Positions 1 through 41,888 of a stretch of DNA of 41,888 nt are shown one piece after another. Location: contig JAHJGM010000023.1 of the NCBI GenBank assembly GCA_018824305.1, positions 1 through 41,888 of the forward strand, written 5' to 3'. Positions within the stretch are counted from its first letter, which is position 1. Every line of letters starts with the position of its first letter. Position numbers and translations under genes: made by a program. The notes beneath the pieces are model-generated. The model saw nothing but the letters and a program-made list of their open reading frames with translations. It did not search any database and had not been told where the DNA came from. This stretch comes from a bacterium. GTDB taxonomy: Bacteria; Campylobacterota; Campylobacteria; Campylobacterales; Sulfurimonadaceae.

Positions 1-2
1 TC

Positions 3-22
3 ACATGTAAAAACTTACATGT
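3..22. terminator. Stem-loop downstream of ferritin-like gene
   Basis: A perfect 8-bp inverted repeat, ACATGTAA and TTACATGT, surrounds a 4-base spacer. It lies just beyond the stop codon of the minus-strand ferritin-like gene. It could end that transcript, but a uridine tract is not clear and the window edge cuts the context. Its right arm is part of the recurring TTACATGTA motif of this window. Confidence 0.4.
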
Positions 23-34
23 AATGTCATTTTA

Positions 35-550
35 TTATTGCATATTCTTCTTGATCTCTGCAATAAACTCATGGATATCATCGTAAAGTGCTTGCAGATC
101 CTCTTCATGCTCCACCTCATCGGCAAGTATCTGTGAGACCATATCGTATGTGACGATATCTTTTTCACGCGTCAGATCTACAAGCTCAGAGTAGACGCCT
201 ATGGCACACTGCTCACCTTTGATAGCCTGTTGCAGAATAGGCAGGACATTTGCGTCTTCGGGTGCATCGTAACCGCAGTTTGTATGTGTAAACCAGTCTT
301 TTGGACTGAGCAGCGGAGTACCGCCGAGTTGTACGATACGATCAGCCACCATAGTCGCATGACGAAGTTCATCCGCCGCATGTTGGGTCAGCTCGGTAAT
401 TGCCGCATCTTTCATGATTCCCTTAATGACTTTAGTCTCGGTAAAATACTGATAATATGCCAGCCACTCATCAGCGTACGCTTTGTTTAAAAGTCTTGTA
501 ACCGTATCCGCATCGATACCTTTGAGTATCGAAATTCCTCTTTTTCCCAT
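35..550 (-). CDS. Ferritin-like diiron protein (bacterioferritin/Dps-like)
   Basis: A 171-residue four-helix ferritin-like protein, probably cytoplasmic. The diiron pattern is visible: E28 in helix 1, E61 with H64 (ExxH, in DELRHA) in helix 2, E113 in helix 3, and E145 with H148 (DEVEH) in helix 4. Proteins of this class oxidise ferrous iron with peroxide or oxygen and may store it; which activity this one has cannot be read from sequence. The ATG start has a strong AAGGAG site in front. It lies 28 bases downstream of the desulforubrerythrin gene on the same strand, so the two are probably co-transcribed as an iron/peroxide defence pair. The length fits a bacterioferritin-like family member, but a heme-binding Met was not established. 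Confidence 0.85.
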   Translation of the reverse strand: MGKRGISILKGIDADTVTRLLNKAYADEWLAYYQYFTETKVIKGIMKDAAITELTQHAADELRHATMVADRIVQLGGTPLLSPKDWFTHTNCGYDAPEDANVLPILQQAIKGEQCAIGVYSELVDLTREKDIVTYDMVSQILADEVEHEEDLQALYDDIHEFIAEIKKNMQ

Positions 551-578
551 CTTGATCTCCTTCTTTGAAATTAATTAA

Positions 579-1226
579 TCAATATAGATGTTCACGTTTG
601 AAGTACTCTTGAGGCACTTTACATAACGGACAGGCTTTAGGCGGTTTTTTGCCTCTATGGACATGTCCGCATACTTCGCAGACCCAGTACTCATCTTCAG
701 AGCTGTTGAAAAAGCCCTCATCCACTAGCAGACGTTTGAGCTCACCATATTCGCGTGCATGTTCAAGCTCAACTTTTGCTATTGCTTTGAGCATTCGGGC
801 GATATCTTTATGCCCCTCTTCCTCTGCAATAGCTGCAAAATTAGGATACATCTGCGTATGTTCGTAGTTTTCGCCCTCTATCGCCGTATCCAGATTTTTG
901 AGCGTCTCATGCATCTCGATGCCGTACATGAGTTTGTTGTAAGCCTCATACTCTGCTTTTGCATGGTATTTTTCATTCATAGCGGATTCTGCAAAATGAT
1001 CAGCGATCGCATGCCATCCCGCTTCGCGTGCAAGTTCGCCGAAGAACTCATACTTGTTGCGGGCTTGACTCTCTCCCGCAAAAGCTTTCATAAGATTTAC
1101 GGCTGTCAGGTCTTTGGTTATGCACTCCATCGGCTGATGACAGCATGTAAGCGTACCGCCGCCTACATGCTGCACTTCCACTTCATTTCCACAAACATTA
1201 CAATGATAGGTCTCATACTGTCTCAT
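579..1226 (-). CDS. rrc: Desulforubrerythrin (Rrc type)
   Basis: A 215-residue three-part protein. Residues 1-36 are a desulforedoxin-like FeS4 site (C9, C12, C28, C29, with the typical adjacent CC). Residues about 45-170 are a rubrerythrin diiron four-helix domain with ExxH motifs. Residues 180-215 are a C-terminal rubredoxin (C183, C186, C199, C202). This domain order and length match C. jejuni desulforubrerythrin (Cj0012c, Rrc), a cytoplasmic NADH-linked peroxide reductase. Its likely job is removal of hydrogen peroxide under microaerobic conditions. The 101-base spacer before it probably carries its promoter: on the minus strand a TATACT-like -10 lies about 60 bases upstream of ATG. I could not identify a PerR operator with confidence. 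Confidence 0.93.
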   Translation of the reverse strand: MRQYETYHCNVCGNEVEVQHVGGGTLTCCHQPMECITKDLTAVNLMKAFAGESQARNKYEFFGELAREAGWHAIADHFAESAMNEKYHAKAEYEAYNKLMYGIEMHETLKNLDTAIEGENYEHTQMYPNFAAIAEEEGHKDIARMLKAIAKVELEHAREYGELKRLLVDEGFFNSSEDEYWVCEVCGHVHRGKKPPKACPLCKVPQEYFKREHLY

Positions 1227-1327
1227 AAATTCTAGCTTCCTTACATGGGATCATTTCACAAAATCTGTTTTGATTTCATGATGGAACAAGTATAAGACAG
1301 TTGTTCTTAAAAGAAAATAATTATCCT

Positions 1328-3307
1328 TTATAATTTGATTATTTTCACCGCACTGTGATTGTAATCAGGTTCTAATGATTCGCTGTCATAAAGATCGTTC
1401 GTCAAATAGTTTATCTCTCTATTGCTGATAGGTATGAAGATATTTTTTTCATTGATGCTATCCGTTACAAGTGCTTTTGTGATAAGTTCCCCTCTTTTTG
1501 AGACTACTTTTATCTCTTCACCCTCTTTTATGCCGAGTTTTTGTGCATCGAGCGGATTTATCTCGCAGAAATTCAGCTCTTTGTATTTCAATAATGTCGT
1601 AGGAAGATTTGTCTTTGTTCCGCTATGCCACTGGTCACGCGTTCGTCCGGTCAAAAGGATGAACGGATATTCCAGAGATGTCTTCTCGCTTAAAAGTCTG
1701 TTTTCTACAAAATAGAGATTTCCTTTTTTATCGGGCGTCAAAAAGTTCTTGATATCTTGACCCCAGATAAATGCACTGTTATACAGTTTGTCATAATCGG
1801 CTTTATCTATATCCATATAACCGTTGAGCTTTGTCATCTGCTGATACTCTTCAAATATCTCTTTTGGAGAGTTGAAATCAAAAGCCTCTTTGAAACCGAG
1901 CTCACGCGCCAACAGCTGAAATATCTCCCAGTCCGGCTTTGAATCTATGGACTGGCGGGTAAGTCTTTCCTGCCTTGTGATCGTCCTGTCCAAGTTTGTC
2001 TGGGTTCCCTCTTTCTCGCCCCAAGGCGAAGCGGGAAGTCTCACATGTACGAACTTTGATGTCTCGGAGTTCTCATACGCGTTTATCTCTACGACAAAAG
2101 GGATCTTCCTTATGAGCTCTTCCATCTTGTTTCTGTTTGGAAGATGATAGATAGGATCGGTATGACAGATAATGAGTACATCAAGGTTAGCCTCAAGCAT
2201 CTGTGTCGCCGTAAGTCCTGCATGTGAAGCGACATTGTCGCTCTTCCAAAATTTCGAGACCTTTTTTACACTCTCTTTGTCAAATCCTAGATGAACGGCA
2301 AGCATCGTGGAAAGTCCGCCTACCTCACGTCCGCCCATAGCATTCGGCTGACCGGTAAGACTCAGCGGTCCGTTGCCCTCTTTAAATATCTTGCCCGTTA
2401 AAAGATGCGTATTTATAAGAGAGATATTTTTATCGACTCCCTGCACAGACTGGTTGAGTCCCATCGTCCAAGCCGTTATGATGTTTTTGCTGTTTTTATA
2501 AAGTTCGAAAAACTCATCGAACTGTTCCTGCGTGAGACCTGTTCTTTTTATCATCTTTGTCGTCGGCACTCTTTTAAACTTGTTTTTCAAGAGTTCGAAG
2601 TTATTGAGATGCTCCTCTACAAACTCTTTGTCATAAAGTTCTTCATCGATAAGACGTTTTGATATGAGATTAAAAAAGTCTATATCGCCTCCCACTTTGA
2701 TTGGAAGATAGATATCTGCTATCTTTGCGGTCTCTGTATTTCTCGGGTCGACGACGACGATTTTGAGTCCCTCTTTTTTTGCTTTTTTTATCAGGTTGTG
2801 AAACACTACATGTGCTTCGGCGGTATTTGCACCTACTAAGATCAAGAGATCGGATTTGAAGATATCGTCCATGCGAAGAGGTACAAAATCGGCTCCTATG
2901 CTCTTTTTGTATGCCACCACTGCACTTGACATACATGTACGGCTGTTTGTATCGACATTGGAGGTGCCGATAAAACCTTTACCTAGCTTATTGGCTATAT
3001 AGTAATCCTCCGTTAAAAGCTGACCGGAGAGATAAAAACCTATTTTCTCTTTACTGCTCTGTTTGATCTTGTCTGCAACGAGCTTGATCGCCTCTTCCCA
3101 TTTTACGGTCGTAAATTCATCCTCTATATTTTTTCTGTATACGGGTCTTAAAAGTCTTGTATCCGTCTGTATGCTTACTAACTCTGAAACGCCTTTTGAA
3201 CAGACTTTTCCGAAGTTCGTAGGATATGTGACATCTCCTACCAAACTTTTCTCATCGTATTCCAATCCACATCCAACACCGCAATACCCGCATACAGACT
3301 TAATCAT
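1328..3307 (-). CDS. narB: Assimilatory-type nitrate reductase catalytic subunit (NasA/NarB-like)
   Basis: A 659-residue molybdopterin oxidoreductase. The N-terminus has the [4Fe-4S] ligands C6, C9, C13 and C36. C125 in an NSRTCMSS motif is the expected Mo-ligating cysteine of cytoplasmic assimilatory nitrate reductases, and the GQPNAMGGREVGG signature about halfway is typical of NasA/NarB. The C-terminal molybdopterin-dinucleotide domain starts near the LLTGRTRDQWHSGT motif. There is no Tat signal, so it acts in the cytoplasm. The length matches short ferredoxin-linked NarB proteins; the C-terminal BFD-like [2Fe-2S] extension of longer NasA proteins is absent. It should reduce nitrate to nitrite for assimilation. 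No nitrite reductase, transporter or electron-transfer partner lies beside it. A GAGG site precedes ATG. A divergent porin gene shares its upstream region. Confidence 0.85.
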   Translation of the reverse strand: MIKSVCGYCGVGCGLEYDEKSLVGDVTYPTNFGKVCSKGVSELVSIQTDTRLLRPVYRKNIEDEFTTVKWEEAIKLVADKIKQSSKEKIGFYLSGQLLTEDYYIANKLGKGFIGTSNVDTNSRTCMSSAVVAYKKSIGADFVPLRMDDIFKSDLLILVGANTAEAHVVFHNLIKKAKKEGLKIVVVDPRNTETAKIADIYLPIKVGGDIDFFNLISKRLIDEELYDKEFVEEHLNNFELLKNKFKRVPTTKMIKRTGLTQEQFDEFFELYKNSKNIITAWTMGLNQSVQGVDKNISLINTHLLTGKIFKEGNGPLSLTGQPNAMGGREVGGLSTMLAVHLGFDKESVKKVSKFWKSDNVASHAGLTATQMLEANLDVLIICHTDPIYHLPNRNKMEELIRKIPFVVEINAYENSETSKFVHVRLPASPWGEKEGTQTNLDRTITRQERLTRQSIDSKPDWEIFQLLARELGFKEAFDFNSPKEIFEEYQQMTKLNGYMDIDKADYDKLYNSAFIWGQDIKNFLTPDKKGNLYFVENRLLSEKTSLEYPFILLTGRTRDQWHSGTKTNLPTTLLKYKELNFCEINPLDAQKLGIKEGEEIKVVSKRGELITKALVTDSINEKNIFIPISNREINYLTNDLYDSESLEPDYNHSAVKIIKL

Positions 3308-3483
3308 AAATAACCTCTATAAAATATATTTTCAAAATTGTAGCATAATTAATGTAAAATTAAGAAATATATTGATTAAAATTTAAACATTATTCTGCAA
3401 TTAGTGCATTAAGAATCAGATACAATTTTCATGCAAAAAGTATTTTATGTAACTTTAAGTAAAAATTAACATGAGGAAATGAA

Positions 3484-4704
3484 ATGAAAAAAGTGTTATT
3501 GTCAGTGGCGGCTGTGCCATTTTTATTGGGCGGATTATCTATCGACGTACAGGCAGAAGACGGGTTCAATATACTGAGCGATGTAAAGTTTTCAGGCGAG
3601 ATCCGTCCGCGTTACGAGTATGTGGATATTAAAAATAACGGTGCAGACGCAGGAAATGCATTTACGACACGCACATCCTTAGGCGTGAATGCCAATCTCT
3701 TTGAGATCAACGCTCTATCGACTTATCTGGAAGTGACATCGGTCAATAATTTCGGTTATGACAACTATAACAGTACTGCAAACAGCAAGACTCAGTACGA
3801 TACCATTGTAGATCCCCAACAAGCACGTGTGACTCAGGCCTATGTCGATTATAGTATCAAAAAAACTCTTATCCGTGCAGGTCGTCAGGATGTCAATCTT
3901 GATAATCAAAGATTCATCGGTACTGTCAACTGGCGTCAGATGAAACAGACTTACGATGCTGTCGCCGTTGTTGATAACAGTGTCGAGAACCTTTCTCTTC
4001 TAGGTGCATATGTTTATGGTTATCAGACCGTAAAAGATCTTCCTACTACCGATACCGCTTCTGTTTTATTACATGCGTCATATAAAGTAAAAGAAGAACT
4101 GACAGTAACGGCTTATGACTACATGCTGGCTTCGATAAGCGATACTTACGGTATAGCACTAACAGGTAAGATAGATGCCGACAAGGTCAAACTGGACTAC
4201 CGCGCAGAGTTCGCCAAACAAAGCGACCCTACTTTAGAGTACCAAGTCAAAAATGTAAAAGCCGACGCACAGTACTACAATCTGGACTTGGGTGCAAATA
4301 TATCGGGTATCTTGGCAGGTGTCAATTATGAATCGTTGGGAAAAGCGGAGGGAAGCGCTACAAAAGGGTTTTATACACCGCTTGCCACTTTACATGCATT
4401 TAACGGATGGGCTGATGTGTTTTTAGCAAGTACAAACGCTTCGGGTCTCACAGATGCCAATGTACGCCTGGGATATACGGCAAAAGGTTTTGGAAAAATT
4501 CTTGGGGTTTATCATAAATTTGATGCACAAACAGGTACGAACAAGGACCTCGGTTCTGAACTGGATGCGATCTACTCAAATGCGATCCCCGGCGTAAACA
4601 ATCTTTCGGGACTGGTAAAGTATGCCTCTTATTCAAAAGGCGATGCGGGCAATGACAAGAGTGTTGCATGGCTGATGCTAGATTATAAGTTTGCTACAAA
4701 GTAG
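3484..4704 (+). CDS. Outer-membrane porin
   Basis: A 406-residue exported protein. Residues 1-24 are a classical signal peptide: KK, a hydrophobic core, then cleavage after VQA before EDGF. The mature part alternates polar and hydrophobic residues in short strands, consistent with a beta-barrel that begins with an FSGEIRPRYEY strand and ends with a short strand DYKF near the C-terminus. It resembles Campylobacterota Opr-type porins. The substrate cannot be named from sequence. Its divergent placement from the nitrate reductase makes a role in anion or nitrate passage conceivable, but that is only contextual. Translation starts at ATG after a GAGG element. An AACAGAGT hairpin follows the stop codon. 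Confidence 0.8.
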   Translation: MKKVLLSVAAVPFLLGGLSIDVQAEDGFNILSDVKFSGEIRPRYEYVDIKNNGADAGNAFTTRTSLGVNANLFEINALSTYLEVTSVNNFGYDNYNSTANSKTQYDTIVDPQQARVTQAYVDYSIKKTLIRAGRQDVNLDNQRFIGTVNWRQMKQTYDAVAVVDNSVENLSLLGAYVYGYQTVKDLPTTDTASVLLHASYKVKEELTVTAYDYMLASISDTYGIALTGKIDADKVKLDYRAEFAKQSDPTLEYQVKNVKADAQYYNLDLGANISGILAGVNYESLGKAEGSATKGFYTPLATLHAFNGWADVFLASTNASGLTDANVRLGYTAKGFGKILGVYHKFDAQTGTNKDLGSELDAIYSNAIPGVNNLSGLVKYASYSKGDAGNDKSVAWLMLDYKFATK

Positions 4705-4716
4705 ATAGAGAGTATG

Positions 4717-4738
4717 AACAGAGTCTATACTCTGTTTT
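4717..4738. terminator. Stem-loop between convergent porin and unknown gene
   Basis: An 8-bp perfect stem, AACAGAGT with ACTCTGTT around a CTAT loop, is followed on the plus strand by extra T residues. It sits 13 bases after the porin stop codon and touches the 3' end of the convergent minus-strand gene, so it probably ends porin transcription and may work in both directions. Confidence 0.6.
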
Positions 4739-5864
4739 ACTCCTTACATGTAGAGAGAAAACTGTTTCTTAGCAGATTTTTGATCGTTTTGATGTTATTT
4801 GCACTGAGCAGATAGCTCTCATCCATCAGTTTTGTTATATGATAGACCTCGGTCACGGTGATGCCAAACGGGTCTTTCTTCTCTATGCTCATTGCTCCAT
4901 CATCGTTAAAAGAGATAAAGTCAAGCTTCTTTCTGCTGTGCTGGATGTAATATGTCAGCACGATCTCATCGGAGTGTTTTTTCTCCAGCGCAACAACGAC
5001 CTGCGTATCATTCTTGATATCGACGATCTTTTTGAATTCAGACGGATCCATATATCCAAGATAAATCTTGGTATACAGATCATGGTATCTTTGAGTAAGC
5101 GGATCGAGTAAAAACTTCATATTTATGAGATGATTTTTATTTGAACGAAGTGACTTGGTTATCCATGCCATTATATTGTAATATCTAAATGGAAAGACTC
5201 TTAGACTTTCAGCTTCTACAAGCTTCTTGCTATCCATCTCTTTCTTCGGTCTTCTCTTATATGCTTGTGTGTCTTTGAGATAATCCAACACTTTTTGAGC
5301 CGAAAAGGGTTTTGTGATCCATACTTTACAGTAATCCGGAAGCTGTTTCACGCCGCTTACGCCGTCATTAAGGATGATGAGTGATTTTATCTCGTATTCC
5401 GGAAAGATCGTTTCCAAAAGCGCTTTTTTCTTTCTGAGTCTTTTTTTCAGTTTCAAGACAGATTTGACAAGCGTCATCTCTACGAAATAAAGCTCTTTTT
5501 TTGTAAAGATGAGCGCATCGAACTCGCCTATTTCCCTACTTTTCGTACGATAGACTATTTGTGATTTTTCACTTATAGAGAGTGTGTTTGCGTATGCTTT
5601 GTCTCTGCTTTGGTGATGCCCTTTTAAGACAAATTTTTCAACTTCATCTTGGACTTGGACGTATGCGAGAAGTTTTTCATACATGTAGTTTTCAAAGACT
5701 TCGCCCTCAAAAGACCTGTATGAACTCAGATATCTTGTATCATCCTCAGGAATACCCTCTTTTATCAATGAGAGCAGATGCTTTATATTGTAGTCATAAT
5801 ATAAAACATTATCGTCTATATCATCTTCATCTAGATTTATGATCGATTCTGTTGCTTCAAGCAT
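4737..5864 (-). CDS. Unrecognised protein with PD-(D/E)XK-like nuclease core
   Basis: A 375-residue protein I cannot assign to a named family. Residues about 51-190 resemble the restriction-endonuclease-like fold: a helix-1 acidic motif FENYMYEKL (E58), then GEFDALIF (D116), then a strand ending YFVEMT (E129), and a later strand KSLIILNDG. In active PD-(D/E)XK enzymes the last motif is E-x-K; here the lysine position holds T131, while K134, K138 and K140 follow closely. The arrangement recalls the C-terminal nuclease part of Card1/DUF1887-type proteins, but no CARF domain is present. The rest is mixed alpha/beta without membrane segments. ATG follows a GGGAG site. It is last in the minus-strand run, 11 bases after dusB. 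Nuclease activity is a hypothesis; a degenerate nucleic-acid-binding fold is equally possible. Confidence 0.7.
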   Translation of the reverse strand: MLEATESIINLDEDDIDDNVLYYDYNIKHLLSLIKEGIPEDDTRYLSSYRSFEGEVFENYMYEKLLAYVQVQDEVEKFVLKGHHQSRDKAYANTLSISEKSQIVYRTKSREIGEFDALIFTKKELYFVEMTLVKSVLKLKKRLRKKKALLETIFPEYEIKSLIILNDGVSGVKQLPDYCKVWITKPFSAQKVLDYLKDTQAYKRRPKKEMDSKKLVEAESLRVFPFRYYNIMAWITKSLRSNKNHLINMKFLLDPLTQRYHDLYTKIYLGYMDPSEFKKIVDIKNDTQVVVALEKKHSDEIVLTYYIQHSRKKLDFISFNDDGAMSIEKKDPFGITVTEVYHITKLMDESYLLSANNIKTIKNLLRNSFLSTCKE

Positions 5865-5875
5865 TACTCTCCCTA

Positions 5876-6832
5876 TTATCTTGCAACGATCTCATTCTCC
5901 AAAAAGAACTTATCGATGACATTTCTGTATTCATTCACATCGCTAATACGGTTTACCAGATCACGCAGGACCGATGCACCTTGATACCCTTTAGAGTATG
6001 TATGCGTATGTTTTCTGAACATACTGACACCGTGTGCCCCATAAAACTCTATCATCTTGTCAAAATGTTCCATGATGATCTGATGTTTTAAAAGCCTGTC
6101 TATCTCAGCCGAACCTGTCTTTAACTGATGAAATATCCAAGGTGCTCCGACTGCTCCGCGACCGATCATGACACCGTCTGCTCCCGTATGCTCTAAGACC
6201 CACTGTGCTTTTTCATAAGAATCGATATCGCCGTTTGCGATGACGGGAATACTTATAGCCTCTTTTATCTCTCTTATCGCATCATAATCAACTGCAGCCT
6301 TGAATTTACCAGCACGTGTACGTCCGTGAACCGCGATAAAATCAGCTCCGCTGTCTTCTACTATCTTTGCTATATCGATATGGTTTTTCTTCTCATACCC
6401 CAGTCTTATCTTGACACTTGTCATTGATTTGTTTGAAGTATCTTTGATCGTCTTGATGATATCGCCCATAAGCGGCAGATTGAGCAAAAGTGAGCTCCCG
6501 CTTCCGTGTCCTACGACTTTTGGAACGGGACAGCCGCAGTTAAGGTCTATGATGTCTATGCCCTCTTGCTCATTTAAAACTTCTACTGCCTGTTTTATGA
6601 CATCACATTGCGAACCGGCTATCTGTACAGAGTAAGGGTCTTCATTTTGATTTTTTTCAAGCATCTGCAGAGTTTTTTTTGAACCGTGTGCCAGTGCATT
6701 GGAACTTATCATTTCACTGACGGTCAGATCTGCACCGAACTTTTTGACAACATTTCTAAAAGGGAGGTCTGTATATCCGGCAAGTGGAGCTAATACGTAT
6801 ATCGGTTTATCAAAAGATAATTTTTTTTGCAT
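5876..6832 (-). CDS. dusB: tRNA-dihydrouridine synthase (DusB-like)
   Basis: A 318-residue FMN-dependent TIM-barrel enzyme that reduces uridine to dihydrouridine in the D-loop of tRNA with NAD(P)H. Visible hallmarks are the APLAGYTDLPFR motif near the start; DLNCGCPVPKV, with C101 as the catalytic cysteine; KIRLGY; AVHGRTR; IANGDID; and the FMN-phosphate loop VMIGRGAVGAPW. The length fits DusB. The shine-Dalgarno match before ATG is weak (GGAA about 12 bases upstream). It is separated from the upstream membrane-protein gene by 106 bases containing a stem-loop, yet lies on the same strand. The dus-to-accD order resembles C. jejuni. Confidence 0.93.
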   Translation of the reverse strand: MQKKLSFDKPIYVLAPLAGYTDLPFRNVVKKFGADLTVSEMISSNALAHGSKKTLQMLEKNQNEDPYSVQIAGSQCDVIKQAVEVLNEQEGIDIIDLNCGCPVPKVVGHGSGSSLLLNLPLMGDIIKTIKDTSNKSMTSVKIRLGYEKKNHIDIAKIVEDSGADFIAVHGRTRAGKFKAAVDYDAIREIKEAISIPVIANGDIDSYEKAQWVLEHTGADGVMIGRGAVGAPWIFHQLKTGSAEIDRLLKHQIIMEHFDKMIEFYGAHGVSMFRKHTHTYSKGYQGASVLRDLVNRISDVNEYRNVIDKFFLENEIVAR

Positions 6833-6920
6833 ATAAAATATTCCAGATTTTCTTTATAAAATTTTATCAAAAAAGAGATTTTGATGAGATAAACACTGAT
6901 CTTTGAAGAGAACTGAATGC

Positions 6921-6942
6921 TTAGAGAGAAGTGGCTCTCTAA
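6921..6942 (-). terminator. Stem-loop at the 3' end of the membrane-protein gene
   Basis: An 8-bp perfect repeat, TTAGAGAG and CTCTCTAA with a 6-base spacer, overlaps the stop codon of the minus-strand two-TM gene. No T tract follows, so it is more likely an attenuator or an mRNA 3'-end stabiliser before dusB than a full terminator. Confidence 0.4.
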
Positions 6943-7952
6943 ACAAAAAGTGAGATGTCATATTTTTTATTACACTCTCTTAAAGCACGATATGCTTTAA
7001 AGTACATATACTCGCCCGGTTGAGAATTATCCAATATCTCATCGGCAGGAGAAAGCATCTCTAAATCGTAAAGCGTATATAGATATCCGCCAACGGCTTC
7101 GTCAGTTTTATCACTTAAAAGTTCAAAGAGCTTGATTCTCTGCTCAGGAACCATATGTTTTGACAACATATTCGAAGCTTCTATGAAATCTTGCTCTTTA
7201 AGATCAAGCGAACACATCAATTCGATCAGTGATTCATTTGTAATATCCAATGTGTTTTTATCCGCATTGATGCGTGATAGTACATTTAACATCGATTCTT
7301 TACTCATAAACTCTTTATATTTTTCAATAACACTTGCAGAAGCGACTTTCGATAGATCTGCATAAGCTTTCATACAAAGCTCTTTTGAGTATCTTGAAGG
7401 TTTTGCTACAATATTTTCAGCTTCCAGTTCACCTGCATTGTATCTGTTTGTGTCATTTATAACCACAAGCTGATTATCTGAAGAGAGAGCATATTTTTTA
7501 AGATCAACGACTTCACCGTTTTTTATTTTATTGATAAGCCCTAAAGTCGTTGACAACTTTTCATCATCCACTTCAGTGATCTGTCCGTTGGTAAATATTG
7601 ATATATTATCCAATACTTTTCCCAACTGCTTATATCTCTGAGTTTTGAATTCATAATGACGATTTTTTTTACCAAGCAAGGCATCACTGATAGAACTGAT
7701 AAGTTTTTCATAATCTTTTTCATATTTTCTAAGATTAAGAGTACCTACCAATGAGTAAAAGCCCATATGCAAAACGCTAGCTATATAAAGTAAGACTACC
7801 GGCAATATCACTAAAACAGCGATCGGCAAAGATGGAAGATCGATTCCAAAAAAACCTATTGCAAAACTTTCTTGTGTTACAAACGTATAAACATACCATC
7901 CTAGTAAAATCACAAATAAGCTTACTGCCATAGTGTAGCGTTTTATATACAT
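6939..7952 (-). CDS. Conserved two-TM membrane protein of unknown function
   Basis: A 337-residue protein. Two membrane segments are clear, about residues 10-28 and 42-65. The rest (about residues 75-337) is a soluble, mostly helical and charged cytoplasmic domain with no motif I recognise. Its place between dksA-like and dus genes matches a membrane protein at the equivalent position in C. jejuni (Cj0124c), so it is a lineage-conserved unknown rather than a newcomer. An AAGGAAAGAG site precedes ATG. It starts 11 bases after the dksA-like stop, so it is translated from the same message. The conserved linkage hints at ribosome or stringent-response physiology, but nothing in the sequence shows that. 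Confidence 0.75.
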   Translation of the reverse strand: MYIKRYTMAVSLFVILLGWYVYTFVTQESFAIGFFGIDLPSLPIAVLVILPVVLLYIASVLHMGFYSLVGTLNLRKYEKDYEKLISSISDALLGKKNRHYEFKTQRYKQLGKVLDNISIFTNGQITEVDDEKLSTTLGLINKIKNGEVVDLKKYALSSDNQLVVINDTNRYNAGELEAENIVAKPSRYSKELCMKAYADLSKVASASVIEKYKEFMSKESMLNVLSRINADKNTLDITNESLIELMCSLDLKEQDFIEASNMLSKHMVPEQRIKLFELLSDKTDEAVGGYLYTLYDLEMLSPADEILDNSQPGEYMYFKAYRALRECNKKYDISLFV

Positions 7953-7963
7953 ATTCTCTTTCC

Positions 7964-8320
7964 TTATCTTAATTCTTGCTTCTCCGCAATCTCACGGCAG
8001 TCTATACAATATTTTGCGTGAGGCTTGACCTTTAAACGAGGGATACTGATCATCTCCTCGCACATTTCACATCTACCATAGGCTTGAATCGCCAACTTAT
8101 GTAAAGAGACCTCTATCTCACGAAGCTCTTTTTGTTGCTGCTCTCCAATTGCTGTCTCAACTAGATTATTATTATTCATAACTGCATAATCAGCGTCATC
8201 GTGTAACTCTTCTTGACGTAACATTCCCATCTCTTCTTCAACACCATGAATGTTCTTGATGATCTGCGTTTTACGTGTTTCCAACATCTTTTTGAAAAAA
8301 TCTAGCTCACTCTGTCTCAC
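7964..8320 (-). CDS. dksA: DksA-like zinc-finger transcription regulator
   Basis: A 118-residue DksA/TraR-family protein. An N-terminal coiled-coil pair carries at its tip DDADYA (D41, D44, A46), matching the DxxDxA motif by which DksA acts in the RNA-polymerase secondary channel. The C-terminal zinc finger is C84-x2-C87 and C105-x2-C108. DksA works with ppGpp to lower stable-RNA promoters and raise amino-acid promoters. It is shorter than E. coli DksA (151) and similar in size to the Campylobacter form. The start is GTG with a GGGGGAA site just upstream. It begins 11 bases after rlmH. Confidence 0.9.
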   Translation of the reverse strand: MRQSELDFFKKMLETRKTQIIKNIHGVEEEMGMLRQEELHDDADYAVMNNNNLVETAIGEQQQKELREIEVSLHKLAIQAYGRCEMCEEMISIPRLKVKPHAKYCIDCREIAEKQELR

Positions 8321-8331
8321 AAATTCCCCCG

Positions 8332-8790
8332 CTATTTATGGTATGGATGGTTCGATAAAATTGAGAACCCTCGATATATCTGCTCCAGCAAAACTGCCTT
8401 TGCTATCTTATGACTCATCGTTATCTTGCCTAGACTTATCACCTTGTCGGACTTTTTTAAAAAACCCTCTTCCAAGCCGTAAGCTCCACCAATGTAAAAT
8501 TGAATTGACATTTTACCATCTAAAAGCTTACTAAATTCAAAACTGTCTATTATTTTTCCATCAGGATGTAACGAAACTACATATCCATTGTTAGCATATG
8601 GTTCAAAAGCCTTTGAATATGAGGCTTTTGAAGCTTCTACTCCAATGTTGTGAGCCTTGGTAATTTCCTTAGAAAAAAGCTCTATATCATTGACTTTTGC
8701 AAATCGAGATATCATTTTTTCTAATTCTTTGTACAAAGGATCATAAGTAGAACGCTCTTTTTTTGCAATAGAGATAATATCTATATTCAT
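8332..8790 (-). CDS. rlmH: 23S rRNA (pseudouridine1915-N3) methyltransferase RlmH
   Basis: A 152-residue SPOUT-class methyltransferase. The SAM-binding knot shows [13 protein letters not shown], then [26 protein letters not shown], and the protein ends NHPYHK, the near-invariant RlmH C-terminus. It methylates pseudouridine 1915 in helix 69 of 23S rRNA, on assembled 70S ribosomes in characterised members. The ATG overlaps the stop of the thiE-like gene by 4 bases, indicating translational coupling. Confidence 0.95.
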
Positions 8791-9344
8791 AAAAGTCCGC
8801 TGCCGATCACATGATATGTGACATGTTTAAAATCATCATCCGGTTTAACACCGCCGATTGCAGCTACAGGATGTGTTGAAAACGAAGCTATCTCATCTAA
8901 ACTGTCACCCAGTATATTATCCACATCTTTAGTCGAGGTTGTTCTGTAAGCACCAAGACCTACATAATTCAAGTCAAGATCATTTGCTCTTTGTATCTCA
9001 TCTTTATTATGTGTCGATAGCCCGATGATCTTATCTTTGCCTATGACCTCTCTGAGTATTTTGACAGCTTTTTGCATATCGGGGTCTATATTTTGCAGAT
9101 CCTCTTGCCCAATATGTACACCGTCACAAAACTGCGCCAGTTCAAAAGAGTCATTGATGATCAAAAAACCTTCAAAAAGCTGTCGAAGCGTTATGAGTTG
9201 CTGTTTCATAAAAGAGATATCTGCCGTTTTATTGCGATACTGAAGCACCTCGGCATCATGTTTTTTAGCAATTTTAACAAAATCTTCCAATGAAAGATTC
9301 TTCTTATATAACAGTTCCTGATCGCATAATGCGTAAAGTTTCAT
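8787..9344 (-). CDS. ThiE/TenI-like thiamine-phosphate synthase family protein
   Basis: A 185-residue TIM-barrel protein. Recognisable ThiE elements are QYRNK, the [20 protein letters not shown] stretch, [24 protein letters not shown] and AIGGV. ThiE joins HMP-PP and THZ-P into thiamine phosphate. Some features weaken that call: the usual NDR is NDS, the ARxLLG segment after the GQxD motif is replaced, and the protein stops at GSGLL, about 20-25 residues short of common ThiE proteins. It may be a TenI-like or otherwise diverged paralogue. It overlaps accD by one base and rlmH by four. In C. jejuni, as I recall, rlmH directly follows accD, so this gene looks inserted into an otherwise conserved order. 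Confidence 0.75.
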
Positions 9345-10195
9345 TATTTGTTTACTAGCATCTTTAAAAGATCAGATAGAGTATGTTTTAGATGATTTCT
9401 GTTTACTACCATATCGATCGAACCTTTTTCTAAGAGGAACTCCGCTCTTTGAAACCCTTCTGGAAGGTCAGAACCTATCGTCTGTTTTATGACCCTCTGA
9501 CCTGCAAAACCTACAAGTGAACCCGGTTCAGCTATGATAATATCACCGAGCATCGCAAACGATGCACTGACACCGCCCATTGTAGGATCAGTCAAAAGAG
9601 AGATGTACGGCAGTTTATGTTCAGCGAGTTTTGCCAACGCTGCAGAAGTCTTGCTCATCTGCATCAAAGAGAATGTACTCTCCTGCATTCTAGCTCCGCC
9701 GCTCGCACTGATGATGATCAGCCCTTCTCTTTTCTCAATTGCACGGTTAACCGCGCGCACGATCTTCTCGCCCTCGACAGAACCGAGAGAACCGCCCATA
9801 AAAGAGAAATCAAATACTACAAGCTGAGCACTTTCTCCGTTTATCTTACATTCGCCGCTTACGACAGAAGATTTACGTTGTGTTTTTGCATGTGCTTCTT
9901 CGATACGTTTCACATAACTTTTCTTATCGACAAATTTCAGAGGATCAACAGGAGCCAGATTTGCATCATACTCTACAAACTCTCCGTTATCCGCTAAAAG
10001 TGCGATACGCTCTTTTACACCGATACGCAAGTGAAATCCACATTTAGGACATACATAGTTTTGATTCTCCACCTCTTTATAATACATAAGTGATTGACAA
10101 GATGTACATTTTATCCAATGTGCCGGTGCTTCGCTTTTTGTCGCTTGTTGTTTTTTTAGATTTGAACTTGAGCTAAAGAGGTTAAAAAGGTTCAA
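9344..10195 (-). CDS. accD: Acetyl-CoA carboxylase carboxyltransferase subunit beta
   Basis: A 283-residue beta subunit of the carboxyltransferase that moves the carboxyl group from biotin to acetyl-CoA, the first step of fatty-acid synthesis. An N-terminal zinc ribbon (C30, C33, C49, C52) is followed by the crotonase-type core with [25 protein letters not shown] and FAGQRVI. The start is TTG within a TTGA overlap with the preceding phosphatase gene; an AGGA site is close upstream. AccA is not in this window, and the biotin carboxylase at 36571 is 26 kb away. Confidence 0.95.
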
Positions 10196-10929
10196 AAGGG
10201 TTCCTTATTATATAATTTACATAGTTTTTTAAATAGATCAATATCTTTGGAGATTATGATTATTTCATCATCCTTATATACATTTAAATCTTCACACATA
10301 TAAAGACCTGCCTGCATATCATAGATGCGTATTGTACCAAAAAAGAGCATATATTTAACATAATGTGCATACGCTAAAGATAATGCCACCGCTCCGGGGG
10401 ATCTGAATTTTAGATTATTTTCTTTTAACGCCACAGTCTTTTGGGGATCGGCATAAGCTTTTTCCACAATACCCACTGAGAATAATGAACTATTTGTCAT
10501 TACATCGGTCTTACATGTAGGATTGTTTAAATATATTTTATAAAACTCTTTTTGGGTTTTAATAAACACCTCTGATGAGATAAAATTCACGATGATGGCT
10601 GCTAGTGTCTCATCACCATCACAAAGGGCAATGGATGAGCCGTAATAGGGAAAGTTCGTTTTAAAGTTATCGCTTCCGTCAAGCGGATCAAGATATATCG
10701 TGTATCTTCCCTCTCCGATCATACCCGATTCTTCGGAGTCTATCTTTGCATATTTACTAAGGTACGAGACATAGATCTCTTCAGCCAAGATATCAGCACC
10801 ATAGCTTATATCACCGCCTGCACCGACACCGTGTTTTTCATATAAAGAGGGAGAATTTTTTAGCAGATTTTCTTGTATTTTAAGAGATGCCGCAACGGCA
10901 TCTTCGATAAATAGTGAAAAGTTTATCAT
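10192..10929 (-). CDS. Inositol-monophosphatase family protein (SuhB/CysQ-like)
   Basis: A 245-residue member of the Mg-dependent, Li-sensitive phosphatase family. The metal site is visible: E66/E67 in DSEESG, D81 and D84 in DPLDGSDNF, and a C-terminal YDMQAG matching the WDxAAG element. Possible substrates are inositol-1-phosphate, 3'-phosphoadenosine 5'-phosphate (CysQ role) or fructose-1,6-bisphosphate; the sequence does not settle this. C. jejuni has a relative (Cj0128c) next to accD, as here. The ATG overlaps the gltD stop codon by one base. Confidence 0.85.
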
Positions 10930-12314
10930 TACCCTAAGAGTGACTTCACTATGCTTCTTGCAGCTTCACGACCGTCATAAGCAGCTGTTACTACCAGATC
11001 GGCACCACGGTAACAATCACCGCCCGCATAAACACCCGAAGTCGTAGTCTCATGAGTCTCTTCATCGATGATGACACCGCCCCAAGAGTTTGTCTCGATC
11101 CCGTTTTCAGCTAAGAACGACGGTTTAGAAGGATCAAACCCGAGTGACATAATAACAACATCGGCACTTACCCTGAACTCACTGCCTTTTATCTCTTCCA
11201 TTTTTTGACGACCGCTCTCATCTTTTGCACCTAAAGTCGTTTTTACGACCTCTACTGCGATCGCACGTCCCGATTCATTTAACACGATATCTTTAGGAGA
11301 GACACAGAATGTAAATGCGACACCCTCTTCCATCGCATTTTTATACTCTTTTTGACTTCCCGGCATATTGTGTGCATCACGACGGTAAAGACATGTAACA
11401 CTTCTTGCACCCTCACGTTTTGCAGTACGCAGACAGTCCATAGCGGTATCGCCTCCGCCTATGACTACGACATCAAGATCTTTAAAATCAAATTTTTTCT
11501 CATACGGAAGCTTAAAGTTTTTACGTTGAATGTTTGTAAGATAGTCCATCGCTTTATAGACGTTACTTGCATTTTCACCGACGATCCCCGCTTTCTTTGC
11601 AACTGTTGCACCGATACCGATAAACATCGCATCATGATTGTCCGCTATCTCGTCAAAAGAGATATCTTTGCCCACTTCAGTGTTAAGGACAAGATTCATC
11701 CCCGCTTCTTGAAGCAGTTTGACACGACGATCGACTATCTTCTTGTCAAGTTTAAAGTTAGGGATCCCGTAAGTCAAAAGTCCTCCCGCTCTGTCACATC
11801 TTTCATACATCGTAACAGCGATACCCGAACGTAGAAGATATGTCGCAGCAGAAAGTCCTGCCGGTCCGGAGCCTACGATCGCCACTTTTTTATCCGTCGT
11901 GATTCCTGGAAACTCAGGTTTTAAACCGTTTTTGAAACCCTCTTCTACGATAAATGTTTCGATAGAGCCGATAGTAATAGCACCATGCCCGTCATTTAAA
12001 GTACAGTCTCCTTCACAAAGTCTGTCATGAGGACATACTCTTCCCATTACTTCCGGAAACGGTGATGGCTCGTTTGAAAGACGAAATGCAAATTCAAGGT
12101 CTTTCTCTGCGACACTTTTCAGCCACTGAGGGATGTAGTTATGAAGCGGACATTTATTGAGACAGTATGGATCACCACATTGGACACAGCGGTCACTTTG
12201 AGATGATGCGCGGTCTTTGTCAAATACTTCATATATCTCTTTAAAATCTCTTACGCGCTCGATTACTAAACGTTTTTCAGGATTTATACGTCCTGTATTT
12301 AAAAATTCTTGCAT
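10929..12314 (-). CDS. gltD: Glutamate synthase small subunit (NADPH)
   Basis: A 461-residue beta subunit of glutamate synthase. An N-terminal domain carries the cysteine clusters CVQCGDPYCLNKC and RLCEGDC for [4Fe-4S] centres. The FAD fold (VAIVGSGPAGLSAA) and the NADPH fold (VVVIGGGDTAMDC) follow, and the C-terminus has the FAD-closing YAGGDCYRGADLVVTA. It feeds NADPH electrons to GltB. An upstream in-frame TTG at 12332 would give 6 extra residues, but an AAGGAG site 6 bases before the ATG at 12314 marks that ATG as the start, one base after the gltB stop. Confidence 0.95.
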   Translation of the reverse strand: MQEFLNTGRINPEKRLVIERVRDFKEIYEVFDKDRASSQSDRCVQCGDPYCLNKCPLHNYIPQWLKSVAEKDLEFAFRLSNEPSPFPEVMGRVCPHDRLCEGDCTLNDGHGAITIGSIETFIVEEGFKNGLKPEFPGITTDKKVAIVGSGPAGLSAATYLLRSGIAVTMYERCDRAGGLLTYGIPNFKLDKKIVDRRVKLLQEAGMNLVLNTEVGKDISFDEIADNHDAMFIGIGATVAKKAGIVGENASNVYKAMDYLTNIQRKNFKLPYEKKFDFKDLDVVVIGGGDTAMDCLRTAKREGARSVTCLYRRDAHNMPGSQKEYKNAMEEGVAFTFCVSPKDIVLNESGRAIAVEVVKTTLGAKDESGRQKMEEIKGSEFRVSADVVIMSLGFDPSKPSFLAENGIETNSWGGVIIDEETHETTTSGVYAGGDCYRGADLVVTAAYDGREAARSIVKSLLG

Positions 12315-12315
12315 C

Positions 12316-15300
12316 CTAGTCTCCTTTATCAACGTTTAATGGTAATTTTTTAAGATTTTTCGGGCGTACAAGCCAAAAGTTTCTTATATCTTCTCTAAAA
12401 TTATCTAAAATATCTCTAGCTTTTTCACTTGAAGTCTCAACCAAGTACTCTTTTAACAGACGTTTTAAGTAATGACGAGCCTCATCTCCATCATCCGTAT
12501 CGATCCTTACCGCTTCTACAAGCTCACGGTTGACGTTTTCGATAAAATCATGTTTTTTATCATATACAAACGCGACACCGCCAGTCATACCCGCACCGAA
12601 GTTGATACCGGTATCACCAAGAATCACGACTATACCGCCCGTCATATATTCACAAGCGTTATCTCCTGCACCCTCTACGATAGCAAGCGCACCAGAGTTA
12701 CGAACCGCAAAACGTTCACCCACATTTCCGGAGATAAACAGTTTCCCTGAAGTAGCACCGTAAAGACATGTATTTCCGCCGGCACTGAACTCTTCACCTG
12801 CATTTTTAGATGTCACGACTATCTTACCGCCATGAAGACCTTTACCTATATAGTCATTTGCAACACCCTCAAGGTAAAGTGAAACACCGTTGATCAAAAA
12901 TGCACCGAATGCTTGACCTGCGATCCCTTTAAGCTCCATCGTGATCGTATCTGCTTTAAGACCTGTATCACCGTAATATTGAGCGATCTCGCCGCTTATC
13001 AATGCACCGAAACTTCTATGGATATTTTTGATCTCTTTAGTAAGTCTGATAGGATGATCAGGATGTTTGATAGCCGGCATAACCTCATTTAATATCGCTT
13101 TTTCAAACGAGTTGTCATCAAAAGGTTTGTTAAACGGCTCTTGACAAGTATTGACACCATCTACTTTATGCAAGACAGATGAAAAATCAAATTTTTGCGC
13201 GAACTTATCATCAACTACTTTTAACAGATCGCTTCTGCCGATCAGCTCTTCCATCGTTTTATAACCAAGACCTGCCATAATAGCTCTTACATCTTCAGCT
13301 AAAAGTGTGAAGTAATTTACGACTTGGTGAACATGACCTTTAAAGAAATCATTTCTCAATTTTTCGTTTTGTGTAGCGACACCTACCGAACACTTGTTGA
13401 GATGACAGATACGAAGCATCTTACAACCTACGATCGTAAGCACACCTGTACCAAATGCATAACTCTCAGCACCAAGCATAGCAGCTTTTACGACATCAAG
13501 ACCTGTTTTTAGTCCACCATCTGTTTGAACTTCAACCAGACGTCTAAGATCATTTACTTTTAATGCATTATGCGCTTCACTTAGACCAAGTTCCCACGGA
13601 TTACCTGCATACTTGATAGACGTAAGCGGAGCAGCACCTGTTCCACCGTCACCGCCGGAGATGATTATCTTATCCGCATACGCTTTAGCCACACCCGCTG
13701 CAATAGTCCCCACACCAGCAGTTGAAACCAGTTTCACCGCGATACGTGCTTTAGGGTTAACCTGTTTAAGGTCAAATATCAACTGCGCCAAGTCCTCGAT
13801 AGAGTAGATATCGTGGTGTGGGGGAGGTGAGATCAGTGTAACACCAGGAATTGTATGGCGTAAACGTGCGATAAGTTCCGTTACTTTGTGACCAGGAAGC
13901 TGTCCGCCCTCACCCGGTTTTGCACCTTGAGCGACTTTGATCTGTATCTCTTCGGCTGAACGAAGGTACGCCGGAGTAACCCCAAAACGTCCTGATGCGA
14001 CTTGTTTGATCTTTGAGTTGCGATTCGTGTCAAAACGAGCTGAATCTTCACCACCCTCGCCTGAGTTAGATTGCGCTCCGATCTGATTCATCGCCATTGC
14101 CAAAGTCTCATGTGCTTCAGGAGATATAGAACCAAGACTCATAGCAGCTGATGCAAAACGTTTAAAGATTGCCTCTTTTGATTCTACTTCAGAGATATCT
14201 ATCGGTGCACGATCAGATTTAAACTCGAAGAAATCGCGGATAAATTTCAGACCACGGTTGTTTACCATAGCTTTAAATTTATCGAAATCTTTTTTATCGC
14301 CTGTTTTTACCACTGCATGGATCGCATGGATCACATCCGGACCGAAATCATGGTATTCTTGTCCGTTATAGAACTTATAGTATCCGCCAATATGTAATGG
14401 GAATATCTTGTTAAAACCGTTTTCATTGTATGCCGACTTATGGTTCTCTTTCAACTTCGCATCGATATCTTCATAACCGAGTCCTGGAATTAAGATATGC
14501 GAGCCTTCAAAACATTCGTTCGTGATGTCTCTGCCTAAACCGATGATATCAAACAGACCTGTATTTCTATACGAAGCAACAGTCGAGATACCCATTTTTG
14601 ACATGATCTTAAGTATTCCGGCGTTGATTGCGCCATGTACGGATTTTAACGCTTCTTGACAAGAAAGACCGTTATATTTTGCTTTTTCGATCTCTTTGGC
14701 AACAGTTATAAAAAGCAGGCTTGGATAGACTGCACTTGCGCCGTAACCTATTAAAACCGCTGCACCGTGAGAGTCCACGACTTCTGAAGTCGAAGCAACT
14801 AGAGAAACAAGATGTCTGAGTTTGACTTCAAGCAGTGCATGATTTAAACGTCCTACTGCCATCGCCATAGGGATCACATACTTTGTTTCACTCAGTTCAC
14901 TATCATCTAGAACGACGATGCGGACGTTATCATTTTTGACACTCTCTATTACATTTTTCACAAGAGTATCTATTGCAGATTTAAGATCAGTGTCGTATGC
15001 TGTTGAGAAAGTAGCGTTTTTATAAAAATCTTGATAGCTTGGTGATTTTTTATCTCCAAAAGATTTTAAAACTTCCAGCTTTTCAAAAGTGATCACAGGC
15101 GAGATCGCTTTTAATCTATGTGCATGTGATGGTAACTCCCCAAGTATATTGTGAGCTTCACCAAAACCTGTGTTTAAACTCATAACTACTTTTTCACGGA
15201 TCGGATCGATCGGAGGGTTTGTCACTTGAGCAAATTTTTGTTTGAAAAAGTCTGTAAACGAACGTTGTTTTTCACTAAATGCCGCTAGCGGAGTATCATC

Positions 15301-16755
15301 TCCCATTGAACCGACAGCTTCTTTGCCATCACGTATCATAGGTTCGATCACTTGTTCTACCACTTCATGTGTAATATTGAAATATCTTTGTCTTTTAATC
15401 AAACTTGACTCATCAAATTCACATTGACTGACATATTGTTCTTCAACGTGCTCTTGAAGATAGATCATATGCTCATTGAGCCATTTCATATATGGGTTTG
15501 AACTTTTTAGATAATCATTGATCTGCTCATCTTTAAGAACTTTTCCATATTTCAAATCAAGACCTATCATCTGTCCGGATTTTAAACGTCCGCGCTCTTT
15601 GATGTTGCTCTCATCAATATCGATTACACCATATTCACTCGCTATTAAAAGCGTGTCATCTTTTGTGATGATATATTTTGACGGACGAAGACCGTTTCTA
15701 TCAAGGACACACCCGATATAACGACCGTCAGTAAGCGAGAATGCAGCAGGACCGTCCCATGCTTCAAATACTGTCGATTGATACTCGTAAAACGCACGAA
15801 GCTCAGGATCCATGTGTGGAGCGTTTTGCCAAGCACTCGGGATAACCGCACGAGCTGCTTTAAAGAAATCCATACCGTTTACAAGCAGGAACTCTAAGAA
15901 GTTATCTGCACTTGCACTGTCTGATGCTGCCGGTTGCAGGATCGGAAGGATACGAGAGAGTTCTTCATCTGTGAACACTTCACTTTTAATAGACTCGGAT
16001 TTTATCGCAACATTAAATCTATTTCCCTCGACAGAGTTGATCTCACCATTGTGGGCAACTGCACGAAACGGTTGAGCAAGACGCCACTCAGGAAGTGTAT
16101 TTGTCGAGAATCTTTGATGAAACAGTGCAAATGAGATCTTAAAATCTTTATCTTGGAGGTCTTTATAGAACTCTTTGATATGCGTAGGCATAACAAGACC
16201 TTTATATGACAAGACTTTTGACGACATAGATGAGATATAAAAGTTTCTGTCACCTACTAAAGCGTGTTCACTCTCTTTTCTACTGAGATACAGCAATGCA
16301 TCAAAACGTTCACTTGCCATAATCGAATTTGACGTAATAAATAATTGGATAATATTTGGTAAAGATTCTTTTGCTTGTTCGCCTAATGCATTGGTATCTA
16401 CAGGAACATCACGAAGCAAGACGACTTTCAGATCATTTTTCATACAGATTTTTTCAATTATCTCTAATTGTTTTCTATCTTTTGTAAATACGGTTGCTAC
16501 TGCGAACTGCTCAGGAAGTTCGATTCCTGCGCTTTGTGCCTGTTTACGCATAAAGCCTACAGGCATAGATAGTAAAAGTCCGCTACCGTCCCCTGTTTTT
16601 CCATCAGCCGCAACAGCCCCGCGGTGCATCATTCTTTCAAGTGCTGTAATGGCATTTTCTAGGTTTTCATGTGATGAGCGGTTTTTAATATTGGCAATAA
16701 GACCAAAACCACAATTATCTTTAAAAGATTTTAATAAATCATTATATTCAACCAT
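12316..16755 (-). CDS. gltB: Glutamate synthase large subunit
   Basis: A 1479-residue alpha subunit that makes two glutamates from glutamine and 2-oxoglutarate. Domain order: class II glutamine amidotransferase with catalytic C15 in NCGFG after a short propeptide; central domain; FMN-binding synthase domain with GEGGQLPGHKV and SGGDGGTGAAPL; a [3Fe-4S] cluster region near residue 1110 (CKMLRICHLNKC); and the C-terminal GXGXG beta-helix. An in-frame ATG at 16785 would add 10 residues but lacks a ribosome site, whereas GGAG lies 7 bases before the ATG at 16755, so I chose that start. It is first in a long minus-strand run that continues to 4737. The AT-rich gap to the divergent recO holds the promoters. 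Confidence 0.96.
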   Translation of the reverse strand: MVEYNDLLKSFKDNCGFGLIANIKNRSSHENLENAITALERMMHRGAVAADGKTGDGSGLLLSMPVGFMRKQAQSAGIELPEQFAVATVFTKDRKQLEIIEKICMKNDLKVVLLRDVPVDTNALGEQAKESLPNIIQLFITSNSIMASERFDALLYLSRKESEHALVGDRNFYISSMSSKVLSYKGLVMPTHIKEFYKDLQDKDFKISFALFHQRFSTNTLPEWRLAQPFRAVAHNGEINSVEGNRFNVAIKSESIKSEVFTDEELSRILPILQPAASDSASADNFLEFLLVNGMDFFKAARAVIPSAWQNAPHMDPELRAFYEYQSTVFEAWDGPAAFSLTDGRYIGCVLDRNGLRPSKYIITKDDTLLIASEYGVIDIDESNIKERGRLKSGQMIGLDLKYGKVLKDEQINDYLKSSNPYMKWLNEHMIYLQEHVEEQYVSQCEFDESSLIKRQRYFNITHEVVEQVIEPMIRDGKEAVGSMGDDTPLAAFSEKQRSFTDFFKQKFAQVTNPPIDPIREKVVMSLNTGFGEAHNILGELPSHAHRLKAISPVITFEKLEVLKSFGDKKSPSYQDFYKNATFSTAYDTDLKSAIDTLVKNVIESVKNDNVRIVVLDDSELSETKYVIPMAMAVGRLNHALLEVKLRHLVSLVASTSEVVDSHGAAVLIGYGASAVYPSLLFITVAKEIEKAKYNGLSCQEALKSVHGAINAGILKIMSKMGISTVASYRNTGLFDIIGLGRDITNECFEGSHILIPGLGYEDIDAKLKENHKSAYNENGFNKIFPLHIGGYYKFYNGQEYHDFGPDVIHAIHAVVKTGDKKDFDKFKAMVNNRGLKFIRDFFEFKSDRAPIDISEVESKEAIFKRFASAAMSLGSISPEAHETLAMAMNQIGAQSNSGEGGEDSARFDTNRNSKIKQVASGRFGVTPAYLRSAEEIQIKVAQGAKPGEGGQLPGHKVTELIARLRHTIPGVTLISPPPHHDIYSIEDLAQLIFDLKQVNPKARIAVKLVSTAGVGTIAAGVAKAYADKIIISGGDGGTGAAPLTSIKYAGNPWELGLSEAHNALKVNDLRRLVEVQTDGGLKTGLDVVKAAMLGAESYAFGTGVLTIVGCKMLRICHLNKCSVGVATQNEKLRNDFFKGHVHQVVNYFTLLAEDVRAIMAGLGYKTMEELIGRSDLLKVVDDKFAQKFDFSSVLHKVDGVNTCQEPFNKPFDDNSFEKAILNEVMPAIKHPDHPIRLTKEIKNIHRSFGALISGEIAQYYGDTGLKADTITMELKGIAGQAFGAFLINGVSLYLEGVANDYIGKGLHGGKIVVTSKNAGEEFSAGGNTCLYGATSGKLFISGNVGERFAVRNSGALAIVEGAGDNACEYMTGGIVVILGDTGINFGAGMTGGVAFVYDKKHDFIENVNRELVEAVRIDTDDGDEARHYLKRLLKEYLVETSSEKARDILDNFREDIRNFWLVRPKNLKKLPLNVDKGD

Positions 16756-16945
16756 ATATTCACTCCAAATTATTATATTTTTCAAATTTTCTTAGAAAAA
16801 AGAGAAAATTTAATCTATTTTTAAATAAACTTAGTCTATTTAGAAAAAATTACGTATCAATTGTATCCAATAAAGAATTAAAAAAGCATTTAAAAGTGAT
16901 AATATTTTTTCAAAAAGTTAAATTCGTGTAAAATGGAAGCATACT

Positions 16946-17563
16946 ATGCAGGGTTACATTATAAATATCAATCGCGCTAAAGATGAAGATCTTATAGTCA
17001 CAATAATATCAAAGGATAACTTACAAATAGTTTATCGATTTTACGGTGCGCGCCATGGGGTAATAAACCTTGGATTTAAAATAGACTATGAATTGGAAGG
17101 CTCGATAAAAAGTTCCATATCAAGGCTGAGAGACGTTATTCATCTTGGTTTTAAATGGATAGCCGACAGACATCGTCTTAGAATTTGGCAGGATTTCATA
17201 GCACTGTTTTATCAGCATCTCAAACAAGCCGATGATATCGGAAGTTTTTATTTTGACCTCATTGATGAAGCTGCACTGAAATGGGATAAACAAAATCCAA
17301 AAAGAGTAGCCATAGAAGCATATACCAAACTCTTGAGATATGAGGGGCGCTTGCATATGGAAAACAGATGTTTTTTATGCAGTGAGAGGATCGATAACGA
17401 TATCTCTATTATCAGAGGGTATCTGCCTACGCATAAAGAGTGTTCACATACTTTGAGCATAGATAAAGATGCCATAAATGAACTCTTTAAAAACAGTGTC
17501 TCACTTTTCTTAAATGATAAAGAGGTAGAGAGACTTTGGTATGTATTGCTTGAAGGATTATAA
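16946..17563 (+). CDS. recO: DNA recombination/repair protein RecO (epsilon type)
   Basis: A 205-residue protein similar in size and pattern to the diverged RecO of Helicobacter and Campylobacter. The N-terminus (MQGYIININRAKDEDLIVTI) fits the OB-fold, followed by a helical part and a metal-binding-like region starting CFLCSERI with a later H-x3-C pair. RecO loads RecA on SSB-coated gaps together with RecR. Epsilon RecO proteins are poorly conserved, so the call rests on length, start pattern and the zinc-like motif. GGAAG precedes ATG by 6 bases. It diverges from gltB. Confidence 0.75.
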   Translation: MQGYIININRAKDEDLIVTIISKDNLQIVYRFYGARHGVINLGFKIDYELEGSIKSSISRLRDVIHLGFKWIADRHRLRIWQDFIALFYQHLKQADDIGSFYFDLIDEAALKWDKQNPKRVAIEAYTKLLRYEGRLHMENRCFLCSERIDNDISIIRGYLPTHKECSHTLSIDKDAINELFKNSVSLFLNDKEVERLWYVLLEGL

Positions 17564-17622
17564 AATTTAAGATAAAAGAGTTTATCATATAGTAAATGAT
17601 TATATAAAATCAAGGGAATCAA

Positions 17623-18726
17623 ATGAACCAGATCAATGAGTTTTTTACAATGTACCTCACTGAAACAATAGCTTTAATACTTGCTGTACTTTTAATATTG
17701 CTCTATGTCATCATAAAGCAAAAGGGTGACAAACCAAAAGATTTAAAAGAGCATCAAGAGCTAAAAAAGGATGAGCACAAGCCGGTTCATATTTTTTCTG
17801 ACGCGAAAATAGATCAAGATGAAGTTATACAAGAGATTCCTGAAGTACAAGAGGTAGAAGAAGAGGTCTTGCCGGAAAAGAAACCTGTACTAAAAATCAT
17901 TCAGAAAAAACGTGAGTTAACTGACCATGGTCCAATTACAAAAGAGAGTTTTAAGATTTTTGATGGTTCAAAAATACTTGTCGCTGAAGATAATATGATC
18001 AATCAAAAAGTCATAAACGGTATTTTGGGTGATTCAGGTATGCGTATAGTGATCGCTAACGATGGGCAGGAAGCTTTAGATATTTTAAAAGAGGACAAAG
18101 ATTTTTCTATCGTCCTTATGGATGCACATATGCCTCGGGTAGATGGATATGAAGCGACAAAACGCATACGGGAGGATAGTTCGTTAGATCACTTACTCGT
18201 TGTCGCACTAAGCGGTGAGACTTCGACGGACGATATAAGAAAAATGTACAATGTAGGGATGCAAGAACATCTTGAAAAACCATTGAAGATGGACAAACTC
18301 TACGAAGTCCTTTACTGCTACATCGATATGAAAAACGATGATCTTCAAACAGAACAAAAAAATGAAGATAAAGAACCTCCAAAAAGACAAGATACGATAC
18401 TCAATATTGAAGAGGGCATCGAAATATGCGGTGGAGACAATGAGCTGTATAAAGAGGTATTATCGGAATTTCTTACGATGTATGAAGATGCCGATCAAAA
18501 GATAAACTCTCTTATGGCAAAAGACCAAATAGATGCAGTAAAAGAGCTGCTTCTAGATATATCAGGGATATCTGCAAATATCGGTGCCGACAGCTTAGCT
18601 GACATCACAACGGAGTTCAGAGAGATACTGAACAATAATCAAGAGGAGAGATTTTTCGAGATTCAAGAAAAATTCAAAGATACTCTTTCACAGGTCATAG
18701 GTGATATTACAGCCCATATGCACTAA
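17623..18726 (+). CDS. Membrane-anchored receiver protein with degenerate Hpt-like domain
   Basis: A 367-residue signalling protein. One N-terminal membrane segment (about 14-31) is followed by a charged linker to about 110. A receiver domain spans about 116-235, with E122/D123, phospho-acceptor D167 in MDAHMPR, S197 and K219 in EKP. After another charged linker, residues about 262-365 form a helical domain whose LDISGISANIGA segment aligns with the HxLKGxxxNIGA core of Hpt domains. The phosphoryl-accepting histidine position is L311 and the lysine is S314, so it should not accept phosphate. The resemblance to the receiver-Hpt tail of hybrid kinases is clear, but no kinase domain is present. 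A partner kinase must lie elsewhere. AAGGGAA precedes ATG. Confidence 0.85.
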   Translation: MNQINEFFTMYLTETIALILAVLLILLYVIIKQKGDKPKDLKEHQELKKDEHKPVHIFSDAKIDQDEVIQEIPEVQEVEEEVLPEKKPVLKIIQKKRELTDHGPITKESFKIFDGSKILVAEDNMINQKVINGILGDSGMRIVIANDGQEALDILKEDKDFSIVLMDAHMPRVDGYEATKRIREDSSLDHLLVVALSGETSTDDIRKMYNVGMQEHLEKPLKMDKLYEVLYCYIDMKNDDLQTEQKNEDKEPPKRQDTILNIEEGIEICGGDNELYKEVLSEFLTMYEDADQKINSLMAKDQIDAVKELLLDISGISANIGADSLADITTEFREILNNNQEERFFEIQEKFKDTLSQVIGDITAHMH

Positions 18727-18731
18727 ATAGA

Positions 18732-18752
18732 CTTTAGTCATAAAGACTAAAG
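18732..18752 (+). terminator. Stem-loop after receiver gene
   Basis: A perfect 8-bp stem, CTTTAGTC with GACTAAAG around ATAAA, begins five bases after the stop codon. No clear T tract follows, so termination strength is uncertain. Confidence 0.45.
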
Positions 18753-18780
18753 AAGACTTATACAACTTGCATATATTTAC

Positions 18781-18796
18781 CTTTTTTTGATATACT
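18781..18796 (+). promoter_or_regulatory. Candidate sigma-70 promoter of htpG
   Basis: A CTTTTTTTGA tract directly precedes TATACT, 37 bases upstream of the htpG ATG. Campylobacterota housekeeping promoters typically have a good -10 box and T-rich upstream DNA rather than a -35 box. I see no HrcA CIRCE element in the gap. Confidence 0.45.
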
Positions 18797-18832
18797 TACG
18801 CTCAAGTTATATATCAAAATAAAGGAATTAAT

Positions 18833-20725
18833 ATGGCAAAACATCAATTTCAAACTGAAGCAAATCAAATTCTACATCTTATGATCCACTCTTTATACTC
18901 CAATAAAGAGATCTTTTTACGTGAACTTATCTCAAACGGTTCTGATGCGTTGGATAAGCTCAATATGCTTGTTTTGACTGATGAAAAGTATAAAAACGTA
19001 CAGTTCAACCCTCGTCTAGATATCATACCAAACAAAGAAAACAAAACATTAACTATCAAAGACAGCGGTATCGGAATGAACGAAGAGGATCTGATAAGCA
19101 ATATCGGTACTATCGCCAAATCAGGAACAAAAGCTTTTTTAGAGAACTTAAGCGGTGACCAGAAAAAAGACTCACAGCTCATCGGGCAGTTCGGTGTCGG
19201 TTTTTATGCTGCATTTATGGTGGCGCATAAAGTGGAAGTCGTAACAAAAAAAGCGGGTGAAGATCAAGCTTACATGTGGACAAGTGCAGGAGACGGAGAG
19301 TTTGATCTGGATGAAACTACTCGCGAGGGACACGGTACGACGATCACTCTTTATCTTAATGACGATGAAGGTGAGTTTTTAGAAGAGTACAGAATCTCTA
19401 GTATCATAGAAAAATATTCAAATCATATACCATTTCCTATTTTTATGGACAAAGAACATTATACCCCTGCTAAAAAAGATGATGAGGGCAAAGAGATTGA
19501 AGCTGCAAAAACTGAACTGATAAATGAGCAGATAAACAAAGCGAATGCTCTTTGGACGATCTCAAAATCTGATATCAGTGATGATGAATATAAAGATTTC
19601 TATAAAAGTATCGCTCATGATTCAACAGACCCACTTACATGGATACATAATAAAGCAGAGGGTGCGATAGAGTACACAACTCTATTTTACATACCTTCAC
19701 AAGCACCTATGGACATGTATCGTGTCGATTACCAACCGGGGATCAAACTTTATATCAACCGCGTATTTATCACCGATGATGAAAAAGAGTTGATGCCGAC
19801 ATACTTGCGTTTTTTAAGAGGTGTTATCGATTCAAAAGATCTGCCTCTTAACGTAAGCCGTGAGATCCTTCAAAACAATGCGATACTTGCAAAGATCAAA
19901 AATGCATCAGTAAAAAAAGTGTTGTCTGAACTTTCAAAAATGGCTAAAAACGATGTCGAAAAATATGATACTTTCATAAAAGAGTTTGGAAATGTTTTAA
20001 AAGAGGGGCTATATTCTGATTTTGGAAACCGTGAAAAGATTTTAGATCTACTTAGATTTAATTCTCTAAACTCAGAGGAAAAAACATCTCTTGAAGAGTT
20101 TGTTAAAAATGTAGATGCTGAGAAAAAAGAGATCTATTACATCACTGCAAAATCTACTGTAAGTATGTTAAAAAACAATCCTGCACTTGAGCGATTTAAA
20201 GCAAAAGGGTTAGATGTTCTTATCTTAAATGATGAAGTCGATACTATCGTTTTCCCGATGGTAAACGAGTATAAAGAATACAAACTAGTCAATGTCACTG
20301 ATGCCAAGTTCGATGAGAGCGAAGATACTAAAAAAGCAAAAGAGGAAAGTGCAAAAGAGTATGAAGCATTGACCAAAGAGCTGAAAAATACGCTTGGTGA
20401 CGAGATAAAAGAGGTACAGATCACTTTTGACCTTACTGATTCTGCAGTTGCTATAAAAGAGGATAAAGAGGACCCGTCATACATGATGGCTCAGATGATG
20501 AGACAAATGGGTCAAGGCGGAAATATACCGATGCCAAAACCTATCTTACAGATCAATCCGAACCATGAGTTGATCAAAAAACTCAAAAATTCTGCTGACC
20601 AAAACCTCATCAGCGATGCCGCACATGTATTGCTTGATCAGGCAAAACTGTTCAACGGTATGGAAATTGACGATATGCCTGCATTCATCACGAAACTAAA
20701 CCGCATCATCACAAAAGCGCTGTAA
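18833..20725 (+). CDS. htpG: Chaperone HtpG (Hsp90)
   Basis: A 630-residue bacterial Hsp90, the usual length. The GHKL ATP site shows ELISNGSDALDKL, DSGIGM and GQFGVGFYAAFMV. The middle domain holds the LPLNVSREILQ segment with the ATP-contacting arginine. The C-terminal dimerisation domain ends without the eukaryotic MEEVD tail. It is a cytoplasmic ATP-driven chaperone. An AAAGGAAT ribosome site precedes ATG. It appears to be a single-gene unit bounded by a stem-loop on each side. Confidence 0.97.
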   Translation: MAKHQFQTEANQILHLMIHSLYSNKEIFLRELISNGSDALDKLNMLVLTDEKYKNVQFNPRLDIIPNKENKTLTIKDSGIGMNEEDLISNIGTIAKSGTKAFLENLSGDQKKDSQLIGQFGVGFYAAFMVAHKVEVVTKKAGEDQAYMWTSAGDGEFDLDETTREGHGTTITLYLNDDEGEFLEEYRISSIIEKYSNHIPFPIFMDKEHYTPAKKDDEGKEIEAAKTELINEQINKANALWTISKSDISDDEYKDFYKSIAHDSTDPLTWIHNKAEGAIEYTTLFYIPSQAPMDMYRVDYQPGIKLYINRVFITDDEKELMPTYLRFLRGVIDSKDLPLNVSREILQNNAILAKIKNASVKKVLSELSKMAKNDVEKYDTFIKEFGNVLKEGLYSDFGNREKILDLLRFNSLNSEEKTSLEEFVKNVDAEKKEIYYITAKSTVSMLKNNPALERFKAKGLDVLILNDEVDTIVFPMVNEYKEYKLVNVTDAKFDESEDTKKAKEESAKEYEALTKELKNTLGDEIKEVQITFDLTDSAVAIKEDKEDPSYMMAQMMRQMGQGGNIPMPKPILQINPNHELIKKLKNSADQNLISDAAHVLLDQAKLFNGMEIDDMPAFITKLNRIITKAL

Positions 20726-20747
20726 GCTAAAGGATCTTTCCTTTAGC
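20726..20747 (+). terminator. Stem-loop after htpG
   Basis: A 9-bp perfect stem, GCTAAAGGA with TCCTTTAGC around a TCTT loop, starts immediately after the htpG stop codon. The position fits a terminator, although only isolated T residues follow. Confidence 0.55.
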
Positions 20748-20883
20748 AGCCAAATCTAATACTCAAACTCACTCCATTTTGTCAATACAAAACCTGTATA
20801 ATTTTCAATCAAATCACTAAAAATCACCCCATAAAAATGTTCACTTTTTAACCATTACATCACTTTATAGTGACAATTTTTAT

Positions 20884-20889
20884 TATAAA
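20884..20889 (+). promoter_or_regulatory. Candidate -10 box of the Cache-CheW gene
   Basis: TATAAA within an AATTTTTATTATAAAAT stretch, 36 bases upstream of ATG. The T-rich run in front fits the Campylobacterota promoter style. Sequence-only call. Confidence 0.35.
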
Positions 20890-20924
20890 ATTTCTCATCA
20901 AATTTAACTTATGAAAGATAAAAA

Positions 20925-23534
20925 ATGAGAAACGAAAACTATAAATATAAAAATATGAGTATCTCTAAAGAGGTAGTTCCGTTTATCAAATATATGGATA
21001 AAGTAGAAGACGACAGAGAGATGTTACACGATCTCAGCAATAACTGGAACACACTTTCACTGCTAAGCCAACTTGGAGATGCAGGTGTCAATATGAGTGA
21101 AATCAAGAATAACTTTTCTACTCTTTCATCCGAACTTATCAACCACTTGGCAATAGAACTTTTAAATAAAAATATCAACGAGATGAACTTTAAAGCACAG
21201 GTCGCTGTGGATATAGTGATAAGAAATCTATTTGAGAGAACGGCAGATATAGGGTTTTTAGCAACAGATGACGATATAAGAAGCTTTTTAAGAAACCACA
21301 ATATAAAATATACTACAAACTATACAGAAGATCTTGACAAACTGAAGAACAGGTTTATAGAGTATATCAACAAATACAGCGTGTATTTCAATATTGTCCT
21401 TATGAATACACACGGAGAGATATTGGCAAATCTGGATGATGATCTCAAAGTATCAAAATCGCAAGACTCTATCATAAAAGAGGTGCTCACAACATCCAAA
21501 GAGTATGTCGAGACATTTAAGTACCATGACTTTTTACCTTCACATGAACGTTCTCTTGTCTATTCATACAAAGTAACCGAGAACAATGATCCAAATTCTG
21601 AAGCGATCGGGATACTTTCACTCTCTTTTAAATTCCAAGACGAGATGGACGGTATCTTTAAAAACCTCGTCAACAACAATAAAAAAGAGGCGATCACTCT
21701 TTTAGATAAAGATGGATATGTCATAGCGTCAAGCGATAAATATCATATCCCTCTGGGTTCAAAAATGGAGATCATCTTAAACGATAAATTTAAGATCGTG
21801 ACTTTTGGGGGAAGAGATTATCTGGCAAAAAGCCGTAAAACAAGCGGTTATCAAGATTTTTACGGTCTTGGATGGTATGGACATATCATGGTGCCAATTG
21901 ATAATGCATTTGAGGATGTCGATAACAACAGTTTTGAGATCGATGAAGATCTTCTGCTTTATATACTTCAAAACGGAAAACAGTTCAGCGATGCACTCAA
22001 AAACATCCCGATTCAAGCCAACAGCATACAAAAAAACCTGAACCGTGCTATATGGAATGGAAATATCAAACAGGGAAACTCCAAAAATCAGAACAAACAG
22101 TTCTCACGTGCTCTTATGCAGGAGATAAGACAAACGGGTGAAAACACTAAAAGTATCATCGGCTCGTCTATTGCAAATCTGACAAAGACCATCGTTCTAG
22201 GCGACAGCGTTTTTTATGCCGATCTCATTGTCGATATTATGGATAGAAACCTTTATGAAAGAGCCAATGACTGTAGATGGTGGGCACTTACATCGGAGTT
22301 TAGAAAGATACTGGACACTCCAAGTCTAAATGAGAGCGATACACAGAGAATAAATGATATCCTGCATTACATAAATGAGCTCTATACCGTATATACGAAC
22401 ATCATCATCTATGATGAACAAGGAGTCATTAGAGCCGTATCCAAAGAGGATGAATCTCATCTGATCAGAAAAAAAGTAGGAGAAAACTGGGTAAAAGAGA
22501 CTCTTGAACTTGAGGATTCATCTAAATACTGCGTAAGCGATTTTACAAACACGCATCTTTACGATCAACAGCATACATATATCTATAATGCGGTCATCCG
22601 TTCTTTAGATGACCAAAAGATCCTGGGAGGGATCGGCATTGTCTTTGATGCAGAAGTACAATTTAAAAACATGATAATGGAAGCGCTTCCAAAGAACAGT
22701 GACGGTAGTGTCAAAGAGGGTGTTTTTGCTACTGTTGCAACCAAAGATATGATGGTCATCTCTTCGAGTTATGACAAACATAAAGTCGGAACTCATCTTG
22801 ATATCGACAGTAGCTACTTTCATCTTGACGTCGGAGAGTCAAAGAGCGAGATCATCGTTTATGAAGACAAATACTATTCGCTCGGCGTAAAATGTTCTAA
22901 AGGTTATCGAGAATTCAAAGGTCAAGACGATGACTACGTCAACAATGTTTATGCACTATTTTTCTCTTATATCAGTGATGTAAGTGAGGGTATCATAAAT
23001 AAAGATGATGAGTTTAGAGTTCAAAAAGAGATCTCTTTTGAAAGAGGTGACAATACTTTAGATATAGCGACATTTATGGTCGGTAAACAGTGGCTTGGAG
23101 TCGATACGGCAGATGTCGTCGAAGCGGTCAATGTAAGCGAGCTCAAATCGACCATCAAAATAGACCCTAACCACCACTTCAAAGGGACTCTTATCTATAA
23201 CGACAAAGCCGTGATGGTCATAGATATCAAAAAATATCTGCAAGAAAAGGTCTTGGAGGAATATAAAGAGATAGTCATCATAAAATATGGGACTCCTGAA
23301 ACATATTTAGGTATTTTGGTAAACAACTTAGAGGATATCTCCGAAGTCAGTATCACCAACATCAAAATTCTTCAAGATGAGATAGTCGGAGACGGTACAC
23401 TCGTAGACAGCGTGGTATTCCCTGATGAACACTCATCTTCAAAAGATGTTCTGTCGGTTCTTTCTGTCGATAAGATCATCAAAAAGCTGGTTCGCCCGGA
23501 ACAGACAAAGATACTGCATAGACAAGTGGCTTAA
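20925..23534 (+). CDS. Soluble double-Cache-like protein with C-terminal CheW domain
   Basis: An 869-residue protein without signal peptide or membrane segment. It contains an internal duplication: RNLFERTADIGFLATDDDIRS near residue 100 and RNLYERANDCRWWALTSEFRK near residue 440, each followed by about 200 residues of Cache/PAS-like strands (VLMNTHGEILANLD in copy 1, IIYDEQGVIRAVS in copy 2). Cache modules are normally periplasmic ligand sensors; here both must be cytoplasmic. Residues about 705-840 form a CheW-like domain (FMVGKQWLGVDTADVVEAV, GTLIYNDKAVMVIDIKKYL), the coupling module between chemoreceptors and CheA. I infer an adaptor that feeds a cytoplasmic metabolite signal directly into CheA arrays. 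No receiver or methyl-accepting region is present. It is a single gene with its own promoter and a strong terminator. Confidence 0.85.
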   Translation: MRNENYKYKNMSISKEVVPFIKYMDKVEDDREMLHDLSNNWNTLSLLSQLGDAGVNMSEIKNNFSTLSSELINHLAIELLNKNINEMNFKAQVAVDIVIRNLFERTADIGFLATDDDIRSFLRNHNIKYTTNYTEDLDKLKNRFIEYINKYSVYFNIVLMNTHGEILANLDDDLKVSKSQDSIIKEVLTTSKEYVETFKYHDFLPSHERSLVYSYKVTENNDPNSEAIGILSLSFKFQDEMDGIFKNLVNNNKKEAITLLDKDGYVIASSDKYHIPLGSKMEIILNDKFKIVTFGGRDYLAKSRKTSGYQDFYGLGWYGHIMVPIDNAFEDVDNNSFEIDEDLLLYILQNGKQFSDALKNIPIQANSIQKNLNRAIWNGNIKQGNSKNQNKQFSRALMQEIRQTGENTKSIIGSSIANLTKTIVLGDSVFYADLIVDIMDRNLYERANDCRWWALTSEFRKILDTPSLNESDTQRINDILHYINELYTVYTNIIIYDEQGVIRAVSKEDESHLIRKKVGENWVKETLELEDSSKYCVSDFTNTHLYDQQHTYIYNAVIRSLDDQKILGGIGIVFDAEVQFKNMIMEALPKNSDGSVKEGVFATVATKDMMVISSSYDKHKVGTHLDIDSSYFHLDVGESKSEIIVYEDKYYSLGVKCSKGYREFKGQDDDYVNNVYALFFSYISDVSEGIINKDDEFRVQKEISFERGDNTLDIATFMVGKQWLGVDTADVVEAVNVSELKSTIKIDPNHHFKGTLIYNDKAVMVIDIKKYLQEKVLEEYKEIVIIKYGTPETYLGILVNNLEDISEVSITNIKILQDEIVGDGTLVDSVVFPDEHSSSKDVLSVLSVDKIIKKLVRPEQTKILHRQVA

Positions 23535-23537
23535 GAG

Positions 23538-23565
23538 TTCAAAAGGTTTTGCCTTTTGAATTTTT
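23538..23565 (+). terminator. Intrinsic terminator of the Cache-CheW gene
   Basis: A perfect 9-bp stem, TTCAAAAGG with CCTTTTGAA around a 5-base loop, is followed by TTTTT. It begins three bases after the stop codon and reaches the 3' end of the convergent FIST-domain gene. Confidence 0.8.
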
Positions 23566-26350
23566 AATGTTCTCCGACAAGTTTTTCTTGAGGTACAGAG
23601 AAAAAATATCCTTGAGAAAAGTCAACTCCAAGATCATTTAATATATTATAGATCGTCTCATTTTCAACAAACTCTGCAATTGTTTTGATATTCATCTTTT
23701 TAGCAAAATGCAGGATGCTCTCAACCGTAGCTAATTGGGATTCATCCTGATCTATATTTTTTATCAGAGAACCGTCTATTTTAATAAAGTCGATATCGAG
23801 TTTAGATAAATAACTGAAATTCGAGTATCCCGTGCCAAAATCATCTATGGCGATCTTACATCCGTAATTTTTAACCACTTTTATAAACTCTGAAACTTTT
23901 TCAAAATTATAGATACCCTCAGATTCCACTATCTCTAAAACAACCCTCTCTCCGCATTGGTATTTTTCTAGATTTTCTATCAAAATAGCAACGACTTTTT
24001 TAGATTCAATATCTTCAAGAGAGAAATTTATTGAAAACTCATACTCTAAATCTGCAAATTTTTGAAATGATTTTTGAATCATGACTTTTGTCAGTTTTGT
24101 ATATAGTTTTGATTTTTTGGCATGTTCTAAAAAGAAATATGGAGCTATGATCTCTCCTCTATCGCATCTCATACGAATCAACGACTCATATTTGACGATC
24201 TTTTTGCTTTTGTTATCTACTATTCCCTGATAAAATGGGATAAATCTGTCATTTTTGAGTGCTTCTTTAATTCTTGTTATGACTTCTATATTCTCTTTGA
24301 TCTGCATAGCAAGGTCATCGTTATCATTGTAAAACACTGCTGTTTCATTTGAATGTTTATTTTTTTTCAAAGCGATATGTGAAAGTTTATATATCTCATT
24401 TTTTCTGCCGTAAGAAACACCGCAGGATAAAAAGATAGATATCCTCTCTCCCAATACATTGTATTCTTGATTTTCCAAGTTTACTATCGTGTTGATAATC
24501 TCATTTTTACTATTGTCATCCAATTCATGTTCACATAATATAGCAAACTCATCGCTGCTGATCCTATAGACTTTTTTATGTCCGTCTATCAGTTCTTTTG
24601 CAAGCTCTTTTAAAAGTTCGTCGCCCATCTCATATCCGAAATAGTCATTGATATTGGAAAATCTGTCTATGTTGATAAGGATCAATGAAGCATACTCATT
24701 TGGCTTGGAACTGAGTTGATATAAAAGAGATTCTCTATTTTGCAGACCGGTCAATTTGTCTTCAAACTGCTGTTTTATGATCTCGTCCTTTTGTATCAGA
24801 TCCGTCACGTTTGCTCTGGCAGCGATGTATTCGACGATATTTCCCTCTTCATCCAATATAGGCATGACTACAGATTTAACATAATAGGTATCGCCGTTTT
24901 TAGCGAGATTTTTTATGGTTCCGTACCATGTATTTTTATTTGTGATAGTTTTCCACATATCGGTAAAGACAGCTCTTTTTGTCTCAGGATGTTTCACAAT
25001 ATTATGTCTATGTCCGATCAGCTCGTCTCGGCTATAGCCCGAGACTCTGCAAAATTCGTCATTTACGTATGTGATCACCCCTTTTTCATCTGTTTTAGAG
25101 ACAATGGCACTCTTATCTAGAATCTGTTTATATTGATTTAACGTAACTATATTATTATTTAAGGCTTTTTCAGAGATATTGACAAGATTGGTCAGTGATT
25201 TCAACATTGAGGAACTGGCTTTTCTCGTCTGTATCTCTGTTTTTTTGTTTAAAACATTTGATTCAGACAGACTCAATGTCGTTGTCGTTATATTTAAAAG
25301 CTGATTTTTTGTCTTACCGTGATAAAACTCTCCATAAGTAAAAAAACCGATAGCCGGAGCTATCTGCTCGATCAAACCAAACTCATAATTCAACTGTTCT
25401 TTTAAAAATAGGTTTCTAACGGAACAGGAGTATATATATGTAGCTTCAACGGGATAGGAGACTATACTCGCATGCAGATTCTTCGCTTTGTTTAGTATCT
25501 CTTCCACATTGCCGATAGCGAACTTGACCCTGTCTCCGTTTTTAAAATGTCCTGCATAAATAAAACCGCCGTCATCTGTTTTTGCGACTATGGATCTGGC
25601 AATGACCACGTTTTCATCTGTTTTGACCAATGGAAACTCTATGACCGATGTAGGAAAGTTCAATAATATCTCATTCCCAAGATAATATTTATAGACCTCT
25701 TCTACAGGCATATCGTCGATCTCGTAGATCACATTGTTATCGGCCTTTGTGACGACCATCTCTTTGCCGATGGAAGTCCATTCCAAAGAGTAGTTCGTCG
25801 ACACATTTAAGACTTGGCTGTCGATCGCACAAACGACGATCCCCTCAAAATATATTTTATCTCCAAAGATGACGAATGTTCTTACAAACTCTACATTATC
25901 TCCCGCATTACCGCCGGCGATTGGAATATTTTGATTTACTGATGAAAAACCCTCTAAAAACAGTTCCGAATCACTTTTTAAGGCTTCGCTAAAAGCTATT
26001 ACGACTTTTGTATCTTGCCTGACAAAGTTTTTAACGACATCGACACCTGTCTGAAAATTTGTCTGCGGATAGTACGTAGTTCTAAGAGTCGAGCTTTCAA
26101 ATAGAGAAAACGAGAACTGGATCGTTTTATTGTGGATGATACCGCCGGATATCTCGCCTGCGGTAGATGCGCCCATAATAGCTGCATGGGGAAGTTTTTG
26201 TGCCAAAAGTTCTAAGACAGGCTGCAGTGCAGTCGTATCTAAAACACCGCTAAAGACCTGTACCAAGATATTGGGATGATGACCTATCTCTTCATCTATG
26301 AACTGTTCTAAATTTGGAATATTATCAAACGTATAACCAAGTAACTTCAA
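23564..26350 (-). CDS. FIST-PAS-GGDEF-EAL cyclic-di-GMP signalling protein
   Basis: A 928-residue cytoplasmic protein. The N-terminal FIST-N and FIST-C sensor domains span roughly residues 20-370 (AAIMGASTAGEISGG and AGGNAGDN patches). A PAS domain follows at about 405-520 (ITYVNDEFCRVSGYSRDELIG, then HNIVKHP). The GGDEF domain at about 530-690 has SSDEF at the signature near residue 597, so diguanylate cyclase activity is unlikely. The EAL domain at about 695-925 keeps the catalytic set: ESL in place of EAL near 722, NFS, LEIVES, DDFGTGYS near 837, KIDGS and EFVE, so phosphodiesterase activity is likely. FIST domains are thought to bind small molecules such as amino acids. The start is TTG with GAGGAAG 7 bases upstream. 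Confidence 0.9.
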   Translation of the reverse strand: MKLLGYTFDNIPNLEQFIDEEIGHHPNILVQVFSGVLDTTALQPVLELLAQKLPHAAIMGASTAGEISGGIIHNKTIQFSFSLFESSTLRTTYYPQTNFQTGVDVVKNFVRQDTKVVIAFSEALKSDSELFLEGFSSVNQNIPIAGGNAGDNVEFVRTFVIFGDKIYFEGIVVCAIDSQVLNVSTNYSLEWTSIGKEMVVTKADNNVIYEIDDMPVEEVYKYYLGNEILLNFPTSVIEFPLVKTDENVVIARSIVAKTDDGGFIYAGHFKNGDRVKFAIGNVEEILNKAKNLHASIVSYPVEATYIYSCSVRNLFLKEQLNYEFGLIEQIAPAIGFFTYGEFYHGKTKNQLLNITTTTLSLSESNVLNKKTEIQTRKASSSMLKSLTNLVNISEKALNNNIVTLNQYKQILDKSAIVSKTDEKGVITYVNDEFCRVSGYSRDELIGHRHNIVKHPETKRAVFTDMWKTITNKNTWYGTIKNLAKNGDTYYVKSVVMPILDEEGNIVEYIAARANVTDLIQKDEIIKQQFEDKLTGLQNRESLLYQLSSKPNEYASLILINIDRFSNINDYFGYEMGDELLKELAKELIDGHKKVYRISSDEFAILCEHELDDNSKNEIINTIVNLENQEYNVLGERISIFLSCGVSYGRKNEIYKLSHIALKKNKHSNETAVFYNDNDDLAMQIKENIEVITRIKEALKNDRFIPFYQGIVDNKSKKIVKYESLIRMRCDRGEIIAPYFFLEHAKKSKLYTKLTKVMIQKSFQKFADLEYEFSINFSLEDIESKKVVAILIENLEKYQCGERVVLEIVESEGIYNFEKVSEFIKVVKNYGCKIAIDDFGTGYSNFSYLSKLDIDFIKIDGSLIKNIDQDESQLATVESILHFAKKMNIKTIAEFVENETIYNILNDLGVDFSQGYFFSVPQEKLVGEH

Positions 26351-26391
26351 AGAATGACTTCCTCATCTAGACTGTTGTATCACAAAAATTG

Positions 26392-27081
26392 TTATCTGAT
26401 TATATCCAAATTCCAATCAATTACGACAATTTTGTTGTTCATTAAATACTCATTAGTCTTAGAAAACGGTTTGGAACCGAAAAAACCTCTGTATGAGGAT
26501 AAAGGCGATGGGTGGGGGGCTTTTAATACAAGATGCCGACTCACATTGATAAAAGACTCTTTCTTCTGCGCATCTGCTCCCCAAAGAACAAAGACGACAT
26601 TCTCTTTTTTTTCATTTATGATCTCTATGACTCTTTTGACAAATCTTTCCCAGCCTCTATTTTTATGGGATGCCGGTTGCCCCTTTCGTACACTTAAAAC
26701 GGCATTGATCAAAAATACGCCCTCTTTCGCCCACTGAGTCAAATCGCCCTGTTTTGGCATAGGCAGATGTAAATCGGTCGTGTATTCCGTAAAAATATTG
26801 CGAAGAGACGGAGGAAAAGGTGTGTTACCAAGTACGCTAAAAGCAAGACCGTGTGCCTGAGAAGCTCCATGGTAAGGGTCTTGACCGATGATGACTACCT
26901 TGAGCTTCTCAAAAGAGGTAAGATTAAAAGCATTAAAGAAATTCTTCTCATCAGGATAGACGGTGTAATGCTTTTTTTCCTCTTCCAAGAAATCTTCAAG
27001 CTCTTTGATATAGGGCTTATCCAACTCCTCGGCAAGCAGAGCCTTCCAGCTAGGCTCGATCAGAAGCTCTTTAAAGTTCAT
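26392..27081 (-). CDS. ung: Uracil-DNA glycosylase (family 1)
   Basis: A 229-residue base-excision repair enzyme removing uracil from DNA. Motif A is GQDPYHG with the catalytic Asp, and motif B is HPSPLS with the catalytic His. The length equals that of E. coli UNG when started at the ATG at 27081. An in-frame GTG at 27114 would give 11 more residues (MKSSLGSSKKQ) that do not look like family sequence, so the ATG is preferred. The gene overlaps the 3' end of the dihydroorotase-like gene by 11 bases, implying co-transcription. Confidence 0.95.
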   Translation of the reverse strand: MNFKELLIEPSWKALLAEELDKPYIKELEDFLEEEKKHYTVYPDEKNFFNAFNLTSFEKLKVVIIGQDPYHGASQAHGLAFSVLGNTPFPPSLRNIFTEYTTDLHLPMPKQGDLTQWAKEGVFLINAVLSVRKGQPASHKNRGWERFVKRVIEIINEKKENVVFVLWGADAQKKESFINVSRHLVLKAPHPSPLSSYRGFFGSKPFSKTNEYLMNNKIVVIDWNLDIIR

Positions 27082-28258
27082 CTGTTTTTTTGATGACCCC
27101 AAAGAGCTCTTCACCGTTGTAAAGGGATTGTGGATTCTTTACATGTAGGGATTCATCTGTATTAAATACAACGAAATCTTTTGTCCCGACCTCAATTCCA
27201 CCTCTTGTCTCGCCTATCGCTTTAGCAGGGTTTACGACACTTAGACGTATAAACTCCTGCATACTTATCATGTTCGACTTTACAAGTTTTGTATAGTAAA
27301 GCGGCAGTGCATGGTCAATACTCTCACATCCATAAGTCGCATCAAAAAATGCCACCTCTTTATTGACAGGAGACGATGGCTGATGAAGAGTCGTGAGCAT
27401 ATCTATCTCACTGTTTTTCAGTGCTTCTTGCATCAGCTTCATATCATTATTTGTTGCAAGCGGCGGATATATTTTTGCTGTCGTATTGAAGTTTTCACAT
27501 AATTCATCTGAATGTAAAAGATGATGGATACTCACCTCACATCTGACATCCACACCCTCTTTTTTGGCTTTGCTTATCATCTCGATGGAACGCGGATTGG
27601 CGATCGATTTAAACAGTACCTTGATACCATAATAACGAGCAAGCTCGATCATACGACTTACATGTAGGAGTTCGCCGATTGCAGGTATGCCCGCAAGTCC
27701 AAGATGTGAACTGACCGCACCCTCGGTCATCACACCCATATTGCTCAGACTTCTGTCTTCTGCTCTACAAAAAAGCGTCACGTTGTACATCTTCACGTAT
27801 TCCGCTATTTTAATGGCAAGATTATTGTGCGTTGTCGTACTCATAAAGGGAGCTACCGCACCTTTTTTCAGAAGTATGGCGATATTGCTCAGTGTCGCAT
27901 CCGATGATTTAATGGTGTTTATAGAGCTGTGTATGTTTGCGCCGTGAAGCGGGATCTGATTGTTTTGCACGAACTCCAAGACTATCTCATCATCGATCGC
28001 AGGAGTCGATTCTGGATTTAAAACGACATCTTTGACACCGCCACGAGATGCATCATTTGAGAGTTCTTCTATTCTTTTAGAGTTTAGGACGTCATCTTTG
28101 ACTCTGACGTTTAGGTCGATGAGCGAAGGGATGAGACAAAGCGAAGTCTCGCTCTTTCCTTTTATCTCTTCTATCTTCGTAATCACGCCCTCTTCTACTT
28201 CTATGTTTGCAAATCTTTCGCCGTTTATATCGCAAATTTTCACATTAGATATTACCAT
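27071..28258 (-). CDS. Dihydroorotase-like protein lacking catalytic metal ligands
   Basis: A 395-residue amidohydrolase-fold protein of the dihydroorotase type. The first metal motif, DxHxHxR in active enzymes, reads DLNVRVK (N50, R52), and the late catalytic TDHAPH motif reads TLHQPS. Thus at least two histidines and the catalytic aspartate are missing, while the fold-supporting patches (IHHLLHSDE, VVNPAKAIG) remain. I infer no dihydroorotase activity. In several bacteria such pseudo-dihydroorotases (PyrX/PyrC') assemble with aspartate transcarbamoylase as a structural subunit; that role is plausible here. A separate active PyrC should exist elsewhere. ATG is preceded by AAAGG. It diverges from lpxB with a 55-base AT-rich spacer. 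Confidence 0.88.
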   Translation of the reverse strand: MVISNVKICDINGERFANIEVEEGVITKIEEIKGKSETSLCLIPSLIDLNVRVKDDVLNSKRIEELSNDASRGGVKDVVLNPESTPAIDDEIVLEFVQNNQIPLHGANIHSSINTIKSSDATLSNIAILLKKGAVAPFMSTTTHNNLAIKIAEYVKMYNVTLFCRAEDRSLSNMGVMTEGAVSSHLGLAGIPAIGELLHVSRMIELARYYGIKVLFKSIANPRSIEMISKAKKEGVDVRCEVSIHHLLHSDELCENFNTTAKIYPPLATNNDMKLMQEALKNSEIDMLTTLHQPSSPVNKEVAFFDATYGCESIDHALPLYYTKLVKSNMISMQEFIRLSVVNPAKAIGETRGGIEVGTKDFVVFNTDESLHVKNPQSLYNGEELFGVIKKTDEL

Positions 28259-28313
28259 TTCAACAACACCTTTAGATATAATTGCAAAATTATATGATAA
28301 AAAGGTTTAAACT

Positions 28314-29366
28314 TTGAAACTTCTTGTCAGTGCTTTAGAGCACTCTGCAAATATCCACTTAAAAGCCTTAAAACAGGAGCTTAGCCCTGATGTCGAGTTT
28401 ATAGGCATCTTTGATGAAGAGCTTGGAGAACCCGTCATCGACCTCTCCTCTTTGGCGATCATGGGGTTTGTGGATGCCATCAAAAAACTAAGATTTTTTT
28501 TCAAGCTCAATGCTCAAATGGTCGAAATGGCAAAAGACGCAGATAAGATCCTCCTCATGGACTCTTCGGGATTCAATCTTCCTCTGGCAAAGAAGATAAG
28601 AAAAAAATATCCGAATAAAGAGATCATCTACTACATCCTCCCTCAGGCTTGGGCTTGGAAACAAAAACGTATCCCTGTTTTGGAACGTACCATAACTTAT
28701 CTTGCATCCATCCTGCCTTTTGAAAAAAGCTACTATTCAGAAAATGCCCCTATTACCTATGTAGGTCATCCTCTTTTAGATGAGATAAAAGAGTTCAAAG
28801 AAACACTTTCAAATACTAAAAAAATAGCTTTTATGCCGGGAAGCCGCAGGGGTGAAATAAGAAAACTTATGCCTGTTTTTCAAGAATTAAGAGAAAAACT
28901 TGATTGTGAGGCGTATATTATCGTTCCAAAACAGTTCACTAAAGAAGATATAAAAGAAGTTTACGGTACCCTATCAGAATTTAAAATTGTTCACGATACA
29001 CATCAGACTTTAAGAGAGTGTGACTTCGCTTTTATCTGTAGCGGGACAGCTACTTTAGAGGCAGCACTCATTGGTATTCCGTTTATTTTAAGCTACATAG
29101 CAAAGCCGCTTGATTATTTTATAGCGAGTCGTCTTGTCAAGCTTGATTACATCGGACTTAGCAATATAATGTTTGACAAATTCAAAGGTGAAGCGCTTCA
29201 TCCAGAGTTCATCCAAGATGAAGTGACGGCTGACAACCTTTTAGAAGCATACCAAAAGTTTGACAGAGAAAAATTTCTGAACAATTCAAAAGAGTTACGA
29301 AAATACTTAGGCCACGGAAGTTCAAAAACCGTTGCATCAATCATAGAGGAAAAGAATGAAGATTAA
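28314..29366 (+). CDS. lpxB: Lipid-A-disaccharide synthase
   Basis: A 350-residue GT19 glycosyltransferase that joins a UDP-linked and a lipid X-type acylated sugar into the lipid A disaccharide at the inner face of the cytoplasmic membrane. Family patches are YYILPQAWAWKQKRIPVLE, FEKSYY, YVGHPLLDE, MPGSRRGEI and CSGTATLEAALIGIPFILSY. It is somewhat shorter than E. coli LpxB (382), common in this lineage. The start is TTG with an AAAAAGG site 7-8 bases upstream. Its 3' end overlaps the next gene by 11 bases, the first of four coupled genes. Confidence 0.95.
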   Translation: MKLLVSALEHSANIHLKALKQELSPDVEFIGIFDEELGEPVIDLSSLAIMGFVDAIKKLRFFFKLNAQMVEMAKDADKILLMDSSGFNLPLAKKIRKKYPNKEIIYYILPQAWAWKQKRIPVLERTITYLASILPFEKSYYSENAPITYVGHPLLDEIKEFKETLSNTKKIAFMPGSRRGEIRKLMPVFQELREKLDCEAYIIVPKQFTKEDIKEVYGTLSEFKIVHDTHQTLRECDFAFICSGTATLEAALIGIPFILSYIAKPLDYFIASRLVKLDYIGLSNIMFDKFKGEALHPEFIQDEVTADNLLEAYQKFDREKFLNNSKELRKYLGHGSSKTVASIIEEKNED

Positions 29367-30447
29367 TTTTATTGATTTACAGGCGCAGTATCAAGAGTAT
29401 AAAACTGAAATAGACAAAGAGGTAAGCGAAGTCTTTACAAGTGCGGGATTCATCGGCGGACCGAAACTAGACAGCTTTGAAAAGAACATCGCAGCTTTCA
29501 CGGGTGTAAAACACGCTATCGGCTGCAGCAGCGGGACTGATGCACTTCTTTTGGCTCTTATGGCTCTTGACATCAAAGCGGGCGATGAAGTGATCACGAC
29601 TCCTTTTACCTTTATTGCGACTGCCGAAGTCATAGCATTTTTGGATGCTAAACCCGTATTTGTCGACATCGATGAAAAATCATATAACATAGATGCATCT
29701 AAAATAGAATCTCTCATCACTGCAAACACAAAAGCGATCATCCCTGTTTCTCTTTACGGTCAATGTGCGGACATGGACGAGCTCAATGCTATTGCAGACA
29801 AACACGGTATCACGGTCATCGAAGATGCATGTCAAAGCTTCGGTGCGGAGTATAAAGGCAAAAAATCTTGTGCTCTTTCAGCTATCGGCTGTACAAGTTT
29901 CTTCCCGTCCAAACCTCTTGGTGCTTATGGTGACGGCGGAGCTATCTTTACAGACAACGACGAACTGGCAAGCAAAATGAGAATGCTTTTAAATCATGGA
30001 CAAAACGAAAGATACAAACACAAATATATCGGTATCAACGGTCGTCTTGATGCTGTTCAAGCTGCTATTCTTGATGTCAAACTTCGCCATTTTGACAAAG
30101 AGGTAAAACTTCGTCAAGAGATCGGACAAAGATACTCGCTTTTACTCAAAGATGCGGGCGTTACGACTCCACATGTAAAAGATGACAGAACAAGCGTGTA
30201 CGCGCAATACTCAGTGAGAGTAAAAGACAGAGCGGCGATGGTAGCAAAACTCAGCGAAAAATCGATCCCGACTGCGGTTCACTATCCGATGCCTCTTCAC
30301 CTTCAAGAAGCATTTATCTACCTTGGCTATAAAGAGGGAGATTTCCCTATATCTGAAAGAGTTTCAAATGAGATCATGTCACTTCCTATGAGTCCTTATC
30401 TTACAGATGAACAACAAGAGTTTATAGTAGAAGCGATCAAAGGATAA
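29356..30447 (+). CDS. gnnB: DegT/DnrJ/EryC1 sugar aminotransferase (GnnB-like)
   Basis: A 363-residue PLP-dependent aminotransferase of the sugar-nucleotide class. The PLP lysine is K186 in SFFPSKPLGAYGDGGA; EDACQSFG carries the cofactor-binding acidic residue, and GCSSGTDAL the phosphate loop. Such enzymes aminate 3- or 4-keto sugars. The neighbours decide the likely substrate: between lpxB and an oxidoreductase gene, next to an LpxA-like gene, as with gnnA/gnnB in Acidithiobacillus ferrooxidans, where UDP-GlcNAc is converted to its 3-amino derivative for amide-linked lipid A. An O-antigen role (WbpE-like) is the alternative. GAGGAAAAG precedes ATG. Confidence 0.82.
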   Translation: MKINFIDLQAQYQEYKTEIDKEVSEVFTSAGFIGGPKLDSFEKNIAAFTGVKHAIGCSSGTDALLLALMALDIKAGDEVITTPFTFIATAEVIAFLDAKPVFVDIDEKSYNIDASKIESLITANTKAIIPVSLYGQCADMDELNAIADKHGITVIEDACQSFGAEYKGKKSCALSAIGCTSFFPSKPLGAYGDGGAIFTDNDELASKMRMLLNHGQNERYKHKYIGINGRLDAVQAAILDVKLRHFDKEVKLRQEIGQRYSLLLKDAGVTTPHVKDDRTSVYAQYSVRVKDRAAMVAKLSEKSIPTAVHYPMPLHLQEAFIYLGYKEGDFPISERVSNEIMSLPMSPYLTDEQQEFIVEAIKG

Positions 30448-30449
30448 GT

Positions 30450-31346
30450 ATGATTAAAATAGCGATTATCGGTCTTGGAGCGATGGGGAAAAACCATTAC
30501 CGTATACTAAGTATGCTTGACGGTGTAGAGGTCTGTGCACTTTGTGACGTCGTACAAAACGACCCGTACAAAGAACCGTTTTTTAATGATGTGGATGAGA
30601 TGCTTAACTCTGCAAAACCGGATGCGGTCATTATCGCCGTGCCTACATTTCTACATAAAGAGGTAGCTCTCAAGTGTGCGGCAAAAGGCGTGCATATCTT
30701 CATAGAAAAACCTGCAGCTTCGACAGTCGCTGATGCAAAAGATATCTTAAGTGCGGTAAATGCGGCAGAGATCAAAAGCTGTGTCGGACATGTCGAGAGA
30801 TTCAACCCAGTCGTTCAGGCTTTAAAAAACGAGCTTGCAAGCAAAGAGATATTTTCAGTCGCTATTACCCGTGTCGGGCCGTTTCCTCCACGTATCGCAG
30901 ATGTAGGAGTGTTGACAGACCTTTCAGTGCATGACATCGACCTTATCCGTTTCATCACGCATAAAGATATCCTTGACCAAGCTATTTTCAAATCAAGAAA
31001 GATCCATAACCACCACGAAGACAATGCCGTGCTTAGTTTCGAGCTTACGGACTCCGTCATCGCAAACATCACGACAAATTGGCTTACTCCGTTTAAAAAA
31101 CGCTGTATAGAGGTCGCTTGTCAAGACTCTTACTTCGAAGCCGATCTTATCGCACAAAGCTTGACTGAATACTCATCATTCAGCGTAAACAACTCTTATG
31201 TGGTAAGAGGCTGTCACATCAAAAAAGATGAGCCGCTTATCAAAGAGCTTGAGACTTTCGTGGCGTATCTAAAAACTGGTGAACGCGGTTCACTTGCATC
31301 GATCGAAGACAGCATCATCACTTTAAAAATCGCAATCCAATCATGA
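30450..31346 (+). CDS. gnnA: Gfo/Idh/MocA sugar-nucleotide oxidoreductase (GnnA-like)
   Basis: A 298-residue NAD(P)-dependent dehydrogenase. The Rossmann motif is GLGAMG (residues 8-13), and the family EKP motif includes K87. The C-terminal substrate domain contains LTDLSVHDIDLIRF with the expected His. GnnA oxidises the 3-OH of UDP-GlcNAc so that GnnB can add an amino group. It starts two bases after gnnB with AAAGGATAAG ahead of ATG, and overlaps the next gene by 4 bases. Substrate identity is inferred from the cluster, and WbpB-like O-antigen chemistry is possible. Confidence 0.82.
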   Translation: MIKIAIIGLGAMGKNHYRILSMLDGVEVCALCDVVQNDPYKEPFFNDVDEMLNSAKPDAVIIAVPTFLHKEVALKCAAKGVHIFIEKPAASTVADAKDILSAVNAAEIKSCVGHVERFNPVVQALKNELASKEIFSVAITRVGPFPPRIADVGVLTDLSVHDIDLIRFITHKDILDQAIFKSRKIHNHHEDNAVLSFELTDSVIANITTNWLTPFKKRCIEVACQDSYFEADLIAQSLTEYSSFSVNNSYVVRGCHIKKDEPLIKELETFVAYLKTGERGSLASIEDSIITLKIAIQS

Positions 31347-32068
31347 TAGATAAGACTACCATCATCGAAGCCGGTGCTTCCATCGCAGAGAACGTCAATA
31401 TAGGCCCTTTTTGTTTCATAGGTAAGGATGTCGTTATCGATTCGGGCGTGAGTATCGCTTCAAATGTGATCATCAAAGGTAAAACAAAGATCGAAGAGAA
31501 CATGAAGATCTTCAGTTTTGCTACGATCGGGCATGAAAACTCTACCATTCGCATCGGCAAGAACACACATGTAAGAGAGTTTGCCCAAATAGGGACACAA
31601 GAGAGCGAAGAAAACAAAAGCATAGATATCAGTAACGACAACTTCATCATGGCTTACGTGCAGATCATGAGCGGTGTGAAGATAGCAAACAACTGTGTCC
31701 TTACAAATGCGGTCAGACTCTATGAAAACGTTACATGTGCGGAACGTGTCATCATCGGCGGGCTGAGTACCGTAGAGGCGAACAACAACATCGGTACAGG
31801 CGTGATGATCGGCGGAGCTTCATTTGTAAACCATGACGTCCCTCCCTTTTGTCTAGTCGAAGGAAACCGTTCAAGTATCAAGGGTCTTAACATCATAGGT
31901 CTCAGACGCAGACTGCAAAATCTTGATGATATAGAAGATATAAAAGCCGCATACAAAAAACTCATCAACCACGGTGTCGATAAAGAGATGGCGGCAAAAG
32001 TCGAACAAGAAAGTGCAAATAACTATGTCAAGTTGTTTGCAGAGTTCATTAAGAACAGCAACCTTTAA
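31343..32068 (+). CDS. LpxA-like left-handed beta-helix acyltransferase, catalytic His absent
   Basis: A 241-residue hexapeptide-repeat protein. Repeats of the I-G-x-x-x-x type run over residues about 5-165, then DVPPFCLVEGN and GLNIIGLRRR, the signature at the join to the C-terminal helices of LpxA. LpxA (UDP-GlcNAc acyltransferase) uses His125 in NAHIAHDC (E. coli). The aligned stretch here is YVQIMSGV: Q108 replaces His122 and S110 replaces His125, and N129 replaces His144. The early insertion loop is also shorter (241 versus 262 residues). So this is an LpxA homologue that either uses other chemistry, such as N-acylation of a 3-amino sugar, or is inactive. The conventional lpxA is expected elsewhere, next to fabZ. 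Overlap with gnnA suggests coupled translation. Confidence 0.8.
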   Translation: MIDKTTIIEAGASIAENVNIGPFCFIGKDVVIDSGVSIASNVIIKGKTKIEENMKIFSFATIGHENSTIRIGKNTHVREFAQIGTQESEENKSIDISNDNFIMAYVQIMSGVKIANNCVLTNAVRLYENVTCAERVIIGGLSTVEANNNIGTGVMIGGASFVNHDVPPFCLVEGNRSSIKGLNIIGLRRRLQNLDDIEDIKAAYKKLINHGVDKEMAAKVEQESANNYVKLFAEFIKNSNL

Positions 32069-32104
32069 AAAAGCTCAAACTGCCTTTTTAGCTGAAACTA
32101 GTTG

Positions 32105-33529
32105 CTATCCTTCATATTCAAATTGATCACGGATCAAGAGCATCCTATCTATATTTTGTAAAAATATTTCTACCAAGATAGGATCAAAATGTTTTGCTTT
32201 TTCCGCTTGAAAATACTCAACTATCTCTTCTGTCTCCCATGCTTTTTTATAAATCCTTTCACTCCCTAGTGCATCAAACACATCGGCAATGGCAGTAATA
32301 CGCCCAAAAATATGGATCTCTTCACCTGATAGAGCGTTGGGATAACCGGTACCGTCCCACCTCTCGTGGTGGGTATGCGACACTATAGCTGCAGCTTTTA
32401 AAATTGGTCTAGTAGAATTTTTCAATATGTTATAACCTGCAACAGGATGATTTTTCATGATCAACCATTCATCGTCATTCAGCAGATCTGCTTTAAGCAG
32501 GATACTGTCCGGGATACCTACTTTTCCTATATCATGCATCGGTGAGGCAGCATACAGTAAATGAACATCCTCTTCACTCAATCCTGCCAGTAAGGCAAGC
32601 TCTTTGGAATACTCGGCGACTCGTCTTATATGAGAGCCTGTCTCCTTTGATCTAGTCTCAGCTATCTCTCCGATTTTATTAATAATCTCTTTTTGGGTAT
32701 CTTCGACCTCTTTTTTAATATTCACAATATCTGTCACATCATGTCTTACAGCCAAATATTCGACAACTTCTTCATTCTTATTAAAAATGGGTACAATCGT
32801 ACTATTTACATAAAAAATCTTTCCATCTTTGGCAAGATTTTTAAACTGACCTTTCCATGTTTTACCGCTAGTGATGGTCTCCCATAGCTCTTTGTAAAAT
32901 CTCTCTTGCGTATTGGGATGTCTCATTATGTTATGGGAGTGTCCGATCAACTCCTCTTTTGTATAACCGGATAATTCACAAAACTGTTGATTGACATAGG
33001 TTATTTTACCATCCGTATCAGCACGAGAGAGTATATTGCTTTCATCGATCGCATATTGATAAGACAAGGATGTTCTATAAGCTTCACTAAAATTTTCATT
33101 AGAGATGTTCAGATCCTTTGCCAGCTGCTGTTTTATGATTTCAAGTTCTGTAACATCTGTCCTAATACCTATATACTCAATAATATTGCCGTCACAGTCG
33201 ACGATCGGATTTATGACAGTATTGACATAGTATGCTTCGCCATTTTTCTTTTTATTTTTTACTTTTCCCGTCCAGGACTTTTTATTTTGTATGGTTTCCC
33301 ACATCTCTTTAAAGGTATGAGAGGGCATATCAGGATGTCTTACAATATTATGTGATTTACCGATAAGCTCATCTTTTAAATAACCTGAAATCTCACAAAA
33401 CTTATCATTTACATAAGTGATAATACCTTGAACATCGGTTTTAGAAACAATACTGCTGATATCGACTGCCTCTTTGTACTCATTTAAAATTTTCTGACTA
33501 CATGTTATCGCTATAGCTTCTGTCTGCAT
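32105..33529 (-). CDS. PAS-PAS-HD-GYP cyclic-di-GMP phosphodiesterase
   Basis: A 474-residue cytoplasmic protein. Two PAS domains lie at about 18-130 and 155-275; both have the ITYVN...FCE.SGY...ELIG...HNI motif followed by RHP. The HD-GYP domain (about 280-465) keeps the conserved residues: H in GSHIRRV, HD in MHDIGKVGIP, HHERWDGTGYP and IADVFDAL. HD-GYP enzymes hydrolyse cyclic-di-GMP to GMP, using a two- or three-metal site. The PAS type is the Aer-like group, so oxygen or redox control via a flavin is possible. The next gene upstream on the same strand is the chemoreceptor, 14 bases away, so it may belong to the same transcript. Confidence 0.92.
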   Translation of the reverse strand: MQTEAIAITCSQKILNEYKEAVDISSIVSKTDVQGIITYVNDKFCEISGYLKDELIGKSHNIVRHPDMPSHTFKEMWETIQNKKSWTGKVKNKKKNGEAYYVNTVINPIVDCDGNIIEYIGIRTDVTELEIIKQQLAKDLNISNENFSEAYRTSLSYQYAIDESNILSRADTDGKITYVNQQFCELSGYTKEELIGHSHNIMRHPNTQERFYKELWETITSGKTWKGQFKNLAKDGKIFYVNSTIVPIFNKNEEVVEYLAVRHDVTDIVNIKKEVEDTQKEIINKIGEIAETRSKETGSHIRRVAEYSKELALLAGLSEEDVHLLYAASPMHDIGKVGIPDSILLKADLLNDDEWLIMKNHPVAGYNILKNSTRPILKAAAIVSHTHHERWDGTGYPNALSGEEIHIFGRITAIADVFDALGSERIYKKAWETEEIVEYFQAEKAKHFDPILVEIFLQNIDRMLLIRDQFEYEG

Positions 33530-33543
33530 AATATCTTCTTTCT

Positions 33544-34962
33544 TTACTCGTCTATCATCTGTATAGCTAATTCAAATAACTCACCGCTAGCGATCTCCAT
33601 CTCTTTGAAATCTTTTAAAATAATATCTTTCTGTGCGATGCAAGTATCCTCATCTTCAACACATTTTACAGCTTCTCTCACTTTGTTATGTACAACCGCA
33701 TGATGCTGTTCTATCTTTTTATAACTCTGTGTATGTCCAAACTGTTTTTTACCTTCTTCATCATACCACTTGCCAAAACGGCATTCATGATGCGTACCAA
33801 ACTCTGTATTCTTTTTACCAATATTGATAGAAGTATACGCATTTGCTTTAAAAAGAATATGATCGATCATTATAAGGTTTATAAATATTCGGTCTTTTAT
33901 ACTTTGGATTTGGCCTTCTATATTTTCATTTGTATCACGAAGCTGCATCATACTGCTACTAAAGACATTCATCAGTTCACTAAAATCACGCACCACTTCA
34001 CGCATAGATTCAGAACTCGTCGACATCTCCATACTCTCTTGTTGCAAGACTTGCACTGTTGCTCTTATCTCTGCAGTAGCTTTTTGCGTACGTTCAGCCA
34101 GTTTTCTCACTTCATCTGCAACAACGGCAAATCCACGTCCATGCTCTCCCGCACGTGCTGCTTCTATAGCAGCATTAAGAGCTAAAAGATTTGTCTGATC
34201 TGAAATATCACTAATAAGATCGATCACTGCCGTGATCTCTTGAGTGCGCTCTTCCAAAGAATGTGTAGCATTAGCATTATAATCTAGCAGTTCATTAAGT
34301 CCATTGAGTTTATCTCCGACATCTTGTGACTCTTTTGCACGCTGTATAGTCATTTGTGTCGCATTTTTAACATTTTCTGAAATCTTTTCCAACTTATCAG
34401 TATTGCTTTTAAAACTTGTATTAAGAGATTGAAGTTGTTCATTATTTTTATTCACTGCACTTAACTCTGCATTTAGTTGTACTCTCATCTGTGTCGTATA
34501 ATTCGTGTTCATGACATCAATACTTTCATTGATTTTATTACCTGCAAAAATAAATGCTGAATTCAATCCTACAATATTGAATTTTCTAAAAAACTCATTA
34601 CTACCTGCATATTCTATTGCAGTAGACATTTCACGCATAAATGTTTCCATCTGGTCTATAAGATTGTTGATTTGATGACAAATAAGACCCGCTTTACCAT
34701 TATCTGATATCTCAGTTACACGACTCTCAAGATTTCCATGAACGGCACTATCTAAAACTGCTATCGATTTATCCATACAATTTTTGAGACCAAGTAGAGA
34801 AATATTAAAAAATACACCCAAGCCTGCATATAAAAATAATAGTATCGTATCAACTGTACTAAATCCATCAAAGATAAGTTTTATAAAATAGCCAAAAACA
34901 AAAGTAACAAAAATTGTATATCCTACGAGTTGAAGTTTAGATAGATAAGACAAATTTGTCAT
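33544..34962 (-). CDS. Methyl-accepting chemotaxis protein with CZB zinc domain
   Basis: A 472-residue chemoreceptor. Two hydrophobic segments (about 11-31 and 36-56) form a hairpin with almost no periplasmic part, so it must sense from inside or through a partner. A HAMP-like stretch follows, then the signalling domain with the conserved tip [40 protein letters not shown]. Residues about 370-470 are a CZB domain with the expected 3-His/1-Cys zinc set ([27 protein letters not shown]); CZB domains have been linked to hypochlorite and zinc sensing. GGGGG precedes ATG. It overlaps the PAS gene upstream by 26 bases, resembling the CetA/CetB two-part energy-taxis receptor of C. jejuni. Confidence 0.92.
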
Positions 34963-35419
34963 AACGACCCCCGTTTTTTACAAGTAAATCATTAAACATC
35001 TTTTCTGACGCACCCATTCCAACACTTTTTTCTGCATGTAACAACTGTTTATAAACCGGTTTAATGATATCGATAGCTTGACGAGAGGGCTTTCTTCTGA
35101 CAGAATAATATCCGACGATATTTCCTTTGCTATCGTATGATGGTGTAACATTTGCAAAAACCCAATAATAATCACCGTTTTTAGCTCTGTTGATAACATA
35201 TGCATAGATCTCTTTACCTTGGCTCACCGTATCCCATAAGAGTTTGAAAACAATTTTTGGCATCTCAGGATGACGGATTATATTGTGTGGAGCACCAATG
35301 AGCTCTTTTTCGCTATATCCTGCCATTTTTAAGAAAAGGTCGTTCCCGTATGTTATTTTCCCTTTTGTATCTGTTTTTGAAACTATTATTTCATTCTCAT
35401 TAAATTTCAACTCTCTCAT
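34937..35419 (-). CDS. CetB/Aer-like PAS sensor protein
   Basis: A 160-residue single PAS-domain protein. Core motifs are [38 protein letters not shown] and the AKNGDYYWV strand, typical of Aer-type PAS domains that bind FAD. A short tail after residue 120 probably contacts the receptor. In C. jejuni the PAS protein CetB signals through the membrane protein CetA; here the adjacent, overlapping chemoreceptor is the likely partner. AAAGGATC precedes ATG. The 149-base gap upstream is AT-rich and should contain the promoter of this three-gene minus unit. Confidence 0.85.
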
Positions 35420-35568
35420 ACAATGATCCTTTAAAATTTTTGTGATGTTTATTAAAGTTTTTTTTTAATATTTTACGTATAAAATTGTAAAACAAAAAAG
35501 TGAGTAAATAGTGAGTTTATAAATTTAAAATAGTTTGTTGCATTTATTTAAATGTTGTATCTTTTATA

Positions 35569-36441
35569 TTAGAACTGTATAGGCAGGTAGAAACTCAGGT
35601 CGAACTCTTTGTCGTCTGAGAGATATTTGTTTTTATGGTAGATGGCGTATGAAGGTTTTGTCGTTGTCTCAAACTCACTTTTTAGAAGCCATTCGTGATA
35701 GACCCACTGGATGAACTTCAAAAAGTCACCCTTTTTCCCCTTCAAGTCAAACTTCGCATAAACACCGTCTGAGATGTTAAACCTCGGCAATCTGTCGCTG
35801 TCTACCTCATTTTTTGTAGCGATACATGCGACATACTGGCACTCATCAAGCGGAGTGATCGTCGGATTATCGTGAAAAAGTGCTATCTCCTGATACTCTT
35901 TAACATTGTGACTCAGTACCCAAGTCTCCAACTTCTGCCAGCTCTCTTCGATATTTTTAGTGTTGTAGCCTTTGTTTCTGATGTAATAACTTTGGATGAT
36001 GGGCATCTTTACAATGGTAGCCGTCACATCGCTAAAATCTGCAGTTGACTGCATCGCTCCTTTTGACTGCTGGAGTATCCAGTTGGAGTACAGTTTGTAA
36101 CCTCCGTTTTTCCACTCTTTTGGAGTCATACGAAAACGCTCTTTAAAAGCTTTGATAAAAGAGGACTGGGAACTGTAACCGCACATATTTGCTATGTTTG
36201 AGATAGTGGAGTATTTGTTGGTCAAAAGTAGGTTTGAGGCTTTTTGAAGACGTATGGACTTTATGCTTTCATAGATGTTTCTGCCAAACGCTTCTTTAAA
36301 GATCCTCTGCATATGAAACTTGCTCACACCGAAGTCTTGGCTCAGCTCGTCAATGTCTATATGCGTCTCGATATGAGTGTAGACATAGTACATGATATCA
36401 TTGGCGATTTTAGTTCTTCTTTGCAATGTTTCTTTCTTCAT
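35569..36441 (-). CDS. AraC-family regulator with GyrI-like effector domain
   Basis: A 290-residue transcription factor with the DNA-binding part first. Two helix-turn-helix units lie at about 10-110 (DIDELSQDFGVSKFHMQRIFKEAFG, then ISNIANMCGYSSQSSFIKAFKERFRMTPKEWKNG). Residues about 125-290 are a GyrI/Rob-like small-molecule-binding domain ending FYLPIQF. Rob and SoxS-type relatives respond to hydrophobic compounds or redox agents. It diverges from the biotin carboxylase gene across a 129-base spacer, so it might control itself or that gene; the sequence does not show operators. Confidence 0.9.
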   Translation of the reverse strand: MKKETLQRRTKIANDIMYYVYTHIETHIDIDELSQDFGVSKFHMQRIFKEAFGRNIYESIKSIRLQKASNLLLTNKYSTISNIANMCGYSSQSSFIKAFKERFRMTPKEWKNGGYKLYSNWILQQSKGAMQSTADFSDVTATIVKMPIIQSYYIRNKGYNTKNIEESWQKLETWVLSHNVKEYQEIALFHDNPTITPLDECQYVACIATKNEVDSDRLPRFNISDGVYAKFDLKGKKGDFLKFIQWVYHEWLLKSEFETTTKPSYAIYHKNKYLSDDKEFDLSFYLPIQF

Positions 36442-36531
36442 GACAATTATTGTAGCATAAACAGACTACTAAATTAGCATTAATAAACAACTATTTAAGC
36501 ATAAAAGAGGAAGAAGTTTTTTTTTGAAACA

Positions 36532-36539
36532 TATAAAAT
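36532..36539 (+). promoter_or_regulatory. Candidate promoter of biotin carboxylase gene
   Basis: TATAAAAT preceded by a run of nine T and GAAAC, 32 bases before the chosen ATG. This is a typical Campylobacterota -10 box with upstream T tract. Confidence 0.5.
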
Positions 36540-36570
36540 AGTGCCATCAAAACAAAGGAGAACTTATCCG

Positions 36571-38022
36571 ATGAAAAAAATAGAAAAAGTACTTATCGCA
36601 AACCGTGGCGAGATTGCTCTTAGAATCATTAGAGCTTGTAAAGAGTTAGAAGTAAAAAGTGTCGCCATATTTTCTGAAGTAGATGTAGAGGGTATCTGGG
36701 TTAGAAAAGCGGATGAGTGCTATCCAATTTTGGGAAATCCTGTTGAAGCGTACCTTGATATCAACAAGATCATCTCACTTGCTAAAAAAGCAAATGCCGA
36801 TGCTATCCATCCTGGATATGGATTTTTATCTGAGAGTGCAGAGTTTGCACAAGCATGTGTAGACAACGACATCATATTTATCGGTCCAAAAGCAGACCAC
36901 ATCGCACTTTTTGGCGACAAGATGGCATCAAAAGTAGCTATGAAAGCTATCGGCGTTCCTGTATTAGAGGGAACGGATGAGCCTGTTGCAGACATCGCAG
37001 AGGGAGAGAGAATCTCTAAAGAGATCGGTTTTCCTGTTATCATCAAAGCGGCGTTTGGCGGCGGCGGTAGAGGTATGAGGATTGTAAGACAAGAGAAAGA
37101 CTTTAAAGAGCTTTACGAATCTGCAGCAAATGAATCTAAAAAATATTTCGGCAGAGACGAGATGTTCATCGAAAAATATGTGGAAAATCCAAGACACATC
37201 GAGATCCAGATCATCGCCGACAAATACGGGAATGTCCTACATCTTGGAGAAAGAGATTGTTCGATCCAAAGACGCCACCAAAAAGTCATAGAGATAGCAC
37301 CGAGTCCAAGACTAAATGAAAAAGTAAGACTCTTTTTATATGAAGTAGCAACAGATGCGATGTTGAAACTTGGATATGAGAGCGTAGGGACGATCGAGTT
37401 TCTAGTCGATGCAGAGGATAATGTCTATTTCATCGAGATGAACACCAGAGTTCAAGTCGAGCACCCTGTAACTGAGATCATTTCAGGTATAGATATCATC
37501 CAAAGAATGATAGAGATCGCTGAGGGAGATAAACTAAAATTCAAACAAGAGGAGATAACATTTAGAGGTTATGCCATCGAGTTTAGGATCAATGCAGAAG
37601 ATCCAAAAAGAAAATTTATGCCGGCTGTAGGGAAAATCACAAACTATATGGCACCGGGCGGTCCCGGAGTCAGACTTGACACAAGTATGTACTCAGGATA
37701 CAAAATCCCTGCAAACTACGACTCGATGATAGGAAAGCTCATAGTCTGGGGGCTTGACTGGAAGGGTGCTGTTAAAAAAGCAAAACGTGCGCTAGACGAG
37801 TTTTTCATAGAGGGTATCTCTACAAATATCCCGCTTCACAGAGCGATAGTGCGAGATCTTGATTTCATAGACGGAAAGTTCGATACAAGTTATCTAGACC
37901 ACAAACTGGACAAATTTAACTTGGATGCGATAAACAACATCGAAGAGGAAGAGCAAAAAATGGCTCAAATCTCTAAACTGATCGACACCATCAAACATCA
38001 CAATATCAACGTCAGACACTAA
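36571..38022 (+). CDS. accC: Biotin carboxylase (AccC, or pyruvate carboxylase subunit A)
   Basis: A 483-residue ATP-grasp enzyme that carboxylates biotin using bicarbonate and ATP. Visible are VLIANRGEIALRIIRACKE, HPGYGFLSE, the glycine loop AAFGGGGRGMR, ERDCSIQRRHQK and EMNTRVQVEHPVTE. An in-frame GTG at 36541 would extend it by 10 residues, but an AAAGGAG site lies inside that stretch, 10-11 bases before the ATG at 36571, so that ATG is the start. No biotin carrier (accB) or transcarboxylase is adjacent, and the length exceeds that of typical AccC (about 450). It may therefore serve pyruvate carboxylase (pycA) instead; the sequence alone does not decide. A palindromic terminator follows. 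Confidence 0.85.
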   Translation: MKKIEKVLIANRGEIALRIIRACKELEVKSVAIFSEVDVEGIWVRKADECYPILGNPVEAYLDINKIISLAKKANADAIHPGYGFLSESAEFAQACVDNDIIFIGPKADHIALFGDKMASKVAMKAIGVPVLEGTDEPVADIAEGERISKEIGFPVIIKAAFGGGGRGMRIVRQEKDFKELYESAANESKKYFGRDEMFIEKYVENPRHIEIQIIADKYGNVLHLGERDCSIQRRHQKVIEIAPSPRLNEKVRLFLYEVATDAMLKLGYESVGTIEFLVDAEDNVYFIEMNTRVQVEHPVTEIISGIDIIQRMIEIAEGDKLKFKQEEITFRGYAIEFRINAEDPKRKFMPAVGKITNYMAPGGPGVRLDTSMYSGYKIPANYDSMIGKLIVWGLDWKGAVKKAKRALDEFFIEGISTNIPLHRAIVRDLDFIDGKFDTSYLDHKLDKFNLDAINNIEEEEQKMAQISKLIDTIKHHNINVRH

Positions 38023-38035
38023 CTGTTCTACAAGA

Positions 38036-38057
38036 AGAGCCTTACATGTAAGGCTCT
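38036..38057. terminator. Palindromic bidirectional terminator
   Basis: A perfect 22-base palindrome with arms AGAGCC and GGCTCT around TTACATGTAA. It lies 13 bases after the biotin carboxylase stop and 10 bases beyond the stop of the convergent HU-LysM gene, so it can serve both. On the plus strand T-rich DNA follows. Its centre is the TTACATGTA motif seen elsewhere in the window. Confidence 0.7.
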
Positions 38058-38067
38058 CTCTATCTAC

Positions 38068-39003
38068 TTATTTCTTTTTATATTTGTTCAACCTCTGAGC
38101 AGCTCTTTTATACTCTGCGGCTCGTGGATTGTTGTGTTTTTTGTAGTCATCGGCGACGATCTTGTATGCCTTTGATTTGAGTTGGAGGTCTGCTGGCTTT
38201 GGATTCTTCACGCTACCAGCTAGTGTCGGTATGTTCAGTTTAATCCCGGTATAGATAAGATCAGGATTGTGATGAGCCAGCTCTAGTCTGTTTTGTGCAT
38301 AGATAACCGGCCACCAACGAGGATCGCCCCATGTGGTCGTAGCAATCCCCCAGAGAGTATCACCCGAGGACACGTTAACCACTTTATCCATAGCCTTTGA
38401 CGGTTCTACGGGTGCAGGTGTAGCGGCTGTAGAGACGGTCTGTACTTTTTGGGGAGCAGTGGTTACAGTTGTGGGTTCAGGGGCGAGTGTAACAGGCGCT
38501 TTGTCAATGGGATGTACCGGTTCAACTTTAGCCGATGCTTTCTCTGCCGGCACCGCGTAATGGATATCTGGAGTGAGTACCAAACTCTTTATACCCATAG
38601 CAAGCAAGATCAGTAGTACTAGAAATATCGCCAGCAAGAGCAAGATGTTAGTTCTCACACGCCATGCAGTTTTGTCCTCGGTAAGTTCTTTTATTCGCAA
38701 CTGGCGAAACGGTGCATTGACAGCAAAACGCAGTGCGCGGTAGGGGCGAAAGTGGACACGTGTATGCTCTGGGATCATTAAAGGCTCACCTGTATTTGGG
38801 TTGTGCCCCATCTTTTCACCCACATGTGTCGTATGAAAACGTCCAAAGTGATACAGATGAATAGAATCACCCTTCTCCAACTCCTCACTCATGGTCTTTG
38901 TCAGTTGGTGGATATACTCATCTGCCTCGACTCTACTGACTCCCGCACGCTTAGCCACCAGTTCTGTAAAAGTATGAAATGTGATCTTATTATCGTGGCT
39001 CAT
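38068..39003 (-). CDS. HU-like DNA-binding, single-TM, LysM protein
   Basis: A 311-residue fusion. Residues about 6-98 are an HU/IHF-family DNA-binding domain, including the arm GHNPNTGEPLMIP with the DNA-intercalating proline position (P69) and the closing FRPYRALRFAV. Residues about 119-142 form one membrane segment, with basic residues (RVR) just before it, predicting the HU side in the cytoplasm. A Pro/Thr/Ala/Lys-rich linker (about 145-205) leads to a LysM domain (about 209-259: SSGDTLWGIATTTWGD) and a basic tail. LysM binds peptidoglycan. The layout suggests a link between DNA and the cell wall. It overlaps the upstream small HU gene by 4 bases. GC is clearly above the window average (57-62 percent in two 60-base lines I counted). 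No name is assigned. Confidence 0.88.
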   Translation of the reverse strand: MSHDNKITFHTFTELVAKRAGVSRVEADEYIHQLTKTMSEELEKGDSIHLYHFGRFHTTHVGEKMGHNPNTGEPLMIPEHTRVHFRPYRALRFAVNAPFRQLRIKELTEDKTAWRVRTNILLLLAIFLVLLILLAMGIKSLVLTPDIHYAVPAEKASAKVEPVHPIDKAPVTLAPEPTTVTTAPQKVQTVSTAATPAPVEPSKAMDKVVNVSSGDTLWGIATTTWGDPRWWPVIYAQNRLELAHHNPDLIYTGIKLNIPTLAGSVKNPKPADLQLKSKAYKIVADDYKKHNNPRAAEYKRAAQRLNKYKKK

Positions 39004-39305
39004 CTCTGTGTACCATCATCGCCAAGTTCGGTGTTGTAAACCTCTTCACGGAGTGAAGTTCCTGTGCGAAATACGGGGAAACGACGTTTTGGGAAAAGTG
39101 CGAACTTGTCGCTTACAGGCAGATACCCGAGGTGTTCATCGTATGTCGCCGTGTCAAAGGTACCTAAATGAGGCAGGGTCACAGCGTGCCCGACTCTGAG
39201 CAGGTCACGAACCTCCCGCAGTGTCGCTTTTAGCAAGCGCTTCGACTGGGCGTTTGAGATACCCAACTCTTTTGCAACATTTTCAATTAGTTCAGTTTGG
39301 TCCAT
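39000..39305 (-). CDS. Small HU/IHF-like DNA-binding protein
   Basis: A 101-residue protein with an HU-like plan: two N-terminal helices (MDQTELIENVAKELGISNAQ, then LLKATLREVRDLL), strands GHAVTLPHLGTFDTATY, and a FPKRRFPVFRTGTSLREEV closing segment. The arm is shorter and lacks the RNPxTG motif, so DNA contact may differ from true HU. It could pair with the HU domain of the next gene to make a heterodimer, since HU folds work as dimers; that is inference. AAGGAGCG lies 5 bases before ATG. Base composition is about 53 percent GC by my count over four lines, against about 20-40 percent in neighbouring genes and spacers, so the pair may have been acquired. Confidence 0.85.
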   Translation of the reverse strand: MDQTELIENVAKELGISNAQSKRLLKATLREVRDLLRVGHAVTLPHLGTFDTATYDEHLGYLPVSDKFALFPKRRFPVFRTGTSLREEVYNTELGDDGTQR

Positions 39306-39403
39306 GATCGCTCCTTAGTAAGTGACGATTACCATGTCATTTTACCAATACTATATCAAATAGAGACCAATATGCATTAAAAATAATAATTAATTATTAA
39401 ATT

Positions 39404-39769
39404 TTATTTGACCGTTTGTAAACCTTGATCGATCCAACCCCAATTGATACCGCCGTCCAACTCATAGACATTTGTATATTTGAGTTTTAAGCCCAGTATC
39501 TCACCGATTGTTTTTGTTCTGCTTGCATGGGCGCACACTAAGATAAAAGGCTGTTCCTTATGTGTCACCACCTTTGTAAACGCTTCTAAGAACTCATCAA
39601 GATCAAACTCTCCCCACTCATCAAAAAATGTGATCTTATGACTGCCTTCAATGATGCCGTAGAGTTCCCACTCATCAGCTCTTCTTACATCGATGACTAC
39701 GAATCCTTCCTCTTTTTTTTGTTGAAACTCTTTTGTAGAAAGAGACTTAAAGGGTCCAAAATTCAGCAT
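39404..39769 (-). CDS. Rhodanese-like sulfurtransferase
   Basis: A 121-residue single rhodanese domain. FVVIDVRRADEWELYGIIEGS is the typical N-terminal patch; the active loop is C79-A-H-A-S-R84, with the persulfide-carrying cysteine and the arginine in CxxxxR spacing; LDGGINWGWIDQGL closes the fold. Single-domain rhodaneses move sulfane sulfur between thiosulfate or polysulfide and acceptors. No signal peptide is present. AAGGAAA precedes ATG. It overlaps the upstream small unknown gene by 7 bases. Confidence 0.9.
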   Translation of the reverse strand: MLNFGPFKSLSTKEFQQKKEEGFVVIDVRRADEWELYGIIEGSHKITFFDEWGEFDLDEFLEAFTKVVTHKEQPFILVCAHASRTKTIGEILGLKLKYTNVYELDGGINWGWIDQGLQTVK

Positions 39770-40086
39770 TCATTTCCTTTTTTATTTGGTTTATACTTTT
39801 TTGTCAATCTGCAATAATCATAAAAATCGCTTAGCATCAAATAGCGGATCTCTACATCTTCAAATTTTTTCTTCAGTATCGGATGCCCTTGCAAGTAGAG
39901 TTTTACATCATTTTGAAACTCTTTTGGATACGAAAGTTTTTCTGCCTGTAGAGATGAAAAACACTCCAAAAAATCAAAAAAAAGTTTTGACACTATCTCC
40001 TCTTTTTGCTCAGACTTATTTGAGAAGAAATCTGTTATCTCTTCAAATGTCTCACATATATTTACCAAACACTTATTCAAAATCAC
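39763..40086 (-). CDS. Small unknown protein upstream of rhodanese
   Basis: A protein of up to 107 residues, mostly helical and charged, with four cysteines and no domain I recognise. It overlaps the rhodanese by 7 bases, which supports a real coupled gene. The start is uncertain: the longest form uses GTG at 40086, but a GGAG site sits directly against it and would suit the TTG two codons later (40080) with a 7-base gap. A small soluble partner of the rhodanese is possible. Confidence 0.55.
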   Translation of the reverse strand: MILNKCLVNICETFEEITDFFSNKSEQKEEIVSKLFFDFLECFSSLQAEKLSYPKEFQNDVKLYLQGHPILKKKFEDVEIRYLMLSDFYDYCRLTKKYKPNKKGNEC

Positions 40087-40193
40087 TCTCCATAAAAAAC
40101 CATTTGAAGAGTATATACATAAATCATACTTGGTGTTAATAAGGGATGTGGGATGTTGTCTATTTTCTGTTTACATGTAAGGGAATGTTTCAT

Positions 40194-40213
40194 ACTTTTT
40201 GTCCGCAAAAAGT
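40194..40213. repeat. 8-bp inverted repeat hairpin
   Basis: ACTTTTTG, spacer TCCG, CAAAAAGT: a perfect hairpin in the gene-free stretch. On either strand, its A/T runs resemble a compact terminator-like element, but no gene ends close enough to claim it. Confidence 0.5.
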
Positions 40214-40277
40214 AAGCAAAACAAGCGAAGCGCTCTCGAAGAGATGTTTCCTGAAAAACTCTTGCAACGGCTTCGAG

Positions 40278-40292
40278 CTTGACTTCGTCAAG
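40278..40292. repeat. 6-bp inverted repeat hairpin
   Basis: CTTGAC, spacer TTC, GTCAAG, followed on the plus strand by TCCCC and an A-rich run. One of several short hairpins here. Confidence 0.4.
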
Positions 40293-40567
40293 TCCCCAAA
40301 AAATAGAAAATCCACTCCTAAAAACATAAAACTCGGAACACATTCCTCAAACAGTTGCATTTTCTTTACGTCATTACTTTACTATTTCTTGGCTCTGCAG
40401 ATGTTGCAACTGACGAATGAACTTTTACTGCGACTATCTGTCACTTTTGATTACTGTTTTTGCTTACATGTAAGGATTAGAGGTTATAGTTTCCACCCGT
40501 TTCCTATTTTTCAAAAGTAAATTAAATACGTATACTGTACCTGGAGTTTGAATCAAGTCTATTCCTA

Positions 40568-41641
40568 CTACTTCTTAGCTTCTTTAAAGAAGTTTGGTAT
40601 GGTTTTAATTATATTTCTTGTTAGCTCTGATTCCGACTTTGCTTTCTCTAATTCTACAGTTGTCTGCCCCTTTTCTAATATAAAGTTTCTTTCGGTTTTA
40701 GACAGTGACTCAATTGCGATTTTCAATGCATCTTGGTTGTTTGTAAGGTAAGAAAACTCTACCGCCACTAACTTAGACTCAACATTTGTAAGTTCATTCT
40801 GAAAATATTTAATTTCTGACAATCCATCTCTATATAAACGTAAGAAAAAGTATGCAAAAATTTCCACAAATATCACAAGCAATATTCTAGGTACTATTGG
40901 AAGAATCAAATTTTTAAGAAACTTACCATTTGAATCAGCTCCTTCAGATGCAAGTTGTTTTAGCAACGCAGAAGCATCAACCATTGAAACTGTAGACCAT
41001 AGTAAATACAAGCCTACAGCAGTAATTGACATCCCAATTAATAAATTAATATTAGAGCGTAAACGTAAATCTGCTATCTCTCTCATCAATCTATTAATTA
41101 CATTTTCAGATGAATCAAGAAGCCTTTCAAAGCTTAAGTCCTCTTTGATTTTATCTTTGAGTTTATCCGCTTCAAGTTTGAATATTTTTTGTATGGCATC
41201 TTCGCTGGTTTGCTCAACAGCACCATCAATAATTTTTTGTTTTTCTTCTTCGCTAAGTCCTTTTTCTGATTCATATATTTCTAATTTTTCATTGAGAATT
41301 GAAATTTGATTTTTATAAATTTCAAGTTCTTTTTTGGATGAGTTTATCTCAGAGTATATTTTCTTTGCCTGACTCGAAGTTAAGCTATCGTCACTTTTAT
41401 CTCCTCCAGACTGGAGATATAAAAATGCAAAGGAGACGACAGACACCAGCAGCAATGTAATTGGTACTGATGTTTCTTTTAAATCTAAATTTATGAACTG
41501 ACTAAAATAAAACAAAAATGGCTCAGAAAAGAATGATAATATGGCGAATACCCCACTTAATGCCCCAATAACAACTAACAAGCGTTTATTATTAATTAAC
41601 CTTTGTATTAATTTAATATTTGCGTCTAAAATCGAACTCAT
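40568..41641 (-). CDS. Unrecognised membrane protein with coiled coil
   Basis: A 357-residue protein I do not recognise. Hydrophobic segments lie at about 21-40, 58-78, 200-218 and 247-272, giving four predicted membrane passes. Residues about 85-190 form a charged, helical, probably cytoplasmic coiled coil (KKELEIYKNQISILNEKLEIYESEKG), and the C-terminal about 275-357 is another charged helical tail. AAGGGAA precedes ATG. It is bounded by gene-free DNA on both sides and is not part of an operon within the window. Such layouts occur in stress or defence-associated effectors, but nothing here proves a role. The high AT in its coiled-coil region and its isolation make horizontal gain conceivable. 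Confidence 0.7.
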   Translation of the reverse strand: MSSILDANIKLIQRLINNKRLLVVIGALSGVFAILSFFSEPFLFYFSQFINLDLKETSVPITLLLVSVVSFAFLYLQSGGDKSDDSLTSSQAKKIYSEINSSKKELEIYKNQISILNEKLEIYESEKGLSEEEKQKIIDGAVEQTSEDAIQKIFKLEADKLKDKIKEDLSFERLLDSSENVINRLMREIADLRLRSNINLLIGMSITAVGLYLLWSTVSMVDASALLKQLASEGADSNGKFLKNLILPIVPRILLVIFVEIFAYFFLRLYRDGLSEIKYFQNELTNVESKLVAVEFSYLTNNQDALKIAIESLSKTERNFILEKGQTTVELEKAKSESELTRNIIKTIPNFFKEAKK

Positions 41642-41708
41642 TTATATTCCCTTATATTATTCTATTTTTTATAGCCTGATGGTGAACTAAGAAGATAATG
41701 TTTAAAAT

Positions 41709-41745
41709 GAGCCAATCAATTGCCCGTAGGGTAATTGATTGGCTC
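41709..41745. repeat. Long 17-bp hairpin upstream of membrane-protein gene
   Basis: Arms of 17 bases: GAGCCAATCAATT perfectly paired with AATTGATTGGCTC, then one G/T pair, then CCC with GGG around a GTA loop. On the minus strand it is followed by ATTTT, so it could terminate a gene lying to the right of the window. It is unusually long for a terminator and could instead be a repeat or structured RNA element. Confidence 0.65.
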
Positions 41746-41755
41746 CTCTGAGACT

Positions 41756-41821
41756 GTGAAATAATCAACGCTCACAGCTAATAATATTTTAATTTCTATA
41801 AATTATAGCAAATTATTTCAC
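41756..41821. repeat. AT-rich 10-bp inverted repeat with nested palindrome
   Basis: GTGAAATAAT at 41756-41765 and its exact complement ATTATTTCAC at 41812-41821, enclosing 46 bases that themselves contain CTATAAATTATAG. It follows the 17-bp hairpin by 10 bases. Confidence 0.5.
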
Positions 41822-41888
41822 CTAAGTTGTATCATAAAACTATTTTGAAAAAATATAGCTATAGAGAGCCTAAAACTGGCGATATAAA

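Follow-up and report, generated by a model that had tools for sequence, protein, structure and literature searches.

A rare two-gene cassette pairing a small HU-fold protein with a membrane-anchored HU-LysM protein

Relation to described HU-fold and LysM proteins

HU and IHF proteins grip DNA with two beta arms through arginine and lysine residues, and a proline in the arm intercalates. Direct physical links between the chromosome and the cell wall of bacteria have, to our knowledge, been proposed far more often than they have been shown. One such proposal reportedly came in 2017 from the Aravind group, who are said to have described HU-CCDC81 proteins of Bacteroidota carrying a transmembrane segment and a peptidoglycan-binding SPOR domain as a possible connection between the chromosome and the septal wall. 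In Mycobacterium tuberculosis, the nucleoid-associated protein Rv3852 is held in the membrane by a transmembrane helix, binds DNA and influences envelope assembly (PMC8233713).

The locus described here is a two-gene cassette located in the window, by which we mean the whole stretch of 41,888 nucleotides analyzed. Like HU and IHF (PF00216), both of its proteins have the fold and align over the full domain, but they are near-neutral with arms poor in basic residues, and one of them is fused to a transmembrane segment and a LysM domain. The HU-CCDC81/SPOR and HU-HIG clades of Bacteroidota (PF18175 and PF18291) also join an HU domain to other domains. In contrast to these clades, the cassette carries LysM rather than SPOR, matches PF00216 better, includes a gene for a small HU partner and occurs in different phyla. 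Rv3852 resembles the large cassette protein as a nucleoid-associated protein placed at the membrane by a transmembrane helix and tied to envelope organization, but it is not an HU protein, and the available portion of its description mentions no periplasmic peptidoglycan-binding domain (PMC8233713). YgaU/Kbp and TsaP share the LysM domain with the large protein but lack an HU domain. The literature searched contained no published HU-TM-LysM protein and no combination of LysM, a small HU partner and a transferable cassette.

Domain architecture and conservation of the gene pair

A preliminary description of this DNA had reported two open reading frames overlapping by 4 bases. Both are present where it placed them, on the minus strand, which it had left unstated (Table 1). 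It had also divided the large protein into an HU domain, a single transmembrane segment, a Pro/Thr/Ala linker and a LysM domain, a layout that Pfam, hydropathy and matches to PRK11198, PDB and Foldseek entries support. PF00216 matches the large protein at residues 12–96 (E 8.1e-20) and the small one at residues 1–89 (E 3.9e-14), scoring 71.3 and 53.1 bits for the two proteins (cut-off 22.4) across the whole fold. The related family PF18291 (HU-HIG) passes its cut-off of 26.2 on the large protein of the window with 28.7 bits, falls below it in five of the six homologues and always scores lower than PF00216. PF18175 (HU-CCDC81) reaches 17.5 bits on the large protein of the window against a cut-off of 35, and PF00216 scores far higher. 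The AlphaFold2 models are monomers built from alignments only 8 and 7 rows deep and have low overall confidence (pLDDT 61 and 56), with the LysM domain and tail of the large protein mostly at pLDDT 80–92. The best Foldseek matches of both models are HU/IHF structures, and the large model also matches LysM structures.

Table 1. Features of the cassette and its insertion site, in window positions.
Feature	Positions	Strand	Remark
Small HU-fold protein gene, 101 aa	39000..39305	-	Kept in 7/7 copies
HU-TM-linker-LysM-tail protein gene, 311 aa	38068..39003	-	Kept in 7/7 copies
ATGA start/stop overlap	39000..39003	-	Identical 4-base overlap in 7/7 copies
HU domain of anchored protein, residues 12–96	38716..38970	-	Pfam match
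Juxtamembrane segment LRIKELTEDKTAWR, residues 98–118	38650..38712	-	Strongest constraint, pN/pS 0.17
Single transmembrane helix core, residues 120–138	38590..38646	-	Hydropathy; model helix 99–142
Pro/Thr/Ala-rich linker, residues 143–207	38383..38577	-	Low-confidence (disordered-looking) in model; fast evolving
LysM domain, residues about 208–262	38218..38382	-	PRK11198, TsaP and Kbp matches
C-terminal helical tail, residues 263–311	38071..38217	-	Model
Ribosome-binding site AAGGAG, 5' of small gene	39311..39316	-	Retained in 5/6 aligned upstream regions
Leader/promoter region, part of cassette	39306..39401	-	Homologous sequence in G354 copy
Segment missing from G102, about 1.34 kb	38060..39401		Between accC hairpin and 3' end of rhodanese gene

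The LysM assignment draws on several kinds of match. The Pfam family PF01476 is weak in the window protein (E 0.06) and scores 13.7–19.8 bits in every member, all under the cut-off of 20.9, including several homologues with LysM matches of their own. The region also matches PRK11198 (E 1.1e-8), the LysM domain of TsaP in PDB (E 1.4e-4) and the Kbp structure 7pvc in Foldseek (64 columns, rmsd 2.4 Å). Together with the tail, it has a net charge of +10. The linker that precedes it contains 11 Pro, 11 Ala and 9 Thr in its 65 residues. The hydrophobic segment (mean hydropathy 3.38) is the only one in the large protein; its N-side flank has a net charge of +1 and its C-side flank one of −1. A single-pass anchor with a more positive N side fits a predicted topology with the HU domain inside and the LysM domain outside, supporting the earlier proposal that the two ends lie on opposite faces of the membrane.

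Scanning 84,980 genomes, each standing for a species, yielded five further copies, and a search of the phylum added one more (G354), from a genome in the same family as that of the window. The pair, first described from a single genome, is thus present in six others, all of which retain the gene order, orientation and identical 4-base overlap. Identity to the window proteins in these genomes is 74–80% for the small protein and 62–67% for the large one. The copies reside in contigs of Campylobacterota and Desulfobacterota type, next to unrelated genes, and three of the genomes (G408, G409 and G412) belong to one order. Gene content and the affiliation of the related genomes suggest a campylobacterotan host for the window. 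dN/dS is 0.19–0.53 for the large gene and 0.12–0.33 for the small one, except for a value of 0.66 in the closest pair, which has few differing sites. Within the large gene, pN/pS is lowest in the juxtamembrane segment and the HU domain (0.25) and highest in the linker (0.65) and the transmembrane segment (0.59). Furthermore, the two genes agree in their distances (correlation r 0.83) and in the topology of their trees. Purifying selection thus acts on the pair as a conserved unit, and its order, overlap and matching trees support joint inheritance. Such co-inheritance is consistent with a working pair. Given how common HU and LysM modules are, the pair could be two ordinary HU genes, one of them fused by chance to a LysM protein, with no joint function. 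We consider this highly improbable, since the entire pair and the same overlap recur in six other genomes, giving seven genomes with the same architecture and order at unrelated sites under purifying selection.

More divergent HU-TM-LysM proteins, with 28–29% identity to that of the window, were found in two genomes (G100 and G938) from another family of the order. Both are cut at a contig start, which leaves the position of a small partner gene beyond view. A broader profile search of 379 genomes of the order gave no other full-length members among the matches listed, the remainder of which were HU-only or LysM-only. In 326 genomes from the phylum of G412, only G412 was full-length among the matches listed, an absence that is less firm because scoring covered part of the candidates in each genome. 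Five HU matches in longer frames in Desulfobacterota, considered as fusions, all proved to be ordinary HU/IHF proteins.

Arm charge and the proposed functions

The preliminary description had applied to this pair the general statement that HU folds bind DNA, which the composition of the two modules does not support. The arm of the anchored domain (HTTHVGEKMGHNPNTGEPLMIPEHTRVH) has a net charge of −1 in the window and −3 to −1 across the seven copies. In the small protein, the arm (DTATYDEHLGYLPVSDKFALFPKRRFPV) is at 0 in the window and ranges from 0 to +2. By comparison, 54 ordinary HU/IHF domains recovered in the same searches have a mean arm charge of +5.6 and a minimum of +1. Whole-domain charges are −2 to +6 in the cassette modules versus +3 or more in 55 controls. 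The whole-protein net charge of the host HU (at C17) is +8. All these charges leave out histidines and serve only as a proxy for DNA binding. Neither cassette module has the basic DNA-binding arms of HU/IHF, and the small protein has a divergent arm in which GYLP replaces GRNP. The pair is best classed, from its sequences, as having an HU fold rather than as a proven HU-type DNA binder. With arms depleted of basic residues and modules that are near-neutral or acidic overall, the fold is not enough to assume DNA binding. The step from fold to ligand is unsafe, and two neighboring hypotheses therefore have to be weighed.

Our first choice, held tentatively, is to read the cassette as coding for a nucleoid linker anchored to the wall. 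The two HU parts, made together from one overlapping message, may form a mixed HU-type dimer at the inner face of the membrane. The conserved juxtamembrane helix and the transmembrane segment would then carry this dimer across the membrane, and the flexible linker would allow the LysM domain to hold on to peptidoglycan. Part of the nucleoid could be docked by the dimer, whether through contact with DNA that is weak or restricted to certain sites or through pairing with the basic HU of the host. We infer the heterodimer, its contact with the nucleoid, the contact with peptidoglycan in vivo and a physiological effect. The HU folds, single transmembrane segment, linker and LysM domain, together with the conservation of the pair in all seven copies, purifying selection and agreeing trees, support the linker. 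Low arm and domain charge, low-confidence models and the lack of conserved neighbors that would suggest a pathway weaken it. Thus, of the chromosome-to-wall tether put forward in the preliminary description, the HU folds, topology, LysM domain and co-inheritance are supported, whereas DNA binding by the HU modules is not. The fuller version, in which a transferable two-gene device couples the nucleoid to peptidoglycan through the mixed HU dimer and the tether is gained or lost in one step, is possible but less likely than not.

The second hypothesis, which we regard as possible and rank after the linker, is that the HU fold serves as a protein-docking device. The anchored dimer would have no grip on DNA and would recruit another cytoplasmic protein to a wall-anchored site. 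This hypothesis accounts for the loss of basic arm residues from both modules in all seven copies and for the strongest constraint falling on the juxtamembrane motif LRIKELTEDKTAWR. It is harder to reconcile with the DNA-binding features that persist. The intercalating proline is present in both proteins (Pro63 in the small one), the anchored arm retains the (N/D)PN(T/S)G turn, and the small protein keeps its KRR/R residues. Furthermore, the distant relatives in G100 and G938 have slightly positive arms (+1 and +2). As a natural, minimal, horizontally acquired gene pair with an empty-site relative, the cassette offers a clean system for testing the existence and the effect of a chromosome-to-wall link. 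If DNA is not the ligand, the cassette documents HU folds turned to a membrane docking role.

Empty site, distribution and transfer

In G102, the closest relative compared, accC adjoins the rhodanese gene and the cassette is absent. About 1.34 kb was thus gained by the window strain or lost by G102, a presence/absence polymorphism at one otherwise intact site. Both flanks are syntenic with G102 and about 82% identical to it, which argues against an assembly chimera or contamination in the window. A perfect 11-bp inverted repeat (AGAGCCTTACA/TGTAAGGCTCT, 38036–38057) follows accC at the edge of the inserted segment and is largely conserved in G102. The distribution of the cassette and its GC content favor gain over loss. 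The preliminary description had noted a GC-rich pair in AT-rich surroundings; the pair is indeed richer than its flanks (0.479 versus 0.359), but the 62% that it cited can hold only for single lines of sequence. In G408, G409, G411 and G412, the GC content of the pair (0.537–0.564) is close to or somewhat above that of the flanks (0.451–0.554). Within the genus, the cassette occurs in one of eight genomes. In the phylum sample, 2 of 347 genomes carry it; for G412, the figures are 1 of 345 genomes in its phylum, the one being G412, and 3 of 194 in its order. The cassette is rare and has passed as a unit between distantly related bacteria, as the empty site, patchy distribution and GC content, in line with the transfer suggested earlier, indicate.

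Outside the cassette, neighboring sequence is shared only upstream, extending to about 245 bp in three related genomes and to about 97 bp between the window and G354 copies. No conserved neighbors hinting at a pathway were found across the copies compared. In seven contigs (that of the window and L042–L047), the cassette sits closer to the upstream contig end than chance would predict (Fisher combined p 3e-7), and the corresponding value for proximity to either end is 1.4e-5. This suggests strain-variable or repeated sequence upstream of the cassette. A pattern scan for a cassette promoter scored no better than shuffles. The inserted segment is bounded by neither terminal inverted repeats nor a convincing target-site duplication of the kind that marks known mobile elements.

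The sporadic horizontal distribution would also suit an accessory system for defense or control of foreign DNA, in which a wall-anchored trap would act on incoming phage or plasmid DNA and spread as cassette cargo. The G408 copy has a Fic gene, a putative addiction-module pair and a Y1 transposase fragment as neighbors (L006:3903-5959), and a PIN-domain gene lies near the G412 copy (L010:2219-2584). We consider this role improbable. PADLOC gives no model match to a known anti-phage system at E 0.01, and the neighbors in the window are biotin carboxylase and rhodanese genes. Furthermore, viral contigs contained no relative and phage and plasmid records no full-length match, findings that also discount the cassette as phage or plasmid cargo.

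Neither a tRNA nor an Rfam element was found in the window. Among its other genes, the minus-strand gene at 40568–41641 encodes a predicted membrane protein of 357 aa that has several hydrophobic stretches and matches no Pfam family above the cut-off. On the same strand, a PAS-domain gene (34937–35419) and a chemoreceptor-like gene (33544–34962) overlap at the start of the latter, as if a PAS chemoreceptor had been split into two genes.
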